Shown here one piece after another: positions 1-64,000 of a stretch of DNA of 64,000 nt. Under the pieces are notes generated by a model, which saw nothing but the letters and a program-made list of their open reading frames with translations, was not told the origin of the DNA and made no database searches. The position numbers and the translations under genes are program-made. Source of the DNA: Saccharomonospora sp. NB11 (GTDB lineage: Bacteria > Actinomycetota > Actinomycetes > Mycobacteriales > Pseudonocardiaceae); contig NZ_JACBJG010000002.1 of the NCBI RefSeq assembly GCF_015910535.1, forward strand, positions 372,001-436,000, written 5' to 3'. Within the stretch, counting starts at the first letter, position 1. Every line of letters starts with the position of its first letter.

Positions 1-618
1 GGGCTCGGTGTTTCCGCGCGGGAGCCAGCCGTCCCCGTGTGCGGCGAGCCGCTCGATCGCCGCTGCGCTCTCACCGCCGATGTAGATCGGCGGATGCGGC
101 GACTGCACCGGCTTCGGCCATTGGTAGATCGGATCGAAGTCGACGTGCTCACCGTGGAACTCGGCCTCGTCGGAGGTCCAGATGGCCTTCAGCGCCTGGA
201 GCTGCTCGTTCAGCAACGCTCCCCGTGTACGCGGGTCGGTGCCGTGGTTGCGCATCTCCTCGCGGTTCCAACCCACACCGACCCCGAGGACGAACCGTCC
301 CCCGGAGATCAGGTCGAGACTCGCGGTCTCCTTCGCCGTGTGGATGACGTCGCGCTGCATGACCAGGGCGACCCCGGTGCCCAGCAGCAGCGAGTCGGTG
401 ACCGCCGCGGCGGCGCTCAACGCGACGAAAGGGTCGAGCGAGCGGTAGTACGGGCGGGGTAGCTCACCCCCTCCCGGATAAGGGGACTCCCGGCTGACCG
501 GGATGTGCGAGTGCTCCGCCATGAAGAGGGAGTCGAAACCTCGCTCCTCCAAGGCGGTGGCCAGCGTGGTCGGCCGGATGCCTTCGTCCGTCACGAACGT
601 CGCGATACCGAACTTCAT
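1..618 (-). CDS. LLM-class F420-dependent oxidoreductase, Rv2161c-like, 3' end missing
   Basis: The first 206 residues of a luciferase-like monooxygenase-fold protein are present and the gene runs off the left edge. The N-terminus MKFGIATFVTDEG, the internal GVGVGWNREEM and the later HPPIYIGGES are typical of the TIGR03619/Rv2161c group of probable F420-dependent oxidoreductases, soluble flavin or F420 enzymes with mostly unknown substrates. The start is the ATG at 618, 40 bases beyond the icmF stop on the same strand. A class-level call is safe; the substrate cannot be read from the sequence. Confidence 0.85.
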   Translation of the reverse strand, partial: MKFGIATFVTDEGIRPTTLATALEERGFDSLFMAEHSHIPVSRESPYPGGGELPRPYYRSLDPFVALSAAAAVTDSLLLGTGVALVMQRDVIHTAKETASLDLISGGRFVLGVGVGWNREEMRNHGTDPRTRGALLNEQLQALKAIWTSDEAEFHGEHVDFDPIYQWPKPVQSPHPPIYIGGESAAAIERLAAHGDGWLPRGNTEP

Positions 619-658
619 GAAACCGGCCAACCACGCTAGGCGCTGTTTTGTTCCGCCG

Positions 659-3600
659 TCACACGTTCCGGCGATACTGCCCGCCCACCTCGAAGAAGGC
701 GTGGGTGATCTGTCCGAGCGAGCACACGCGGGCGGCGTCCATCAGCACGGCGAACACGTTCTCCCCACTGGCCGCGGCCTCACGCAGCCGGGCGAGCGCC
801 CGCTGAGCCTCGTCCCGGTGCCGTTCGTGGAAGTCGGCGAGCCGCGAGAGCTGCGACTGCTTCTCCTCCTCCGTTGCCCTGGCGAGCTCGACCTCCACCT
901 CGTCGTCCTCGGGGTGGGGGTTGCGGAACATGTTGACCCCGACGATCGGCAGCGACCCGTCGTGCTTGAGTCGCTCGTAGAGCATCGACTCGTCCTGGAT
1001 CTTGCCGCGCTGGTAGCCGGTCTCCATGGCGCCGAGCACACCACCGCGTTCGGTGATGCGCTCGAACTCGGTGAGCACGGCCTCCTCGACCAGGTCGGTG
1101 AGTTCGTCGATGATGAACGAGCCCTGCAACGGGTTCTCGTTCTTCGACAGTCCCCACTCCTTGTTGATGATCATCTGGATGGCCAGCGCCCGTCGCACCG
1201 AGCTCTCGGTGGGCGTGGTGATGGCTTCGTCGTAGGCGTTGGTGTGCAGCGAGTTCGCGTTGTCGTACAGGGCACACAGCGCCTGCAGGGTGGTGCGGAT
1301 GTCGTTGAAGCTCATCTCCTGGGCGTGCAGCGACCGACCGGAGGTCTGCACGTGGTACTTGAGCTTCTGCGACCGTTCGTTGGCGCCGTACCGCTCGCGC
1401 ATGGCGACGGCCCAGATCCTGCGCGCGACCCGGCCCAGCACCGAGTATTCCGCGTCCATGCCGTTGGAGAAGAAGAACGACAGGTTGGGCGCGAAGTCGT
1501 CGATGTCCATGCCCCGGGCGAGGTAGGACTCCACGTAGGTGAAACCGTTGGCGAGGGTGAACGCGAGCTGCGTGATCGGGTTCGCCCCGGCCTCGGCGAT
1601 GTGGTAGCCCGAGATCGACACGGAGTAGAAGTTGCGGACCCCGTTGGCGATGAACCACTCCTGGATGTCCGACATCATCCGCAGCGAGAACTCGGTGGAG
1701 AAGATGCAGGTGTTCTGGCCCTGGTCCTCCTTGAGGATGTCGGCCTGCACCGTGCCACGCACCTGCCGCAGCGTCCACGCCCGGATCTCGGCGGCCTCGT
1801 CCTCGGTGGGCTCGCGGCCGTGCTCGGCGCGGAAGGCGTCCAGCCGTTGGTCGATCGCCGTGTTGAGGAAGAACGCCAGGATCGTCGGTGCGGGCCCGTT
1901 GATGGTCATCGACACCGACGTGGTCGGCGCGGTGAGGTCGAAGCCGTCGTAGAGGGCCTTCATGTCCTCCAGCGTCGCGATGGAGACGCCGGACGTGCCG
2001 ACCTTGCCGTAGATGTCCGGCCGTGTGTCCGGGTCCCACCCGTAGAGCGTCACGGAGTCGAACGCGGTGGACAGCCGCTTCGCTTCCGAGTCGGCGGACA
2101 GGTACTTGAAGCGCCGGTTGGTACGGAAGGCGTCACCCTCGCCCGCGAACATCCGGGCCGGGTCCTCCCCCTCCCGCTTGAAGGGGAACACGCCCGCGGT
2201 GAAGGGGAAGTAGCCGGGAAGGTGCTCGCGCCGCAGGAACGACAGCAGCTCACCGGGGTCGGAGTAGCGCGGGAGCGCGACCCTCGGGATACGGCTGCCG
2301 GAGAGCGTGTCCCGCCACAGCGACGTCCGGATCTCCTTGTCCCGCACGGTGAAGACGAGTTCCTCACCGCGGTAGCGCTCGGCCAGGTCCTCCCAGCTCT
2401 CCAGCAGCGCCGTGGTCTCGGCGTCGACCTCCGCCTCGGCTTTCACCAAAAGCCGGTCGAGGTCGTCGGTGGGGGCGTTCTCCGCCGCCAGTGCCTCCCG
2501 AGCGGCGCGGAGCTGCGCCCGCTTGCGGACGGCCTCGACCTGCTTGCGGGTGCGCTCGTGGTACGACCGCACGGTGTCGGCGATCTCGGCGAGGTAGCGG
2601 GTGCGGTTGCCGGGGATGACGACGCTGGTGTCGGTGGACACCTTGCCCTCGACCCGAGGCAGCAGCCCGGCCGAGACCGACAGCCCGCTTCCCGAGAGCA
2701 GGTCACGAAGGTGCTGGTAGAGCGCGGTGACGCCGTCGTCGTTGAACTTCGCCGCGCTGGTGCCGAACACCGGCATGTCCTCGGGCGAGGTCCCGAACTG
2801 CTCGCGGTTGCGCACCATCTGACGTGCCACGTCCCGACGTGCGTCCTCCGCGCCGCGGCGCTCGAACTTGTTGATGGCCACCACGTCGGCGAAGTCGAGC
2901 ATGTCGATCTTCTCCAACTGCGACGCGGCGCCGAACTCGGGCGTCATCACGTACAGCGTGTGGTCGACGTGGTCGACGATGCCGGCGTCGCCCTGGCCGA
3001 TGCCCGGCGTCTCGACGATCACCAGGTCGTAGCCCGCCGCCTTGCACGCGGCCACCGCGTCGTCGAGACCGGTCGGGATCTCCGAGCCGGCGCCACGCGT
3101 GGCGAGCGACCGGAAGTAGACCCGGTCCCCGGTCAGGCTGTTCATCCGGATGCGGTCGCCGAGCAGCGCGCCGCCACCCCGCCGACGGGTGGGGTCGACG
3201 GCCAGAACCGCGATGCGGAGCTTGTCCTCCTGGTCGACCCGGAAGCGCCGGATCAGTTCGTCGGTCAGCGAGGACTTGCCCGAGCCACCCGTGCCCGTGA
3301 TGCCCAGGACCGGCACGGTGCGCCGCGAGGCCGCCTCGGCGATGGCGTCACGCCAGTCCTGCGACAGCGTCCCGTGCTGAAGTCGGGTGATGGCGCGGGC
3401 CAGCGTGGGCATGTCCCCGGACAGCAGTGCGTCCAACGATCCGGCTTGCTCCGTGGACAGGTCGACGTCGCACTCGCGGATCATCAGATTGATCATGCCG
3501 GGAAGGCCGAGTTCCAGGCCGTCGTCCGGCGAGAAGATCCGCGCGACCCCGCGCGAGTGCAGCAGGTCGATCTCATCGCGCACGATGACCCCGCCACCGC

Positions 3601-3895
3601 CGCCGTACACGCGGATGTGGCCCGCCCCGCGTTCCCGAAGCAGGTCCACGAGGTACGTGAAGTACTCGACGTGCCCGCCCTGGTACGCGCTGATGGCGAC
3701 ACCCTGGACGTCCTCCGAGATGGCAGCGGTCACCACCTCGTCGACCGACCGGTTGTGCCCGAGGTGCACGACCTCGGCCCCCTGCGACTGCAGGATTCGC
3801 CGCATGATGTTGATCGACGCGTCGTGCCCGTCGAACAGGCTCGCGGCAGTCACGAACCGAACCGGGTTCACGGGTCGATGAAGTTCGGAGGTCAT
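659..3895 (-). CDS. icmF: fused isobutyryl-CoA mutase IcmF (B12 domain, G-protein chaperone and mutase in one chain)
   Basis: This 1078-residue protein should interconvert isobutyryl-CoA and n-butyryl-CoA with adenosylcobalamin. Domain order is that of IcmF: an N-terminal B12 domain (residues about 12-140, with DGHDAS giving the cobalt-ligand His), a MeaB-like GTPase (P-loop GITGTGGSGKSS at 198-209, NKFE at 342-345), then the mutase barrel. Phe583 in RMFAG and Gln727 in GQNTC occupy the positions that are Tyr89 and Arg207 in methylmalonyl-CoA mutase. These replacements are known to select isobutyryl-CoA over methylmalonyl-CoA. Active-site His765 lies in SGYHIAEAG. The start ATG follows GGAGG very closely (one base), so initiation may be unusual. 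Likely role: branched-chain or butyrate carbon flow into methylmalonyl/butyryl precursors. Confidence 0.95.
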   Translation of the reverse strand: MTSELHRPVNPVRFVTAASLFDGHDASINIMRRILQSQGAEVVHLGHNRSVDEVVTAAISEDVQGVAISAYQGGHVEYFTYLVDLLRERGAGHIRVYGGGGGVIVRDEIDLLHSRGVARIFSPDDGLELGLPGMINLMIRECDVDLSTEQAGSLDALLSGDMPTLARAITRLQHGTLSQDWRDAIAEAASRRTVPVLGITGTGGSGKSSLTDELIRRFRVDQEDKLRIAVLAVDPTRRRGGGALLGDRIRMNSLTGDRVYFRSLATRGAGSEIPTGLDDAVAACKAAGYDLVIVETPGIGQGDAGIVDHVDHTLYVMTPEFGAASQLEKIDMLDFADVVAINKFERRGAEDARRDVARQMVRNREQFGTSPEDMPVFGTSAAKFNDDGVTALYQHLRDLLSGSGLSVSAGLLPRVEGKVSTDTSVVIPGNRTRYLAEIADTVRSYHERTRKQVEAVRKRAQLRAAREALAAENAPTDDLDRLLVKAEAEVDAETTALLESWEDLAERYRGEELVFTVRDKEIRTSLWRDTLSGSRIPRVALPRYSDPGELLSFLRREHLPGYFPFTAGVFPFKREGEDPARMFAGEGDAFRTNRRFKYLSADSEAKRLSTAFDSVTLYGWDPDTRPDIYGKVGTSGVSIATLEDMKALYDGFDLTAPTTSVSMTINGPAPTILAFFLNTAIDQRLDAFRAEHGREPTEDEAAEIRAWTLRQVRGTVQADILKEDQGQNTCIFSTEFSLRMMSDIQEWFIANGVRNFYSVSISGYHIAEAGANPITQLAFTLANGFTYVESYLARGMDIDDFAPNLSFFFSNGMDAEYSVLGRVARRIWAVAMRERYGANERSQKLKYHVQTSGRSLHAQEMSFNDIRTTLQALCALYDNANSLHTNAYDEAITTPTESSVRRALAIQMIINKEWGLSKNENPLQGSFIIDELTDLVEEAVLTEFERITERGGVLGAMETGYQRGKIQDESMLYERLKHDGSLPIVGVNMFRNPHPEDDEVEVELARATEEEKQSQLSRLADFHERHRDEAQRALARLREAAASGENVFAVLMDAARVCSLGQITHAFFEVGGQYRRNV

Positions 3896-3974
3896 GCCTC
3901 CAAAATACTTGGACTTCCGACTTTCTGAGAACCGAGCGAGGCTGTGACTCAGACCTCACGCGGCCCGAGTGGCG

Positions 3975-4589
3975 TCAGGACGCCGAGTTCGCCGCCCGCA
4001 ACGCGATCCACTGGCGCATGGCGTACTCCACCAGCGTGATGAGCGTCTGCTTCGTCGACTCCCGGTCCCGGGCGTCACACCGCACGATGGGGATACTCGG
4101 GTCGATCGACAACGCCTCACGAACGTCGTTGAGGTCGTGCTGCAGGATGCCGTCGAACGTGTTCACGCCGACGATGTAGGGCAGCCCTCGGTCCTCGAAG
4201 AAGTCCACCGGCGCGAAGGAGTCGGCGAGCCGCCGCGTGTCGGCGATGACCACCGCCCCGATGGCTCCCCGCACCAGGTCGTCCCACATGAACCAGAAGC
4301 GCTGCTGACCGGGCGTTCCGAACAGGTAGAGGATCAGATCCTCGTCCAGGGACACCCTGCCGAAGTCCATGGCGACCGTCGTGGTCGCCTTGTTCGGCGT
4401 CGCCCCGAGATCGTCGATGCCCGTACTCGCATCGGTCATCATCGCCTCGGTGGTCAACGGAACGATCTCGGACACCGAGCCGACGAACGTCGTCTTGCCA
4501 GCGCCGAACCCGCCCGCCACGACGATCTTGGCGGACGTCATCGTCTTCGACGCGGCTTCGCGCGGTGCCTTAAAGCCGGCGGAGTCCAC
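3975..4589 (-). CDS. cvnD: conservon small GTPase CvnD (MglA/Ras-like)
   Basis: This 204-residue small GTP-binding protein is the fourth member of the conservon. The P-loop is GGFGAGKTT, the switch/G3 region is LFGTPGQQRF (Gly-x-Pro-Gly-Gln in place of DxxG), and VNTFD stands in the G4 position. In Streptomyces, CvnD proteins are thought to cycle between GTP and GDP and to assemble at the membrane with the other Cvn proteins as a eukaryote-like G-protein switch. The reading frame overlaps cvnC by 20 bases, indicating translational coupling. The alternative start at MTSAKIVV (17 residues in) is also plausible. Confidence 0.93.
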   Translation of the reverse strand: MDSAGFKAPREAASKTMTSAKIVVAGGFGAGKTTFVGSVSEIVPLTTEAMMTDASTGIDDLGATPNKATTTVAMDFGRVSLDEDLILYLFGTPGQQRFWFMWDDLVRGAIGAVVIADTRRLADSFAPVDFFEDRGLPYIVGVNTFDGILQHDLNDVREALSIDPSIPIVRCDARDRESTKQTLITLVEYAMRQWIALRAANSAS

Positions 4590-5085
4590 TCAACACCCTT
4601 TCCATCAACGTCAGGTGCGCCTCGGCGCTTTCGTCACCGCTGACGGTCCTGTGCACGGTGACAAGCCCCGCATCGGCCGCATCGCTGATCAGCACCCGAG
4701 CCACACCGAGTGGGACCCGGAGCCGTGACGCGATCTCCGCGACCGACTGTGGGGTACGACATTCTTCCATGATCACCTGGAGCTCGATCTGGTCGGGCAC
4801 CGCCAGCAGTGCCCCGGCCTTCGTGGAGATCAACGTCTCCAGCTCCAGGTGGTAGTTCGCCCTGGTCCGGCCGCCGGTGAGGGCGTAGGGACGGACGACA
4901 CCGATCTCCTCCGTCGGTTGCAACGGGATAGCTTCGACTGCCACAGGTTGCTCCTTGGTGTTCGTTCGGTCCTCGCCGTCTCCGTACTGCGACCGGGGCT
5001 GCCCGGGAACCCTCTCCACCCGCTCCGGACCCGCCGACGCCGTCTCGGCGTCCGGCTCCCGGGGGGTCGAGGGCCCCGTGCTCAT
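4570..5085 (-). CDS. cvnC: conservon DUF742 protein CvnC
   Basis: This 171-residue DUF742 protein has a disordered, acidic N-terminal 65 residues followed by the conserved VRPYALTGGRTR motif and a winged-helix-like C-terminal half (SVAEIASRLRVPLGVARVLISDAADAGLV). It lies 7 bases after cvnB and overlaps cvnD. CvnC proteins are known only as obligate conservon partners; the winged-helix appearance suggests a protein- or DNA-binding module, which is an inference. Confidence 0.92.
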   Translation of the reverse strand: MSTGPSTPREPDAETASAGPERVERVPGQPRSQYGDGEDRTNTKEQPVAVEAIPLQPTEEIGVVRPYALTGGRTRANYHLELETLISTKAGALLAVPDQIELQVIMEECRTPQSVAEIASRLRVPLGVARVLISDAADAGLVTVHRTVSGDESAEAHLTLMERVLSGLRRL

Positions 5086-5092
5086 CCCACGG

Positions 5093-5545
5093 TCACCCCA
5101 CCGGTTCGCCGACCCGCGGTCCGCTCGAACCCTGGAGCTGGGCCCGAAGCTCCGGTGTCAGGAGCTGGCCCACCCGGTCGACGAGCAACGTCATCTCGTA
5201 CGCCACCTGCCCGATGTCGCAGTTCGGGGCGGCCAACACGGCAAGACACGAGCCGTCGCTGATCGACATGAGGACCATGATCCCCAGTTCCATCTCGACG
5301 ACTGTCTCGGTCACCGCGCCCGCCTCGAAGCAGCGCGCCGCCCCCTGGGTGAGGCTGACCAGGCCCGACGCCACCGCCGCAAGCTGGTCAGCGCGATCGA
5401 GCGGCAGCCGGTTCGACGACGTCAGCAGCAGACCGTCGGCCGACACCACCACCGCGTGCGCCACACCCGGCACTCGCTCGGCGAAGTCGTTCACGAGCCA
5501 CCCGAACTGGTTCTGCTGAGGCGCGGAGCGATCCGACACGGTCAT
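5093..5545 (-). CDS. cvnB: conservon roadblock/LC7 protein CvnB
   Basis: This 150-residue roadblock/LC7-domain protein has the family hallmarks [21 protein letters not shown] and a later [13 protein letters not shown] strand. Roadblock proteins act as regulators (GAP-like partners) of MglA-type GTPases, here presumably CvnD. The ATG overlaps the cvnA stop codon (ATGA), so the two are translationally coupled. It is of normal length for CvnB. Confidence 0.93.
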
Positions 5546-8500
5546 TCACCCTCCAGTCTTTCGTCTGCGTTGTCGGTCTCACTTGTGGTGTGATGCCGAC
5601 CCCTGCGGACTCCCTGTTGAAAGCTCGCCAGCCTCCCTCGCACGTCGGCGGGGTCTCTCGGCAGTGCCCGACGCGGTTCCGCCCGCCCCTCGGGGGCCGC
5701 GCTGCCGGGTAGCAGCCTGTCCCCACGGCGCCGTCGGGGCAAACCGGCCGCCGTGTAGCTCGTCGGCTCCGCCCGGGTCACTTCTTCGACCGTCCGCCAG
5801 CGCTCGTCGGCGGCGAAAGCCCAGCTCGACGCGTCCTCGGCCGCTGTCTGGCCCCCTGCCGAGGCTGCCTCGGAGCCGTCCTCGCCACCCTGCGACGAAT
5901 CGGTGGAAGGTCGTGGAGCGTCGGTGAACAGCGCTCCGGCACTGCCCACGACGTCCGTGGTCTCCGCGGGGCTGGGTTCGTCGGGCGCAGCCCCCGGCCG
6001 CAGCCGCTTCGGACGTGACGGGAGCGCACCCCCAGTCTCGGTCGTCTCGGTGCTGGTCTCGGCGTCGTCCGTGTCGGCCCGGCGGTGCCGTCGACCGCGT
6101 GTGACGCCCTGTTGGAAGCTGCTCAGCCGGTCGAGTACCTCGGACGGGTCACGGGGGCGGCGCTGGCGCTCGGCACCCGACGCCTCCGCACCGGCGGACT
6201 CGGGCGCGGCGCTGCCCGGCAGCAACTGCTCACCGCGCCGTCGCCGGGGCAGGCCCGCGTCGGTGTACTCGGAGGCGGCCGGTCGCTCCGAGACCTCCTG
6301 CACCGTCTTCCACGTCTGGTCGGCGGCGAACTGCCAGTCCTTGCTCTGGTCTCCTGCGTCGCCCTTGTCGCCCTTGTCGCCCTTGTCGCTGCCCTCGCTG
6401 TTGTCGCCTCGGTCCTTGTCGGACGGAGACGAACTACCCGCCGCGTCGGTGACCTTGCGGAACCAGGCCGACACCATCTCGTCGAAGATCGGCGTGGTCT
6501 CGGCGTTGTCGACGGCCGCCTTGCGCGCCTTGCGTTCCTCCTCCGTGGGCGCGCCCATGTTGCTCTGCGTGACGGCCGCGCTCCACCAGTCACTCACCGC
6601 GGTACTGCCGTCCGGCTCGTTGGTGGCCTCGAACAGCTTGCTGCCGGACAGCAGTTCCCCGCTCGATCCGTCGGTCCGGCGTTGGACCTGTGCCTCCGCC
6701 TCCGCCTCCGAGGGCCAGGCCGGGGCCTCGGAAGCGGCGCCGTCCGAACCCATCGGCAGCGTGGGCTGCCGGGGCGCCGAGTCGTCGTCCCAGCCGGCCG
6801 GGGTGGCCGGGGTGAACAGGGCAGCGCCACTGAACTCGGCGTCGTTAGTGGTCCCGGCCCGACCGTTGCCCGAGGCGGCAGAGGCGCGCGACGCCGTGCT
6901 CTCCCCCGGTCTCCTCCGTGGGAGCGGACCGCCGGGGGTGTTCAGCGTTCCGGCGGGCGCCGGTGGCTCGACGACGTCGGGCACCGGCTCGCGCTGTGGC
7001 TCCGCGGTCTCCCTGACCGCCGACGCGGGCGCCGCGTGGGCGGCCTGGTCGTCGGTGACCAACTCGGCCGGGACGGAGACGGTCGCCCGCACCCCGACGA
7101 TGTCCTTGCCGCCGTGCAACTCCACGCCGATGTTGTGTCGGCTCGCGAGCCGCCCGACCACGAACAGGCCCATGCGGCGAGACGTGGTGAGGTCGACCGA
7201 GCCCGCTTCGGACAGTCTCTCGTTGGCCTCGGCGACCTCGCGCTCGTTCATGCCGATGCCCTTGTCGAGGATGTCGATGGACAACGACGCGTCATCGAGC
7301 TGCCGCGTGGCCACGGTGACCTCGGTCTCGGGCGCGGAGAACGCGGTCGCGTTGTCGAGCAGTTCCGCGACGAGCCGGATGAGGTCACCCGCCGCGTACC
7401 CGACCACGCTGACCGAGGGCGGCGTCCGCACGACGACTCGCTGGTACTGCTCGATCTCCGACACGGCGGCACGCAGGACGTCGGTGGCACTCACCGGCTG
7501 TCCGGATCGGCGGGCGGGCTCGGCTCCGGACAGGACCATGAGGTTCTCGTTGTTCCGCCGCATTCGCGTGGCGAGATGGTCGAGCTGGAACAACGTCGCG
7601 AGCTGGTCGGCGTCCTCCTCGTCCCGCTCCAACCGTTCGATGAGCTGGAGCTGCCGCTGCACGAGACTCTGACTGCGTCGGGAGAGGTTGACGAACACCG
7701 ACGCGTATCCGGCGCGCAAGCCCGCCTGTTCGGCGGCCAACCGCAACGCTTCACTGTGGACGGCGTCGAATGCCCTGGCCACCTCACCGATCTCGTCACG
7801 CGTACTGATCGGCACCGGATTGATCTCGGTGTCGTCGGTGTGTCCCTCCTGAATGGCCTGCACGGCCTCGGGAAGCTCGTGCTGCGCGACCTCCAGCGCG
7901 CTGTTGCGCAGGATCTTCAGCGAGCGCAGCAGTTCCCGGCTGATGAGGAAGACGACCACCGCGGCGAGGACGAAGGCGACGACCAGCGCCGCGGCCAGCA
8001 GCCCGACCCCGGTGCCCGCCTCGTCGGCGAGCGCCTCCGTCCCACCGGTGAGTTCGGCGCCCAGACGGTCGGCGACCTCGCCCATCGCGGTGAACACGGC
8101 CGCACCGGTCTCGACCCACTCGTCGGGCGCGGTCGAGTCGAGCAACTCACGGCCCGAGTCCTGACTGGAGAGCACGGCGTCGACGACACGCTGGTACTCG
8201 TCGAACGCGCGGCCTCGCACGGTCTCGTCGAACAGCGCGCGCTGCCCGTCGCTCGCCGCGGCGGAGAACTCGGCGAGCCGGTCGGCGTGCCGCACCCCGG
8301 CGGTGCGAACGACGTTGAACTCGCTCGGGGCCAGTCCGAACGCGATGCCGTGGGTGATCAGCGCCTGGTGGACCGACACCTCGTCACGCGCGACCAGGAG
8401 GTGGTGCACCGCGCCGGCCGTGGCACCGAGCCCCTCGGCGCCGAGGCCGCTCACCACGACGGTGTCGACGTCGAGCAGCGCGGAGGTGACACCGCGGTAC

Positions 8501-9006
8501 GCCTCGACGGCCTCGACCGCGTCGAGCTGCCCGCTCGACGCCTGCTCGCGGATGGTCTCCAAGCCTTCGAGTTGTTCGTCGAGTGCTCGACGAACGCCCT
8601 CCGGTGTCTCCGCCGCGGACAGTGCCTCGGTGAGGGGCGTGCGCGCGCGGTCGACCTCCTCCCGCACCTGCACCAGCTCGTCGGAGTCGAGGCCCGAGCC
8701 CTCCGTCAGAGCTGCCGTCGTGAGAGTGCGCTCCCGCTGGACGGCGTCGAGCAGTGTGCGCGCGGCGGCACCCACCTCGGCGAGTTCGCGCTGGTCCTCG
8801 TACTGGCTCGCACGCCCGACCTGGTTGCCGAGCGTGATCGCTCCCATGACGACGGCGATGACGATCGGGATGAGCGTGACCGCCCCGAGCTTGAGCGGGA
8901 GGTTCCAGTCACGCCAACGCAGGGCCGCACGCCAGCGGGAAGGAGGGCGTTCCTCCTCACCGAGGAGTTCGCCCACCGGCACTTGGCCATCTGACGCAAC
9001 CTTCAC
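5542..9006 (-). CDS. cvnA: conservon sensor histidine kinase CvnA with nitrate/nitrite-sensor-type extracellular domain
   Basis: I choose the GTG at 9006, giving 1154 residues, because GGAGGAGG lies 8 bases upstream; a longer frame opens at 9171 but lacks such a site. Membrane segments at about residues 39-60 and 335-358 flank an extracellular helical NIT-like sensing domain. HAMP, dimerisation and HATPase_c regions follow, with N-box [10 protein letters not shown] and G-box [11 protein letters not shown]. From about residue 670 the tail is low-complexity. It contains two copies (about 892-976 and 1064-1142) of a cassette FAAD-x-W...GLPRRRRG...LLPGSAAPE...SFQQGV-x-RGR, where I would expect one. 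A GDK tripeptide repeat precedes the first copy. It heads the cvnABCD operon and probably passes signals to CvnB/CvnD rather than to a classical response regulator. Confidence 0.9.
6359..6385. repeat. three 9-bp tandem repeats inside cvnA
   Basis: The unit TCGCCCTTG occurs three times in a row and encodes Gly-Asp-Lys repeats in the disordered tail of CvnA. The repeat keeps frame, so copy-number change would lengthen or shorten the linker without breaking the protein. Confidence 0.85.
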
Positions 9007-9303
9007 GAAGGTGACTCCTCCTCCGGCTCGCTCACTGTCCTCACGAGGGGCGCGGCCTTCCACGTGGCGTGCACTCTGGCTCGCCGTACGGACGAGCGCC
9101 GCTCTCGTCGTCGATCCGCCGTGTTCCGTGACCCACGCGCCCGCTTCCGGCACCTCACGGCAGCACGCCACGTACGAGCGAGCGCACCCTCCGTGACGTT
9201 CGTCGGCCGAGCAAGGGCACGGGGTAGGTCGGGTGGACCGAGCCTACACCACGGACGACCCCCGTGATCTTGGTCGCGAGCAGAGCCCTGACCTGCGCAA
9301 ACA

Positions 9304-9321
9304 GTTGATCAAGTTGATCAA
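9304..9321. repeat. two adjacent copies of GTTGATCAA, candidate operator
   Basis: The 9-base unit GTTGATCAA is repeated head to tail, and each copy contains the perfect palindrome TTGATCAA. The centres are 9 bp apart, close to one helical turn. It is strikingly AT-rich for this genome and lies between the divergent cvnA and decarboxylase genes, so a regulator-binding site is likely; the regulator is unknown. Confidence 0.55.
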
Positions 9322-9484
9322 GGCGCCGAACGATGCCACGGACGGCGTTCATCCGGTCGCTCGGTGATTACGACTTTCATCAGTTCGAGGCGGTCAAGCC
9401 TCACCCACACAGCCGACGACCGCACACTCTCGTCACCCATTCGGCCCAGCCGGGCGAGATTCTCAGTGGAACGCGTGGCGGCAA

Positions 9485-9522
9485 GTGTGCACGATCTTGT
9501 GTCCCGAACACGCACTGCACAC
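9485..9522. other. interrupted inverted repeat upstream of the decarboxylase
   Basis: Arms GTGTGCA (9485-9491) and TGCACAC (9516-9522) are perfectly complementary and enclose a second 4-bp pair, GTGT/ACAC (9499-9502 and 9508-9511). It could be an operator or an RNA hairpin if transcription starts upstream; nothing decides between these. Confidence 0.35.
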
Positions 9523-9594
9523 GGCCGAATACAGCATGTCCGGCCTGACCTGGCCCCTTGCCGACGGGCGACCGGAGCCTTCGACGATCACCCC

Positions 9595-9607
9595 TACCCT
9601 CGACAGG
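9595..9607 (+). promoter_or_regulatory. candidate -10 hexamer TACCCT for leaderless polyamine operon mRNA
   Basis: TACCCT ends 7 bases before the GTG at 9608. This TANNNT-N7-GTG spacing places the transcription start at or next to the start codon, the pattern of leaderless actinobacterial genes. It also supports the 9608 start, which lacks a good ribosome-binding site. Confidence 0.5.
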
Positions 9608-10777
9608 GTGAACGACACGGTCGCGCGCCTCCGCCACTTCCTCGACACGTATCGGCCCCCCACGCCGTGCCTGGTGGTCGACGTCGACACCGTCGTCGAC
9701 CGCTACACCCGGCTCGCCTCGGCGTTCGCCGGTTATCGGGTGCAGTACGCCGTCAAGGCCAACCCCCACCCGGCCGTGCTCCGGGCGTTGACCGCCGCGG
9801 GCGCCGCGTTCGACGTCGCCAGCCCCGGCGAGATCGACCTGTGCCTCGCCGCGGGAGCCGCGCCGACCTCGCTCTCGTACGGCAACACCATCAAGAAGCC
9901 GACCGACATCGCTCGGGCGTTCGCCGCGGGCGTGCGCGAGTACACCGTCGACGCGCGAAGCGACCTCGACAACCTCGCTCGACTCGCTCCGGGCGCCGAG
10001 GTGTCGGTCCGCCTGCTCGTCGAGGACGGCCCCGACTCGGTGACCCCGTTCGGCCACAAGTTCGGGTGCTGCGCGGAGGACGCGGTGCGGCTCCTGGTGC
10101 TGGCCTCCGAGCGCGGACTCGACCCGGTGGGCGTGAGCTTCCACGTGGGCTCGCAACAGCTCGATCCGGAGGCCTGGGACGTCGCCGTCGCCGAGGCCGC
10201 GAAGGTCTTCACGGCGACCGCCGAACGCGGCGTGCCGTTGCGCCGCCTGAACGTCGGGGGTGGCTTCGGCCTTCCGTACACCGGCGCCGCCCCGAGCACC
10301 GAGACCTACGCCGAGGCCGTCACGGCCGCCGTCCGGGCACACTTCCCGACCGTGCCCGAGCTGGTGTGCGAACCGGGACGGGCCGTGGTCGCCGAGGCCG
10401 GGCTGATCCGCAGCGAAGTCGTCGTCGTGTCCCGCAAGCGCCCCACGGACCCGCACCGGTGGGTCTTCCTCGACGTCGGTCGTTACAACGGCCTGGCCGA
10501 GACCGAGAACGAGGCGATCGCCTACCGCATCGAGGCCGTGGGTGACCAGTCGTCCGAGGACGGTCCCGTGATCATCGCCGGACCGACGTGCGATGGTGAC
10601 GACGTGCTCTACCAGCGAACGCCGTACCGACTGCCGCTCTCGCTGCGCGCCGGGGACGTGGTCGACCTCCTCGACGCCGGTGCGTACACGGCCAGCTACT
10701 CGTCGGTGGCGTTCAACGGCATCGAGCCCTTGCGTACGTACTGCATCTCCGAAGGGAGGCTGATCAGTGCCGAGTGA
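9608..10777 (+). CDS. type III PLP-dependent ornithine/lysine-type decarboxylase
   Basis: This alanine-racemase-fold decarboxylase probably makes putrescine (or cadaverine) from ornithine (or lysine). With the GTG at 9608 it has 389 residues. PLP lysine Lys50 is in YAVKANPHP, the phosphate-binding and active-site motifs HVGSQ, GGGFG, CEPGR and GPTCDGDD are all present, and the last carries the catalytic Cys. Longer frames start at 9485 or 9536, but family members begin about 10-15 residues before the PPTPCLVVDVD strand, which favours 9608. The stop overlaps the speD start, tying it to AdoMet decarboxylase and spermidine synthase in one operon. Substrate choice between ornithine and lysine is not certain from sequence. 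Confidence 0.88.
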   Translation: MNDTVARLRHFLDTYRPPTPCLVVDVDTVVDRYTRLASAFAGYRVQYAVKANPHPAVLRALTAAGAAFDVASPGEIDLCLAAGAAPTSLSYGNTIKKPTDIARAFAAGVREYTVDARSDLDNLARLAPGAEVSVRLLVEDGPDSVTPFGHKFGCCAEDAVRLLVLASERGLDPVGVSFHVGSQQLDPEAWDVAVAEAAKVFTATAERGVPLRRLNVGGGFGLPYTGAAPSTETYAEAVTAAVRAHFPTVPELVCEPGRAVVAEAGLIRSEVVVVSRKRPTDPHRWVFLDVGRYNGLAETENEAIAYRIEAVGDQSSEDGPVIIAGPTCDGDDVLYQRTPYRLPLSLRAGDVVDLLDAGAYTASYSSVAFNGIEPLRTYCISEGRLISAE

Positions 10778-11159
10778 CGCCGCTCCGGTCGGAGCGTTCT
10801 CCGGCAGGCACGTGCTCGCCGAGCTGGACGGGATCGATCCGTCGCTGCTCGACGACGCGGAGTTCCTGCGCACCACGTTGGCGAGCACGTTGACCGACGC
10901 GGGCGCCACGGTGTGCGACGTCATCACCCATCGTTTCGAGCCGCAGGGTGTGACGGTCCTGGCGATGCTCGCCGAGTCGCACGCCTCCCTGCACACCTAT
11001 CCGGAGCTGGGGGCGATGTTCGTCGACGTCTTCACGTGCGGGCACCGCGCCGACCCGGAACACGCCGTGCGACTGCTCGCCAAGGCACTCGGCGCCGAGG
11101 CCGAGACCATGTCCACGATCACCAGGGGCCGTCGGCCCTCGGAGGCAGGAGAACGATGA
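10767..11159 (+). CDS. speD: S-adenosylmethionine decarboxylase proenzyme
   Basis: This 130-residue pyruvoyl enzyme should decarboxylate S-adenosylmethionine to give the aminopropyl donor for polyamines. The chain would self-cleave between Glu70 and Ser71 in LAESHASLHTYPE. His76 and Cys91 match His68 and Cys83 of the Thermotoga enzyme with the same +8 offset as Ser71 to Ser63. It starts at GTG 10767, overlapping the decarboxylase stop, with GAAGGGAGG upstream, and its stop overlaps the speE ATG. All key residues are present, so it is expected to be a true AdoMet decarboxylase. Confidence 0.93.
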   Translation: MPSDAAPVGAFSGRHVLAELDGIDPSLLDDAEFLRTTLASTLTDAGATVCDVITHRFEPQGVTVLAMLAESHASLHTYPELGAMFVDVFTCGHRADPEHAVRLLAKALGAEAETMSTITRGRRPSEAGER

Positions 11160-12019
11160 GCACACGCATCAGCGAACCGGTGGGACCCGGACTCACCCGC
11201 GTCTGGGAGGTCTCCGACGTCCTGGTGGACATGCGCACCGACTTCCAACACGTCGTGATCGGCCGCACCGCGCAGGGAGTGTCCCTGTTCTGCGACGACG
11301 AACGGCAGAGCACCGAGGCCAGCCAGCTCGTCTACCACGAAGCGCTCATGGTGCCGCCGATGTTGCTGGCTGACGAGGTCGACCGGGTCCTGATCATCGG
11401 CTCCAGTGAGGGCGTCGCCAGCCAGTTGGCCGTCGCCTACGGTGCCGAGCAGGTCGACCACGTCGACATCGACGCCGAGACGGTCCGCGCCTGCGCCACG
11501 CATCTGCCCTATGGCTACACGCCGGAGGAGTTGGCAGCGGCCGAACGCGGTGACGGGCGCGTGCGGGTGCACTACCGCGACGGCTGGGACTTTCTGGCCA
11601 CCACCACGACCCGGTACGACGTCGTGGTGATCGACCTGCCGGACGAGAACGACGATCCGGACGCACAGCACAACCGGCTGTACGGGCCCGACTTCCTTCG
11701 CCGCTGCACCGAGGTGCTCGCACCGGGCGGGGTGGTCAGTTGTCAGGCAGGCTGTCCGACGCTCTGGCGTCACGACACCTTGCTCAGCGCCTGGGACCGG
11801 TTCACCGACGCCTTCGGCACGGTCGTGTACTTCGGCTCCGACGAGCACGAATGGGCGTTCCTGTCCGGCCGGCCGGACGTGCGGGACTCCCCGGTCGAGT
11901 CGATGGCCGAGGCGCTCGCGAGGTCGGCCTACCGACCGGAGTCCATCGACGCGGAGGCCCTGCGAGGCTGCACGGTGCCGCCGCGATCGGTGCGGATCAG
12001 AGCGGGCGCCCCTCGCTGA
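11156..12019 (+). CDS. speE: spermidine-synthase-like polyamine aminopropyltransferase
   Basis: This 287-residue protein starts at the ATG overlapping the speD stop (ATGA). It has the aminopropyltransferase layout: a short N-terminal beta domain, YHEAL, a Rossmann fold and LYGPDFLRRC. Two aspartates in VIDLPDE match the catalytic pair of DSTDP in classical spermidine synthase. The nucleotide-binding loop is GSSEGV instead of the usual GGGDGG and the substrate segment is divergent, so the amine acceptor may not be putrescine. The operon context strongly supports a polyamine role. Its 3' end overlaps the opposite-strand DUF3817 gene by 23 bases. Confidence 0.87.
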   Translation: MSTRISEPVGPGLTRVWEVSDVLVDMRTDFQHVVIGRTAQGVSLFCDDERQSTEASQLVYHEALMVPPMLLADEVDRVLIIGSSEGVASQLAVAYGAEQVDHVDIDAETVRACATHLPYGYTPEELAAAERGDGRVRVHYRDGWDFLATTTTRYDVVVIDLPDENDDPDAQHNRLYGPDFLRRCTEVLAPGGVVSCQAGCPTLWRHDTLLSAWDRFTDAFGTVVYFGSDEHEWAFLSGRPDVRDSPVESMAEALARSAYRPESIDAEALRGCTVPPRSVRIRAGAPR

Positions 12020-12338
12020 CCCGGCGGGTCACGGCGCGTTCGGCGACGAAGGAGAAGAAGGGCACGCATCCGGCGAGCAGCACGCCGATCGTGCCCTTCA
12101 CCGACCAGCGAGCCTTCAGCGCCAGGTCGACCGCGAGCACGAGGTAGACCATGTAGATCACGCCGTGGATCGGCGAGTACACGGCCGAGGGCCCCGGGTT
12201 GTCGAACACGTACCGGATCACCATGACCACGACCAACCCGAGCAGACCGAGCCCGGTCACGAAGGCCGCCGCCCGGAAGCGCTTCAACGGCTTCGTCAGG
12301 TCGGCCTTCGTCGTCTCGTCCCGCGCGGTCGTCACCAT
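11997..12338 (-). CDS. DUF3817 integral membrane protein
   Basis: With the ATG at 12338 (GGAGAGGA upstream, one base after the preceding stop) this is a 113-residue protein with three hydrophobic segments; a start seven codons earlier is possible but overlaps the upstream gene. The segments around VTGLGLLGLVVVMVIRYVF, HGVIYMVYLVLAVDLAL and GTIGVLLAGCVPFFSF fit DUF3817, a family of small actinobacterial membrane proteins of unknown function. It follows the next gene as a two-gene unit. Confidence 0.85.
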   Translation of the reverse strand: MVTTARDETTKADLTKPLKRFRAAAFVTGLGLLGLVVVMVIRYVFDNPGPSAVYSPIHGVIYMVYLVLAVDLALKARWSVKGTIGVLLAGCVPFFSFVAERAVTRRVSEGRPL

Positions 12339-12339
12339 G

Positions 12340-12801
12340 TCAGTTCCTCTCCTGCTCACGGGCGTTCAGTTGCGCCAGGTAGGCGTTGTACTCCGCCAGC
12401 GCCGCGTCCTCGTCGTCCCAGTCGGCCGGTGCGTCGTCGCGTGCACGGGGCGTCGGGCTCGGGGACTTCACCTCGACCCGCTGCGACGGAGCCGCCACCG
12501 GTTCACTCGCCGTCGGCTCGCTCGGCGCGTGTGACGGGGCCGCGTCCTCCCGCGTGGCCGCCGTCGGCTCGCTCTGTGAGCCGGCCTGCCGACGCAAGCG
12601 GGCCAATCGCCAGAACATGAACGCGGGGAAGAGACCGAACAGCGGCCACTGCAACACATAACCCAAGTTCTGGAAGCTGCCGCCCGCCGACGTGAACCGC
12701 TCCCACTGCCACCAGGCCAGCCCGCAGCAGACGGCGAGGCTCAACATACACACGGCGGAGACGAGGAGCGCGCGCGTGAGGGCGGTGCGACGATCGGGCA
12801 C
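12340..12801 (-). CDS. membrane protein with charged cytoplasmic tail, function unknown
   Basis: This 153-residue protein has two predicted membrane segments near the N-terminus (about residues 11-30 and 46-66) joined by a short loop with WWQWERF. A proline/acidic tail of about 85 residues ends in DDEDAALAEYNAYLAQLNARE. The family looks like the partner usually found beside DUF3817 genes in actinobacteria, but I cannot name a function. It is probably cotranscribed with the DUF3817 gene, one base away. Confidence 0.75.
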   Translation of the reverse strand: MPDRRTALTRALLVSAVCMLSLAVCCGLAWWQWERFTSAGGSFQNLGYVLQWPLFGLFPAFMFWRLARLRRQAGSQSEPTAATREDAAPSHAPSEPTASEPVAAPSQRVEVKSPSPTPRARDDAPADWDDEDAALAEYNAYLAQLNAREQERN

Positions 12802-12891
12802 GCCTCCGACGCTAGCACTCCCCTCGGCGGGTCCGGCCGCTCGCCCGGTTTCGCCTGTGATGTCCGTCCAGTCGCTGACAGCGACGCGACC

Positions 12892-13770
12892 TCAATCGCG
12901 CTCGGCGGAGTTGCGCACGAGTTCGGCGTAGTGCGCGGCGAGCGCGAACACGGTACGCGCGTACTCCACGGACCGGTTGTACGACAGAACGGCGTCCCAC
13001 CAACCCTCGCCCGTTGCCACGTCGCGACCGTGTGCGCACAGGTAGAAGCCGGCGGTCAGAGCGGCGTCGTCGATCTGGTGCGGGTCCGCCTTCCCGTCGC
13101 CGGAGGCGTCGACGCCCACGAGCGCCCAGGTGCTGGGGATGAACTGCATCGGCCCCACGGCTCGGTCGTACCGGGTGTCGCCGTCCAACCGGCCACCGTC
13201 GGTGTCCGCGATTGCCTTCACTCCCGGTGAGCCGTCGAGCGCGACCCCGATGATCGGCGGCGATGGTCGCCCGTCCTCGTCGATCACGGCACCACCGTGT
13301 CGTCCGTGATTGGACTCGACCCGCCCGAGACCGGCGAGCATCGTCCACGAGAGTCGACAGTCGGGCAGCTCCTCGCGCAGGACCAGTTCGGCGTTGCCGT
13401 ACGCACGCAAGGCCCGGGCCGGGATGCCCACCACTGGAGCCAGCTCGTCGGCCCACTGGTCGAGCGTCCTGGCCTCGTCGGTGTCGCCCGGACGTCCCGG
13501 GCCGGTGTCCGGGTCATCGACCGGCGCCTCGCTGCCGACCTCGACGTCCGCGGGCGCGATCCCCCATGCGGGAATCGCGTCGGTCGTGGGCCCGGGCGGC
13601 GGCGCAGCGGCGGTGGTGAGCACCCACGTCCCACCCAGACCGACCGCGAGGACCACCAGGAGCGTCACGAACCGGCCCACCATGACTCGGCGAGCGCGGG
13701 GCGTTAGAGAGGACGTCGGCGACGACGCGCCGCGTGCTGCCTCGGAGGGCGTCACATCGAGGTCGGCCAC
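12892..13770 (-). CDS. secreted or membrane-anchored lytic murein transglycosylase
   Basis: The GTG at 13770, with GAAAGG 9 bases upstream, gives 292 residues; an in-frame ATG further upstream at 13830 adds 20 arginine-rich residues and seems less likely. A cytoplasmic stretch and one transmembrane helix precede a proline-rich linker and an SLT domain. GRVESNHGR carries the catalytic Glu, followed by AVGPMQFIPSTW and SYNRS. It should cleave peptidoglycan glycan strands to 1,6-anhydro products outside the membrane. GDGKADPHQIDDAAL is typical of the actinobacterial MltB-like group. Confidence 0.88.
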   Translation of the reverse strand: MADLDVTPSEAARGASSPTSSLTPRARRVMVGRFVTLLVVLAVGLGGTWVLTTAAAPPPGPTTDAIPAWGIAPADVEVGSEAPVDDPDTGPGRPGDTDEARTLDQWADELAPVVGIPARALRAYGNAELVLREELPDCRLSWTMLAGLGRVESNHGRHGGAVIDEDGRPSPPIIGVALDGSPGVKAIADTDGGRLDGDTRYDRAVGPMQFIPSTWALVGVDASGDGKADPHQIDDAALTAGFYLCAHGRDVATGEGWWDAVLSYNRSVEYARTVFALAAHYAELVRNSAERD

Positions 13771-13893
13771 CGATGCACGCCTTTCGGACCGGACCGAACA
13801 CCGGTGGGGATCGAGGACACGAGGCCGCACTGTAGCCGGTGATCGGTATGGCCGACAACGACCTGCCGCTCCGACCGCGGCAGGTCGGGAAGC

Positions 13894-14388
13894 TCACCCC
13901 GCGGCGTCGCGACGCTGGCGCGAGAGCCGGGCGACGCACCACGCGGGCGCGCTGCCCCGGCGCAGGTGTTCCAGCACGGTCAGCGGGCCGAGTCGACGAG
14001 CCAGGTCACTCGGCACCAGACCGGCGGCACGGTAGTCGAGCGCGCGCTGGTCGAGCGGACTGACGCCCGCGTCCCACCACGCCTTGGCCTCCTCGACGTC
14101 ACCGACCATCTGCCACCAGCCCGCCGCGGCGGCCAGGAGATCGAGTGGCGCGTCGGGCAGCCGTTCCTGCATCGCCTCCACGAAGTCGGGGTCGGCGAGG
14201 TCGACCGGAGCCCATCGCGCCGTGCCGGTTCCCCCACGTTGCCCGGGGATGCCGGGGATCTTCACCTCGGTCCGGGGGATCTCCGCCAGCCAGGCGGAGG
14301 CGATGCGGCGGACTTCCTTCTCCTCCGCGCTCTGTTCCCGTTCCGCCGCCCACTGCCGGATCACCGCGTCAACTCCGGGATCTCGCAT
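13894..14388 (-). CDS. hypothetical helical protein
   Basis: The ATG at 14388 is chosen because GAAGGAGG lies 7 bases upstream; this gives 164 residues, whereas the open frame extends 64 codons further without support. The protein is soluble and mostly helical, rich in Ala, Arg and Glu, with a C-terminal DLARRLGPLTVLEHLRRG segment that could be a helix-turn-helix. I do not recognise the family. Confidence 0.7.
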   Translation of the reverse strand: MRDPGVDAVIRQWAAEREQSAEEKEVRRIASAWLAEIPRTEVKIPGIPGQRGGTGTARWAPVDLADPDFVEAMQERLPDAPLDLLAAAAGWWQMVGDVEEAKAWWDAGVSPLDQRALDYRAAGLVPSDLARRLGPLTVLEHLRRGSAPAWCVARLSRQRRDAAG

Positions 14389-14703
14389 GCCTGCCTCCTT
14401 CGCAACCCACTTCCGTGGTTCCTCAAGGACTGGTCGAGCACCATCTGCAGATTTCGAAGCGTGATTTCTCGGGTACCGCGGGTCACGCAATGTGAGCACC
14501 GTAGGAGAGCTCACCGACGCTCCGGAAGAGGTCAGGCGTGCACTCTTTCTCCGACCTGTGATTTCAGGGCTGTAATCCACCCGTTTGCCGCAGCGAAACG
14601 GCCCGAAACGCCTTGTTGATCACGCTCCGTGGCCGTCGATACGTGGGCAGCACAAGGTCCGGCGCCCGAAGACGACGGGTGCCGGACCTTGTGACGAATG
14701 GGG
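14389..14703. other. gap with a strong terminator, otherwise no gene seen
   Basis: About 315 bases between two minus-strand genes. The left part must hold the promoter of the 164-residue protein; the right part contains the hairpin at 14651-14693. No convincing open frame is present. Confidence 0.55.
14651..14693 (-). terminator. 18-bp stem hairpin after the 55-residue membrane protein gene
   Basis: Arms CACAAGGTCCGGC (14651-14663) and GCCGGACCTTGTG (14681-14693) are perfect complements. The stem continues inward with four more pairs plus a G-U, leaving loop AAGACGA. It begins 10 bases beyond the stop of the small membrane-protein gene and has no T tract, as is common in high-GC actinobacteria. 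Confidence 0.8.
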
Positions 14704-14871
14704 TCAGGTGAACAGACTCTGGAAGAACGTGACGATCGCTTCGGCACCGTCCTGCAACCAGGCCAATGCCGAACGCACGGCGTCCGCGGACTCCAGGGGC
14801 CGCGAGATGAGCAGGAACAACACGAGCGCGACGGCACCGAAAATCAAGAACTTCTTCAGGCCCGGCGACAT
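14704..14871 (-). CDS. 55-residue single-pass membrane protein
   Basis: This short frame runs from the ATG at 14871 to a TGA at 14704 and encodes 55 residues. A hydrophobic segment FLIFGAVALVLFLLIS (residues about 8-23) is followed by an amphipathic C-terminal half with ALAWLQDGAEAIVTFFQSLF. The composition, the weak GGTGGGAA site upstream and the strong terminator directly after it argue for a real gene. Proteins of this size and pattern are widespread in actinobacteria, but I know of no assigned function. Confidence 0.7.
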   Translation of the reverse strand: MSPGLKKFLIFGAVALVLFLLISRPLESADAVRSALAWLQDGAEAIVTFFQSLFT

Positions 14872-15037
14872 GTTCCCACCCGATTCCGTCTCGTTGCTAC
14901 CTCACCGCGTTCCGCTGCGCGATCACGCCGTTCGGCGCGCCACCAGCTCCCTCATCATGCCTGATCGACCATCGCACCGACGGCCAATCACGCGAAGGAG
15001 GCACCGCCACGTACCGCTCGACCGAGCCTAGAAGATC

Positions 15038-15055
15038 GCCGGTACGTCGACCGGC
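15038..15055 (-). terminator. possible short terminator hairpin after the racemase gene
   Basis: GCCGGT and ACCGGC (6 bp, 6-base loop) lie about 29 bases beyond the racemase stop on the minus strand. The stem is short, so this is only a candidate. Confidence 0.3.
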
Positions 15056-15083
15056 ACCAACACGCCGATCGCGCGGTGTCGTC

Positions 15084-16235
15084 TCAACCGATCGCGCCCG
15101 CCGCCCGCAGCGACTCGATCTCCTCGTCGCCGTACCCGAGTTCGCCCAGCACCTCGGCGGTGTCGGCTCCTCTGCGGTGCGGCGGGTGTGGCCGTTGCGG
15201 AGGAGTGCGGTCGAACTTCGGCCCCGGCGCCGGTTGCGGCACACCGTCGATCTCGACGAACGTGCCTCGGGCGGCGTTGTGCGGATGATCCGCCGCCTCC
15301 CACGGGGACAACACCGGCGTCAGACACGCGTCCGTGCCCTCGGCCTTGGCCACGAGCTCGTCGCGCGTGTGTCGGCCGATGGCCTCCGCCAGGATCTCCC
15401 GTAGCCGCGACCAGTTCCGCGGGTCCAGATGGGACGGCACCGTCTCCGGGTCGAGTCCCAGCACATCGATCAGCGCGCGGAAGAACTTCGTCTCGATCGC
15501 GCCCACGGCGACGTACCGGCCGTCCGCGGTTTCGTAGGTGTCGTAGAACGGCGCGCCTCCGTCGAGGATGTTCTCCCCGCGCTCGCCCTCCCACAGCCCA
15601 CTCGCCTTCAACCCGAACAAGTGCGTGGTGAGCAACGCCGATCCGTCCACCATGGACGCGTCCACCACCTGCCCTCGGCCCGACGTCTGTCGCTCGACGA
15701 GTGCGGCCAGCACCCCCATGGCGAGGTACATCCCACCGCCGCCGAAGTCGGCGAGGAAGTTCACCGGCGGCACCGGCCGGTCGCCTCGCCGACCGATCGG
15801 GTGCAGCGCGCCCGACAGGCCGATGTAGTTGATGTCGTGCCCGGCCGTGTGGGCGAGCGGCCCATCCTGTCCCCACCCTGTGATCCGTCCGTAGACGACG
15901 CGCGGATTGCGGGCGTGGACGTCGGCGGGCCCGAGTCCCATTCGTTCGGTGACGCCGGGACGGAAGCCCTCGACGAACACGTCGGCCTTCTCGACCAGCC
16001 GCAGCACCACCTCGACACCCTCGGGCGTCTTCGTGTCGACCGCGATGGTCCTGCGGCCACGAAGCAGCGGGTCCTTCGGCATGGCCAACACGTCCTCGCC
16101 CTCGACGACGCGGTCGATGCGGACGACCTCGGCGCCGAGGTCCGCGAGGATCGTGCAGGCGAAGGGCGCCGGGGCCAGGCCGGCCAGTTCGACGACCCTC
16201 AACCCACGCAGCGGCCCGGACTTGCTCGCGTTCAC
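15084..16235 (-). CDS. mcr: alpha-methylacyl-CoA racemase (family III CoA-transferase fold)
   Basis: The GTG at 16235 (AGAAAGG 8 bases upstream) gives 383 residues. His133, Asp163 and Glu248 match the M. tuberculosis Mcr catalytic residues His126, Asp156 and Glu241 with a constant offset of seven, in GHDINYIGLSG, LADFGGGG and VGAIETKFF. It should epimerise 2-methylacyl-CoA thioesters, as needed before beta-oxidation of branched or sterol side chains. It lies 32 bases after the acyl-CoA dehydrogenase gene and is probably cotranscribed, so the pair would epimerise and then oxidise branched acyl-CoAs. A CoA-transferase activity is the main alternative. Confidence 0.88.
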   Translation of the reverse strand: MNASKSGPLRGLRVVELAGLAPAPFACTILADLGAEVVRIDRVVEGEDVLAMPKDPLLRGRRTIAVDTKTPEGVEVVLRLVEKADVFVEGFRPGVTERMGLGPADVHARNPRVVYGRITGWGQDGPLAHTAGHDINYIGLSGALHPIGRRGDRPVPPVNFLADFGGGGMYLAMGVLAALVERQTSGRGQVVDASMVDGSALLTTHLFGLKASGLWEGERGENILDGGAPFYDTYETADGRYVAVGAIETKFFRALIDVLGLDPETVPSHLDPRNWSRLREILAEAIGRHTRDELVAKAEGTDACLTPVLSPWEAADHPHNAARGTFVEIDGVPQPAPGPKFDRTPPQRPHPPHRRGADTAEVLGELGYGDEEIESLRAAGAIG

Positions 16236-16267
16236 CAATGTCGCCTTTCTGTCACGGTCCTCGCGCC

Positions 16268-17419
16268 TCAGAGGGTCCGCGAGATGATGTCCTTCATGAT
16301 CTCGTTCGTTCCACCGAAGATGCGCGAGATCCGCACGTCGGCCCATGCTCGCGCGATCGGGTACTCGGTCATGTAGCCGTAGCCGCCGAACAACTGCAGG
16401 CAGTCGTCGACCACCTTGTTGACCCGCTCGGTGGTCCAGAGCTTCACCATGGCCGCGCCCTGGACGTCGAGTTCGCCCCGGAGGTGCCGCTCGATGCACT
16501 GGTCGAGGAACGCGCGCGCGACCGCCGCCTCGGTGGCGGCCTCGGCCAGCGTGAACTTGGTGTTCTGGAAGGTGAACACCGGGCGTCCGAAGGCCGTGCG
16601 CTCCTTCGTGTAGGCGATCGTCTGGTCGATCGCACTCTCCATGCCGGCGACGGCGGTGACCGCGATGATGAGCCGCTCCTGCGGAAGCTGCTGCATCAGC
16701 TGGACGAAGCCCTGTCCCTCGGTCTCCCCCAGCAGGTTCTCCACGGGGACGCGCACGTCGTCGAAGAACAGCTCCGCCGTGTCCTGCCCGTGCATGCCGA
16801 TCTTGTCGAGCACCCGTCCCCGCCGGAACCCGGGCGTGGAGGTCTCCACGACGAGCAGCGAGATGCCCTTGGCCCCCGCGTCCGGGTCGGTCTTGACGGC
16901 GACGATCACGAGGTCGGCCAGCCCACCGTTGGTGATGAACGTCTTCGCGCCGTTGACGACGTAGTGGTCGCCGTCTCGCACCGCCCTGGTGGCGATCGAC
17001 TGGAGGTCGGAGCCGGTACCGGGTTCCGTCATGGCGATCGCGCCCACGTACTCGCCGCTCGCGAGTTTCGGCAGCCACTCGCGCTTCTTCTCCTCGGAGG
17101 CGTACGCGAGCAGGTAGTGCGCGACGATGCCGTTGTGCACGGTGACGCCCCATGCGCTGTCACCGGCCCTGGCCTGCTCCTCGTAGAGCACAGCCTCGTG
17201 CGCGAAGGTGCCGCCCCCGCCGCCGTACTCCTCCGGGATCGACAGGGCGAGCAGACCCACCTCGCCCGCCTTCGTCCACACCTCGCGGTCGATGTGCTTC
17301 TGCTCGGCCCAGCGAGCCTGATGCGGCACGAGTTCGTTGCGGCAGAACGTCCGCGCGAGGTCGCGCACGTCGTCCAGTTCCTCCGTCAGCCACGACGACC
17401 TCGGGTTCTGCAGCGGCAC
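16268..17419 (-). CDS. acyl-CoA dehydrogenase
   Basis: The GTG at 17419 (GAGGGGAG 7 bases upstream) gives 383 residues, the normal length; the open frame extends past the divergent TetR start and must be trimmed. Signatures include AMTEPGTGSDLQ, the FAD-site YVVNGAKTFITNG, and LFGGYGYMTEYP. The position of the MCAD catalytic Glu376 is Gly in IFGGTNEI, so the base is probably the Glu in QLPQERL, as in long-chain and isovaleryl-type enzymes. It introduces the alpha-beta double bond in an acyl-CoA, and its racemase neighbour suggests a branched substrate. Expression is probably controlled by the divergent TetR protein. Confidence 0.92.
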   Translation of the reverse strand: MPLQNPRSSWLTEELDDVRDLARTFCRNELVPHQARWAEQKHIDREVWTKAGEVGLLALSIPEEYGGGGGTFAHEAVLYEEQARAGDSAWGVTVHNGIVAHYLLAYASEEKKREWLPKLASGEYVGAIAMTEPGTGSDLQSIATRAVRDGDHYVVNGAKTFITNGGLADLVIVAVKTDPDAGAKGISLLVVETSTPGFRRGRVLDKIGMHGQDTAELFFDDVRVPVENLLGETEGQGFVQLMQQLPQERLIIAVTAVAGMESAIDQTIAYTKERTAFGRPVFTFQNTKFTLAEAATEAAVARAFLDQCIERHLRGELDVQGAAMVKLWTTERVNKVVDDCLQLFGGYGYMTEYPIARAWADVRISRIFGGTNEIMKDIISRTL

Positions 17420-17460
17420 TGGCGCTCTCCCCTCGAAAAACCATACGGCTGTAAGGTAAG

Positions 17461-17472
17461 TTCCGACTGGAA
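17461..17472. promoter_or_regulatory. candidate TetR operator in the dehydrogenase/TetR divergent promoter
   Basis: TTCC-GACT-GGAA is a perfect inverted repeat with two further symmetric bases on each side (TA...TA four positions out). It lies in the 94-base gap between the divergently transcribed genes, where TetR-family autoregulators usually bind. Confidence 0.4.
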
Positions 17473-17513
17473 TGTACGGCACTCTCCTCGTCCGGTAAAG
17501 GAGTCGCGCGACC

Positions 17514-18140
17514 ATGCCGGAACGCAGGCCGGAACGCAGGCCGGAACGCAGGCATCGCACCCAGGCCGAGCGGCGGGCCCAGACCCGGACCGCCCTGCTC
17601 GACGCCACCATCACGTGTCTGGTCGAGCTGGGCTACGCCCGCACGTCGATGCAGGAGATCTGCGCCAGGGCCGGTGTCTCCAAGGGCGCGGCGCAGCACC
17701 ACTTCGCCGACAAGGCCGCGATGATGGCCGCGGCCGTCGCGCACCTGACGAGCCGGTTGGCCGAGCGCAACGTGCCCGACGAGGCGGAGCTGCCGGACGG
17801 GCCGGAACGCGTCGGCGCGGTCATCGACCTGCTGTGGCGGTCGTACTCGGGCACGCTCGCGACCGCCGCGATGGAACTCTGGACCGCCGCCCGCACCGAT
17901 CCCACGCTCGCTGCGGCAATGCGACCGGTCGACAAGGCGCTCGGCCGCGCCACGCTCGACCGACTCGCCGCGCTGGTCGGCGACGTCCCGCGCGAGCGAC
18001 TCGACACGATCTTCTGGCTCACCGTCAATCTCACGCGCGGTCTCGCCCTCGACGCCGAGCTGGGTGGTGACCCACACCGCAGAGAGCAGTTGCTCCGGGA
18101 GTGGAAACGCGTGGCGACGACCCTGTGCTCCGCGCCCTGA
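17514..18140 (+). CDS. TetR-family transcriptional regulator
   Basis: This 208-residue regulator has its helix-turn-helix at about residues 28-75 (SMQEICARAGVSKGAAQHHFADK) and a C-terminal ligand domain of normal size. AAAGGAG precedes the ATG. The first 13 residues consist of three Pro-Glu-Arg-Arg repeats encoded by a perfect 12-bp tandem repeat, which adds a strongly basic arm ahead of the DNA-binding domain. Being divergent from the dehydrogenase/racemase operon, it most likely represses that operon and itself, with an acyl-CoA as possible inducer (inference). Confidence 0.9.
   Translation: MPERRPERRPERRHRTQAERRAQTRTALLDATITCLVELGYARTSMQEICARAGVSKGAAQHHFADKAAMMAAAVAHLTSRLAERNVPDEAELPDGPERVGAVIDLLWRSYSGTLATAAMELWTAARTDPTLAAAMRPVDKALGRATLDRLAALVGDVPRERLDTIFWLTVNLTRGLALDAELGGDPHRREQLLREWKRVATTLCSAP
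17517..17552. repeat. three 12-bp tandem repeats at the start of the TetR gene
   Basis: CCGGAACGCAGG occurs three times without a mismatch directly after the ATG. Each unit adds Pro-Glu-Arg-Arg in frame. Repeat-number change would alter the basic arm length and not the frame. Confidence 0.9.
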
Positions 18141-18247
18141 ACGTCGGGCAGGCCGGTGCTCCACGCCGCGTCGACCGCGTCGGCACGATCCCGTGTTGTC
18201 GCCGTACCCCCACCGCCGTCGCCGGTATGCTCACGCCGGAACGTATC

Positions 18248-18259
18248 TACTCCCCAGTA
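18248..18259. promoter_or_regulatory. candidate operator upstream of the aldehyde dehydrogenase
   Basis: TACT-CCCC-AGTA is a perfect inverted repeat 23 bases before the ATG at 18283, just ahead of the GGAGG site. TACT/AGTA half-sites are common in operators of GntR and TetR regulators, but no cognate regulator can be named. Confidence 0.35.
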
Positions 18260-18282
18260 ACAACTCGGTGCGTGGAGGTGCC

Positions 18283-19887
18283 ATGACCGGCGCGGATACC
18301 AAGGCAGCGAAGCCCAGGCCCGGCACCATCGGAGGCGTCGTCGGCGCCCCGGTCGCGGCCAGGGCGGACGCCCTCGTCGAGCGAGCGGTCACCGGCCCCG
18401 ACGCCGAGTCGGTGACCATGACCGCGCCGTTCACCGGACTGCGGACCGCCGTGCTTCCCCAGATCTCCGACGAGTCGACCCGCGCCGCGTTCGCCAGGGC
18501 CAGGCGGGCGCAACCCTCGTGGGCAGCCACCAGCGTCGCGCATCGGCAACGCGTCCTGCGGCGACTGCACGAACTCGTCCTCTCCCGGCAGAAGGAAGGG
18601 CTCGACCTCATCCAGGTCGAGGCAGGCAAGGCCCGACTCGACGCGTTCGACGAGATCAGCGCGACAGCCCTCGTGGCGGACTACTACGGCAGGCACAGCG
18701 CCCGCCTCCTGGCACCCCGGCGCGCCCCCGGCGCCCTGCCGGTCCTCACCCGTGCCACGCACACCCGCCAGCCACGCGGTGTCGTCGGCGTCATCTCACC
18801 GTGGAACTACCCGCTCGCGCTGACGGCGATGGACGTGCTCCCCGCGCTCGCCGCAGGCAACACGGTCGTGCAGAAACCCGACAACCAGACCGCCCTCTCC
18901 GCGTTGTGGCTGCACGAGCTCGCGGGCGAGGCCGGGCTGCCTCGCGACGCCTGGCAGATCGTGCTCGGCAGGGGGTCGGTGATCGGCGACGCGATCGTCG
19001 ATGAGTCCGACTACCTGTGCTTCACCGGGTCCACCCCGACGGGCAAGCGCCTGGCCACCGCCGTCGCGGGGCGGCTGACGGGCTACTCGCTCGAACTGGG
19101 CGGCAAGAATCCGATGATCGTCCTGCAGGACGCCGACGTCGTGAAGGCGGCGGCGGGTGCGGTGTCCGCGTGCTTCGCCTCGGCCGGGCAGTTGTGCGTG
19201 TCGGTCGAACGGATCTACGTCCACGAGAGTGTCCGGCGGCGCTTCCTCGCGGAGTTCGCGCGCCGTGCCAACGCGTTGGTGATGGGCGGTTCGCTCGATT
19301 ACCACGCGGACATGGGGTCGCTGACCACACCGGAGCAACTCCGGGCCGTCTCGGCGCACGTCGACGACGCGCGGGCGCACGGAGCGACCGTGGTGGCGGG
19401 CGGGAACCCTCGGCCCGACGTCGGCCCGTTGTTCTACGAACCGACGATCCTCACCGACGTCCCGCCCACGGCCGCCGCCTTCGCGGACGAGACGTTCGGG
19501 CCCGTGGTCTCGGTGTACGGCTTCACCGACGTCGAGGACGCGATCGCGAGGGCCAACGAGACCGCCTACGGCCTCAACGCCAGCGTCTGGTCGCGCGACA
19601 CCCGCCGCGCCCGTCACGTCGCGACTCGGCTGAAGGCGGGCACGGTCAACGTCAACGAGGGCTACGCCGCCACGTTCGGCACGGTCGCCGTCCCCATGGG
19701 CGGGATGAAGGAGTCGGGCGTCGGGCGGCGCAACGGACCCGAAGGTCTGCTCAAGTACACCGAGTCGCAGTCGATCGCCGTCCAGAAGGGAATCCGGTTG
19801 CGGCCGCCTCGGGCGATCCCCGGTGCGGTGTGGACGGCGGCGCTGACGGCCGGGCTACGCCTGTTGCGCAGGCTGCCAGGCCGCTGA
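18283..19887 (+). CDS. NAD(P)-dependent aldehyde dehydrogenase, succinate-semialdehyde type
   Basis: The ATG at 18283 with GGAGG 4 bases upstream gives 534 residues. Signature regions are SPWNYPLAL, the cofactor/general-base strand LELGGKNP (Glu) and SAGQLCVSVERIYV with the catalytic Cys. ETFGPVVSVYG and MGGMKESGVGRR follow. Overall it resembles the mycobacterial GabD2 group, which oxidises succinate semialdehyde to succinate. The extra C-terminal stretch AALTAGLRLLRRLPGR is hydrophobic and basic and could contact the membrane. It is a single gene, convergent with the LuxR-type gene with only 9 bases between stops. Substrate assignment is moderate. Confidence 0.85.
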   Translation: MTGADTKAAKPRPGTIGGVVGAPVAARADALVERAVTGPDAESVTMTAPFTGLRTAVLPQISDESTRAAFARARRAQPSWAATSVAHRQRVLRRLHELVLSRQKEGLDLIQVEAGKARLDAFDEISATALVADYYGRHSARLLAPRRAPGALPVLTRATHTRQPRGVVGVISPWNYPLALTAMDVLPALAAGNTVVQKPDNQTALSALWLHELAGEAGLPRDAWQIVLGRGSVIGDAIVDESDYLCFTGSTPTGKRLATAVAGRLTGYSLELGGKNPMIVLQDADVVKAAAGAVSACFASAGQLCVSVERIYVHESVRRRFLAEFARRANALVMGGSLDYHADMGSLTTPEQLRAVSAHVDDARAHGATVVAGGNPRPDVGPLFYEPTILTDVPPTAAAFADETFGPVVSVYGFTDVEDAIARANETAYGLNASVWSRDTRRARHVATRLKAGTVNVNEGYAATFGTVAVPMGGMKESGVGRRNGPEGLLKYTESQSIAVQKGIRLRPPRAIPGAVWTAALTAGLRLLRRLPGR

Positions 19888-19896
19888 TCCACGGCC

Positions 19897-22800
19897 CTAC
19901 CGCTTCCGCCGTCTCGGTTTCGTCGGAACGGTGTCCGGGGTGAGCAGGCCGCGGTCGTAGGCGATGGCCACGGCCTCCGCGCGCCTGTTCGCCCCGAGCT
20001 TGCCCATCGCCCGCGACAGGTGGACGCTCACGGTCTTCTCGCTGATGAAGAGCCGTTCGCCGACCTGCCGGTTGGTCAGTCCCTCGGCGACGAGTTCGAG
20101 CACGGCGCGTTCGCGGGCGGTCAACGGATCGACGACGTCGCGCCGGGGCCGGGCTCCGGGCAGAGCGATCCGTGCCCGCCGGGCGAGGTCCTCGACCGCG
20201 TCCCGCAACGGCGCCGCGCCCAGCCGCCGCGCGACGGCGTGGGTGTCGGACAGCTCGCGAGTGGCCCGGTCGTGATCGCCCGCCTCCAGAAGAGCCTCGG
20301 CGAGCCGGCGGCGGCACAGCGCCTGCTCGTACACGGCGCCGAACCCGAACGCGGCGACGGCCTCCTCCCACAGGGCAGCGTCGGCGGCACCGTCGAGGCC
20401 GTCCGTGGCGGCGCGGGCCCGTGCCAACCACGCCGTGCCCTCCGGTCCGATGGTGCCGCTGCGAGGCATTCCCTCGGCCACGGTGCGTTCGACCTGCTCC
20501 CAGAGCGTCCGTCCGGTCTCGACGGCCTCCCGCTCCCCCGCGGTGTCCCGCGTCCGTCGCGCGTCCGCCGCCCAGTCCCCGCACGCCTCGATGCCGAGCG
20601 CGCCGAGCCGCACGTTCAGCAGGCCGCGGGGAAGGATGCGGCGCGCACGCTCCATGCCGTCGGTCACCGCGGTCACGGCCTTGCGGTACTCGCCGCGCCA
20701 GGACGCCAGTTCGGCGCCACCCGCCGCCGCGGCGGCGACGACCCACAGGTCCACACCACGTCGATCACCGTCCTCCGGGTGCAGCAACGCCAGCATCCGG
20801 TCCGCGTCCTCGAACCGCCCACGAGCGACCAGGATGTGCAACCACGTCGACTGGAGAATCGCGGTGACCAGGTCGGACACGCCGGCTTCCGGTCGGTCCT
20901 GTTCCGACTCGTCGGGCCAGTCACCCATGGTGTAGCGCAGGCCGAGCAACCGGGTTCGCGCCGACAGTCCGAGCGGCGACCAGGTGAGCCCGGACTCCGC
21001 CGCGCGCTGCGCCGTGTGTCGGTACAGCCGCAGCGCCTCGGAGAGTTCGGCCTGGTCGTCGTAGCTGAGGGCCCGGTAGTAGCCCGCACGGAGTTCAACA
21101 TCGAGCGCGTCGGCTGCCTGTGCCTCGCGTTCGGCCTGCAGCAACAGCTCGCGCGCGGTGTCGAGGTCGCCCCGCACGTCGGCGAGCACGCCCTGGATGG
21201 TGAGCGCCGCGGCGTGCGGCGCGGCGGCACCTGCGGCCTTCGCCGCCTCGGCTGCGGCGCGGGCGCTGTCCTCGGCGTCGTCGAACCGGCCGACTCCCCG
21301 CAACACCTGGGCCCGAGTAGCGAGCACCCAGGCCTGCTCGGTGGTCGCCTCTCCGTCGGCGACGAGGGACCACGCCCGGTCGATGGCGTCGACGGCCTCG
21401 TCGTACGTTCCCTCCAGCGTCATCAGCGCCTCGGCGAGACGCCGCCAGATCGCCGCCCGGCGCAGCACCGGACAGTCGTCCACCCGCCGGGCCGCCTCGC
21501 GCGCGTAGGCGATCGCGCGTTCGGGCTCCCCGGAGCGAGCGGCGAGCTCGGACGCGGAGAGCAGCAGCGTCGTCTCGTCCCGATCGGACGGTCGACGGTC
21601 GGCGGGAACGGCATCCCAGATCTCCAGCGCCTCCTCCACGTGCCGCAGTGCGGACCCGGGTGCGCCGAGTTCCTCGGCCTCGTCCGCGGCCTTCAGCAGC
21701 GCGGTCAACGCGGTCGGCAGGTCCCGGCAGCGCAGACTGTGGTAGGCCAGCCGGGCGTTGCTGCCCCGCGACGGAGGCATCGCCGCGATGCGTGCCGCGT
21801 AGGCCGCGTGCATGCGGGACCGTTCGCCGGGCAACAGGTCGTGGTACACCGCCTCCCGCAGCAACGCGTGCCGGAACCGGTAACCACCGCGGTCGACCAC
21901 CAGGACGTGGTGGTGCACCGCCTCCCGCAGCGCCTCCTCCACGTCGAGCACCCCCACCCCGGCGACCTCGGCGACGGCCTTGTCCGCCACCTTCACCCCC
22001 GCGACCGCCACCGCACGCAGCACTCCCCTGGTCTGCGCCGAGAGCTGGTCGAGACGGGTCAGCAGCACGTCGGCGAGTCCGTCGGGCACGTTGTCACCGG
22101 ACGCACCCGCGGCGACCAGTTCCTCGGCGAAGAACGGGTTGCCCTCGCACCGGCGCACGAGCTGCTCCAGCGTGTCGGGCGGCAGGGGGCTCTCCGCGAG
22201 CGCGGTGAGGAACGCCCTGGCCTCGTCGTCCGACAGCGGCGGCACGTCGACCCGCTCGACGGCCGCCGACCGAACCAGCTCCGCCAGCAGAGGACGCAGC
22301 GGGTGACGCCGATGCACCTCCTCGGCCCGGTAGGTGGCCAGCACCAGCAGCCGTCGGCCTCCCAGTCGTCCCATGAGGAACGACAGCAGATCGCGGGTGG
22401 CGCCGTCGGCCCAGTGCAGGTCCTCCAGCGCCAACACCACCGGGCGCGTGCGGGCGAGCGCGTCCAGCACGCCCAACACGGCGTCGAACAGGCGAAGCTG
22501 CCCGAGGTCGTGTTCCGTGCGGACCCTTCGAATGTCCTGTTCGGACGCCGCCGAGCGACCGGGATGGTGCCGACCGCTCGGGGCGACCCACAACTGCGGT
22601 ACGAGTGTGGACAGTGCGGGCCAGGCGGCCACCGCGTCGACCACGTCCGCGTCGTCGGACGCGGCCAGCGCCCCCAACGCCTCGGTGAACGGGAGGTACG
22701 GAAGCCCTCCTTCGTCCACGTCGAGGCACTGCCCGGTGAGCACCAGGCAGCCGCGGCTGGCCGCCTCGGACGTGAGTTCCCGCAGCAACCTGGTCTTGCC

Positions 22801-22947
22801 GACGCCCGCGTCACCGGCGAGCAGCGCTCCTCGCCCCCTGCCCTGCTCGGCGTCGTCGAGAGCGGCTTGCAACCGGCGCAGTTGCGGCACACGTCCCACC
22901 AGCGGCAGTGTCAGACCGAGTCGAGGCACGACCCCATTGTCACCCAT
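19897..22947 (-). CDS. large LuxR-family ATPase regulator (LAL/MalT-like)
   Basis: This protein has about 1016 residues from the ATG at 22947; a GTG six codons later (VPRLGLTL) is an alternative and neither has a clear ribosome site. An N-terminal AAA/STAND ATPase has Walker A GDAGVGKTRLL and Walker B VVLALEDLHWAD. A long helical TPR-like middle follows. The C-terminal LuxR helix-turn-helix is LTARERAVLELVAEGLTNRQVGERLFISEKTVSVHLSRAM in two parts. Such regulators are activated by a ligand plus ATP and switch on metabolic or secondary-metabolite genes. No obvious target lies next to it; the convergent aldehyde dehydrogenase is only a neighbour. Confidence 0.9.
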   Translation of the reverse strand: MGDNGVVPRLGLTLPLVGRVPQLRRLQAALDDAEQGRGRGALLAGDAGVGKTRLLRELTSEAASRGCLVLTGQCLDVDEGGLPYLPFTEALGALAASDDADVVDAVAAWPALSTLVPQLWVAPSGRHHPGRSAASEQDIRRVRTEHDLGQLRLFDAVLGVLDALARTRPVVLALEDLHWADGATRDLLSFLMGRLGGRRLLVLATYRAEEVHRRHPLRPLLAELVRSAAVERVDVPPLSDDEARAFLTALAESPLPPDTLEQLVRRCEGNPFFAEELVAAGASGDNVPDGLADVLLTRLDQLSAQTRGVLRAVAVAGVKVADKAVAEVAGVGVLDVEEALREAVHHHVLVVDRGGYRFRHALLREAVYHDLLPGERSRMHAAYAARIAAMPPSRGSNARLAYHSLRCRDLPTALTALLKAADEAEELGAPGSALRHVEEALEIWDAVPADRRPSDRDETTLLLSASELAARSGEPERAIAYAREAARRVDDCPVLRRAAIWRRLAEALMTLEGTYDEAVDAIDRAWSLVADGEATTEQAWVLATRAQVLRGVGRFDDAEDSARAAAEAAKAAGAAAPHAAALTIQGVLADVRGDLDTARELLLQAEREAQAADALDVELRAGYYRALSYDDQAELSEALRLYRHTAQRAAESGLTWSPLGLSARTRLLGLRYTMGDWPDESEQDRPEAGVSDLVTAILQSTWLHILVARGRFEDADRMLALLHPEDGDRRGVDLWVVAAAAAGGAELASWRGEYRKAVTAVTDGMERARRILPRGLLNVRLGALGIEACGDWAADARRTRDTAGEREAVETGRTLWEQVERTVAEGMPRSGTIGPEGTAWLARARAATDGLDGAADAALWEEAVAAFGFGAVYEQALCRRRLAEALLEAGDHDRATRELSDTHAVARRLGAAPLRDAVEDLARRARIALPGARPRRDVVDPLTARERAVLELVAEGLTNRQVGERLFISEKTVSVHLSRAMGKLGANRRAEAVAIAYDRGLLTPDTVPTKPRRRKR

Positions 22948-23027
22948 CCGGGTCACTTTCGGCCCGCACCAGGCCATTCGCGCCGGGCGCCGCTCACGGG
23001 AACTCACGCCCCCACCCGGCACCGCCG

Positions 23028-23198
23028 TCACCGCATCCGGCCGCCGTGCTGGCGGTCCCGCAGGGCCGCGACGATCCCGCGTCGAGCTCCACCACGGCCT
23101 GCTCCCCGCGTGGTGCGCCGGTTCCGCCGCCGCAACTGCTCGGCGCGGTAGTCCACCTCGGCCCACGTCGAGTCCATCGCCCAGTCGGAAATCCTCAT
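23028..23198 (-). CDS. doubtful small basic protein
   Basis: A 56-residue frame starts at an ATG preceded by GGTGGAG only two bases away; a GTG 24 bases upstream gives 64 residues. It begins MRISDWAMDSTWAEVDYRAEQLRRRNRR and then becomes almost pure Arg/Gly. The first half looks protein-like with a helical pattern, the rest looks like GC-rich noise. It could be a small gene ahead of the LuxR-type regulator or no gene at all. Confidence 0.3.
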   Translation of the reverse strand: MRISDWAMDSTWAEVDYRAEQLRRRNRRTTRGAGRGGARRGIVAALRDRQHGGRMR

Positions 23199-23297
23199 GT
23201 CTCCACCCCTCATGTCGTCCACGTCGTGCTGACGTCGTCAACTGTGGTGCGAAGGGGCGGGCCCGGGCATCGGTCGATCACGTCACCCCGAAACGCA

Positions 23298-23339
23298 TTC
23301 GACCCCTTACCTCCCGCTCCGGGCACGTAAGGGGTCGAA
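23298..23339 (-). terminator. 13-bp stem hairpin after the DUF397 gene
   Basis: TTCGACCCCTTAC (23298-23310) and GTAAGGGGTCGAA (23327-23339) are perfect complements with a 16-base loop. The hairpin starts 9 bases beyond the DUF397 stop on the minus strand and separates this unit from the LuxR-type gene. Confidence 0.8.
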
Positions 23340-23348
23340 CGAGAACCC

Positions 23349-23558
23349 TCAGCTCAGGTCGAGCTCACCGGCTCGCGCCGCGTCGAGGAAGGCCTGCCAC
23401 TGGCGTGCGGACAGCCGCAGCATGCCGCCCGTCGGGTTCTTCGAGTCGCGCACGGCGGCACCGTCGTCGGTGAAGGCGATCTCGACGCAGTCGTTGCCGC
23501 CGCCGCTGTAGCTGCTCTTGCGCCACTCGAGCATGGCCAGGTTGGTGTCGGCCACCAT
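23349..23558 (-). CDS. DUF397 small protein
   Basis: This 69-residue protein carries the DUF397 hallmarks WRKSSYSGGGNDCVEIA, VRDSKNP and QWQAFLDAAR. DUF397 proteins are almost always encoded just after an XRE/DUF5753 regulator, as here (35 bases downstream). In Streptomyces such pairs (Scr1/Scr2 type, BldB- and WhiJ-associated) influence development or antibiotic production. A binding partner or antagonist role for the regulator is inferred from that literature. Confidence 0.93.
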   Translation of the reverse strand: MVADTNLAMLEWRKSSYSGGGNDCVEIAFTDDGAAVRDSKNPTGGMLRLSARQWQAFLDAARAGELDLS

Positions 23559-23593
23559 CCCACTCCTTCGTCAGCTCCGTGTCGGAGTCGTTG

Positions 23594-24445
23594 TCATCTG
23601 GCACACCGTCGCGCCGCGTCGGCGATGACATCGAGCGAGTCGTCCGGCTTGAGCGCGGCGGCTCGCAAATGATCGAACATCAACGCGTACCTACGCACGT
23701 CGGCTTCCAATTCCAGATAGAGGCCGCTGTTCGTGCTGTCCACATAAACCACGTCGGGGTCCGCGGGCTCGGGAAACCCCAGGATGAGAAAGGGCCCCTC
23801 CATGCCCGGATGGGCTCCGGCCTCGAAGGGAACCACCTGAACGGTGACGTGTGGCAGACGCGCAATTTCACACAATTGAGTGAATTGCTCGGCCATGACG
23901 TCATGGCCGCCGACCATGCGGCGCAGGACCGCCTCGTCGATGACCGCCCAGTACTCGGGCGGGTTCGGGTCGCGGAGCAGCCGCTGCCGCGCCATCCTCG
24001 CCGCGACGCGGCGGTCGATCTCGGCATCCTCGGCACCCGGCCGCATCGCCCTGATCACCGCGCGGGCGTAGCGCTCGGTCTGCAAGAGTCCCGGCACCAG
24101 CAGCGCCTGGAACGCCTTGAGGGAACTGGCGTCGGCCTCCAGCCCCACGAACGCACCTGTGAAGACCTCGTTGTACGCGTGCCACCACCCGCGTTTGCGT
24201 GCCTCGCGCGCGAGTTGGACGAGCGCCTCCTGGTCGTCGCCCTGGACCCCGTACAGCTCCAACATGTCCCGGACGTCCCGAGGGGTGACCCCGACATGGC
24301 CCGTCTCGATTCGACTGATCTTCGAAGCCGAACATTCGAGCTTCTCGCCCACCTCGTCGATGGTGAGTGCGGCCTTCTCCCGGAGCCGCCGCAACTCGCC
24401 AGCCAGTCTTCGCCGCCGTACGGTCGGGCCGTGCCCTCGGCTCAT
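23594..24445 (-). CDS. XRE-family regulator with DUF5753 domain
   Basis: This 283-residue regulator begins with an XRE helix-turn-helix (LRRLREKAALTIDEVGEKL, CSASKISRIETG), followed by the DUF5753 ligand or partner-binding domain (VPGLLQTERYARAV...VIDEAVLRR...VTVQVVPFEAGAHPG). GGAGGTGA stands 4 bases before the ATG. It is followed by its DUF397 partner and faces a divergent cysteine-motif gene. It probably regulates this promoter region, where an inverted repeat overlaps the promoter. Confidence 0.92.
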   Translation of the reverse strand: MSRGHGPTVRRRRLAGELRRLREKAALTIDEVGEKLECSASKISRIETGHVGVTPRDVRDMLELYGVQGDDQEALVQLAREARKRGWWHAYNEVFTGAFVGLEADASSLKAFQALLVPGLLQTERYARAVIRAMRPGAEDAEIDRRVAARMARQRLLRDPNPPEYWAVIDEAVLRRMVGGHDVMAEQFTQLCEIARLPHVTVQVVPFEAGAHPGMEGPFLILGFPEPADPDVVYVDSTNSGLYLELEADVRRYALMFDHLRAAALKPDDSLDVIADAARRCAR

Positions 24446-24549
24446 GACTCACCTCCGGTTGGTTTTTCCGCGCATATCTAACCAGGGCGTCACAGTGGGC
24501 CGGACGGGACGACAACGGACGGTAAGGCAGGAATCCCCGATCGATGGAC

Positions 24550-24577
24550 TGCAATTTGCACGAGGGGGTTGTATGCT
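24550..24577. promoter_or_regulatory. inverted repeat TGCAATTTGCA with a -10-like TATGCT
   Basis: TGCAA-T-TTGCA (24550-24560) is a perfect palindrome around one base, in an AT-rich patch between the XRE gene and the divergent plus-strand gene. TATGCT (24572-24577) could be the -10 of the plus-strand gene, with the palindrome occupying the -35 region. This is the natural place for the XRE regulator to bind. Confidence 0.45.
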
Positions 24578-24633
24578 CGCTGATGCTCGCGGACAACCAA
24601 CGACCGTTCCGTTAATACGAAAACCGGGAGAGC

Positions 24634-25002
24634 ATGGTGGCCGGGCGCAATCTCATCGTCACTCCGTTACAGGAGAGCGTGCATCGTAAACTCGACGAAA
24701 TCACGCACTCGGTACACACGACCTCCCCACGGATCCGCCAGGAACTGGACGGTCTCAGCGTCGCGTTGCTGGCCGGAGCACTGCGGACGGTGCTCGCCGA
24801 ACATCGACCCGACTCCAGTGGACACTGCACGCTGTGTCACGGCAGACGCAGGCCTTTCGCCCGCAAGCGCGGACCGCTGCCCTGCCGGGCCTATCTCGCC
24901 GCCCAGGTGGCCCTGGTTCCCGACGAGCCGGCGACGCCGAGCAGTTCCGCGATCCCCTCGGGTCACCGGCTCCGGGAACGGACGGCCTTCTTCCTCTCCT
25001 GA
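24634..25002 (+). CDS. small protein with a zinc-type cysteine motif, divergent from the XRE regulator
   Basis: This 122-residue protein has an amphipathic helical N-terminal half, then HCTLCHGRRR and PCRAYLAAQV, whose Cys/His residues could form one metal site. Similar small proteins with a CxxC...PC motif after VLxEHRPDxxGxC are common in actinobacteria and remain unassigned. The start ATG has GGGAG upstream. Its placement back to back with the XRE/DUF397 pair suggests it belongs to the same regulatory module. Confidence 0.7.
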   Translation: MVAGRNLIVTPLQESVHRKLDEITHSVHTTSPRIRQELDGLSVALLAGALRTVLAEHRPDSSGHCTLCHGRRRPFARKRGPLPCRAYLAAQVALVPDEPATPSSSAIPSGHRLRERTAFFLS

Positions 25003-25021
25003 GGGCTTCCTTCCCGACCGT

Positions 25022-25056
25022 GCTGGTCGAGCGCGTGCCTCCCGCGCTCGACCAGC
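25022..25056. terminator. bidirectional 14-bp hairpin between convergent genes
   Basis: GCTGGTCGAGCGCG (25022-25035) and CGCGCTCGACCAGC (25043-25056) are perfect complements around a 7-base loop. It lies between the stops of the cysteine-motif gene (plus) and tesB (minus) and can serve both. Confidence 0.85.
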
Positions 25057-25073
25057 GACGTCGAACTCGCGTG

Positions 25074-25979
25074 TCACAGCACGCGGATGAGCCCTTCCTG
25101 CACCACGGTGGCGATCAGCGTGCCGTCGCGCGCGAACAACCGGCCCGTCGCGAGCGCGCGTGCGTTCGACGCCGTGGGCGAGTCGCTGTCGTAGAGGAAC
25201 CACTCGTCCGCCCGGAAGGGCCGGTGGAACCACAGCGCGTGGTCGAGGCTCGCCCCGAGGACCTTGTCGAGTCCCCAGTACACCCCGTGCCGGGCCAATG
25301 TGGAGTCCAACAGGGTCAGGTCGGACGCGTAGGTGAGCACGCAGACGTGCAGGAGCCGATCGTCCGGCAGGGTGCCGTCGGCCCGCATCCACACCTGATT
25401 GCGTGCCGGACGCTCGTCGGTCTCCCGCGTCACCCACGGCGGGTCGTTGACGTACCGGACGTCGATCGGCCTCGGCTGCGCCCGCATGGCCAACTTGTTC
25501 TCGTAGCCGACGGCACGCTCGGCCAACGTCGGCAGCGACTCGGGATCGGGCACGTCCGGCATCGGCTCCGCGTGCTCCACACCGGACTCCTCGACCTGGA
25601 ACGAGGCCGAGAGCGAGAAGATCGCCTTGCCGTGCTGGATGGCCACCACCCGTCGGGTGGTGAACGACCGGCCGTCCCGGATGCGGTCCACCTCGTAGAT
25701 GATCGGGACCGTCGGGTCGCCGGGGCGGATGAAGTACGCGTGCAGCGAGTGGACGCCACGCTCACTCGGCACCGTGCGCCCCGCGGCGACCAGAGCCTGA
25801 CCCGCGACCTGCCCACCGAACACCCTGGTGGGCGAGTTCGGCGGACTCACGCCCCGGAAGATGTTCTCCTCGATCTTCTCGAGGTCCAGCAGAGCGACGA
25901 GCCTGTCGAGCACGCGCTGCCCGCCCGCTCCGCCTTCGGCGTCGAACCCGGACGCAGCCTGCCTTGCCAGCTCAGTCAT
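25074..25979 (-). CDS. tesB: acyl-CoA thioesterase II
   Basis: This 301-residue double-hotdog thioesterase hydrolyses acyl-CoA to free acid and CoA. RVFGGQVAGQALVAA opens the first hotdog. The second holds YASDLTLLD (catalytic Asp) and SLDHALWFHRPFRADEW, where Ser replaces the usual Thr, and VVQEGLIRV supplies the catalytic Gln. It is a single gene, downstream of and on the same strand as pyk, 47 bases away. Confidence 0.94.
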   Translation of the reverse strand: MTELARQAASGFDAEGGAGGQRVLDRLVALLDLEKIEENIFRGVSPPNSPTRVFGGQVAGQALVAAGRTVPSERGVHSLHAYFIRPGDPTVPIIYEVDRIRDGRSFTTRRVVAIQHGKAIFSLSASFQVEESGVEHAEPMPDVPDPESLPTLAERAVGYENKLAMRAQPRPIDVRYVNDPPWVTRETDERPARNQVWMRADGTLPDDRLLHVCVLTYASDLTLLDSTLARHGVYWGLDKVLGASLDHALWFHRPFRADEWFLYDSDSPTASNARALATGRLFARDGTLIATVVQEGLIRVL

Positions 25980-26026
25980 ACCGACGATTCAACACCCTGC
26001 ACCGAGCCGCGCCCATGGTCGGTTCA

Positions 26027-27451
26027 TCAGGCGAGATCGTCCTCACCCAGGCGGTGCACGCGGATGAGGTTGGTCGAGCCGACGGTGCCGGGCGGGGAAC
26101 CGGCCACGATCACCACGAGGTCGCCGCGCTGGTACCGGCCGGTCTCCAACATCGCGTGGTCCACCTGCTCGATCATGCGGTCGGTGGAGTCGACCTGGGC
26201 GACGAGCCGTGCCGTGGTACCCCAGGTCATCGCGAGCTGGCGGCGCACGCTCTCCACCGGCGTGAAGGCCAGCAGTGGGAGCCGCGTGTGCAGCCGCGCG
26301 AGCCTGCGCACCGTGTCACCGGACTGGGTGAAGGCCACGAGCGCCTTCGCGTTGAGCCGCTCGCCGATGTCCTTGGCGGCGTAGGAGATGACTCCCCGCT
26401 TGGTCCGAGGCACGTGGCTCAGCGGCGGCACGGCGGGCATGTCCGCCTCGACGGCCTGGATGATGCGGCTCATGGTCTCGACGGTCTCGATCGGGTACCG
26501 GCCGACGCTGGTCTCGCCGGAGAGCATCACCGCGTCGGTGCCGTCGAGCACCGCGTTGGCCACGTCGGACGCCTCCGCACGTGTCGGACGCGAGTTGCTC
26601 ATCATCGAGTCGAGCATCTGGGTCGCGACGATGACCGGCTTCGCGTTTTCCCGCGCGATCTGGATGGCCCGCTTCTGCACCAGCGGCACCTGCTCCAGCG
26701 GCAGTTCGACGCCGAGGTCGCCACGCGCCACCATGAGGCCGTCGAAGGCGAGCACGATCGCTTCGAGGTTGGAGGCCGCCTCGGGCTTCTCCAACTTGGC
26801 GATCACCGGGACCCGCCCCTTGCCGACCCGGTCCATGACCTGGTGCACGAGGTCGATGTCGGCGGGCGACCGCACGAACGACAGCGCCACGAAGTCGACA
26901 CCGAGCTCCAGCGCGAACTCGAGGTCCTCGATGTCCTTCTCGGAGAGCGCGGGCACCGACACGTCCATACCGGGCAGCGAGACACCCTTGTTGTTGCTGA
27001 CGGGACCACCCTCGGTGACCTCGCAGACGACGTCCGGGCCCTCCACACGCTGCACGACGAGCCCGACCTTGCCGTCGTCGACGAGGAGCCGGTCACCCGC
27101 CCTGGCGTCCTTCGCCAGTCCCTTGTACGTGGTGGAGACACGGTCGTGCGTGCCCGCCACGTCCTCGACGGTGATTCGCACGATGTCGCCGGTGCGCCAC
27201 TCGACGGGGCCACCCGCGAACGTGCCCAGTCGGATCTTCGGCCCCTGCAGGTCGGCCAGAATGCCCACGGCGCGTCCCGACTCGGCGGCCGCGGCCCGGA
27301 TGAGGTCGTAGACCTGCTTGTGATCCCCGTGGCTACCGTGGCTGAAGTTCATCCTCGCCACGTCCATGCCTGCTTCGACGAGCGCCCGGACCTTGTCCGC
27401 CGTCGCCGTAGCCGGGCCTAGGGTACATACGATTTTCGCTCGTCTACTCAC
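26027..27451 (-). CDS. pyk: pyruvate kinase
   Basis: This 474-residue enzyme converts phosphoenolpyruvate and ADP to pyruvate and ATP. The N-terminus SRRAKIVCTLGPAT, MNFSHGSH, the active-site signature VIAKLEKPEA (with the catalytic Lys) and ARGDLGVELPLEQVP are intact, and the C-terminal allosteric domain is complete. The GTG start lies 8 bases after TACGCT, so its mRNA may be leaderless. A terminator separates it from the upstream DASS gene, giving it its own transcription unit. Confidence 0.97.
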   Translation of the reverse strand: MSRRAKIVCTLGPATATADKVRALVEAGMDVARMNFSHGSHGDHKQVYDLIRAAAAESGRAVGILADLQGPKIRLGTFAGGPVEWRTGDIVRITVEDVAGTHDRVSTTYKGLAKDARAGDRLLVDDGKVGLVVQRVEGPDVVCEVTEGGPVSNNKGVSLPGMDVSVPALSEKDIEDLEFALELGVDFVALSFVRSPADIDLVHQVMDRVGKGRVPVIAKLEKPEAASNLEAIVLAFDGLMVARGDLGVELPLEQVPLVQKRAIQIARENAKPVIVATQMLDSMMSNSRPTRAEASDVANAVLDGTDAVMLSGETSVGRYPIETVETMSRIIQAVEADMPAVPPLSHVPRTKRGVISYAAKDIGERLNAKALVAFTQSGDTVRRLARLHTRLPLLAFTPVESVRRQLAMTWGTTARLVAQVDSTDRMIEQVDHAMLETGRYQRGDLVVIVAGSPPGTVGSTNLIRVHRLGEDDLA

Positions 27452-27503
27452 ACCCGAACAGCGTAGCCGCTACGCCCGGGTACGTCTGTACCGATCCCGA
27501 AAA

Positions 27504-27543
27504 CGTCGGCCGGAGCGCACCGGACAGCACGCTCCGGCCGACG
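27504..27543 (-). terminator. 14-bp hairpin after the DASS transporter gene
   Basis: CGTCGGCCGGAGCG (27504-27517) and CGCTCCGGCCGACG (27530-27543) are perfect complements with a 12-base loop, starting 2 bases beyond the DASS stop on the minus strand. It isolates pyk from read-through. Confidence 0.85.
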
Positions 27544-27545
27544 GG

Positions 27546-29054
27546 TCAGTAGGCGAGGTCGAACACCCACGCACCCAGTGTGTACGCCCCGAGCGTGATG
27601 ATGACCAGCGCGATCGCGTTGAGCCAGGCGCCGCCCTTGACCATCTGTCCGATGGTGACGTGACCGGTGCCGAACACGATCGCGTTCGGCGGGGTCGCGA
27701 CAGGCAGCATGAAGGCGCAGGTGGCGGCCAACGCGGCGGGCACGACCAGGACCATCGGCCCGTGTCCGAGTCCCACGGCGACCCCACCCAGGATCGGCAG
27801 GAACGCCGCCGCCGTCGCCGTGTTGCTCGTCAGTTCGGTCAGCAGGAGCACGAGCAACGCGACCACGGCCGCCAGCAGGATCAGCGGCAGGGCTTCGAGC
27901 GCCCCGACGCGCTCACCGATCCACTCCGACAGTCCGGTGTCGGTGAAGTGCTTCGACAGGCTCAGCCCACCACCGAAGAGCAGCAGGATTCCCCACGGCA
28001 GTTCCTTCGCCGTCTCCCAGTCGAGCGTGCGCACGTTCCGCCGGGTGTCGACCGGCAGTGCGAACAGCAGCACCGCCGCGGTGAGGGCGATCCCGGCGTC
28101 GCTGATGTCGTCCAGCCACGGCAGCGCGTTCGCCACCGCGTCGACGTCGGCGAGCATGGGGATGACGATCCACGACAGCGCGGCCAGCACGAAGATCGTC
28201 AGCGCGTTCCATTCGCCCCGGCTCATCGGACCGAGGTCGTCGAGTTGTTGCCGGATCAGCTCCCGTCCACCGGGCAACGACGTCAGCCGTGGGCGGAAGA
28301 CCCGAGTGAGCACGAACCAGGCGATCACGAGGAAGACGACCGCGATGGGCAGGCCGAAGAGCATCCACTTGCCGAAGGAGATCGTGATGTCGAAGTTCTC
28401 CTCCAGGTAGCCCACCAGCAGCGTGTTCGGCGGAGTGCCGATGATCGTGGCCAGCGATCCGATGGACGCGGAGTAGGCGATGCCCAGCATCAGTGCCGTG
28501 GCGAAGTTGGGGTCGCCCTTGCCGTCACCGAGTTGGGAGACGAGCCCGAGCACGGACAGCCCGATGGGCATCATCATCACGGCGGTGGCGGTGTTGCTCA
28601 CCCACATGCTGATGAACCCGGTCGCGATCATGAACCCGGCGATCAGCATCACCGGCTTCGTCCCCACCGCGAGCACCGTGCGCAGCGCGATGCGCTTGTG
28701 CAGGTTCCACCGCTGCATCGCCAGGGCGATCATGAACCCGCCCATGAAGAGGAAGATGATGTCGTCGGCGTAGGGAGCCGCGGCGTCGCCGATGTCGCTG
28801 ACCCCGAGGAACGGGAACAACACGAGCGGCAGCAGCGCCGTGGCGGCCAACGGCAGGGCCTCCGTGACCCACCAGACGGCCATCAGCACGGCGACGGCGG
28901 CCGTGATCTTGCCGGGGTTGGCGAGGCTGTCGGGCAGGAGCAGGAAGACGGCGATCGCGAGTACCGGTCCGAGCGCCATGCCGATCCAGGGACGACGGGG
29001 CGCCGCCGACTCGGGCGAGGCGCTCGCGGACTCACTCCGCATGGACTGTGCCAT
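27546..29054 (-). CDS. DASS/SLC13-family sodium:dicarboxylate-type transporter
   Basis: This 502-residue membrane protein has about 11-12 hydrophobic segments. Two Ser-Asn-Thr signatures, SNTATAVMMMPIGL and SNTATAAAFLPI, form the substrate/sodium sites of the divalent-anion:sodium symporter family, each next to a hairpin. Likely substrates are succinate, malate, fumarate or related acids; the exact one cannot be read. GGAGGTGA precedes the ATG at an ideal distance. It sits between pyk and pfkA, all on the minus strand, but hairpins on both sides suggest separate transcripts. Confidence 0.92.
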   Translation of the reverse strand: MAQSMRSESASASPESAAPRRPWIGMALGPVLAIAVFLLLPDSLANPGKITAAVAVLMAVWWVTEALPLAATALLPLVLFPFLGVSDIGDAAAPYADDIIFLFMGGFMIALAMQRWNLHKRIALRTVLAVGTKPVMLIAGFMIATGFISMWVSNTATAVMMMPIGLSVLGLVSQLGDGKGDPNFATALMLGIAYSASIGSLATIIGTPPNTLLVGYLEENFDITISFGKWMLFGLPIAVVFLVIAWFVLTRVFRPRLTSLPGGRELIRQQLDDLGPMSRGEWNALTIFVLAALSWIVIPMLADVDAVANALPWLDDISDAGIALTAAVLLFALPVDTRRNVRTLDWETAKELPWGILLLFGGGLSLSKHFTDTGLSEWIGERVGALEALPLILLAAVVALLVLLLTELTSNTATAAAFLPILGGVAVGLGHGPMVLVVPAALAATCAFMLPVATPPNAIVFGTGHVTIGQMVKGGAWLNAIALVIITLGAYTLGAWVFDLAY

Positions 29055-29175
29055 GACTCACCTCCATCGCTGAGTGTCCGGAAGGTACCGCTTCCCCGCG
29101 GCTCTCTCACTCGATCGCGCGATGCTGAGGTCGTCTTGTGATCATCGGAGCGTGCACAGAGGGGTCCAGACGACA

Positions 29176-29204
29176 CGAGGCCACCGGCCGAGCCGGTGAC
29201 CTCG
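29176..29204 (-). terminator. hairpin after the phosphofructokinase gene
   Basis: CGAGGCCACCGGC (29176-29188) pairs with GCCGGTGACCTCG (29192-29204) with one mismatch and a 3-base loop, 19 bases beyond the pfkA stop. The right-arm sequence GGTGACCTCG is repeated once more at 29209-29218. Confidence 0.7.
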
Positions 29205-29223
29205 CTCGGGTGACCTCGAAACG

Positions 29224-30249
29224 TCAGCCGAAGAACACCTCGGCCTCGGCATAGCGTTCCGTCGGCACGGTCTTCAGCTCCGCGGTGGCCTCGGCGAGCT
29301 TCACCCGGGTGATGTCGGTTCCCCGCAACGCCACCATCACGCCGAAGTCGCCCTCGGCCACGGCGTCCACGGCGTGCAGGCCGAAGCGCGTGGCGAGCAC
29401 CCGGTCGTACGCCGTCGGAGTCCCGCCGCGCTGCACGTGGCCGAGCACCACCGCCCGCGACTCCTTGCCGGTGCGCGCGGAGATCTCGTCGGCGAGCCAC
29501 GTGCCCACGCCGCCCAGCCGGACGTGCCCGAACGCGTCCGTCTCCCCGCTCTGCAGGACCGCCGCGCCGCCCTCGGGCAGCGCTCCCTCGGCCACGACGA
29601 TGATCGGCGCGTACTCCCGCTCGAATCGCCGTTCCACCCACTCGACGACCTTGTCCACGGAGAACGGCCGCTCGGGGACGAGGATGACGCTCGCGCCGCC
29701 CGCGAGTCCCGAGTGGAGGGCGATCCAGCCCGCGTGCCTGCCCATGACCTCCACGACGAGCGCACGGTGATGCGACTCGGCGGTGGTGTGCAGCCGGTCG
29801 ATCGCCTCGGTCGCGATGTGCACGGCGGTGTCGAAGCCGAACGTGTAGTCGGTGGCGCCGAGGTCGTTGTCGATGGTCTTCGGGACACCCACGACCTTCA
29901 CGCCGTCGTCGCCCAGTCGCTTCGCGACCCCGAGAGTGTCCTCACCGCCGATGGCCACGAGTGCGTCGATGCCCTTCTCTGCCAGCACCCGCTTGATGGT
30001 GTCGGCGCCACCCTCCTCCTTGTACGGGTTGGTGCGGGAGGAACGGAGGATCGTGCCGCCGCGGGTGAGGATGCCCTCGACGTCGTCGCGGGACAGCCAG
30101 GACCCGGTACCCGTGAGAGGGCCGCGCCAGCCGTCGCGGAAACCGAAGATCTCCCATCCGTGGACCTCGATGCCCTTCAGGACGACCGCGCGGATCACCG
30201 CGTTCAGACCGGGGCAGTCGCCGCCGCCGGTCAGCACACCGACTCGCAT
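29224..30249 (-). CDS. pfkA: 6-phosphofructokinase with pyrophosphate-type active site
   Basis: This 341-residue group III phosphofructokinase phosphorylates fructose 6-phosphate. Motifs GGGDCPGLN, GGEDT (101-105) and PKTIDND (123-129) are clear. Position 104 is Asp and 124 is Lys, in the same numbering as the E. coli enzyme, where ATP-dependent forms have Gly104. Asp104 with Lys124 is the combination found in pyrophosphate-dependent enzymes, including that described from Amycolatopsis methanolica. A reversible PPi-dependent enzyme is therefore more likely than an ATP enzyme (inference from residues). The start has GGAAGG upstream and diverges from the DAHP synthase leader. Confidence 0.93.
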   Translation of the reverse strand: MRVGVLTGGGDCPGLNAVIRAVVLKGIEVHGWEIFGFRDGWRGPLTGTGSWLSRDDVEGILTRGGTILRSSRTNPYKEEGGADTIKRVLAEKGIDALVAIGGEDTLGVAKRLGDDGVKVVGVPKTIDNDLGATDYTFGFDTAVHIATEAIDRLHTTAESHHRALVVEVMGRHAGWIALHSGLAGGASVILVPERPFSVDKVVEWVERRFEREYAPIIVVAEGALPEGGAAVLQSGETDAFGHVRLGGVGTWLADEISARTGKESRAVVLGHVQRGGTPTAYDRVLATRFGLHAVDAVAEGDFGVMVALRGTDITRVKLAEATAELKTVPTERYAEAEVFFG

Positions 30250-30339
30250 GTCTCGCGCCTTCCCGTTGTTCTACGTCACACCGTCGCCGACAGAGTAGCC
30301 CGGGTCACACGTGATCGGTCGGCTCGATCGGGCGCCTGC

Positions 30340-30352
30340 TACAGTCTCCGTC
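30340..30352 (+). promoter_or_regulatory. candidate -10 TACAGT for the DAHP synthase leader transcript
   Basis: TACAGT ends exactly 7 bases before the GTG of the leader peptide, so the transcript would begin at the leader start codon. The -35 region is weak. The same spacing is seen at several other genes in this window. Confidence 0.45.
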
Positions 30353-30421
30353 GTGCAGCGCTTCTATTTCTGGTTTAGCGGGCCGGCCCGGGGTGGGTCG
30401 GTCGGCGAGACCGTGCGCTGA
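30353..30421 (+). CDS. aromatic-rich leader peptide (22 residues), candidate attenuator
   Basis: This short frame runs GTG to TGA and begins VQRFYFWFSG. Five consecutive residues (4-8) are Phe-Tyr-Phe-Trp-Phe, all three aromatic amino acids. TAT and TTT are used for two of them, codons that are rare in this genome. It ends 11 bases before a 9-bp hairpin and 85 bases before the DAHP synthase ATG, the first enzyme of the shikimate pathway. Ribosome stalling when charged aromatic tRNAs are scarce would couple synthase expression to supply. A ribosome-mediated attenuator has been reported before a Corynebacterium glutamicum DAHP synthase gene; this one is inferred. Confidence 0.7.
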   Translation: MQRFYFWFSGPARGGSVGETVR

Positions 30422-30431
30422 CCGTCAACCT

Positions 30432-30457
30432 CCGAGCCGGACGACAAGCCGGCTCGG
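30432..30457 (+). terminator. attenuator-type hairpin before DAHP synthase
   Basis: CCGAGCCGG (30432-30440) and CCGGCTCGG (30449-30457) form a perfect 9-bp stem with an 8-base loop. The left arm can alternatively pair in 8 of 9 positions with CCGGCCCGG (30383-30391) inside the leader frame. Mutually exclusive structures are therefore possible. There is no T tract, as with other hairpins here. Confidence 0.6.
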
Positions 30458-30506
30458 CAGCGTGGCACTCCCACCCGGCGAGGCGGCTTGCGGAAAGGAA
30501 GCCCCG

Positions 30507-31643
30507 ATGCCGAACAACTCGACCACGGACGCCACTACCGACGTCCCCCTCGCCGTGTCGGCCGATCCGACGACGGCCCTCGACGATCTGCGCACCTCGC
30601 GCGTCAGTCCACTGCTCTCACCGGCGCTGCTGCGCGCCGAACATCCCGTCACGCCCGCGGCGGCCAAGACCGTCACGCTCGGCAGGCGTGACACCGTGGA
30701 CATCCTCGACGGACGCGACGACCGCCTGTTGGTGGTGGTCGGTCCGTGCTCCGTGCACGATCCCGAGGCGGCCTTGCACTACGCCCGCCTGTTGTCGGAG
30801 CACGCCGAACGCGTTCGCGACGACGTGTGTGTCGTCATGCGCGTCTACTTCGAGAAGCCGAGGACCACGCTGGGCTGGAAGGGACTCATCAACGATCCGG
30901 ACCTCGACGGCACGTACGCCGTCAACAAGGGGCTGCGGCTGGCCCGCCAGCTTCTGCTCGACATCTCCGAACTCGGTCTGCCCGTGGGCTCGGAGTTCCT
31001 CGACCCGATCACGCCGCAGTTCATCGCCGACACGGTGACGTGGGGGTCGATCGGCGCGCGCACTGCGGCGAGCCAGGTGCATCGACAGTTGTGCAGCGCT
31101 CTGTCCATGCCGGTGGGCATCAAGAACTCCACCGAGGGCGACGTCCAGGTCGCGGTGGACGCCGTGCGCGCCGCAGGAGCCGGACACGTGTTCCCCGGCA
31201 TCAACGCCGACGGGCTCGCCGCGCTGGTGACCACCTCGGGCAATCCCGACTGCCACGTCATCCTGCGCGGTGGTTCGGCGGGGCCGAACTACGACGCCGA
31301 GACCGTGGCCGACACCCTGGCCCGACTGCGCAAGGCCGGGCTGCCGGAACGCGTGGTGGTCGACGCGAGTCACGGCAACAGCCGCAAGGACCACGTGCGC
31401 CAGGCCGGTGTCGTCGGCGAGCTCGCCGCGCGCATCGCGGCGGGCGAACAGGGCATCACGGGCGTGATGATGGAGAGCTTCCTCGAAGCGGGTCGGCAGG
31501 ACCTGACCCTCGGCAAGGCGGAGGACCTGGACTACGGCCGTAGTATCACCGACGCCTGTCTCGACTGGCCCACCACGGCGGCACTGCTCGACGAGCTCGC
31601 CGCCGCGGTGCGTGCCCGCAGGGCTGCCGCCACCTCGCACTGA
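30507..31643 (+). CDS. aroG: 3-deoxy-7-phosphoheptulonate (DAHP) synthase, class I
   Basis: This 378-residue class I (E. coli AroF/G/H-like) enzyme condenses phosphoenolpyruvate and erythrose 4-phosphate. VVGPCSVHDPEAA, RVYFEKPRTTLGWKG, GARTAASQVHR, KNSTEGDVQVAVDA and VDASHGNSRKDH hold the PEP, metal and phosphate ligands. The ATG at 30507 has GAAAGGA upstream; the same frame opens further upstream but only through the leader region. It is preceded by the aromatic leader peptide and hairpin, which are expected to control it. The stop is 6 bases from the convergent exoribonuclease gene. Confidence 0.95.
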   Translation: MPNNSTTDATTDVPLAVSADPTTALDDLRTSRVSPLLSPALLRAEHPVTPAAAKTVTLGRRDTVDILDGRDDRLLVVVGPCSVHDPEAALHYARLLSEHAERVRDDVCVVMRVYFEKPRTTLGWKGLINDPDLDGTYAVNKGLRLARQLLLDISELGLPVGSEFLDPITPQFIADTVTWGSIGARTAASQVHRQLCSALSMPVGIKNSTEGDVQVAVDAVRAAGAGHVFPGINADGLAALVTTSGNPDCHVILRGGSAGPNYDAETVADTLARLRKAGLPERVVVDASHGNSRKDHVRQAGVVGELAARIAAGEQGITGVMMESFLEAGRQDLTLGKAEDLDYGRSITDACLDWPTTAALLDELAAAVRARRAAATSH

Positions 31644-31649
31644 GGCGAC

Positions 31650-32174
31650 TCAGGCGCCGGGGAACCCGGTCCGCCGGGCGAGATCCTGGCGGGCCTGCTC
31701 GATCACTCGCCAGCGTTCGAGATTGTGGCGGGCGTCGGCGAGTGCGTCGTGGGCGTCGTCGGGCGCAGCCGGAAGCTTCGGCCGCCCGACGTCCTCCCAC
31801 CGCTGTCGCAGGTCGCGGGTGAAGCGCGGCAACTGGCGCGGCAACGCGGGCATCGGCCCCCACAACTGGGCGAGGGCCACGTGGTCGTAGGCGGCATACC
31901 ACGCCCACAGCTCGATACCGCCCCGCGGGCGGCCCAGGAAGTCGAGCAGATCGTCGCGGATGCGTTCGCGGCTGCGCCAGGCCCGGTCGCCGGGCGACGG
32001 GAGTTTCGCGAGCACGTGTTCCCGCACCCAGGGACCGGCCTTCGCCGGGTCGAACTCCGTGGACACCGCGTAGAACTCGCGGCCCGCCTCGTCCACGACA
32101 CCTATCGAGACGAGCTCGATGGTCTTGCCGTCCTCGATGAATTCGGTGTCGTAGAAGAACCGCACGCCGGGCAC
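31650..32174 (-). CDS. DEDD-family 3'-5' exoribonuclease, Rv2179c-like
   Basis: This 174-residue RNase T-superfamily exonuclease has FFYDTEF (first Asp and Glu), AWYAAYDHVAL (third acidic residue) and HDALADARHNLERW (His and last Asp), giving a DEDDh site. The M. tuberculosis homologue Rv2179c degrades single-stranded 3' RNA overhangs with metal ions. I give the GTG at 32174; family members often start three codons later at VRFFYDTEF. Its order next to DAHP synthase and the acyltransferase matches mycobacteria. Confidence 0.9.
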   Translation of the reverse strand: MPGVRFFYDTEFIEDGKTIELVSIGVVDEAGREFYAVSTEFDPAKAGPWVREHVLAKLPSPGDRAWRSRERIRDDLLDFLGRPRGGIELWAWYAAYDHVALAQLWGPMPALPRQLPRFTRDLRQRWEDVGRPKLPAAPDDAHDALADARHNLERWRVIEQARQDLARRTGFPGA

Positions 32175-32208
32175 GGTACTCGACGGCTGCGCGGGGTCCG
32201 ACGCCCGG

Positions 32209-32970
32209 TCAGCCCGCCTGCGACTCGGGCATCCTCGCGGCGTCCCTGGCGTCGACCTGCACGGGGACGACCGGGCGCAGACCCGCCTTCTCGGCGGCGA
32301 TGAGTTCCTTCGCCTTGGCCGCGTAGACGTCGACGTACTCCTGGCCGGAGAGTTCCATCAGCGCGTACATGATCTCGTCGGTGATCGACCGCTCCACGAA
32401 CCGGTCGCCCGCGAGTCCCTCGTAGCGCGAGAAGTCCAGCGGCTTGCCGAAGTGGATCTCCAGCCGACGCGGCCACCACATCTTCGAGCCGATCGGGTTG
32501 ACCTTCTCGGTGCCGATCATGGCCACGGGGATGACCGGGACCTTCGCGTCCAGGGCGATCCGCGCGACGCCGGTCTTGCCCTTGTAGAGCCGCCCGTCCG
32601 GGGAGCGGGTGCCCTCGGGATAGATGCCGAGCAGGTGCCCCTCCCGCAGCAGCCGGACGGCGGTGTCGATGGCCGCCTGGGCGGCCGTGCCCCCGGAGCG
32701 GTCGATCGGGAACTGCCCCACGCCCTTGAAGAACCACTTCTTGAGCCTGCCCTTGAACCCGGGCTCGGTGAAGTACTCCTGCTTGGCGGGGAAGGTGACC
32801 CGGCGCGGAACCCGGTTCGGCATGAAGAACGAGTCGGCCACGGCGAGGTGGTTGCTCGCCAGGATGGCGCCGCCCTCGGAGGGGACGTTCTCGAGTCCCG
32901 TGACCTTGGTCGGCCACAGCAAGCGCAGGAGAGGCCCCAGCAGCACGTACTTCATGAGCCAATACAGCAC
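32209..32970 (-). CDS. 1-acylglycerol-3-phosphate O-acyltransferase-like (PlsC family)
   Basis: The GTG at 32970, 5 bases after AGGA, gives 253 residues; the open frame extends to 33063 without support. SNHLAVAD is the NHx4D catalytic motif, YPEGTRSPDG the phosphate-binding motif, and a hydrophobic N-terminal segment (KYVLLGPLLRLLW) should anchor it to the membrane. It would acylate lysophosphatidate or a related acceptor during phospholipid or PIM synthesis; it corresponds to Rv2182c. Confidence 0.9.
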   Translation of the reverse strand: MLYWLMKYVLLGPLLRLLWPTKVTGLENVPSEGGAILASNHLAVADSFFMPNRVPRRVTFPAKQEYFTEPGFKGRLKKWFFKGVGQFPIDRSGGTAAQAAIDTAVRLLREGHLLGIYPEGTRSPDGRLYKGKTGVARIALDAKVPVIPVAMIGTEKVNPIGSKMWWPRRLEIHFGKPLDFSRYEGLAGDRFVERSITDEIMYALMELSGQEYVDVYAAKAKELIAAEKAGLRPVVPVQVDARDAARMPESQAG

Positions 32971-33201
32971 TTGCTTCCTGCTCCCTCTCCGGCGACGGGT
33001 ACTCGAAACGGGATGGACAACCGACGGAACAGCGTACGAACCCTCGGTGTCGGCGCACAACACGCCTCCCGCCTTGAATACCGCACCGCGACGCAGCTCA
33101 CACCACCGACCTGAAGATCACGGGTCCGCAAGTGGCCACACTGAACGAGGGCGATCCGTGCGAACATGAGGTGATGCCGCTTCGAGGGAGGATCACCGGG
33201 C

Positions 33202-33963
33202 ATGCCTGTGCTCGCCGGCGCTGAACCTTTTGTCCATGACGGCTCCCGCGAGGTCGGCGTGCTCCTGTGCCACGGCTTCACGAGCACGCCGGCGACCATG
33301 CGCCCCTGGGGCGAGCACCTCGCCGAGACGGGCTACACCGTGCGCTGTCCTCGGCTGCCCGGACACGGCACCACCTGGCAGGAGTGCAACCGCACCCGCT
33401 GGCCCGACTGGTACGGCTGCGTGCGGGAGTCCTTCGCCGAGCTGTCACAGCGGTGTTCGTCGGTGTTCGTCTTCGGCCTGTCGATGGGAGGCACGCTCGC
33501 GCTGCGGCTGGCCGAGGACCTCGGCGACGCCGTCAGCGGCGTCGTGCTGGTGAATCCGTCGGTGCTCACCCGCAGACTCGACGCCCGGCTGGCGGCGCTG
33601 GTGGCTCCGGTGTTGCCGTCGGCGCGGGCCCTCGCCGGAGACATCGCCAAACCCGGCGCCGTCGAGTTGGCGTACGACCGCACCCCGGTGCGGGCACTCG
33701 CGAGTCTGACCCGGCTTTGGTCGTCGGTCCGGCGTGACCTGCCGAGGGTGACCCAGCCGTTGCTGCTCGCGCATTCAGCCGTCGATCACGTCGTGGAGCC
33801 GGTCAACGCCACCGTCGTCGCCGACAACGTGCGTAGCAAGGACCTGCGCGAGGTAGTGCTCCACAACAGCTACCACGTCGCCACGCTCGACAACGACGCA
33901 CCGTTGCTGTTCCGGCACAGTGTGGAGTTCGTCGACTCCGTCAGACAGGTTGGTGCCCGATGA
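33202..33963 (+). CDS. alpha/beta-hydrolase esterase/lipase (Est30/monoacylglycerol-lipase type)
   Basis: This 253-residue hydrolase has an oxyanion segment LLCHGFTSTP, nucleophile elbow GLSMGG (Ser), and the acid and base in HSAVDHVVEP (Asp) and NSYHVATLD (His). It resembles carboxylesterase Est30 and bacterial monoacylglycerol lipases acting on short acyl esters. It is divergent from the acyltransferase and overlaps the next gene by 4 bases (ATGA). Confidence 0.92.
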   Translation: MPVLAGAEPFVHDGSREVGVLLCHGFTSTPATMRPWGEHLAETGYTVRCPRLPGHGTTWQECNRTRWPDWYGCVRESFAELSQRCSSVFVFGLSMGGTLALRLAEDLGDAVSGVVLVNPSVLTRRLDARLAALVAPVLPSARALAGDIAKPGAVELAYDRTPVRALASLTRLWSSVRRDLPRVTQPLLLAHSAVDHVVEPVNATVVADNVRSKDLREVVLHNSYHVATLDNDAPLLFRHSVEFVDSVRQVGAR

Positions 33964-34517
33964 GCAGAACATCAGGAGCGGACGGGCCCGAGGACGTGGA
34001 CGCCACGTTCGCGAAGATCGTGGCCGATCTCCGTGCCGAGGGGTTCGGCACCGACAGCGGTGACGACCTGCGTGATCTCGGGGACGGCGACGACGTCGAC
34101 GATCTGCTGGTGGACACCGACGACGAGGAGGACGGCAGGCCCGGACGGACCCGGCTGCGCTCCTCCCGGGAGCCGGACGCACCGCCGCCCGCGTCGGGAT
34201 GGCGGGAATCGCCGACGGGCTGGGACGAGACCATGCTCGGCGACGATCGGACCGCCGGGTTCGAGGACGACGACGAACACTTCGTCCCGCCCGAGCCTCC
34301 GCCGTTGCCCCGGCCGCGCAAGGGCGCGTTCGTGGTCCTGTTGTTCTTCGTGGTCGGTCTGCTGTTGCTCGTCGCTCCCGGGGCGATCGGGCTGGCGCAG
34401 TCGGTCGCGCTCCCGCTGGGCATGCTGTCGCTGGCCGTCGGCATCGCACTCGCGCTGTTGCGCGTCAAGCAGGGCCCGCCCGACGGGGCCGATCCCACCA
34501 ACGGCGCCCAGGTCTGA
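33960..34517 (+). CDS. acidic protein with two C-terminal membrane helices, unknown function
   Basis: This 185-residue protein has a long disordered, Asp-rich N-terminal part (LGDGDDVDDLLVDTDDEED), a proline stretch and two hydrophobic segments at about residues 122-141 and 145-166. It is translationally coupled to the esterase gene. I do not recognise a domain; the layout suggests a membrane-tethered scaffold with a cytoplasmic acidic tail. Confidence 0.8.
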   Translation: MSRTSGADGPEDVDATFAKIVADLRAEGFGTDSGDDLRDLGDGDDVDDLLVDTDDEEDGRPGRTRLRSSREPDAPPPASGWRESPTGWDETMLGDDRTAGFEDDDEHFVPPEPPPLPRPRKGAFVVLLFFVVGLLLLVAPGAIGLAQSVALPLGMLSLAVGIALALLRVKQGPPDGADPTNGAQV

Positions 34518-34521
34518 GCTG

Positions 34522-34992
34522 TTACGTCCGCGCGTCGAGAACGGCCCACAGCGCGGCCGGCCCGAAAAGCACGGCGTCGTACGCGGCGACCCGCTGCCGT
34601 AGCAGTCGGTCGGCCGTCACCACCACCACGGGCTCGTCCGGACGGTCCTGTCGCGACTCGGCGACGGCCGACACCACCGTGTCGTCACCGTCGGCCGGAG
34701 CCTCGACGACGTCGACACCGGGCACGGCATCGATTCCCCGCGCTCGCCCCTCCGTCACCAGCACCACGCGAGGCCACCACCGACCCGGCGACGTGAGCCC
34801 GACCTGATCCGCCGGGACACCCACGCTCGCCAGGACCGCGAGCCGGTCCCGCAGGCGGGCCGCCGCACCGGCCCGGTCGCGCCACCAGCCGTCGGCGCGA
34901 GCCCCCACCACGTTCGCCGCGTCCACGACCAGCACGAACCGACGGCCCGGCCGTCCGGAGTCGCTGTCGGAGGTCCCGTCGGCGAACACCAT
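34522..34992 (-). CDS. NYN/PIN-like domain protein
   Basis: This 156-residue protein has the PIN-like fold pattern: FVLVVDAANVVGAR (first acidic strand), APADGDDTVV (central acidic residues) and VVVTADRLLRQRV. NYN-domain proteins are putative metal-dependent RNA nucleases; databases sometimes mislabel this group as NTP pyrophosphohydrolases. It starts 4 bases after the ROK kinase stop on the same strand, so it is probably in that operon. Confidence 0.8.
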   Translation of the reverse strand: MVFADGTSDSDSGRPGRRFVLVVDAANVVGARADGWWRDRAGAAARLRDRLAVLASVGVPADQVGLTSPGRWWPRVVLVTEGRARGIDAVPGVDVVEAPADGDDTVVSAVAESRQDRPDEPVVVVTADRLLRQRVAAYDAVLFGPAALWAVLDART

Positions 34993-34996
34993 CGCG

Positions 34997-35956
34997 TCAG
35001 CGTACTGCGGTACCCACGCTCAGCCGTTCGCGCGCCAACGTCGCCGCGCCCACGATCGCGGTCGCGTCACCGAGCTGGGACGTACGAATCCGGGCCAGCG
35101 GACGATGCCCCGATCCGGTGAGCACCGCGGCGTAGTGCTGGCGTGCCTCGTCCGCGAACAGCGGCGCCGACTCCGCCACGCCACCGGCGAGCACGACGAC
35201 TTCGGGGTCGTAGACGTCGGCGATCAGGGCGAGCCCCTCGCCGAGCCACCGGGCGAGATCGGCGAACGCCTCCAGCGCCACGGGGTCACCCTCGCGAGCG
35301 GCGTGGGCCACCCGGCGTCCGGTGACGGCGGCGGGGTCGATCGACTCGCGAGCCAGCACGGTGGAGCGAGCCGGATGACGGGCCAGGAGTTCGACCGCGG
35401 TGGCGGCGAGCGCCGTTCCGCTGCAGTACCTCTCCCAGCACCCGTGCCGACCGCACGGACACGGCCGACCGTCGGGAACGACCCGGAGGTGGCCGAGCTC
35501 GGGTGCCACCCCGTGGGCGCCCCGGAAGATCTTCCCGCCGAGCAGCAGACCCGCGCCGATCCCCGTGCCGAGCGCGAGGAGCAGCGCGACATCCGTGCCG
35601 CGGGCCGCGCCGAAGCGGTGTTCACCCACGGCGGCGGCGTTCGCGTCGTGCTCCAACGTGACGGGCACCCCGAGCCGTCCGGACATTCGGTCGGCCACCG
35701 GCGCGTCCCGCCACGGCAGGTGCGGGGCGAAGAGCACCGACCGCCGGTCGGGCCGGACGAACCCCGCCACCGCCAGACCGACCGCCTCCACGGTGTGTCG
35801 GGACCGCAGCTCGTCGACCACGGTGGTGATGGCGTCCTCCAGCGCGTCCTCGGCACCCGGCGTCGCGACCCGGGCGAAGTCGACGACACTGCCGTCGTCG
35901 TCCACCACTCCCGCACGCACGCTGGTTCCGCCGACGTCAACTCCGATCGCGAGCAT
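34997..35956 (-). CDS. ROK-family sugar kinase, glucokinase-like
   Basis: This 319-residue protein has the ATP loop IGVDVGGTSVRAG, the catalytic Asp in EHDANAAAVGE, GTGIGAGLL and the ROK zinc-binding motif (CPCGRHGCWERYCSG). Actinobacterial proteins of this type are usually glucokinases, some using polyphosphate; the phosphate donor cannot be decided. It overlaps DUF5304 by 20 bases and lies in a tight minus-strand operon. Confidence 0.9.
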   Translation of the reverse strand: MLAIGVDVGGTSVRAGVVDDDGSVVDFARVATPGAEDALEDAITTVVDELRSRHTVEAVGLAVAGFVRPDRRSVLFAPHLPWRDAPVADRMSGRLGVPVTLEHDANAAAVGEHRFGAARGTDVALLLALGTGIGAGLLLGGKIFRGAHGVAPELGHLRVVPDGRPCPCGRHGCWERYCSGTALAATAVELLARHPARSTVLARESIDPAAVTGRRVAHAAREGDPVALEAFADLARWLGEGLALIADVYDPEVVVLAGGVAESAPLFADEARQHYAAVLTGSGHRPLARIRTSQLGDATAIVGAATLARERLSVGTAVR

Positions 35957-36395
35957 GAGGCTCCCACTCGGCCCGTGGCCGCACGGTCACGTGCTGGACG
36001 CGTCGCGCTCGACGCTCGTCCGGCTCCGGTCGGGGCTGCGGACGGAACCCCGGCATGTGCACACCTTGCTCGGGCTCCCAGCGGTCGGCGAGCACCGCAC
36101 GGAGCAGGGCCACCACCTGGGTGGCTTGCTCCAGGACGCGCGCCGCGACATCGCTGCGTTCCCCTCGGCAGAGAGCGACCACGAGACACAACGGACACCG
36201 ATCCCGACCACGACCACCGCAGTCGGCGTCGCCCTCCGCCGTTTCCGCGCTGGTTCCGGCAGTCCCGTGGCCCGCGCCGACCACGCTGTCCAACCACGGT
36301 TGCGCGCGTTCGAGCACCAGGTCGACCAGCAGCCGAAGCTCGTCGGTCAACCGCACCCCGTCCGGCCCCTCGGTCCGGTTCTCGGTCGTCGTCAT
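35937..36395 (-). CDS. DUF5304-type protein with cysteine cluster
   Basis: The ATG at 36395 overlaps the ArsA-like ATPase stop (ATGA) and gives 152 residues; the longer open frame upstream is antisense-like noise. An N-terminal helix (LTDELRLLVDLVLERAQPWL) is followed by CGGRGRDRCPLCLVVALCRGE, whose four Cys could bind a metal or an Fe-S cluster. It matches the position of Rv2183c beside the Rv2184c ATPase. Function unknown; a link to the ATPase is inferred from coupling. Confidence 0.8.
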   Translation of the reverse strand: MTTTENRTEGPDGVRLTDELRLLVDLVLERAQPWLDSVVGAGHGTAGTSAETAEGDADCGGRGRDRCPLCLVVALCRGERSDVAARVLEQATQVVALLRAVLADRWEPEQGVHMPGFRPQPRPEPDERRARRVQHVTVRPRAEWEPHARDRS

Positions 36396-37525
36396 TCGGG
36401 CCTCTCCAGGTGGACCACCAATCCCCGCGCGTCGGACTCCGCGCCGGTGAGGGTGTAGGGGCGCAGCGGTTCCGGCAGTGCCACGAGCCTGCGGAAGCCG
36501 TCGACGGTCACGGCGAGATCGTCGTCCACGCGGGCGAGCGCGACCTCCGAGTCCTTCGCCAGCGGCATGCCGATCCGCAGAAGGAACCCGTCGTCGACCT
36601 CGGTGGTCTGCAGCAGCGTGGTGGTCGTCGGCTCGCCCACGAGCGGGTTGGTCTCGCCGTAGAGTTCGTCGGCGATCTCCAGAAGCGCCTCCACCCCCAC
36701 CGGTTCGACCGCGCGGTGGTCGATCGTTCGCAACGTCGACCCGACGAGGCCGCTGTGTCGTAGCTCGGCGACGACGTCCTCCTGCTGCGCTCGCCGGGTC
36801 CGCAACCACGACGCCGCCGTCCCGCGCCACCAACCGGGAGCGGGCATCATCCGGTTGACGACGATCCCGTCGACCGCGATCCCCCGGAGCGCCAACGCCG
36901 TCAGAGTGCGCCGGGTCTCGGCGGCCACCACCCGCTCGGGGGTGAGCACGAGCCGAACCGTGGTGGTTTCGTGGTCGGTGAGCAACGCGCGCAGCGACTC
37001 GACGTGGGCCGCGAACCGCTCGACCGAACGCGTCACGCGCGTCGAGGACCGCCACCCCGGCAGCCGCCGGAGGTATCCCGCGACAGCCTCGGGCAAGGCG
37101 AGCAGTCGCAACGTGTCGGCGGTGGGGCCGCAATCCACGACGACGTTCTCCCACGGCCCTTCGTCGGCGAGTCGCTGCACGCGACTCAGCGCCGACAGCT
37201 CGTCGACGCCGGGCAGCACCGTGAGTTCCTCGGCGTCGAGCGCGTCCAGTCCCAGTCCCGCCAACGCGGAGGCCAGTTCGCGACGCAACGAGTTCCAGAC
37301 GTCGTCGACCAGCGCCCGCGCACCGAGCTGGGCGCCGTACAACAGTTCGTCCACTTCGGAGGGCTCGTCGGCGAGACGAACGCCGAGGGCATCGGAGAGC
37401 GAGTGGGCCGGGTCCGTGGACACCACCAGGGTCTTGCGGCCACGCCGGGCCAGCAACGCCCCGGTGGCCGCGGCGAGCGTCGTCTTCCCGACGCCACCCT
37501 TCCCGGTGAACAGCAGCACCCGCAC
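36392..37525 (-). CDS. ArsA/Get3-like ATPase
   Basis: The GTG at 37525, one base after the preceding stop, gives 377 residues; a frame opening at 37546 overlaps the upstream gene. GKGGVGKTTLA is the deviant Walker A of the ArsA/MinD group, with DPAHSLSDALG (switch I) and VVVDCGPTADTLRLL (switch II). It corresponds to Rv2184c. The arsenite-binding cysteines of true ArsA are not evident, so a chaperone or protein-targeting role like Get3 is more likely than arsenic export. Confidence 0.9.
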   Translation of the reverse strand: MRVLLFTGKGGVGKTTLAAATGALLARRGRKTLVVSTDPAHSLSDALGVRLADEPSEVDELLYGAQLGARALVDDVWNSLRRELASALAGLGLDALDAEELTVLPGVDELSALSRVQRLADEGPWENVVVDCGPTADTLRLLALPEAVAGYLRRLPGWRSSTRVTRSVERFAAHVESLRALLTDHETTTVRLVLTPERVVAAETRRTLTALALRGIAVDGIVVNRMMPAPGWWRGTAASWLRTRRAQQEDVVAELRHSGLVGSTLRTIDHRAVEPVGVEALLEIADELYGETNPLVGEPTTTTLLQTTEVDDGFLLRIGMPLAKDSEVALARVDDDLAVTVDGFRRLVALPEPLRPYTLTGAESDARGLVVHLERPE

Positions 37526-37526
37526 G

Positions 37527-37970
37527 TCAGCTTCGCTCCTCCACACGGCGTTTGAGCTCCCGCAGGGCGGTGTCCATGATCATCTTCTCCGCCTTGCGCC
37601 GCAGCAGCCCGATCATCGGCAAGGCGAGCTCCACCGACAGCGTGTAGGTCACCCGCGTCGCACCCGACGGCAGCGACTCCAGGAGGTAACGCCCCTCCTG
37701 CGCCTTCTGCATCTGCCCCTTCACGAGATGCCAGCTGACCGACAGGCCGTCGTCGGCCCAGTCGTAGGCGAGCGTGTAGACGTCCTTCACCGGACCGGAG
37801 TCGAGAGTGAACCGCACCTCGGCCGGCCGACCCGCGTCGTCGGTGGCGAGCACCTCGGTCTGCCGCACGGCCTTCGCCCATTCCGGATACGCCGGGAGGT
37901 CGGCGATGACCGCCATGATGGCGGCCGGGGCGGCCTCGATCTCGATGGACTGCGTGGACTGCTCCGCCAT
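37527..37970 (-). CDS. SRPBCC (START-like) lipid-binding-fold protein, Rv2185c-like
   Basis: This 147-residue protein shows the polyketide-cyclase/START pattern: IEIEAAPAAIMAVIADLPAYPEWA, SWHLVKG and a long C-terminal helix ending RELKRRVEER. Such proteins bind hydrophobic ligands in a helix-grip cavity. TACGCT lies 8 bases before the ATG, suggesting leaderless expression. It heads the unit containing the ATPase, DUF5304, ROK kinase and NYN genes. Confidence 0.88.
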   Translation of the reverse strand: MAEQSTQSIEIEAAPAAIMAVIADLPAYPEWAKAVRQTEVLATDDAGRPAEVRFTLDSGPVKDVYTLAYDWADDGLSVSWHLVKGQMQKAQEGRYLLESLPSGATRVTYTLSVELALPMIGLLRRKAEKMIMDTALRELKRRVEERS

Positions 37971-38003
37971 GAGGCTAGAGCGTAGCGGCCCGTGACCCGA
38001 GGC

Positions 38004-38792
38004 TCACCAGCGCAGCACGTACGGGGTGGTGGTGCGCTGGAAGTGACCGACGTTGCGGCACTCGGTGACGCCGACCCGCAGCCGCCGCGCCAACGGCTGG
38101 TGCACGTGGCCGAACAACGACCACCGCGGCTGTTGCGTCCGCACGAGGTCCAGCAACGAGCGCGAGCCGATCTCCAACCGTCGCGAGACGACGTCGTAGG
38201 TCAGGTCGGGCACCGCGGGAGGGATGTGACTGCACAGCACGTCGACGTCCCGCAGCTCGGCCACGGTCCGGTCGTACTTCTCCGTGGACAGCAGATGTGG
38301 CCGCCAGACCGCGTTCGGCCTGGGCGACATCCCGTCAGGGAGCAGGGCGCCACCCACGAATCCGAAGCGCAGTCCGCCGAGTTCCACCACCTGACCGTCC
38401 ACCAGGTGCAGCCCGTCGGCGGCGTACTCCGCCCACAGCGCCGGTGCGTCGACGTTGCCCGGAATGGCGTAGGTCGGCGCCGACAAGGCGGCGAAGAGCC
38501 GGTCGTACTGCTCCCGGATCGCGGCGTCGATGGCCGACGCCGGGTCGTCGAGGCTGTCCCACAACGACCGCACGTACGCGCCGATCTCCGTGCGAGTTCC
38601 CTCACGCCGTAGTCGGGCGAACGTGCCGACCCGCTCCGCGCCGAAGAGGCGACCGAAAATGCCGCTGGTGTGGTCGTGGTAGTCGATGAAGTCGATCAAA
38701 TCGCCCAGCACGACAAGGGCGTCCGCCCCTTCGCCCGCCCGCGCCAACGCCTCGGAATTGCCGTGCACGTCGGAAACGACATGTACCCGCAC
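38004..38792 (-). CDS. metallophosphoesterase
   Basis: The GTG at 38792 gives 262 residues and lies exactly 7 bases after TAGGGT; a GTG three codons upstream (38801) or the frame start at 38843 are alternatives. Calcineurin-type motifs are HVVSDVHGN, VVLGDLIDF, AIPGNVD, LCSHIPP and FGHVHQPL, providing the two-metal site. The substrate (cyclic nucleotide, nucleotide or phosphoprotein) cannot be assigned. Confidence 0.9.
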   Translation of the reverse strand: MRVHVVSDVHGNSEALARAGEGADALVVLGDLIDFIDYHDHTSGIFGRLFGAERVGTFARLRREGTRTEIGAYVRSLWDSLDDPASAIDAAIREQYDRLFAALSAPTYAIPGNVDAPALWAEYAADGLHLVDGQVVELGGLRFGFVGGALLPDGMSPRPNAVWRPHLLSTEKYDRTVAELRDVDVLCSHIPPAVPDLTYDVVSRRLEIGSRSLLDLVRTQQPRWSLFGHVHQPLARRLRVGVTECRNVGHFQRTTTPYVLRW

Positions 38793-38802
38793 GGGCGACA
38801 CC

Positions 38803-39213
38803 CTAATGGTGTTCGGGAGAGACGGGAGCCACACCCGGCTCACGCCCGTCCTCCAGCACCGCCTTCAGGTCGAGCGCGATGGCTTTCGCGGCACGGGCTC
38901 TGCGGTCCGCCTCGCGACGCAGCTTCGCGGGCGAGAGCGGCGGACCGACCGGATCGGCGCGGAGGAAGTAGTGGAGGATCGTGCCGTCGAGCACGGGTTC
39001 CAGCCACACCTCCATCGTGCCGACCAGGGCTCCTCCGACGGTCCAGCGCAGCCCTTCGACCCCCCGATCCGTGTAAACTTCGAGCACGAGGTCGGGCCAG
39101 TACGTCCTCCACGACCGCGGATCCGCGAACACCGCAGCCAGGGTGCTCGGCGGAATTGCGAGAAAAGTCTCGTCGACGATGTCGAGAGCAGGTGTGTTCT
39201 CGTTGGCTGACAC
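38803..39213 (-). CDS. SRPBCC-family protein
   Basis: This 136-residue helix-grip protein starts at GTG 39213. IVDETFLAIPPSTLAAVFADPRSW begins the fold, GTMEVWLEPVLDGTILHYFLRADP forms the central sheet and a charged helix RREADRRARAAKAIALDLKAVLE ends it. It is the second such protein in this block and is divergent from fadD15, suggesting work with lipids. Confidence 0.85.
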   Translation of the reverse strand: MSANENTPALDIVDETFLAIPPSTLAAVFADPRSWRTYWPDLVLEVYTDRGVEGLRWTVGGALVGTMEVWLEPVLDGTILHYFLRADPVGPPLSPAKLRREADRRARAAKAIALDLKAVLEDGREPGVAPVSPEHH

Positions 39214-39324
39214 GGGTGTGAGAATCGCACGCCGGGTCGAAAGCCTAGCGCCGGGGCATAGCCAAACCGCCTTTCAGGAGTTAGGTTAACCGCCGAGTAA
39301 CATCTGTGGAATCCGGAGGTTCAC

Positions 39325-41121
39325 GTGCGCGAGTACAGCGCTCCCGCGATCGCTGCGGTCGCCGACGACGAGAGCATGTCCGACGTCGTGTGGGTCAACG
39401 CCGAGCGGTTCGGAGACACCGTGAGTTTCCGTCGCCAGCTCGACGGTTCGTGGCGGGACGTCACCGCCCGGGAGTTCGCCGCGCAGGTCCTCTCGGTCGC
39501 CAAGGGGCTCGTGAAGGCGGGCATCGGACAGGGCGATCGCGTCGCGCTCATGTCGAAGACCCGTTACGAGTGGACGCTCGTCGACTTCGCCATCTGGGCC
39601 GCGGGTGCGGTGACCGTGCCGATCTACGAGACCTCCTCCGCCGAACAGGCTCACTGGATCCTCACCGACTCCGGCGCCAAGGCCGTCATCGTCGAGACCG
39701 CCGACCACGCGCGGACCATCGAGTCGGTCCGCGACCGCCTCCCGGAACTCGGCCACGTCTTCCAGATCGAGGGTGACGAGCCCGCCGTCGACCGCCTCAC
39801 CGAGCTCGGGGCCGACATCGCCGACGACGAGGTGCACACGCGCCGTCGTGCGGTGAAGTCGGGCGACACGGCCACCATCGTGTACACGTCGGGCACCACG
39901 GGCAGGCCGAAGGGCGTCGTGCTGACGCACCGCAACCTTCTGGCCGAGGTCAGGGCCGACATCAAGGCGTTCCCCAAGCTGATGGGCGCGGGCAACTCGC
40001 TGCTGCTGTTCCTCCCCCTGGCCCACATCCTGGCCCGCGCGATCGCGCTGACGGCCATCACGTCGCGCGTGACCCTCGGCCACACCGCCGACATCAAGGA
40101 CCTGTTGGGCGACCTCAGCACGTTCCGGCCCACGTTCGTGGTCGCGGTCCCGCGCGTCTTCGAGAAGGTCTACAACGGTGCGAAGCTGAAGGCTCACAGC
40201 AGCGGCAAGGGCAAGATCTTCGACGCCGCCGAGGCCACCGCCGTCGCCTACAGCCAGGCCCAGGACACCGGCGGCCCCGGCCTCGGGCTGCGGCTCAAGC
40301 ACGCGGTGTTCAGCCTGCTCGTGTACTCGAAGCTGCGGGCCGCCCTCGGTGGGCGCTGCGTCGCGGCCGTCTCCGGTGGCGCCCCACTGGGTGCCCGCCT
40401 CGCGCACTTCTTCCGCGGCATCGGCGTGCCGGTCTTCGAAGGTTACGGCCTCACGGAGACCTCGGCCGCGGCGAACGTGAACACCGAGGACGCGTTCAAG
40501 GTCGGAACCGTGGGCAGGCCGGTGGCGGGCACGTCGGTGCGCATCGCCGAGGACGGCGAGGTGCTGCTCAAGGGTGACGTCGTCTTCACGCAGTACTGGA
40601 ACAACCCGCAGGCCACCCAGGAGTCGCTGGAGGACGGCTGGTTCCACACCGGCGACATCGGCGAGCTCGACGACGACGGCTTCCTGAAGATCACCGGCCG
40701 CAAGAAGGAAATCATCGTCACGGCCGGTGGCAAGAACGTCGCTCCTTCCGGCCTCGAGGACACGCTGAAGGCCGACCCGCTCATCAGCCAGGCCATGGTG
40801 GTCGGCGACCAGCGTCCGTTCATCGGGGCGCTCGTGACGATCGACGAGGAGTTCTTCCCCACTTGGAAGGCGCAGAACGGCAAGCCCGAGAACGCCACGG
40901 TGGCCGACCTCGCCGACGACGAGGACCTGCGCGCGGCCGTGCAGGTCGTCGTGGACAAGGCCAACACGATGGTCTCGCACGCCGAGTCGATCAAGAAGTT
41001 CGTGATTCTGCCGAAGGACTTCACGGAGGCGGGCGGCGAGGTGACGCCGAGCATGAAGCTCAAGCGCAACGTCGTCAGCAAGAACTACGCCGACGCCATC
41101 GAGCAGCTCTACAAGAAGTGA
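39325..41121 (+). CDS. fadD15: long-chain fatty-acid-CoA ligase, FadD15-like
   Basis: This 598-residue AMP-forming enzyme activates fatty acids to acyl-CoA. The P-loop-like TIVYTSGTTGRPKGVVLTH is split here as YTSGTTGRPKG; GYGLTETSAA and DGWFHTGDIG follow, and the catalytic lysine lies near the end in TPSMKLKRN. GGAGG is 6 bases before the GTG at 39325, and TAACAT further upstream could be a -10. Position beside Rv2185c-like genes matches M. tuberculosis Rv2187. The divergent gap contains the palindrome GGTTAACC. Confidence 0.93.
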   Translation: MREYSAPAIAAVADDESMSDVVWVNAERFGDTVSFRRQLDGSWRDVTAREFAAQVLSVAKGLVKAGIGQGDRVALMSKTRYEWTLVDFAIWAAGAVTVPIYETSSAEQAHWILTDSGAKAVIVETADHARTIESVRDRLPELGHVFQIEGDEPAVDRLTELGADIADDEVHTRRRAVKSGDTATIVYTSGTTGRPKGVVLTHRNLLAEVRADIKAFPKLMGAGNSLLLFLPLAHILARAIALTAITSRVTLGHTADIKDLLGDLSTFRPTFVVAVPRVFEKVYNGAKLKAHSSGKGKIFDAAEATAVAYSQAQDTGGPGLGLRLKHAVFSLLVYSKLRAALGGRCVAAVSGGAPLGARLAHFFRGIGVPVFEGYGLTETSAAANVNTEDAFKVGTVGRPVAGTSVRIAEDGEVLLKGDVVFTQYWNNPQATQESLEDGWFHTGDIGELDDDGFLKITGRKKEIIVTAGGKNVAPSGLEDTLKADPLISQAMVVGDQRPFIGALVTIDEEFFPTWKAQNGKPENATVADLADDEDLRAAVQVVVDKANTMVSHAESIKKFVILPKDFTEAGGEVTPSMKLKRNVVSKNYADAIEQLYKK

Positions 41122-41126
41122 TCCGC

Positions 41127-41171
41127 CCGGTCGGTCGCGGCGCTGCTCCGCAGTCGTCCGCGACCGACCGG
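41127..41171. terminator. bidirectional 14-bp hairpin between fadD15 and ftsI
   Basis: CCGGTCGGTCGCGG (41127-41140) and CCGCGACCGACCGG (41158-41171) are perfect complements with a 17-base loop, between two convergent stops. Confidence 0.85.
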
Positions 41172-41196
41172 TTCACGTCTCCCCAACCCACGAGGG

Positions 41197-43110
41197 TCAT
41201 CGCACCAGCTTCACCCTCGGACCCGACTCCTCGGAGACCGGGATGTTGTACCGCTGGGCGAGGTAGGACGCGATCTCGGCGAACAACGCGCCCGCCGAGC
41301 TGCCCTCGGGGATCGTCGTGTCGGGAGCGTCCAACCAGATCCCGACCACGAACCGCGGTTCGTCGGCGGGCAGGATGCCCGCGAACGTGATGTTGTGCAG
41401 TCGATTGCTGTACGCGCCGGTCTTGGGATCGACCTGCTGTCCGGTGCCCGTCTTGCCGGAGATCTGGTAACCCTCCAGCGCGCCCTCGGGCGCGGTGCCG
41501 CTGTAGGCGTAGTCACCGCCCTGGGTCGTGGCGCGCAGCATGTTCCGCACCGTGTCGGCCGTCTTCGGGTCGGTCACCCGCACCGTCTCGGGCGCGGGCT
41601 CCGGGATTCGCCGTCCGTCCGGCGTGATCTTCGCCTTGACCACCCGGGGCTCGACCCGCACGCCACCGTTGGCGATGGCCTGATACATGCTCGTCATCTG
41701 CACGACCGTCATCGACAGCCCCTGCCCGATGGGGAGGTTGCCGTAGGTCGTCCCCGACCACTGGTCGCGCGGAGGCACGTAGCCCGGGCTTTCGCCGGGC
41801 AGCCCGATCCCGGTGCGCTGGCCGACGCCGAACTTCTTCAGCATCGACATGAATCGCGTCGGCCCCACCTCGTCGGCCAGCATCAGCGTGCCCACGTTGG
41901 ACGACTTCGCGAAGATGCCGGTGACCGTGAAGTTCTGCGTGGCGTGCGACCACGCGTCGTGGACGGTGTGGTCGGCGACGCGCATGGACCCGGGCACGGC
42001 GAGCGTCGTTTCGGGCTTCACGATGCCCGCTTCGATCGCCGCCGTCGCCGTGATGATCTTGGCGACCGATCCGGGCTCGAACGGGTTGGAGACCGCCGGA
42101 TTGCCCATGGCATCGGCCGACGACGGCGGCTCGTTCGGGTTGAAGGTCTGGTGGTTCGCGAGCGCGTACACCTCGCCCGTGTGCGCGTCGAGGATCACCG
42201 CGCTACCGCCCTTGGCGTCCACCTTGTCCACGTACGCGGCGAGGCTGCGCTGCAACTCGTACTGCACGTCGGAGTCGATGGTCAGTTCGAGATTCGACCC
42301 GGGCGTGGCGGGCTGCATGTCGCGTTCGGTGCCGGGGATGACGACGTCCCCACCCTGAGCTGTGTCGACGATCTGCCGTCCGGGGGTCCCGACGAGGTCG
42401 TCGTCGCGATAGGACTCCAGGCCGGACAGGCCATGGATGTTGTGTTCGGACACGTCCTCGCTGTCGGTGCGCCAGTTCGCGTATCCGACGACGTTCGCGG
42501 CGACCTCGGCGCTCGGGTACACGCGCTTGGCGCGCTTCTCGTAGCCGATCTCCACGTACTTCTTGCTGATCGCGTCGGCCACGGACGGTTCGACGTCGTC
42601 GACGAGGTAGGTGAAGCTGGCGTCCTTGTGGAAGGCGGCGAGGAGTTCGTCCTCGGTGACGAGGTCGGGGACGCGCCGCGCGATGTACTTCGCGATCTCG
42701 GCCGCACGCGTGTCGAAGTTCTCGCCCGACTCGGGGTTCTCGCGCGCGTGCTCCTCCCACGTGAGGCGCATCTGCCGCAGGTTGACCCAGAGCTTGCGGG
42801 TCTCGACGCTGAACGCCAGTTCCGCGCCGTTACGGTCCACGATGGACCCACGCTCGGCAGGGATGTCGATGATCGTGGTGCGCTGCCGTTCGGCGCGTTC
42901 GGACAGCGCCGCGGCCTCGAAAGCCTGGATGTGCACCAGCTTGAGCCCGGCGATCACCAGCACGGCGGTCATCACGATCCGCCCGACGACGAACCGATTG
43001 CGGTTGTTGCGCACGGTGGTGGCCGAACGGCTCCTGCGGGCCCGGACCGAATACGTCCGATGTGGTCCGCGACCCGACTCCACCCGCCGTGTTCCCCGCT
43101 GCGCCGACAT
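41197..43110 (-). CDS. ftsI: peptidoglycan D,D-transpeptidase FtsI (PBP3)
   Basis: This 637-residue class B penicillin-binding protein cross-links septal peptidoglycan. One N-terminal membrane helix (FVVGRIVMTAVLVIAGLKLV) is followed by a PBP dimerisation domain. The transpeptidase motifs are FEPGSVAKI (SxxK), AKSSNVG (SxN) and SGKTGTG (KTG). There is no PASTA repeat. It follows ftsL by 38 bases with GGGGGAG before the ATG. Confidence 0.96.
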   Translation of the reverse strand: MSAQRGTRRVESGRGPHRTYSVRARRSRSATTVRNNRNRFVVGRIVMTAVLVIAGLKLVHIQAFEAAALSERAERQRTTIIDIPAERGSIVDRNGAELAFSVETRKLWVNLRQMRLTWEEHARENPESGENFDTRAAEIAKYIARRVPDLVTEDELLAAFHKDASFTYLVDDVEPSVADAISKKYVEIGYEKRAKRVYPSAEVAANVVGYANWRTDSEDVSEHNIHGLSGLESYRDDDLVGTPGRQIVDTAQGGDVVIPGTERDMQPATPGSNLELTIDSDVQYELQRSLAAYVDKVDAKGGSAVILDAHTGEVYALANHQTFNPNEPPSSADAMGNPAVSNPFEPGSVAKIITATAAIEAGIVKPETTLAVPGSMRVADHTVHDAWSHATQNFTVTGIFAKSSNVGTLMLADEVGPTRFMSMLKKFGVGQRTGIGLPGESPGYVPPRDQWSGTTYGNLPIGQGLSMTVVQMTSMYQAIANGGVRVEPRVVKAKITPDGRRIPEPAPETVRVTDPKTADTVRNMLRATTQGGDYAYSGTAPEGALEGYQISGKTGTGQQVDPKTGAYSNRLHNITFAGILPADEPRFVVGIWLDAPDTTIPEGSSAGALFAEIASYLAQRYNIPVSEESGPRVKLVR

Positions 43111-43148
43111 CGCCCGCTCTCCCCCTCACCGCGCGTCGCCGCGCGCCG

Positions 43149-43694
43149 TCACCGGTCGTCCTTCTCCTCACCGGATCGTTCCGGCTTCCGTGGCGGTGCC
43201 GTGGCCTCGACGGGCTCTCCGACCACCGACACGGACCCGTCGTCCCGGACCACCAGTCTGGCGGGATTGCCCGCGGGCACCATGCCCAGTCCTTCGGCTC
43301 GTTCGGCCAGCGACACCGGTGACTGCAACTGTCCCACCTCGCGCCGCAGTTGCTCGGCACGTTCGACGAGTTGGGCGTTGCGTTCCTTCAGCCGATCGAG
43401 GCGATAGGAGTCGGCGATGGCCTGCGTCGACAACCACAGCGAGGTCGCGACTCCACACACCATGAGCGCCATGAGCACGACGACGAACGTGGCCCGGGAC
43501 TTGGGCCAGTTCTGCAGTCCCCGGCGTGTGGCACGAGGTCTGGTGGTCGCGGGAGCCGCGCGTTCCGAGCGCCGTGCGTACGCGCGCTGACCGGCTCCGC
43601 TGCGCGCGCCGGCCTTCGCGGTGGCGGAGGACCTCGACGACCCACCGCCCGACGTCCGAGTCGCTGCGGGCTTGCGTCGGGTGGGCACCGTCAC
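43149..43694 (-). CDS. ftsL: FtsL-like septum protein
   Basis: This 181-residue bitopic protein has a basic cytoplasmic N-terminal 65 residues, one transmembrane helix ([21 protein letters not shown]) and a short coiled coil ([23 protein letters not shown]). The position between rsmH and ftsI and the overlap with the rsmH stop identify it as the FtsL/Rv2164c equivalent, which links FtsQB to FtsWI in the divisome. Confidence 0.87.
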
Positions 43695-44719
43695 CTGTCG
43701 TCCCCTCCTCGCTTCTCCGCTGCCCTGAGCCGGACGGACGCCGCGCGCGGATTGCGGCGGATCTCGTCCTCGTCGGCCTTCTCGGCTCCCCGCGTCACCA
43801 GGCGCAGTTCCGGGCCGTGGCCCGGGAGTTCGACCGGAAGCCCTTCGGGCGTGCGCGAGGTCGCCGCCTTGGCCAGGGCCTGCTTGACGATGCGGTCCTC
43901 CAGGGAGTGGTAGGACTCGACGACGATGCGTCCCCCCTCTGCCAGTGCGGAGATCGCCGCCGGAACCGCCTCCCGCAGGATGTCGAGCTCGCCGTTCACC
44001 TCGATCCGCAACGCCTGGAACGTGCGTTTCGCTGGATGTCCGCCAGTGCGTCGGCTCGGCGCGGGCACGGTGTCGTACAACAAGCGCACCAATCGCTCGC
44101 TGGTGTCGAACGGCTGCCGCTGTCGCTCGGCCACCACCGCCTTGGCGATGCGGCGAGCGAACTTCTCCTCCCCGTAGTCGCGCAGGATGCGCGTGAGGTC
44201 GTCGACCGAGTAGGTGTTCAGCACCTCGGCCGCAGTCGGGCCGGTCGTCGGGTCCATGCGCATGTCCAGCGGTGCGTCGCGGGCGTACGCGAAGCCCCGC
44301 TCGTCGAGGTCGAGCTGCATCGACGACACGCCGAGGTCCATGAGCACGCCGTCGACCGACGACAGTCCGAGCTCGGCGAGAACCTCGGGAATGCGGTGGT
44401 ACACCGTGTGCACGTAGTGCACCCGGTCGCCGTGGCGGGCCAGCCGACGCCGCGACCGCTCCAACGCCTCGGGGTCGCGGTCCAGACCGACGACCGTGAG
44501 TTGGGGGAACTGGTCGAGCAGCGCGTCGGTGTGGCCACCGAGCCCCAGCGTGGCGTCGACGACGACGGCCTCCCGGTCGGCGAGCGCGGGCTCGAACAAT
44601 TCCAGGATCCGGTCCACCAACACGGGCAGGTGGGTCGCCTCCGACGGCGAACCCTCAGCCGCCCCCTCGGTGTCCTGAACACCGTCCGTCCTGTCGGCGC
44701 TGTCACCGCTGTCGCTCAC
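43691..44719 (-). CDS. rsmH: 16S rRNA (cytosine1402-N4)-methyltransferase
   Basis: This 342-residue AdoMet enzyme methylates C1402 in the ribosomal P site. [39 protein letters not shown] and [13 protein letters not shown] are family signatures. The first 30 residues are an acidic, variable extension. The GTG start follows the mraW RNA structure, and the stop overlaps ftsL. Confidence 0.96.
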
Positions 44720-44777
44720 GACATCCCTCTCTCATCGTCGTCGGTCCTCGGTGCCTCCATCCTCGAAGAAAACAGGA

Positions 44778-44849
44778 ACCGGATGGCGTCAGGTTGCGGA
44801 CCTGACACCGGGGAAGTTGCATCAGGGCCGCAGCCTCACACCATCCGGT
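44778..44849 (-). ncRNA. mraW RNA motif upstream of rsmH
   Basis: The mraZ-rsmH gap folds, on the minus strand, into a long hairpin closed by 9 perfect pairs (44841-44849 with 44778-44786). It also holds an inner 6-bp hairpin TCAGGT/ACCTGA and an unpaired CTTCCCCGG stretch (44808-44816). The location directly after the mraZ stop and before rsmH (mraW) matches the Rfam mraW motif, a conserved cis-element of actinobacteria with unsettled function. The pairing is seen directly; the family match is from memory. Confidence 0.75.
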
Positions 44850-45280
44850 CAGAACAAGCCGGGAAGGATCTCCTCCTGCGCGCTCGCGTAACTGTCCTCG
44901 TGTTCTTCCAGGTAGGACGTCCAGGTCTGGGCGTCCCAGATCTCGAGTCGGGTGATCGCGCCGATCACCACGCACTCCTTCGTGAGCCCCGCATAGCGGC
45001 GGAGTTCGGGTGCGATGGTGATGCGGCCCTGCCCGTCGGGGCGTTGCTCGTCGGTGCCCGCGAACAGGTATCGCTGGTAAGCACGGACCGCTTCGTTGGT
45101 GAACGGCGCTTCCGCGACCTTGCGGGCGAGCTGTTCGAACTCGGCGCGCGGGAACGCGAAGAGGCAGTGATCTTGTCCCTTGGTGATCATCAGCCCACCT
45201 GCCAGCGCGTCGCGGAACTTCGCAGGCAGCGTGAGCCGCCCCTTGTCGTCCAGCTTCGGAGTGTGGGTGCCGAGAAACAC
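44849..45280 (-). CDS. mraZ: MraZ transcriptional regulator of the division cluster
   Basis: This 143-residue AbrB-like protein has two MraZ repeats: [21 protein letters not shown] and [19 protein letters not shown], each with the DxxGR hallmark. It forms ring oligomers that bind spaced TGGGN repeats in its own promoter and repress the dcw operon. Four such repeats are visible upstream. The GTG start has GGGGAGG 9 bases upstream. Confidence 0.96.
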
Positions 45281-45355
45281 CGGCCTCCACCTCCCCTACC
45301 GACCAGCGCCAGAACCCCGGGGTTCCCTCGAGATCGGCCACGGAGCTTCCTACTG

Positions 45356-45397
45356 CCCCACTGCGCTCCACCGTACCCCACTTTGCACCACAGTCAA
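45356..45397 (-). promoter_or_regulatory. mraZ promoter with four MraZ-type repeats
   Basis: On the minus strand four TGG-type pentamers (TGGTG, TGGGG, TGGAG, TGGGG) begin exactly every 10 bases between 45390 and 45356, each separated by 5 bases. This is the known arrangement for MraZ binding. They overlap a promoter with -35 TTGACT (45392-45397), a 16-base spacer and -10 TACGGT (45370-45375), so binding would block RNA polymerase directly. Confidence 0.8.
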
Positions 45398-45535
45398 CGT
45401 CGCAGCGCGCGAAACTCAGCGATGTCAACGACATTTGCGCAGGTCACGGCCGTGTGTCCACAGTGGGGTGCGCGCCGGGGTCGCCGCGGCGGGTGACGCC
45501 GGATCGAAGCAATCGGACACTGCCGAACCGGTCGA

Positions 45536-46303
45536 CTAGGCCCCCACACACACTCCGGACTCGTCGACGAGGTCCGCCAGGCGCGTGACGATCCGTGCCG
45601 GGTCCGCCGGGACGAGACTCAACCACGTCTCCCCGCCACGCCCCGGTGCGACCATCCCGAGATAGCCGCCCTCGTCGGTGACGAACCAGCTCACTCCACC
45701 GAGCCGACGCCGACGGCTGCCACTGGCGATGTGCACGGAGAACTGCCCGGCAGCGAGCACGGGCCGGGACTGCACGGCCAACGCTTCCCGTGCCTGCTGC
45801 TCGAACACGCGCGCCCGTCGAGTCGCCGAGTCGCTCACGGCGGCGTCCGCGACGCCGACCAGCGCCGACGCGGGCAGACTGACTCCCATGCCCGGACCGG
45901 CGGCGAAGTCGGGGAGCACCCCGACGACGGCGTCGTACACTTCGCCGGGCCGGATCGCCGTCAGGGCCACGGTGCGCCGAGGCTGCACGGCGAGCACACC
46001 ACGGTCGGCCGTCACCGCGGCGACGGCACGCACGGGATCCGGATCGGCGAGATCGACCATCGCCTCGCAGTCCACGGTCAACGAGGCGTGGGCAAGCAGG
46101 TCGAGTCGCTCCCGCAGATCCTCATCGAGGCTCCACCCACGCGCGAGACCGCGTTCGGCGAGGTTGGCGTAGACCTCGGCGCGGATGCGGTCGCGTTCCT
46201 CCTCCGTGCGCCCCACACTGGGCACGGCCAGCACCCCCGGGGGCGTGGTGTGCCCGAGGTCGGACCACAGGATGTCGAAGGCCGACGCCGACACTCGGAT
46301 CAC
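45536..46303 (-). CDS. EspG-family ESX-secretion-associated protein
   Basis: This 255-residue EspG-like protein opens with IRVSASAFDILWSDLG and shows the family mixture of short strands and helices ending in IVTRLADLV. EspG proteins are cytosolic chaperones that hold PE-PPE dimers before type VII secretion. The GTG overlaps the PPE-like stop (GTGA), so chaperone and presumed client are coupled. No ESX ATPase or channel gene is in the window. Confidence 0.85.
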   Translation of the reverse strand: MIRVSASAFDILWSDLGHTTPPGVLAVPSVGRTEEERDRIRAEVYANLAERGLARGWSLDEDLRERLDLLAHASLTVDCEAMVDLADPDPVRAVAAVTADRGVLAVQPRRTVALTAIRPGEVYDAVVGVLPDFAAGPGMGVSLPASALVGVADAAVSDSATRRARVFEQQAREALAVQSRPVLAAGQFSVHIASGSRRRRLGGVSWFVTDEGGYLGMVAPGRGGETWLSLVPADPARIVTRLADLVDESGVCVGA

Positions 46304-46908
46304 ACCGGGACCGACCTTCCGACCGCCGACGCCGGCCCCTGGCCGGACTCCGAGTCCCGCGTCAGAGGCGGGGGGTCGGGGAACGTCGCGTCGGGCACGG
46401 CTTCACCGAGTGAGGTGTCACGCGTGTACATCACGTCGATCGCGCGCTGTCGGGCCTGCTCGGCCTCCTCGCGTCGAGCCGCCATCGACTCGGACAGCCC
46501 CACGAGCTGCCAGACGTCCCCGCTGGCGACGGCGTCACGGATGAGGACGGCGGCGTCGTAGGACACCGGCTCGGGCATCTCGGCCTTCGCCCGACTGGCC
46601 ACCTCGGCCTGCACCGCCACCGCCTCGCCGACCGTCTCCGACACCGCCGCGGCGCGCTCGGACCAGGAGGCCGCGTCGTGCACCACCGTGCGCAGCGCCT
46701 CGGCGGCGGCCCCCTGCCACGCGCTCTCACTGCGGCCTGACAGATTCGTGAGGAGTTCGCCCGCCTCACGCAGCGCCTGCGCGAGTTCGCTCCACTCCCG
46801 ACTGATCTCGCCCGCCGCCACCGGGTCGTTGCCGTTGCTCACCTCCGCGTGCAACTGCTCGTGGCTGTAGGCCTCATAGCGGCGGTCGGCGACTGGTCTC
46901 GCGGTCAT
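46300..46908 (-). CDS. PPE-like/WXG-motif protein
   Basis: The ATG at 46908 overlaps the lipoprotein stop and gives 202 residues. The N-terminal 150 residues are helical with a WxG turn in SESAWQGAAAEALR; the C-terminus is proline-rich and disordered. This fits the PPE/WXG100-superfamily fold of type VII substrates. It is flanked by a DUF3558 lipoprotein and EspG, its likely chaperone. Confidence 0.8.
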   Translation of the reverse strand: MTARPVADRRYEAYSHEQLHAEVSNGNDPVAAGEISREWSELAQALREAGELLTNLSGRSESAWQGAAAEALRTVVHDAASWSERAAAVSETVGEAVAVQAEVASRAKAEMPEPVSYDAAVLIRDAVASGDVWQLVGLSESMAARREEAEQARQRAIDVMYTRDTSLGEAVPDATFPDPPPLTRDSESGQGPASAVGRSVPV

Positions 46909-47462
46909 GTCAGCTCCGGCTCGATGAGTTCGGCCACCGTGGTGGCGCGGGTGCAGGCCTGGGCCGTGTCCCGGAAGTCGGTGGTGGTGACGTCGACGTG
47001 GACGCTGCGTGCCCCGGGGCGTCCGACCGCCACCGTCACCGAACACGTCCCGTCGTCGGCGGCCGGATCGGCGATGCGCACGGCGTCGAGCGCCCCGATG
47101 CGCACGTCCTCGACGTGGGCGGCACGCGAACGCACCGTGTCGAGGTCGGTGCGTTCGTCGACCGTCACGGTGACGCCGAACGCGCCGGGCTGGACGTACT
47201 CGCACGCACGGGAGCCCGCCACGGTGGTGGGCTCGCCCAACGCGCTCAGCCCCGCCGTCGACCGGTCCGTCGCGTCGAGCAGGGCACAGGGATCGAGTGC
47301 GGCCGCGTCGGTGGGCTCCGCCGACCGCGTGGCCGACGCGGCGGACGTCGCCACCACACCGCCGTCCCCGGTCGGCTCCGACTGTGACGAGCGCGCGCCG
47401 CACCCCGCGGCCGCCACGGCGACCGTCAGCACCAACAGGAGACGGGGTCCGGGAACACGCAC
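46905..47462 (-). CDS. DUF3558 lipoprotein
   Basis: The GTG at 47462 starts a perfect lipoprotein signal (LLLVLTVAVAAAGCGA, lipobox AAGC) and gives 185 residues; an earlier GTG at 47480 adds six residues. DUF3558 features LDPCALLD, ACEY and QACTRATTVAELI with paired Cys are present. These lipoproteins sit on the outer face of the membrane; many are beside EspG/PPE genes in Pseudonocardiaceae. Function unknown. Confidence 0.85.
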   Translation of the reverse strand: MRVPGPRLLLVLTVAVAAAGCGARSSQSEPTGDGGVVATSAASATRSAEPTDAAALDPCALLDATDRSTAGLSALGEPTTVAGSRACEYVQPGAFGVTVTVDERTDLDTVRSRAAHVEDVRIGALDAVRIADPAADDGTCSVTVAVGRPGARSVHVDVTTTDFRDTAQACTRATTVAELIEPELT

Positions 47463-47469
47463 GCCGGTG

Positions 47470-47817
47470 TCAGCCTCCACCCACGCAGTCCACGCCGTCG
47501 GCCGCGGCGCGGTCCTGCTCGTCGTACCGACGCAGTGCGGTCTCGATGCGCTCCTTGAGCTGCCCGATCTCCTGCCCGAACCGCGTCAACGACTCCGCCG
47601 CACAGCCGGTGTCGTCGATGCCGTACCGGGCCATGAAGTCGCCGATCTCCTTGGCGTAGCCATCACCGAGCGGCACCGATCGACCGAGCACGTTCACCCG
47701 TCGCACCATGCGCCCGACCGCGTCCTGCACCTCGGTCAACTTGGCGAAGGTCTCCGCGGCGATCTCGGGTGACACGGCGAACCCGTCGGACGGCACACGC
47801 ACGTCGACTTCGGTCAT
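47470..47817 (-). CDS. small helical protein heading the EspG/PPE locus
   Basis: The ATG at 47817 (AGAGGTG upstream) gives 115 residues. Two long helices flank a turn PLGDGYAKEIGDFMARYG; the second is ESLTRFGQEIGQLKERIETALRRYDEQD. The pattern resembles WXG100-like ESX proteins without the WxG. It is 7 bases from the lipoprotein start, giving a four-gene operon. No firm family. Confidence 0.75.
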   Translation of the reverse strand: MTEVDVRVPSDGFAVSPEIAAETFAKLTEVQDAVGRMVRRVNVLGRSVPLGDGYAKEIGDFMARYGIDDTGCAAESLTRFGQEIGQLKERIETALRRYDEQDRAAADGVDCVGGG

Positions 47818-48096
47818 CACCGCACCTCTCTCCGTAGCCGACCGACTACGCTGCCGTAGCGTAGGCGAGTTCGGACTCCCGCCAAGATCTGCGATCCGAA
47901 GTCACCTGAAAGGGGCAATCCTTTGCTGTGGGATGCTGCGCTTCCCCAGCGAGAGTGATCGACAAGGCGGCAACGCCGCCGGGGCCGCCGTTTGACACAC
48001 TGCGTGTCGGCCGGCTCGCAACCGAACCCGCCGGGCGACGAAGGTCCTTGCCAGGGCGTTCGGGGTGCCCGAGGGCTTTTCGTACCAGGAGGTCGT

Positions 48097-49209
48097 GTGA
48101 CGTCGAGAGGACAGTCCACCACTGTGTCCACCCCCATCCCCGCGGGCGACGGCCGTTCCGCCACGGAGTCGCACTACCCCTCCGACGGGCACACCGGTGA
48201 ACACGGCGCCCCCAGCCCCTACGGAACCCGTGACGAGAGTTCGGTCCCGGCCGTCGGTCTCGACCAGCTTCACGACACCGTGCGGCGGATCGCCGCCAAC
48301 GTCGAACGCGTGCTGGTCGGCAAGCCCGAGGTCGTCCGGGTCGCGCTCGTGACCCTGCTCGCCGAAGGGCACCTGCTGGTCGAGGACGTGCCCGGGGTCG
48401 GCAAGACCTCGCTGGCGAAGGCGCTGGCCCGCTCCATCGACTGCCCGGTCAGTCGGCTGCAGTTCACCCCCGACCTGCTGCCCAGCGACGTCACCGGCGT
48501 CTCGATCTACAACCGTCAGCAGTCGGACTTCGAGTTCCGGCCCGGGCCGGTGTTCGCCAACATCGTCGTCGGCGACGAGATCAACCGCGCCTCGCCGAAG
48601 ACTCAGTCCGCACTGCTGGAGTGCATGGAGGAACGGCAGGTGACCGTCGACGGCACCACCTACGAGCTCGGTCGGCCGTTCATGGTCATCGCGACGCAGA
48701 ACCCGGTGGAGATGGAGGGCACCTACGCCCTGCCGGAGGCCCAGCGCGACCGCTTCACCGCGCGGCTGTCGATCGGCTATCCCGACGTCGCGGCCGAACT
48801 GGCCATGGTCGACGAGCACGCCGGCACGAACCCGTTGGACGACCTGCGGCCCGTGTCCGACGGAGCCACCGTGCAGCGGCTGATCGAGAAGGTGCGCACG
48901 CTGCACGTCTCGCCCGAGGTCAAGCAGTACGCCGTCGAACTCACGGCCGCGACGCGCCAGCTCCCCGAAGTGAGGCTCGGTGCCTCCCCGCGAGCGACGC
49001 TGCAGCTCGTACGCGCCGCCCGTGCGCAGGCCGCGCTCTCGGGCCGCGAGTTCGTCGTCCCCGACGACCTGCACGCGGTGGCCATCCCCGTGCTGGCCCA
49101 CCGGCTCGTCCTGACGACGGAGGCCCACGCCGCCCGCCGGTCGGCGACCGACGTGGTGCGCGCGATCCTCGCCCGGGTCCCCGTTCCGCACGGCAACCGA
49201 CCCCGGTAG
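48097..49209 (+). CDS. MoxR-family AAA+ ATPase
   Basis: The GTG at 48097 after AGGAGG gives 370 residues; a GTG at 48124 is an alternative. The AAA+ core has EDVPGVGKTSLAKAL (Walker A), VVGDEINRASPKTQSALLECMEE (Walker B in two parts) and ATQNPVEMEGTYALPEAQRDRF (sensor 1). MoxR ATPases act as chaperones or metal-insertion factors with a neighbouring VWA or DUF58 protein, which is the next gene, 7 bases away. Confidence 0.93.
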   Translation: MTSRGQSTTVSTPIPAGDGRSATESHYPSDGHTGEHGAPSPYGTRDESSVPAVGLDQLHDTVRRIAANVERVLVGKPEVVRVALVTLLAEGHLLVEDVPGVGKTSLAKALARSIDCPVSRLQFTPDLLPSDVTGVSIYNRQQSDFEFRPGPVFANIVVGDEINRASPKTQSALLECMEERQVTVDGTTYELGRPFMVIATQNPVEMEGTYALPEAQRDRFTARLSIGYPDVAAELAMVDEHAGTNPLDDLRPVSDGATVQRLIEKVRTLHVSPEVKQYAVELTAATRQLPEVRLGASPRATLQLVRAARAQAALSGREFVVPDDLHAVAIPVLAHRLVLTTEAHAARRSATDVVRAILARVPVPHGNRPR

Positions 49210-49216
49210 CGCTGCC

Positions 49217-50494
49217 GTGTTCCGCTCGTTGTCCGGCCTCACCACCCGAGGCCGGTGCCTGCTCGCCGCCGGGATCGCCGCGGGACTGTGCTCGGTCGTG
49301 CTCAACGAACGCGACCTGCTGCGCGTCGCGGTCTTCGTCGTGGCACTGCCGTTGGGAGTCGTCGCGCTCGCCGCCGCGTCGAAGATGACCATCTCCGCCT
49401 CGCGGACACTGCTCACCGAGCGCGTGCCCGTGGGAGGCCAGGGAGAGGTCCAGATCGACCTCTGGCGCACGGGACGCATGCCCGCCGGCGAGGTGCTGCT
49501 GGAGGACGGGCTGCCATACACCTTGGGCCCGCGTCCCCGATTCGTCGTCGAACGGCTTCCCGCGCACGGACGTCCGGTGCCCCTGCGCTATCCGGTGCAG
49601 CCCACGTTGCGCGGAGTGCATCGCATCGGCCCGTTGCGGGCGACGGTCACCGATCCGTTCGGGTTGTGCGAGTTCGACCGGGACCTGGTGAGCCAGTCGC
49701 GCCTCGTGGTCGTGCCCCGAGTGACGACGCTGTGGGGGCTGCCCCGGGGCGCCGGGCTCGGGTCGGGCGAGGACAGCAACATCCGATTGCACACCGGGCA
49801 GGGCGAGACCGACGTCGTCGTGCGGCAGTACCGGCAGGGCGACGACCTGCGCAAGGTGCACTGGCGGTCGACCGCCCGGCGGGACGAGCTGATGGTGCGA
49901 GTCGAGGAACTGCCCTGGCACAGCGGCACCACCGTGCTGCTCGACCATCGCGCCTCAGCCCATCGGGGCTCGGGAGCGCAGTCCAGCCTGGAGTGGGCGG
50001 TCGAGTTCACCGCCAGCGTCTGTCTGCACCTGCACAAGACCGGACAGCGCGTGCGGCTGGTCAGCGAGCACGGGCGGCTGCTCGCCGACGCGGCCGAGCA
50101 CGGCGGGTCCGGACACGCTGGTGCGGTGCTCGACTCGCTCGCGGCCGTGCAACCCGCCCACGAACGTGACATCGTGCTGAACGCCGACCCGGCCCAGGGC
50201 CAGGAGTTGATCGCCGTGCTCGGCAGTGTGGGAACGGAATCGGTGCACGAACTCACCCGGCACCGCGCACGGGGCACACGGAGTTACGCGGTGTTGCTCG
50301 ACACCGCCGCATGGGAGAACACGGCAGCCCCGGCCGACGGCGACGACGTCGCGGTCGGCGACACGGTGGGGCTGCTGCGCGCCGCGGGCTGGGGTGTCGT
50401 CGTGGCCAAGCCCGGCCGCAGCGTGCCGGACGTGTGGGCGGAGCTGTGCCGCACGACGGCGCCGGGCGCGTCACTGATCGGGGGCGGTTCATGA
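49217..50494 (+). CDS. DUF58 domain membrane protein
   Basis: This 425-residue protein starts at GTG 49217, has two N-terminal membrane helices (about residues 12-52) and the DUF58 signature RQYRQGDDLRKVHWRSTARRDELMVR in two parts. It is a standard partner of MoxR ATPases. Its stop overlaps the transglutaminase-like gene (ATGA), so all three are in one operon. Confidence 0.92.
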   Translation: MFRSLSGLTTRGRCLLAAGIAAGLCSVVLNERDLLRVAVFVVALPLGVVALAAASKMTISASRTLLTERVPVGGQGEVQIDLWRTGRMPAGEVLLEDGLPYTLGPRPRFVVERLPAHGRPVPLRYPVQPTLRGVHRIGPLRATVTDPFGLCEFDRDLVSQSRLVVVPRVTTLWGLPRGAGLGSGEDSNIRLHTGQGETDVVVRQYRQGDDLRKVHWRSTARRDELMVRVEELPWHSGTTVLLDHRASAHRGSGAQSSLEWAVEFTASVCLHLHKTGQRVRLVSEHGRLLADAAEHGGSGHAGAVLDSLAAVQPAHERDIVLNADPAQGQELIAVLGSVGTESVHELTRHRARGTRSYAVLLDTAAWENTAAPADGDDVAVGDTVGLLRAAGWGVVVAKPGRSVPDVWAELCRTTAPGASLIGGGS

Positions 50495-53025
50495 CGACCA
50501 CGGACGCACCGACGAGTCACGCACGCGACGACGAGGCTCCGGCCCCGGGAGGTGGCCGCGTGCGACCTCCCACCGCGAGCCTGCTGCTGGCACCCGCCGC
50601 TGCGCTGTTCGCGACGATCAGCTCCGCCACCTCGCTCACCGGCGTGATCCAGGGCGCGCAGTGGTTCGCCTACATCGCCGTGGCCGCGTTGCTGGTGGCG
50701 TTCTCCGGGTTGGCTCTGCGCTCGTTGCGGCTGCCGATCCCGGCAGTGAGCCTCGGACAGGGCCTCGCCCTGCTGTTCCTGGTGACGGGCTCGTTCACCA
50801 GCAGCGGGATCATCGGGTTCATCCCGGGCCCGGCCGCGTTCTCGGAACTCGACGACGTGCTGGTCGCCGCGTTCGAGGCCATCCGTGACGGCGTCCCTCC
50901 CGTCGAGGACACCACGCCGGTCCTGTGCCTCGCCACCATCGCGTTGGGCCTCGTCGCGATCGTCGTGGACACACTGGTGGTCGCCGCCGCGGCGCCCGCC
51001 GCGACGGGGCTCGTGCTGCTGTGCGTCTACGCCGTCCCCGCGGCCCTGGCCGACGACATGCTGCCGTGGTGGACGTTCGTCCTCGGCGCCATGGCGTTCA
51101 CTCTCCTGCTGGCGGTGGACGGCAGCCATCGCCACAACCGGTGGCGCAACCGCCCCGCCCCCGGCACGGGTCTGTCGGTGTCGACGGTGGCCTCACCGGT
51201 CGCCGTGGTGGCGGGCGCGCTCGCCGCCGGGCTGGTGGCGGGCACGACCCTGACCGGTATCGGCACGGAGGGCAGCCTCCCCGGCAGCCGGGACGAGCGC
51301 CACGTGTTGGGTGGGCTCGGCGTCAACCCCTTCACGTCCCTGCGGGGCATGCTCGACCAGGGCGACGACGTTCCGCTCTTCCGCGTCGAGGGCCTCGACG
51401 AACCCCGGCTCCTGCGCGCGTTCACGTTGAGCAACTACGTCCCCAACGAGGGCTGGGCGCTGCCGGAGGGGCCGATGCCCGCGGGCGTCCCGGCGCGAGG
51501 GGAGCTGCCTGCCGCGCCGGGTGACGACGGCAGGGCCCCGGACAGCCGGATCGCCATCGAACCGGTGCACTGGAACGACGTGTGGCTGCCCGTCTACGGT
51601 GCTCCCCGCGCGCTCGAAGGGTTGTCGGACGGCTGGTACTACGACCGCAACAGCGGTGCGGTGTTCCGTGAGCGCAGGCAGAATCCCGCCCCGTACGTCG
51701 TCACCACCTCGCTCGCCGAACCCACCCGGTCCCAACTGCGCCGGGCCGAAGTGGACCCCGCCACGCTCGACCCCGCCTACACCGCACACCCCGAGCTCGA
51801 CCCACGCGTCGTCCAGCTCGCCGAGGACCTCACCGCGTCGGCGGACACCACGTTCGACAAGGTGCAGGCGATCTGGGAGTACTTCGACCCGACGAACGGC
51901 TTCGTCTACGACACGACGACCGGGCCGGAGACCGATCGCGACGCCCTGGTCGACTTCCTGCTCACCGGCAAGCGCGGGTACTGCGAGCAGTTCGCGTCCG
52001 CCATGGCCGTGATGCTGCGGTCGCTCGACATCCCGTCGCGGGTGGCGATCGGGTTCACCGGCGGCGCCGACGACGGCGAGACCCGCACGATCACGTCGCG
52101 CGACGCGCACGCCTGGGTCGAGGTGTACTTCGGCGACCTCGGCTGGGTCAGCTTCGACCCGACCCCGTTGTCGGGTGGCCGCAGCTACGTCCCGGGCTAC
52201 CTGAGCGACGAGGCACACGGCGGCACCGGCTCCGGTGACTCCGACGACGAAGAGCCCAGCTCGCGGCCGGACGAGTCCACCGAGACGTCCGAGCCGTCGT
52301 CGGACGAGTCCGACGAGGCTGGGGCCGCCGAGCCCGACCAACAGAGCCGCGCCTCGACCTCGAGCGATTGGCTCGGCATCGTCGCGCTGATCGTCACTGC
52401 GGCGGCCCTGCTGGTGACTGTGACGGCACTCCTGACGCGGCGACGCCGCTCACCGGTGGGGTCGAGGTCGACGGCGGGCGCGAGTGCCTCGGCGACCGCG
52501 GGCCCGTTGCCGCTCGCCGCAGCCGGACTGGGCGGGCTCGCGGTGCTGCTGCTGGCCTTGTGGGTGCACTGGTCCCTGACGTTGCTCGTCGTCGCGGGCA
52601 TCGCACTGGCGGCGACCCCGGCCGTGGTGCGCCACCTCCGACGGCGTCGTCGGCTCCAAGCGGTCGAGCGCGGCGAACAGCCGGTGGCAGGCGAGGCCGC
52701 CTGGCAGGAGCTGCTCGACGAGTGCGCCGACCGCAGCATCGACATCTCCGACAGCGACACGGTGCGGCTGGCGGCGCAGAAGCTCGCCCGCGCGCAGCGG
52801 CTCGACGACCGGGGCAAGAACGATCTGCGCGCGGTCGTCACGTCGCTGGAGCAGTCGTGGTACAGCCCGGCGTCCGAGACCGAAGGCGGACGTGGTGGGA
52901 CAGGATTCGCCGAAGCGTTCCAGGGCGTGCTCGCCGCGCTGGAACGTTCGGCCCCGTTGTCGTGGCGCGACCGGCTGCTGCCGAAGTCGGTCCTGGCTCG
53001 CCTTCGATCACGCGGGCCGCGCTGA
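50491..53025 (+). CDS. TgpA-like membrane transglutaminase-domain protein
   Basis: The ATG at 50491 gives 844 residues. About seven N-terminal membrane helices precede an extracytoplasmic transglutaminase-like domain. RGYCEQFASAMAVMLRSL holds the catalytic Cys, RDAHAWVEVYF the His and WVSFDPTP the Asp. An acidic linker, two further membrane helices and a DUF4129-like cytoplasmic tail follow. The MoxR-DUF58-TgpA trio is widespread; a role in envelope protein processing is suspected but not settled. Confidence 0.92.
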   Translation: MTTTDAPTSHARDDEAPAPGGGRVRPPTASLLLAPAAALFATISSATSLTGVIQGAQWFAYIAVAALLVAFSGLALRSLRLPIPAVSLGQGLALLFLVTGSFTSSGIIGFIPGPAAFSELDDVLVAAFEAIRDGVPPVEDTTPVLCLATIALGLVAIVVDTLVVAAAAPAATGLVLLCVYAVPAALADDMLPWWTFVLGAMAFTLLLAVDGSHRHNRWRNRPAPGTGLSVSTVASPVAVVAGALAAGLVAGTTLTGIGTEGSLPGSRDERHVLGGLGVNPFTSLRGMLDQGDDVPLFRVEGLDEPRLLRAFTLSNYVPNEGWALPEGPMPAGVPARGELPAAPGDDGRAPDSRIAIEPVHWNDVWLPVYGAPRALEGLSDGWYYDRNSGAVFRERRQNPAPYVVTTSLAEPTRSQLRRAEVDPATLDPAYTAHPELDPRVVQLAEDLTASADTTFDKVQAIWEYFDPTNGFVYDTTTGPETDRDALVDFLLTGKRGYCEQFASAMAVMLRSLDIPSRVAIGFTGGADDGETRTITSRDAHAWVEVYFGDLGWVSFDPTPLSGGRSYVPGYLSDEAHGGTGSGDSDDEEPSSRPDESTETSEPSSDESDEAGAAEPDQQSRASTSSDWLGIVALIVTAAALLVTVTALLTRRRRSPVGSRSTAGASASATAGPLPLAAAGLGGLAVLLLALWVHWSLTLLVVAGIALAATPAVVRHLRRRRRLQAVERGEQPVAGEAAWQELLDECADRSIDISDSDTVRLAAQKLARAQRLDDRGKNDLRAVVTSLEQSWYSPASETEGGRGGTGFAEAFQGVLAALERSAPLSWRDRLLPKSVLARLRSRGPR

Positions 53026-53048
53026 CCGGCTCACGAACGCACGAAAAT

Positions 53049-53100
53049 CCGCTGGTCGGTTCTCCCGACGAACCTCGTCGTCCAGGAGACCGACCAGCGG
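53049..53100. terminator. bidirectional hairpin between the TgpA-like and DUF3040 genes
   Basis: CCGCTGGTCGGT (53049-53060) and ACCGACCAGCGG (53089-53100) are perfect 12-bp arms; four more pairs form inside after a one-base bulge. It separates convergent genes. Confidence 0.85.
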
Positions 53101-53131
53101 AGCGGGCCTGCGTCGGCGGAGAAGGTGGTCG

Positions 53132-53542
53132 CTACCGGTCCTCGAAGCGACGGCGGAAGCGGTCTTCCATGCGCTGAGTGAAACTGCTCTTGGCGGAGGG
53201 AGCGCCGCGCGAACTTCCCCCGTGCTGTTTGGGGGCCTCGTCGACCTCGCCCGAGGCACCGAGCGTGGTCACGGCCATCAGCACGCCGCCGAACATCACC
53301 AGGAAGCCGAGCACGCTCAACCACGGAATCTCGGCGAGGCGCAGGAACGACGCCTGCCCGGCGACACCGAGCACGAGCATGGCGATGCCCACGACGAACA
53401 GAACGGCGCCCTGGAGACGCCGACGTCGCGTGGGACGGCGCATCTTTTTTCCGCGCACAGCGGAAGCGAACTTGGGGTCCTCGGCATAGAGCTCGCGCTC
53501 GATCTGGTCGAGCAGCCTCTGCTCATGCTCGGAGAGTGGCAT
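53132..53542 (-). CDS. DUF3040 membrane protein
   Basis: The ATG at 53542 directly after GGAGGAAAG gives 136 residues. The N-terminal PLSEHEQRLLDQIERELYAEDPKFA is the DUF3040 hallmark, followed by a basic stretch, two membrane helices and a charged tail with FTQRMEDRFRRRFED. These small actinobacterial proteins are usually encoded near the mra/division cluster; function unknown. Confidence 0.93.
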   Translation of the reverse strand: MPLSEHEQRLLDQIERELYAEDPKFASAVRGKKMRRPTRRRRLQGAVLFVVGIAMLVLGVAGQASFLRLAEIPWLSVLGFLVMFGGVLMAVTTLGASGEVDEAPKQHGGSSRGAPSAKSSFTQRMEDRFRRRFEDR

Positions 53543-53618
53543 CTTTCCTCCTCCGGCACAGCTGTCTGGCGACCCCTGGCGGGCACCGGAACCGCGCATG
53601 GACGTCGACCCGGACTAC

Positions 53619-53646
53619 CCCCGATCGGGGTGTCATTACCAGGATA
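53619..53646 (-). promoter_or_regulatory. candidate DUF3040 promoter with palindrome CCCCGATCGGGG
   Basis: On the minus strand TATCCT (53641-53646) resembles a -10, and about 10 bases downstream lies the perfect 12-bp palindrome CCCCGATCGGGG (53619-53630). The palindrome would overlap the first transcribed bases, a repressor-like position. Confidence 0.4.
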
Positions 53647-53795
53647 CGAGTCGCACGCTCGGACGACTACCCGATCTCCCCCCAACCGTCGCCGAGTTTG
53701 CCACGAACGGCGCAAGCCAACCACCCACAGCCGGAATCGGCCCTGCTGAGGACCGTGGCGACCGACCGCGAACGCATGATCAACTCGCGTCACGA

Positions 53796-55043
53796 TCACC
53801 GTACGTCACGCCGGAGCAGCGAGGCAGGCCGCACTGCCCCGGCCCCGAACTTGGACCGGGCCACGTCCGCGGCGACCTCGGCGTCCCGCCACCGCGTCGA
53901 CGGGCGCGCGTCGTCGAGGCTGAGTTGCTCCGGCTCCTCCGCGCCGACGAGTCCCTCGGCCCGTACACCCAGCAGCCGCACCGGGGCGGTCGTGCCGGTC
54001 TCGCGGAGCAACGTGACCGCGTGGGTGTGGATCGTCCGCGCCACGTCCGTCGCGGTCGGCAGGGTTCGCGCCCGTGTGATGGTGCGGAAATCGGCAAATC
54101 TGATCTTGACGGACACCGTCCGGCCCCGCAGCCCACGACGTCGCAGCGACGCGGCCACCTTCTCGGCGAGGCTCAGCAACTGGCGCTCCTGTTCCGCGCG
54201 GTCGGCGAGGTCGGTGTCGAACGTCCGTTCCGCGCCCAGCGACTTCTCCTCCGTCTGCGGCACCACGGCCCGCTCGTCCCGGCCGTGGGCGAGCGCGGAC
54301 AGGTGTTCCGCCGTGGCGCTGCCGACCCATCGGCGGAGGCGGTCCACCGGAGTCGCGGCGAGCTCGCCGACGGTCGACAGGCCGTGTGCTCGCAACGCCT
54401 CGGCCGTCTTCGGCCCCACACCCCACAACGCCGACACCGGCAGCGGGTGCAGGAACGACACCATCTCGGCGACGGGAACCACGACCATGCCGTCGGGTTT
54501 CGCCATGCCGGAGGCCAGTTTCGCCGCGAACTTGACGCCCGCCGCCCCGACCGAACAGGTCACGCCGTACTCCGACTCGACCCGTGCCCGGATCTCCCGG
54601 CCGATCTCCACGGGCGTGGCTCCCAGCCGCCGCAACGCACCCCGGACGTCGAGGAACGCCTCGTCGAGGCTCAGCGGCTCGACCAGCGGTGTGTACTCGC
54701 CGAAGAGCGCCATGACGCCACGGGAGACCTCGCTGTAAAGCCCGCGCGTGGGCGGCAGGTAGACGGCATGTGGGCAGAGCTTGCGCGCGGCGGCCACCGG
54801 CATGGCCGACGAGATCCCGAACCGACGAGCCGGGTAGTTCGCCGACAGCACCACCGAGCGCGGTCCGGCGCCCGCGACCACGACCGGTCGGTCGGCGAGC
54901 TCGGGACGACTGCGCAGCTCGACCGCCGCGAAGAACGCGTCCATGTCGACGTGCAGCAGATGGCACCCGGTGTCGTCGGGCCACGACGAGTCGGTGACCC
55001 GGAACCGGGCGAACTCCTCGGGCAGAGCCGTGTTTCGTCCCAT
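53796..55043 (-). CDS. dinB: DNA polymerase IV (Y-family)
   Basis: This 415-residue translesion polymerase has HVDMDAFFAAVE (first metal Asp and steric-gate Phe), SANYPARRFGI, SLDEAFLD (catalytic acids) and the helix-hairpin-helix LWGVGPKTAEAL. A late EQLSLDD segment could bind the sliding clamp. The start is 9 bases after TAGGCT, so expression may be leaderless. No LexA-type box is apparent in the short upstream gap. Confidence 0.94.
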   Translation of the reverse strand: MGRNTALPEEFARFRVTDSSWPDDTGCHLLHVDMDAFFAAVELRSRPELADRPVVVAGAGPRSVVLSANYPARRFGISSAMPVAAARKLCPHAVYLPPTRGLYSEVSRGVMALFGEYTPLVEPLSLDEAFLDVRGALRRLGATPVEIGREIRARVESEYGVTCSVGAAGVKFAAKLASGMAKPDGMVVVPVAEMVSFLHPLPVSALWGVGPKTAEALRAHGLSTVGELAATPVDRLRRWVGSATAEHLSALAHGRDERAVVPQTEEKSLGAERTFDTDLADRAEQERQLLSLAEKVAASLRRRGLRGRTVSVKIRFADFRTITRARTLPTATDVARTIHTHAVTLLRETGTTAPVRLLGVRAEGLVGAEEPEQLSLDDARPSTRWRDAEVAADVARSKFGAGAVRPASLLRRDVR

Positions 55044-55093
55044 GTCGAGGCGAGCCTACGTCGTGCCACCGACGTTTCCGGCCCGCCGAGGCG

Positions 55094-55837
55094 TCAGCGC
55101 GGAACGCGGGCCAGCGCGTGCAGTCGCGCGGCGATGTCGCGCAGCGGGGCGGCTCCGGCCGCGACGGCCTCGAACTCGGCGAGGTCGTTCTCCCAGGACT
55201 CCGTGTCCTCTGGGGTGACGATCTCCGACACGACGCCGTCGCCGCGCACGGTCTCCACGGTCAGTCCCGCCTCGGCGAGCAACGTGGTGAGTCGGTCGAC
55301 GTCGAAGCGGCGCAGCACCGTCTCCGAGTCACCGGCGCACACGCCGTCGGGTTGCGACAACAACTCCCGCGCCTCCACGAGGCGACCGGTCAACGCGCGG
55401 TGCAACACGGCGGCGTGCCGATTGGCGACCAGCACCGACACCGCACCACCCGGCGCCGTGGCCTCGACGATCGCGTCGACGGTGCGGCGCGGGTCGTCCA
55501 CGACCTCCAGCAGCGAGTGGGCGAGCACGAGGTCGGCCGTGCCGGGCCGGACGTGGTCGGCCAGGGCGTCGGAGTCGTCGGCCACGACGGTGATCCGGTC
55601 GGAGACACCGTCCTCGGCCGCGCGCCGTTCGAGCGTGGCGAGCGCGTCGAGACTGGGCTCCACCACCGTCACCCGGCATCCGGCGGCGGCGAAGGGCACG
55701 GCCCACACGCCACTGCCGCCGCCCACGTCCACCACCACAGGCTCCTGCGCGCCCCGGGCCCGCGCGGCACGCAGCTCGGTCTCCAACACCTTCCGCACCG
55801 CCGCCGACCCGTGACCGGCCGAAGTCTCCGCTCGCAT
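55094..55837 (-). CDS. class I SAM-dependent methyltransferase
   Basis: The ATG at 55837 lies 8 bases after TAGGCT and gives 247 residues; the frame extends 16 codons upstream without support. VVDVGGGSGVWAVPFA is the AdoMet loop, with VVEPS and ADLVLAHSLLEVVDD following as in CmoA/SmtA-like small-molecule methyltransferases. SmtA-type naming is possible but the substrate is unknown. It is divergent from the ParA gene. Confidence 0.88.
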   Translation of the reverse strand: MRAETSAGHGSAAVRKVLETELRAARARGAQEPVVVDVGGGSGVWAVPFAAAGCRVTVVEPSLDALATLERRAAEDGVSDRITVVADDSDALADHVRPGTADLVLAHSLLEVVDDPRRTVDAIVEATAPGGAVSVLVANRHAAVLHRALTGRLVEARELLSQPDGVCAGDSETVLRRFDVDRLTTLLAEAGLTVETVRGDGVVSEIVTPEDTESWENDLAEFEAVAAGAAPLRDIAARLHALARVPR

Positions 55838-55905
55838 GGCCCCCAAGCCTAGTTGGGACACCTCACGCGTTCTCACGGTGACCATCCCCGGCTACGCTCG
55901 CAGGC

Positions 55906-56814
55906 GTGCACACGGTCGCCGTACTGAGCCTCAAGGGTGGCGTCGGAAAGACGACGGTCGCTCTCGGTGTCGCCTCTGCCGCGCTCCGCAGGGGGACCCG
56001 GACGCTGGTGGCGGACCTGGACCCACAGGGCAACGCCACCGCGACGCTCGACCCACCTCTCACCGACGCCACGCTCGCCGACGTCCTGGAGACGCCTCGA
56101 CTCGAGGTGCTGTCGCAGGCGATCGCGGCCAGCGGCTGGAGCGACGACGTCGACGTCCTCGTCGGCTCCGAGGAATTGGAGCTGCTCAACGAGCCGGGGC
56201 CACACGCCCACCGGATGGACAGCCTCGCGCGCGCACTGGACGAGCTGCGACGCGCCCCGAGGGGCCGACCGTACGAACTCGCCATCCTCGACTGCCCGCC
56301 GTCACTGGGGCGACTCACCCGCTCGGCCCTCATCGCCGCTGACAGTGCGTTGCTTGTCACCGAGCCCACGATGTACGCCGTGGCGGGCGCACAGCGGGCC
56401 CTGGAGGCCATCGAGTCCATCCGGGCCGAACACAACCCGCGGCTCAAGCCCGCGGGTGTGGTCGTGAACCGGCTGCGCAACCGCTCCTACGAGCACGAGT
56501 ACCGGGTGCAGGAACTGCGCGAGTCCTTCGGCAGGCTCGTCATGCCGACGGCGATCCCCGACCGGCTCGTCGTCCAACAGGCGCAGGGCGCGTGCACACC
56601 GATCCACGCGTGGAACTCGCCCGCGGCGCAGGAGATCGCGCTGACGTTCAACATGGTGCTGGCCAAGATCCTCCGGTCCGACCGAGCCGGCCGTCATCGG
56701 TTGAGCGGCGAGGAACCGGACGCCCCGCCACCGCCTCCGCCCCACGCCCCTCATCGCGGGCCCGCACCGCACCCTCCGGCGCGTCGTCCGTACGCGCAGT
56801 ACGAGACGGGCTGA
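55906..56814 (+). CDS. orphan ParA-family ATPase
   Basis: This 302-residue protein has the deviant Walker A LKGGVGKTTVALG, Walker A' DLDPQGNAT and LAILDCPPSLGRLTRSAL. The last 45 residues are Pro/His-rich and disordered. No parB or parS lies nearby, so it is not the chromosome-segregation ParA; it may position another cargo. TACGCT stands exactly 7 bases before the GTG, suggesting leaderless mRNA. The glycosylase gene follows after 3 bases. Confidence 0.9.
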   Translation: MHTVAVLSLKGGVGKTTVALGVASAALRRGTRTLVADLDPQGNATATLDPPLTDATLADVLETPRLEVLSQAIAASGWSDDVDVLVGSEELELLNEPGPHAHRMDSLARALDELRRAPRGRPYELAILDCPPSLGRLTRSALIAADSALLVTEPTMYAVAGAQRALEAIESIRAEHNPRLKPAGVVVNRLRNRSYEHEYRVQELRESFGRLVMPTAIPDRLVVQQAQGACTPIHAWNSPAAQEIALTFNMVLAKILRSDRAGRHRLSGEEPDAPPPPPPHAPHRGPAPHPPARRPYAQYETG

Positions 56815-56817
56815 GGC

Positions 56818-57618
56818 GTGCCCGAGGGTGACACCGTCTTCCACACCGGCGAGCGACTCCGGAGCGCGCTGGTCGGACACACCCTCACCCACACCGATTT
56901 CCGACACCCGAGGCTCGCGGCGCTCGACCTCGCCGGGCTGGACGTGACCGCCGTGCGCACGGTGGGCAAGCACCTCTTCCTGCGCTTCTCCGACGACACC
57001 AGTCTGCACAGCCATCTCATGATGGACGGCTCGTGGCGCGTGTTCCGTCGCGGACAGCGCTGGTCGATGCCCGGCCACCACGCCAGGGTCGTGCTCACCC
57101 ATCACACCGCGCAGGTCGTCGGCTTCCGCGTCCACGACCTCGACCTCGTGCCCACGGCCGAGGAGTCCCGCTTCGTGGCGCACCTGGGTCCCGACCTGCT
57201 CGACCCGGATTGGGGTCCGGAGCACGCCGAGACCGCCGTGGCGGCGCTGCGGGCCCGACCCGACCTCGCGATCGGTGAGGCATTGCTCGACCAGCGCGTC
57301 ATGGCGGGCGTCGGCAACGTGTTCAAGACCGAGATCTGCTTCCTGCTCGGCGTCTCCCCCTGGACCCCGGTGTCGGAGGTGGACGTCGACCGGGCGGTGC
57401 GACTGGCCCATCGACTGCTCAGGGTCAACGCACGTCGCTCGCGCCGGGTCACCACCGGCACGGACGCTCCGGGTCGGCGCAGTTGGGTGTACGAGCGCAC
57501 GCGGCAGGGCTGTCTGCGCTGCGGAGGCCCGGTCCTGGTGGCCGACCAGGGCGAGGGGATCCGGGCTCGGCCGACCTGGTACTGCCCGCGGTGCCAGCCG
57601 GGCCCTGCACCCCGCTGA
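56818..57618 (+). CDS. nei2: Nei2-like DNA glycosylase/AP lyase (Fpg/Nei family)
   Basis: This 266-residue enzyme starts at GTG 56818. The mature N-terminus PEGDTVF supplies the catalytic Pro and Glu, VGKHLFLRF the conserved Lys, and MAGVGNVFKTEICFL the H2TH region. A C-terminal zinc finger (CLRCGG...CPRC) completes the fold. PEGDT rather than PELPE marks the Nei2 group, which removes oxidised pyrimidines. It is coupled to the ParA gene. Confidence 0.92.
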   Translation: MPEGDTVFHTGERLRSALVGHTLTHTDFRHPRLAALDLAGLDVTAVRTVGKHLFLRFSDDTSLHSHLMMDGSWRVFRRGQRWSMPGHHARVVLTHHTAQVVGFRVHDLDLVPTAEESRFVAHLGPDLLDPDWGPEHAETAVAALRARPDLAIGEALLDQRVMAGVGNVFKTEICFLLGVSPWTPVSEVDVDRAVRLAHRLLRVNARRSRRVTTGTDAPGRRSWVYERTRQGCLRCGGPVLVADQGEGIRARPTWYCPRCQPGPAPR

Positions 57619-57660
57619 CGGCCCCGTGACGCCCCCACCGGTACGGCGCCGGAAAACGCG

Positions 57661-57690
57661 TTGCCGCACCCGACATCGTGCGCCTAGCGT
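57661..57690 (+). promoter_or_regulatory. candidate promoter of the structured leader
   Basis: TTGCCG (57661-57666) and TAGCGT (57685-57690) are separated by 18 bases, a good vegetative promoter for this genome. Transcription would start near 57697, about 25 bases before a short reading frame with an exceptionally strong ribosome-binding site. Confidence 0.55.
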
Positions 57691-57702
57691 GGCGATTACA
57701 CG

Positions 57703-57718
57703 AGAAGGGAGGTGGTCC
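57703..57718 (+). promoter_or_regulatory. 16-base extended Shine-Dalgarno sequence
   Basis: AGAAGGGAGGTGGTCC can pair along its whole length with the 3' end of 16S rRNA (14 Watson-Crick pairs and two G-U pairs). No other site in the window is nearly as complete. It precedes the GTG of a 12-codon frame. Confidence 0.75.
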
Positions 57719-57722
57719 AACG

Positions 57723-57761
57723 GTGAATATCCACAGGACTCGTGAGGTGGCTGTCCGCTGA
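57723..57761 (+). CDS. 12-residue leader peptide upstream of pyrD
   Basis: GTG to TGA encodes VNIHRTREVAVR. It uses AAT, AGG, ACT, CGT and GCT, codons avoided in neighbouring genes, which suggests that the nucleotide sequence or the codon speed is constrained. The extended Shine-Dalgarno 4 bases upstream indicates strong translation or ribosome holding. Its last codons (57746-57751, GGTGGC) can pair with downstream GCCACC (57774-57779). I do not recognise the peptide; three arginines are notable. Confidence 0.55.
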   Translation: MNIHRTREVAVR

Positions 57762-57895
57762 CAGCGCACACGGGCCACCCAGTTGACGCGTGTGCCTGTC
57801 GGTGAATACCAGGCAGTCACCGGCCCCCAGTGTTCCCGGGAACCGGTCCGTCCCGGGCCCGAGCGGCTGACGACGTTCGGGAGTCGCACTGGGGG
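57746..57895 (+). ncRNA. structured RNA leader between nei2 and pyrD
   Basis: Several complementary segments follow the short frame. GGTGGC (57746-57751) can pair with GCCACC (57774-57779), which itself lies in the loop of GCACACG/CGTGTGC (57766-57772, 57789-57795), so the helices compete or form a pseudoknot. A 9-bp perfect pair CCCCCAGTG/CACTGGGGG (57824-57832, 57887-57895) closes a large domain followed by a pyrimidine run. The order of short frame, alternating helices and closing hairpin resembles a translation-coupled attenuator or small RNA. No known riboswitch class is recognised. Confidence 0.5.
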
Positions 57896-57982
57896 CTTCT
57901 CCCTGTTCAGGGGCCGTCACAGTGCTCGACCGGCCGCCCTCCCGGCCGCTGCGGACGAGAACCGTGTCGGATACTGGGTGCC

Positions 57983-59047
57983 GTGCTCTTCGACAGGATC
58001 GTCCGTCCCGCCCTCTACCGGCTGCACCGCCACGACGCCGAAGCCGTGCACGAACGCACGGTGCGGGTGCTCGAACGAGTGAGCTCGGTCGACCGGCTGA
58101 CCACCGCACTGCGCCGCCACTACCGGGTCGACGACCCCTGCACGGTGTTCGGCGTCCGCTTCCCCAACCGGCTCGGGCTCGCTGCGGGCATGGACAAGGA
58201 CGGTCGTGCCCTGCAAGCCTGGTCGGCGCTCGGGTTCGGGTTCGTGGAGGTCGGCACGGTGACCCGGCACGCCCAGCCCGGCAACCCCCGCCCTCGGTTG
58301 TTCACCCTCGACGCCAGTGACGCCGTGCTCAACCGCATGGGGTTTAACAACGCCGGGGCCGCCGCGCTCGCCGAGCGACTCTCCAGGACCGGCAAGCCCG
58401 ACGTCCCCCTCGGCATCAGCATCGGCAAGTCGAAGATCACGCCCGTCGAGGACGCCATCGCCGACTACCGCGACTCGCTCGTCACGCTCTCGCCATACGC
58501 CGACTACGTGGCCGTCAACGTCAGCTCCCCCAACACACCCGGACTGCGGACGCTGCAGGACCGTGGTGCGCTCACCGAGCTGCTCGCCGAGTTGTCCCGC
58601 ACCTCGAAGGAGCTCGCCGCGACGAGTGGACGCGGGCGAGTGCCGCTGCTCGTGAAGATCGCTCCCGACCTGACCTTCGACGCCATCTCCGAACTGCTCG
58701 GGGTGTGCCTCGACCACGACGTCGCCGGGCTCATCGCCACCAACACGACCCTGTCCCGCGACGGACTCGCACCCCAGGACGCTCGCTTCGCTGCCGAACA
58801 GGGCGGGTTGTCCGGCCGCCCACTCGCCGCGCGGTCGCGCGAGGTCGTGCGATTCGTCCACGAGCAGGTGGGCGACTCCCTGCCGATCATCGGCGTCGGC
58901 GGCATCGGCAGCCCGGACGACGCGCTGCGGATGCTCGACGCGGGCGCGAGCCTGTTGCAGATCTTCAGCGCGTTCGCGCTGCACGGGCCCGCCGTGGTGC
59001 GACGGATCAACTCCCGGCTCGCGCAGCGGCAGGCCGCACCGCGCTGA
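57983..59047 (+). CDS. pyrD: dihydroorotate dehydrogenase (quinone), class 2
   Basis: This 354-residue membrane-associated flavoenzyme oxidises dihydroorotate to orotate in pyrimidine synthesis. The N-terminal amphipathic helices precede [19 protein letters not shown], the catalytic-Ser segment [11 protein letters not shown] and [11 protein letters not shown]. The GTG has no clear Shine-Dalgarno but lies exactly 7 bases after GATACT, so it may have its own leaderless promoter besides the structured leader. Its 3' end overlaps the opposite-strand gene by 41 bases. Confidence 0.95.
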
Positions 59048-60395
59048 GGTGCCTGAGGTAGGCCCGCCAGCACTCCCAGCGGGTCAGGTCGAGGCCACCG
59101 TCCGCCGCAGCGGGGTCGCACAGAACGGCGAGGGAACTCGTCCCGTCGGCCAGCTCCACCGTGCCCAGGCGCATCGGCGCGGGCAGGTGGGCGACGAACT
59201 CGCCCAACGCGGCGGGAGCCAGCAGCCACTCCTCCCCGAGCAGCGGCCCGCCGTCGGTCGGCCCCGAGGCAGGCACCACCCCGGCCTCGGGCGGGCCGTC
59301 CTCCAGCAGCACCAGCCGGTACTGCCGGGTGGTCGTCGCGAAGCCGGTGAACCGCGCGCCGACGCGCTCCAGCTCCACCGCCCGGGGCTGTCCCCTGAGG
59401 AACGACCCGAAGGCGACCAACCGCACGCCGACGTCCGGGTAGGGGCCGGAGGCCTGCGACCCGGTGAGCAACCCGGCGAGGTCCAGCACCACCTGGTCGT
59501 CGAAGGGCTTCGCCAACAAGCCGATCCCGCTCTCGTGCCGAAGCGGCACGAGCATGGCGGCGGTGTCGAGCCGGGTCACCAGGCGGCTGAGCGAACACGC
59601 GCCCGTGCCCAACGGCAGCAGGACGGCGTCGTGGTGCTGCAGCGCGTGCGCGGCGCGGCGGCGGCAGACGTCGGGACCGCTCCCCGAAGCCGACAGAGCG
59701 ACCTCGGTCGTCGACGCCCCCGCGACTCGCAGCGTGGTGGCCGTCGCGCGGAGCCGAGCGGCCTCGACGACAGGGAGCCCGGCGAGGAAGTCCGCATCCG
59801 GGACGGCGATTCTCGGGTGCTGCCCCGCGCTCAGGCGCACCGAGTCCGGCCAGTACCGACTGAATCCCCGGGGGCCGGAGCGAGAGTCCGGCCCCGTAAT
59901 GGCTGCCGCCACCTGCTGCGCGACGGAGGCGTCGCGCGCCAACACCGTGGTGACTCCGCAGTCACTCGTCGGCAGCAGACCTCGGGTCGGCACGAAGCCG
60001 ACGACTCCGCGGCATCCGGCGGGCGGTTCGGTGACGAGCAGGGCGTCGAGCTTGCTCAACGTCTCCAAGCGTGCCTCGGAGCCCGGAGACGGGGTGCCGG
60101 GCACGGTGTGTCCCGCGACCACCGCTCCCGCCCGGGCGAGCCGTCCGACCACCGCGGGGTGATCCGGCGCCGCCACCAGCGTGCCCACCAACGGCAGCCG
60201 CTCCCCCGACCTCACCCGCTCGTCGACGACCTTCGCCTCCACCAGCACGTCCTCCCGGCACCGCAATCGCACGAGCGGAGCGGGGCCGAGGCCACGCGAG
60301 AGCGCGTCGAACACCGACAACACACGCTGGACGGCCTGGCTCGTCGTGATGGGAGGAAGCGGGACCGTGTCGTCGTCGAACAGGAACAGGTTCAC
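59007..60395 (-). CDS. allophanate-hydrolase-like protein lacking the amidase catalytic residues
   Basis: This 462-residue protein starts at GTG 60395 (AAAGGA upstream). The last 130 residues ([14 protein letters not shown]...[15 protein letters not shown]...WECWRAYL) match the C-terminal domain of allophanate hydrolase (AtzF type). The N-terminal part retains the outline of the amidase domain ([36 protein letters not shown]). It lacks the segment with the catalytic Lys and the GTDTAGSGR loop; aligned on PTRG, the nucleophile Ser is Val. It is therefore probably a non-catalytic relative with a structural or regulatory role. It lies downstream of pspM on the same strand. Confidence 0.75.
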
Positions 60396-60483
60396 GCCGC
60401 TGTCCTTTCATGACAGAGTCTGGCGCGTAGTACCTACCCGGCTCGGCAGTCGGTCAACCGGCTCACCCGAGCGGGACCTGTTC

Positions 60484-61407
60484 TCACGGAGACGAGAGTT
60501 CACGCAGAGCCGACGCCAGCCCGGCGAGCCGGTCGGTGGCGTCGGTGAGGGCCTCCTTGGCCTGCGGCACACCGCCGCTGGAGGCCGCGACGGCACGTCC
60601 CGCCGCCGCGACGAGGGCACCGTACTCCTCGATTCCCCCGTCGAGCTGTTCGCGCAGTCCGTCGATCGCCGAGTCCAACGCCGGTCGTTGGGATTCGGGA
60701 GCGGAGACACGGGCGCGTTCCACGGATTCGATCCGCGCGGCGAGACCGCGCAACACGGTGGCGGCCTCCTCGGCCGTCTTGCGCGTCTGCTCGACCGACA
60801 ACGGCGGCACCGCCGAGACGGTGCCGCCGGTCGTCGGCATGGCAAGTTGGTCGAGCAGCTCGGCGAGCGACGACTCGCTCCGGGCGAGCTGCTCCATCGG
60901 TTCCCGCGCCGCCGAGCCGACACGCGGCAACGCGGCCGGACGCGGCGCCGGGGCGACGGCGGTCCTGCTGAGTTGGTACAGACGGATGCCGGAGCGCGTG
61001 CCGAGCGCCCCGAAGATCACCACACCCACCAGACCGCTCAGCGCTCCCTGCAGGCCGTCGGCGCCGCCGGTGACACCGGCGTAGCCCACGAAGGCGTACA
61101 GCCCGCAGAGCAGCGTCAGCACCACCCAGAGAGTCAGCGCTCGCGAGGTGCGTCGCTTGCGCCGCTCGTGCTTCGCCGCCGGGTCGTTCCACCGCACCCA
61201 CTTCTCGCGGAACTCGGCGACGACGGGAGGCACGATCGGCGTGGTGGGAACCGGGCGTGCGTCGGTGCGGCCCTCGGACGTCCGCCCGGTCGCGCTCTCG
61301 GTGTAGGACCGCACCGCACGTTGGGCACGCTGAGCGTAGTCGGGCAGACGTTGCAGATGCTTGTCGAACTTCGCGAAGCGCTCGTTCCGTCCGCCCGCCA
61401 CGGTCAC
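60484..61407 (-). CDS. pspM: PspM-like membrane protein of the Psp stress system
   Basis: The GTG at 61407 gives 307 residues; the open frame reaches into pspA but that part is noise. A basic N-terminal third precedes two membrane helices (ALTLWVVLTLLCGLYAFVGY and ALSGLVGVVIFGALG) and a coiled-coil C-terminal half. Position directly after pspA corresponds to Rv2743c (PspM), which recruits PspA to the membrane in mycobacteria. Confidence 0.8.
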   Translation of the reverse strand: MTVAGGRNERFAKFDKHLQRLPDYAQRAQRAVRSYTESATGRTSEGRTDARPVPTTPIVPPVVAEFREKWVRWNDPAAKHERRKRRTSRALTLWVVLTLLCGLYAFVGYAGVTGGADGLQGALSGLVGVVIFGALGTRSGIRLYQLSRTAVAPAPRPAALPRVGSAAREPMEQLARSESSLAELLDQLAMPTTGGTVSAVPPLSVEQTRKTAEEAATVLRGLAARIESVERARVSAPESQRPALDSAIDGLREQLDGGIEEYGALVAAAGRAVAASSGGVPQAKEALTDATDRLAGLASALRELSSP

Positions 61408-61429
61408 CCCCACACGGTTGCGGCTGTGC

Positions 61430-62272
61430 TCACGCCTGGTTCTTCTGGCGCTCGGCCTCGACCCGAGCCTGGATCTCCTTCTGGACGTCCGAGGTCGCCG
61501 ACGACGAGCTGCTGCTCGCGGAGTCTCCACTCGTGACCTGGGCGACCGACTCGCCCTTCATCGAGGCGCGAATCTGCTCCAGGCGGCTGTGACCCGCGAG
61601 CTGCGTGGTGGAGTGCTGGACCTCCAGCATCCGGCCCTGCACGGAGTTCTGCGCCAGCTCGGCCGACCCGAGCGCCGTGGTGTAGCGCTTCTCGATCTTG
61701 TCGCGGACCTCGTCGAGCGACGGGGTGTTGCCCGGAGCGGCCAGCTCCGTCATCTGGTTCAGCGACGCGGACACCTGCTCCTGCATCTTGGCCTGCTCAA
61801 GCTGCGACAGCAGCTTGGTGCGCTCGGCCAGCTTCTGCTGGAGCATGCTCGCGTTGCGCTCGACGGCCTGCTTGGCCTGCTCGGCGGCCTGCAACGCCTG
61901 GTCGTGCAGCGTCTTCAGGTCCTCGATCGACTGCTCGGCGGTCACGAGCTGCGCCGCGAAGCCCTCGGCAGCGGTCTCGAACTCCTGTGCCTTCTTCTCG
62001 TCGCCCTTGGCCCGCGCCTCGTCGGCGAGCGTCAACGCCTGGCGGGTGGAGGCCTGCAGCTTCTCGACCTCGCCCAGCTGCCGGTTGAGCTTCATCTCCA
62101 GCTGGCGCTGGTTGCCGATCACCGAGGCAGCCTGCTGCGACAGGGCCTGGTGGTTGCGCTGAGCCTCCTCGATGGCCTGCTGGATCTGCACCTTCGGATC
62201 GGCGTGCTCGTCAACCTTGGACGAGAACGCCGCCATGAGGTACTTCCAGAACTTCACGAAAGGGTTGGCCAT
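61430..62272 (-). CDS. pspA: phage-shock protein A
   Basis: The ATG at 62272 directly after GGAGGAG gives 280 residues. The N-terminal amphipathic helix [20 protein letters not shown] senses stored curvature stress in the membrane. Nearly all the rest is long coiled coil typical of PspA/IM30/ESCRT-III proteins. A Ser-rich linker and C-terminal helix end the chain. It protects the cytoplasmic membrane and lies between clgR and pspM as in mycobacteria. Confidence 0.95.
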
Positions 62273-62467
62273 CTCCTCCGCCTGCTTTCTCACGTCCCAC
62301 AGTTACCGAACGGGGCGACATCGGCACCCGATCGGCAGCAACGCCCCCGTCCCTGCCGTCGTCGGTCGACCGTGTGATCCCCGTGTGTGGGTTCCATCGT
62401 GTCAGGTCGACCGCCGCCGTACCAGGCGACCCCGGGGAATTCAGGGATTGCCCTGATCGTGTCGAGT

Positions 62468-62497
62468 CCGTTCGGTGACGCACTTGTCACCGAACGG
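62468..62497 (-). terminator. 12-bp hairpin after clgR
   Basis: CCGTTCGGTGAC (62468-62479) and GTCACCGAACGG (62486-62497) are perfect complements with a 6-base loop, 14 bases beyond the clgR stop. It should limit read-through from clgR into pspA. Confidence 0.8.
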
Positions 62498-62511
62498 CCC
62501 CCTACACGGAC

Positions 62512-62967
62512 CTACGCGGCCAGGACCGGCTTCGACTTCGGAGCCCGGATCGTGGTGCGCAGGGTCGGCGACAATCGGAAGTCCGCGACGTCCTCGCCCC
62601 GACGTCCGGCGGCCAACCGGCCACCCTCGAAGCTCTGCTCGCGATTCCCGGTCGCCTTGTCCTCACCGTCGCCGGCATCGTTCACGGCGGCGAACTCGTC
62701 GGGCCTGGGCTCCACCGCCGAGTCGACCCGGTCCAGAGCCGAGACGTCGGCGGCCACGTTGTGCAGCAACTCGCTCAACGGCAGCTCCAGCGCCTCGCAG
62801 ATCGACGCGAGCAGCTCGCTGGACGCCTCCTTCTGCCCCCGCTCGACCTCGGACAGGTAACCGAGACTCACCCTGGCGGCGCGGGAGATGTCGCGCAGCG
62901 TCCGGCGCTTGGTGGTGCGGGCATGACGGAGCCGATCACCGATCGCCTCACGCAACAGCACGGTCAT
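62512..62967 (-). CDS. clgR: ClgR, XRE-type activator of Clp protease genes
   Basis: The ATG at 62967 (GGAAGGGAGG upstream) gives 151 residues. The helix-turn-helix is [29 protein letters not shown] in two parts, the classical ClgR region, preceded by [17 protein letters not shown]. It activates clp and lon and, in mycobacteria, pspA. The chain ends in VLAA, an ssrA-like C-terminus that would make ClgR a Clp substrate, giving feedback. A ClgR-type box lies 73 bases upstream. Confidence 0.94.
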
Positions 62968-63039
62968 CACGCGCCTCCCTTCCTTGTGTCCACGGTACCG
63001 AGACCGGGGGACGAAGCGCAGGTGCACAACGCAATCGTC

Positions 63040-63053
63040 CGCCCACAGCGAAC
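63040..63053 (-). promoter_or_regulatory. ClgR box upstream of clgR
   Basis: On the minus strand GTTCGC-TGTGG-GCG matches the reported actinobacterial ClgR motif GTTCGC-N5-GCG exactly. It is in the cinA-clgR gap just beyond the cinA stop, implying autoregulation of clgR. Confidence 0.65.
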
Positions 63054-63060
63054 GCACGAC

Positions 63061-63555
63061 TCAGCCGAGGTGTTCCCGAAGCAGCTCCAGAGCGCCCGCG
63101 ACCGCGCCCGCGCGTACCTCCCCTCGGCCTCCCGGAAGCGTCAGGGTTCGCACGACGCGGGTGTCCGGGCCCGCGAGACCGACGTACACCGTGCCGGGCA
63201 GCTTGCCGTCCTGTGGGTCGGGCCCGGCCACCCCGGTCAACCCGAGACCCCAGTCGGAGGAGCAGCGGCGACGCACTCCCTCGGCCAGTTGCGCGGCGAC
63301 CTCCGGGTGCACGGCCCCGTGCTCGGCCAGCAACTCGTGGGACACCCCGGCGAGGACGTGCTTCAGATCGGTGGCGTAGACGACGAGGCCACCCCGGAGG
63401 ACGGCGCTCGCCCCGGGCACCTCCGTGAGCGTCGCGCACACGAGTCCGGCCGTCAGCGACTCGGCCGCGGCCACGGTCTGTCCTCGCCGGGTCAGCTCCC
63501 CGACGAGCCACGCCGCCTGGTCGGCGGCACCGTCGACCGCGCCGACCGTGCTCAC
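63061..63555 (-). CDS. pncC: CinA C-terminal domain protein, nicotinamide-nucleotide amidase
   Basis: The GTG at 63555 overlaps the pgsA stop (GTGA) and gives 164 residues. AAAESLTAGLVCATLTEVPGAS and LGLTGVAGPD are the hallmarks of the stand-alone CinA C-terminal (PncC) domain, which deamidates nicotinamide mononucleotide to nicotinate mononucleotide in pyridine salvage. The N-terminal CinA domain is absent, which is normal for stand-alone forms. Confidence 0.93.
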   Translation of the reverse strand: MSTVGAVDGAADQAAWLVGELTRRGQTVAAAESLTAGLVCATLTEVPGASAVLRGGLVVYATDLKHVLAGVSHELLAEHGAVHPEVAAQLAEGVRRRCSSDWGLGLTGVAGPDPQDGKLPGTVYVGLAGPDTRVVRTLTLPGGRGEVRAGAVAGALELLREHLG

Positions 63556-64000
63556 TTCACGTCCACCGGTCCCTGCCGCGCCACCGCACGCAGCCGCAAC
63601 GCGCGTACCAGGTAGTCCACGCCGGTCACGACCGTGAGCACGAGCGCCAGTCCCAGCAGCACCCACTCCACCGGATCGACCTGCGTCGGCAGCGGCAGCA
63701 GCATGACCCCGATGGCCAGCACCTGGGCCAGCGTCTTCGCCTTGCCGCCCTTGCTGGCCGGGATGACTCCGTGCCGGATCACCCAGAACCGCAGCAGCGT
63801 GACCGCGAGCTCACGCCCGAGGATCACTCCGGTCACCCACCACGGGAGTTCGCCCAGGACACTCAGTCCGAGCAACGCGGCGCCGATCAGTGCCTTGTCC
63901 GCGATCGGGTCGACGATCTTGCCGAAGTCGGTGACGAGGTCGAACCGCCGCGCCACCCACCCGTCGAGTCGGTCGGTCAGGGCCGCCACCGCGAAGACCG
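63552..64000 (-). CDS. pgsA: CDP-alcohol phosphatidyltransferase PgsA, 5' end missing
   Basis: The gene runs off the right edge. The visible part contains the CDP-alcohol phosphotransferase signature (LDGWVARRFDLVTDFGKIVDPIADK, key Asp/Gly/Ala-Arg/Gly/Asp/Asp residues) and about four membrane helices. The following KGGKAKTLAQ segment suits phosphatidylglycerophosphate synthase, which joins CDP-diacylglycerol and glycerol 3-phosphate. The order pgsA-cinA-clgR is conserved in actinobacteria. Confidence 0.93.
   Translation of the reverse strand, partial: VFAVAALTDRLDGWVARRFDLVTDFGKIVDPIADKALIGAALLGLSVLGELPWWVTGVILGRELAVTLLRFWVIRHGVIPASKGGKAKTLAQVLAIGVMLLPLPTQVDPVEWVLLGLALVLTVVTGVDYLVRALRLRAVARQGPVDVK

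Follow-up and report, generated by a model that had tools for sequence, protein, structure and literature searches.

The 64,000-nucleotide stretch of Saccharomonospora sp. NB11 DNA analyzed here (the window) contains a separate small RNA gene of Ms_IGR-5, a poorly understood actinobacterial sRNA family. By comparison with homologs, we established its family membership, selection on a 12-codon reading frame, and a fold comprising a helix between the 5' end and the frame (P0), a second helix (P2), a pseudoknot, and a 3' hairpin. The comparison of relatives suggests that a tiny coding frame is built into the RNA's own fold, and a ribosome would probably have to unfold the RNA to translate it. The reading that we prefer, with a probability of about 0.45, is a regulatory RNA operated by the ribosome, which would act in trans or via its own stability and not on the downstream gene. 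The features are as follows.

57661..57690 (+), promoter-like sequence (-35 TTGCCG, 57661-57666; -10 TAGCGT, 57685-57690), from the sequence and a positional consensus
57698..57903 (+), small RNA RF02471 (Ms_IGR-5), cmscan score of 94.3 bits against a gathering score of 45
57699..57702 (+), 5' strand of P0, CACG, partner of CGUG at 57741-57744 (codons 7-8), with compensatory changes
57703..57718 (+), entry Shine-Dalgarno (SD) sequence, able to pair over 16 bases with the 3' end of the host 16S rRNA, from the host tail and duplex energy
57723..57761 (+), 12-codon frame MNIHRTREVAVR, GTG start and TGA stop, kept in 156 of 158 homologs
57736..57740 (+), 5' strand of the pseudoknot, GGACU (codons 5-6), pairing with 57845-57849, with covariation of the end pair
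57741..57744 (+), 3' strand of P0, CGUG, with compensatory changes
57744..57749 (+), internal SD-like GAGGUG, ending 6 nt before the last sense codon
57746..57755 (+), 5' strand of P2, GGUGGCUGUC (codons 8-11), covarying with 57812-57821
57812..57821 (+), 3' strand of P2, GGCAGUCACC, covarying with 57746-57755
57823..57896 (+), terminator-like 3' hairpin, then UUCUCCC; 9 of 10 counted pairs changed on both sides, 99.1% of cells paired
57845..57849 (+), 3' strand of the pseudoknot, GGUCC in the apical loop of the 3' hairpin, from covariation and column-pair rank
57970..57985 (+), GATACT N7 GTG, putative leaderless promoter and pyrD start, outside the RNA, with the box found in loci with pyrD

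Family, promoter, and gene neighborhood

The RNA matched the RF02471 model over its entire length (positions 1 to 184 of 184). A preliminary description, made from the letters of this interval, had treated it as an uncharacterized leader with no known feature, which was incorrect since the interval is a named Rfam family. Its statement that no riboswitch or T-box was recognizable held true: RF02471 was the sole Rfam match in the window to reach its gathering score. The promoter, SD sequence, frame, helices, and pyrimidine run that it had pointed out were all present in the sequence.

Of 197 genomes sampled from the class, 131 had an RF02471 match (above the cut-off in 130), as did 29 of 41 genomes among relatives of the window, and some matches may have been lost to the strict filters used in both searches. 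Counted otherwise, the class sample had a match in 119 of 173 good-quality genomes and in 58 of 91 genera. All but one of the 131 class genomes had a single match; in the relatives sample, a second, weak match, below the cut-off, was seen in one genome. Genome G124 carries two copies of the RNA (L178 and L268), with the frame present in both. A pattern scan of named genomes gave at least 120 matching stretches, and the genera among the matches listed included Mycobacterium, Amycolatopsis, Micromonospora, Nocardioides, Cellulomonas, Blastococcus, Kribbella, and others. Viral copies of the RNA were rejected, as the exact pattern matched nothing among the viral contigs of the collection scanned.

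Upstream of the RNA, TTGCCG is followed by 18 nt, TAGCGT, and a further 7 nt before position 57698. We compared this region in 158 homologs, the window's included, that were picked by the Rfam model with no motif filter (sets A3 and A4; one spurious short match and a repeat of L009 were left out, and 22 rows also served to train the alignment model R1 described below). A partial consensus was found at the same distances from the first RNA base, consisting of A-rich sequence near -43, TT near -36, a TANNNT-like box from -13 to -8, and G at -2. The promoter, previously called plausible, is present as a promoter-like sequence, with the partial consensus equally spaced in the homologs. From this promoter and a conserved ACAC, the 5' end of the RNA is probably at or near 57698, and we infer that the RNA is transcribed in Saccharomonospora sp. 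NB11. The A-rich stretch upstream of the 158 homologs, from -45 to -41, lies 5' of the -35 region; such a stretch perhaps resembles the UP element of strong promoters. At the other end, the conserved stem pairs of the 3' hairpin include 57823-57828 with 57891-57896, and UUCUCCC follows directly at 57897-57903. The predicted fold contained this hairpin, whose basal stem is long, in agreement with the closing stem and pyrimidine run noted before. The 322-nt interval of the preliminary description folded better than all of 100 shuffled versions (z = -3.78).

The genes around the RNA vary. Many mycobacterial loci have a class IV aminotransferase gene on one side of the RNA and a convergent THAP4-type gene on the other, Micromonosporaceae often have a metallo-beta-lactamase-fold gene close to it, and fpg and pyrD flank it in the genus of the window. 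According to gene calls that are heuristic and not curated annotation, the next called gene was on the opposite strand at 71 of the 136 pattern-matching loci that have such a gene (9 others lack one) and at 87 of 141 pattern-free loci, a further 17 having none. Of 243 anchored loci, 23 had a pyrD match near the RNA (one of these repeats the window locus), at 246 to 2470 nt from the SD sequence, and more distant pyrD genes could have been missed because about half of the 243 loci had only 1 to 1.5 kb of flank, the rest varying. The named loci with pyrD were from Amycolatopsis, Prauserella, Actinokineospora, and Actinophytocola, which we take to be Pseudonocardiaceae.

In the window, pyrD spans 57983-59047 (Pfam DHO_dh, 264 bits). 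Directly before its GTG, 19 of the 23 rows had a box (GATACT in 12 and CAGCAT in 7). Judged by sequence, pyrD appears to be leaderless and the box is retained in relatives in which pyrD is close, in line with the GATACT-N7-GTG arrangement proposed earlier. A translation-coupled attenuator for pyrD, one of two alternatives in the preliminary description, would fit the gene order in the window and in relatives from its genus and family, where pyrD follows the RNA on the same strand. However, homologs do not always precede pyrD, the downstream gene is frequently on the other strand, and pyrD has a box of its own adjoining its GTG. Because the neighbors vary and 87 of 141 loci have their next gene on the other strand, attenuation of pyrD is not the general function of the RNA, and we rejected this reading, which is highly improbable, on synteny and on the box. 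The other alternative, an independent small RNA or peptide gene, was borne out by the promoter-like sequence, the terminator-like hairpin, the class-wide occurrence, and the changing neighborhoods. With a variable neighborhood and pyrD in few loci, the RNA looks like a gene of its own.

Expression of Ms_IGR-5 as an sRNA is reported for Streptomyces lividans and S. avermitilis in parts of PMC8079986 and PMC8780764, respectively. In M. smegmatis, IGR-5 overlaps the transcript ncMSMEG15794c, according to sections of PMC10454040 in which Li et al. (2013) are cited for the original description of the family. IGR-5 is not named in the searched parts of PMC3774663 and PMC5521070. The S. lividans and S. 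avermitilis transcriptome papers, the sRNA class assigned by Rfam, and the changing neighborhood would also suit a structured, trans-acting sRNA of the ordinary kind, in which the frame is translated only as a side feature, minor or protective. We consider this doubtful in view of a frame kept in nearly all homologs together with a near-invariant SD sequence, both described next.

The reading frame and its ribosome-binding sequences

The earlier claim of a 16-base complement to the 16S 3' end was confirmed with the host's own 16S tail: all 16 bases of the SD sequence pair with it, through 14 Watson-Crick and 2 G-U pairs, and the predicted duplex energy was -29.6 kcal/mol, versus -11.6 kcal/mol for a plain AAAGGAGG. 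The idea that this sequence is a rare motif in the genome was rejected, for its 11-base core (GGAGGTGRTCC) had 14 genome matches, one of which was the 16S gene, versus 12 for the reversed control. The weight of the SD sequence rests therefore on its near invariance in homologs. The distance from GGAGG to the start codon was 15 nt in 46 frames, 16 in 78, 17 in 28, 18 in 2, and 19 in 2.

The 12-codon frame, likewise proposed before, runs from GTG to TGA in the window, and an in-frame start and stop were found in 156 of the 158 motif-free homologs. The start codon was TTG in 68, ATG in 61, GTG in 27, and CTG in none; the stop codon was TAG in 134, TGA in 18, and TAA in 4. The frames were 12 codons long in 146 homologs, 13 in 9, and 11 in 1. 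In these figures, L026 and L029 were counted from an inner ATG, and starting from the TTG one codon earlier would better give 12 codons for L026 and 13 for L029. One of the two exceptions, L025, has ATC at the start position; the other, L279, has an in-frame ATG one codon upstream of the range scanned, which would make a frame of 14 codons. The length between start and stop thus changed by whole codons only. Since the distance to the start shifts by single bases and the frame by whole codons, we read this as selection for translation, and the start, the frame, and the stop appear to be under selection. A previous set of 145 loci also had the frame in 143 (L025 and L133 lacked a start), a count that we do not use as support for codons 5 to 10 because the pattern by which these loci were matched fixes parts of those codons. 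Two divergent forms were seen. A subgroup of six loci (L264, L269, L271, L272, L274, and L275) has a 13-codon frame of the type MVDHSWASEVAVR, with AGC where most carry CGT. The copy in L029 (1501-1659, minus strand) has GTAT for ACAC, one extra codon, GAGGAGG for GAGGTGG, and a rebuilt P2.

A frame, start, and stop under selection could also mean a functional 12-residue peptide, roughly M-x-x-x-R/W-T-R/C-E-V-A/T-A/V-R, with the fold serving its expression. Among the 146 frames of 12 codons, Ser at codon 3 was written both as AGY (48) and as TCN (21), which speaks for this view. On the other hand, residues 2 and 4 vary widely, and pairing accounts for much of the conservation of residues. At codon 2, the third base is kept (84% T) and the first two vary; codon 7 switches its residue in step with its P0 partner; and 145 of the 146 frames have GTG at codon 9 and none has GTC, the only other codon being that of the shifted L029. 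The patterns at codons 2, 7, and 9 indicate that selection is not mainly on the peptide. Peptide function as the main driver is disfavored by these codons and by the GAG GTG pair, for which no synonyms are used, and seems rather improbable.

GAG GTG forms the internal SD-like motif near the stop. GAGGUG was found in 155 of the 156 frames, with a gap to the last sense codon of 6 nt in 154 and 9 nt in 1; the sole frame without it was L029, which carries GAGGAGG. The A of GAGGUG is in no described helix, so pairing fails to explain its conservation, and an SD-like contact with the ribosome at the stop would explain it. Ribosome reads have been reported on MS_IGR-5 homologs in M. abscessus and M. 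smegmatis in sections of PMC4974804, where it is also cautioned from eukaryotic data that ribosome reads on sRNAs may come from RNPs and need not mean translation. The 16-base complementarity, the internal motif at fixed spacing, and these reads could all be accounted for by an RNA that sequesters ribosomes, in which the strong SD sequence and the SD-like motif at the stop would park ribosomes or 30S subunits and thereby tune the free pool or provide storage. We regard this as unlikely. Such a decoy would demand a very high abundance of the RNA and would not need a pseudoknot, P0, and P2 with compensatory changes, and the 11-base SD core is about as frequent in the genome as its reversed control.

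Pairing of the frame with the rest of the RNA

The fold was derived with RNAalifold on 22 sequences, which gave P1 (GUCC:GGAC), P2, and the 3' hairpin, and the resulting model, R1, was used to align the other sequences. The helices of the preliminary description were present in this predicted fold: P1 as GGUCC:GGAC, P2 as GGUGGCUGUC:GGCAGUCACC, and the 3' hairpin with its long basal stem. P0 and the pseudoknot were found by inspection of alignment columns and are absent from both the Rfam consensus and the RNAalifold fold. As R1 includes P1 and neither P0 nor the pseudoknot, the alignments were not built on the latter two.

Across homologs, P0 pairs CACR at the 5' end of the RNA with YGUG of codons 7-8, and compensatory changes were seen in the 158 homologs and in 100 sequences of A3. 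One pair was C-G in 154 of the 158, U-A in 3, and G-C in 1; the adjacent pair was A-U in 132, G-C in 10, G-U in 4, U-A in 1, C-G in 1, and another combination in 10. The outermost pair was standard in 131 of 158, compared with a mean of 113.4 and a highest value of 122 in 2000 shuffles that ignored relatedness (no species tree was used), and it was non-standard in 13 of 96 sequences of A3. Within family f33 (15 genomes of one genus), TTC/GAA, CGA/TCG, and GTA/TAC each replaced ACG/CGT in one genome.

The pseudoknot, in its general form, has GGACN (codons 5-6) as one strand and N'GUCC, from the 3' hairpin loop, as the other. Its end pair was G-C in 43 homologs, U-A in 35, U-G in 28, A-U in 13, C-G in 2, and G-U in 2, and hence standard in 123 of 158, versus a mean of 68 and a highest value of 86 in 2000 shuffles of the same kind. 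Among family majorities (ties were settled by order), the end pair was standard in 25 of 37 and unpaired in 12, the shuffled mean being 15.5 and none of 5000 shuffles being as high; it was non-standard in 19 of 100 sequences. At the next pair, U-A replaced C-G in 4 of 100.

In P2, 5 of 10 pairs were changed on both sides and 96.6% of the cells were paired among 100 homologs. Taking P0, the pseudoknot, P2, and the 3' hairpin together, 97.3% of the cells paired and 19 of 29 pairs were changed on both sides, while sliding the partners by 1 to 3 columns left 36 to 45% of the cells paired. Among 6441 column pairs in A3, ranked without regard to relatedness, the pseudoknot pair came 12th and the two rankable pairs of P0 came 97th and 124th; in the pattern-selected set (6105 column pairs, ranked likewise), the outer pair of P0 came 10th and the pseudoknot pair 37th. 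A stretch just 5' of the 3' strand of P2, at 57801-57810, is also conserved (GGTGAATACC in the window and roughly GGCGAATNCC in homologs) and belongs to no counted helix.

The preliminary description had two helices compete for the end of the frame. P2 gained support from covariation. The pairing of the SD tail with GGAC (P1) gained little, and GGAC covaries instead with the loop of the 3' hairpin. P1 had one pair with changes on both sides, in 3 cells, and ranked 3407th of 6441 (relatedness was ignored here as well); on these grounds, it was rejected as the main partner of GGAC. Some covariation speaks for P1, its score having been reached by only 3 of 500 shuffles, though the double change also moves the SD sequence closer to the 16S complement. 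For the window RNA, the predicted energy was -113.0 kcal/mol with P1 versus -107.5 kcal/mol with P0, the pseudoknot not being counted, and P1 may be a second state of the RNA. The helix that Rfam draws between the SD region and codons 10-11, which would sequester the SD sequence, found no support in covariation; 93.5% of its cells paired in 100 homologs, as they did in shuffles, and no change on both sides occurred. Loss of the frame or helices outside the window, which the preliminary description had named as counting against its proposal, was not what we found, for both are kept well beyond the window's family.

A proposed ribosome-operated RNA and known systems

We propose the following course of events for a ribosome-operated RNA. 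An independently transcribed RNA of about 206 nt would close by pairing its own short frame: the pseudoknot would join codons 5-6 to the 3' hairpin loop, P0 would tie the 5' end to codons 7-8, and P2 would take up codons 8-11, with the SD sequence and start codon sitting in a loop closed by P0. A ribosome would load through the 16-base pairing of its 16S tail with the SD sequence. At initiation, the size of the ribosome footprint places the leading edge at about frame base 14, where it would meet the pseudoknot, which begins at this base in 12-codon members. The pseudoknot, P0, and P2 would then all have to open for the frame to be translated. Once the ribosome is at the stop codon, the gap between GAGGUG and the P site corresponds to a usual SD distance, and this SD-like motif may hold the ribosome there. 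The RNA would alternate between two states, one closed and free of ribosomes, the other open, occupied by a ribosome, and with its 5' end and GGCAGUCACC free. The unwinding, the pausing at the stop, and a regulatory output by target pairing or RNA stability are what we infer from this arrangement. More tentatively, the family could be a class-wide RNA machine in which the coding sequence doubles as a strand of P0, the pseudoknot, and P2. The ribosome would be loaded by the 16-base site and held at the stop by a second SD sequence, and ribosome traffic, not a metabolite, would set both state and output.

A named family present in about two-thirds of the sampled class genomes thus appears to have a conserved, translated frame and a fold unlike that in the catalog, and Ms_IGR-5 clearly exemplifies codons conserved for RNA structure. 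If the ribosome-operated reading is true, Ms_IGR-5 would be a widespread RNA whose input is translation itself. What Ms_IGR-5 does is now a question testable with a few mutants. A description of its frame or pseudoknot was not found in the literature searched, the scope of which did not include the original paper of Li et al. (2013); as far as these searches show, the conserved frame, the codon-built fold (P0, pseudoknot, and P2), and the GAGGUG at fixed spacing are new.

Compared with the Rfam entry, the window RNA is alike in being a full-length, intergenic match with its own 3' hairpin. The entry differs in listing an sRNA without a frame and in its consensus, where no pseudoknot is marked and codons 10-11 are the partner of the SD region. 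Ms1 and 6C RNA are conserved actinobacterial sRNAs of mycobacteria and resemble RF02471 in this respect, but they are other families. Leader-peptide attenuators of the trp and erm types combine a short frame, a strong SD sequence, helices involving codons, and a terminator-like hairpin, all of which are found in RF02471. In contrast to them, RF02471 has no conserved downstream gene or operon, its neighbors and their strands being variable, and no antiterminator was noticed in it, without a systematic search. SgrS, RNAIII, and rnTrpL, which are dual-function sRNAs or released leader-peptide sRNAs, resemble the window RNA in that a single transcript is both the carrier of a short frame and a structured RNA with a stability of its own. 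Unlike these, the window RNA has varying neighbors and no run of regulatory codons, and its codons form one strand in three of the four counted helices.
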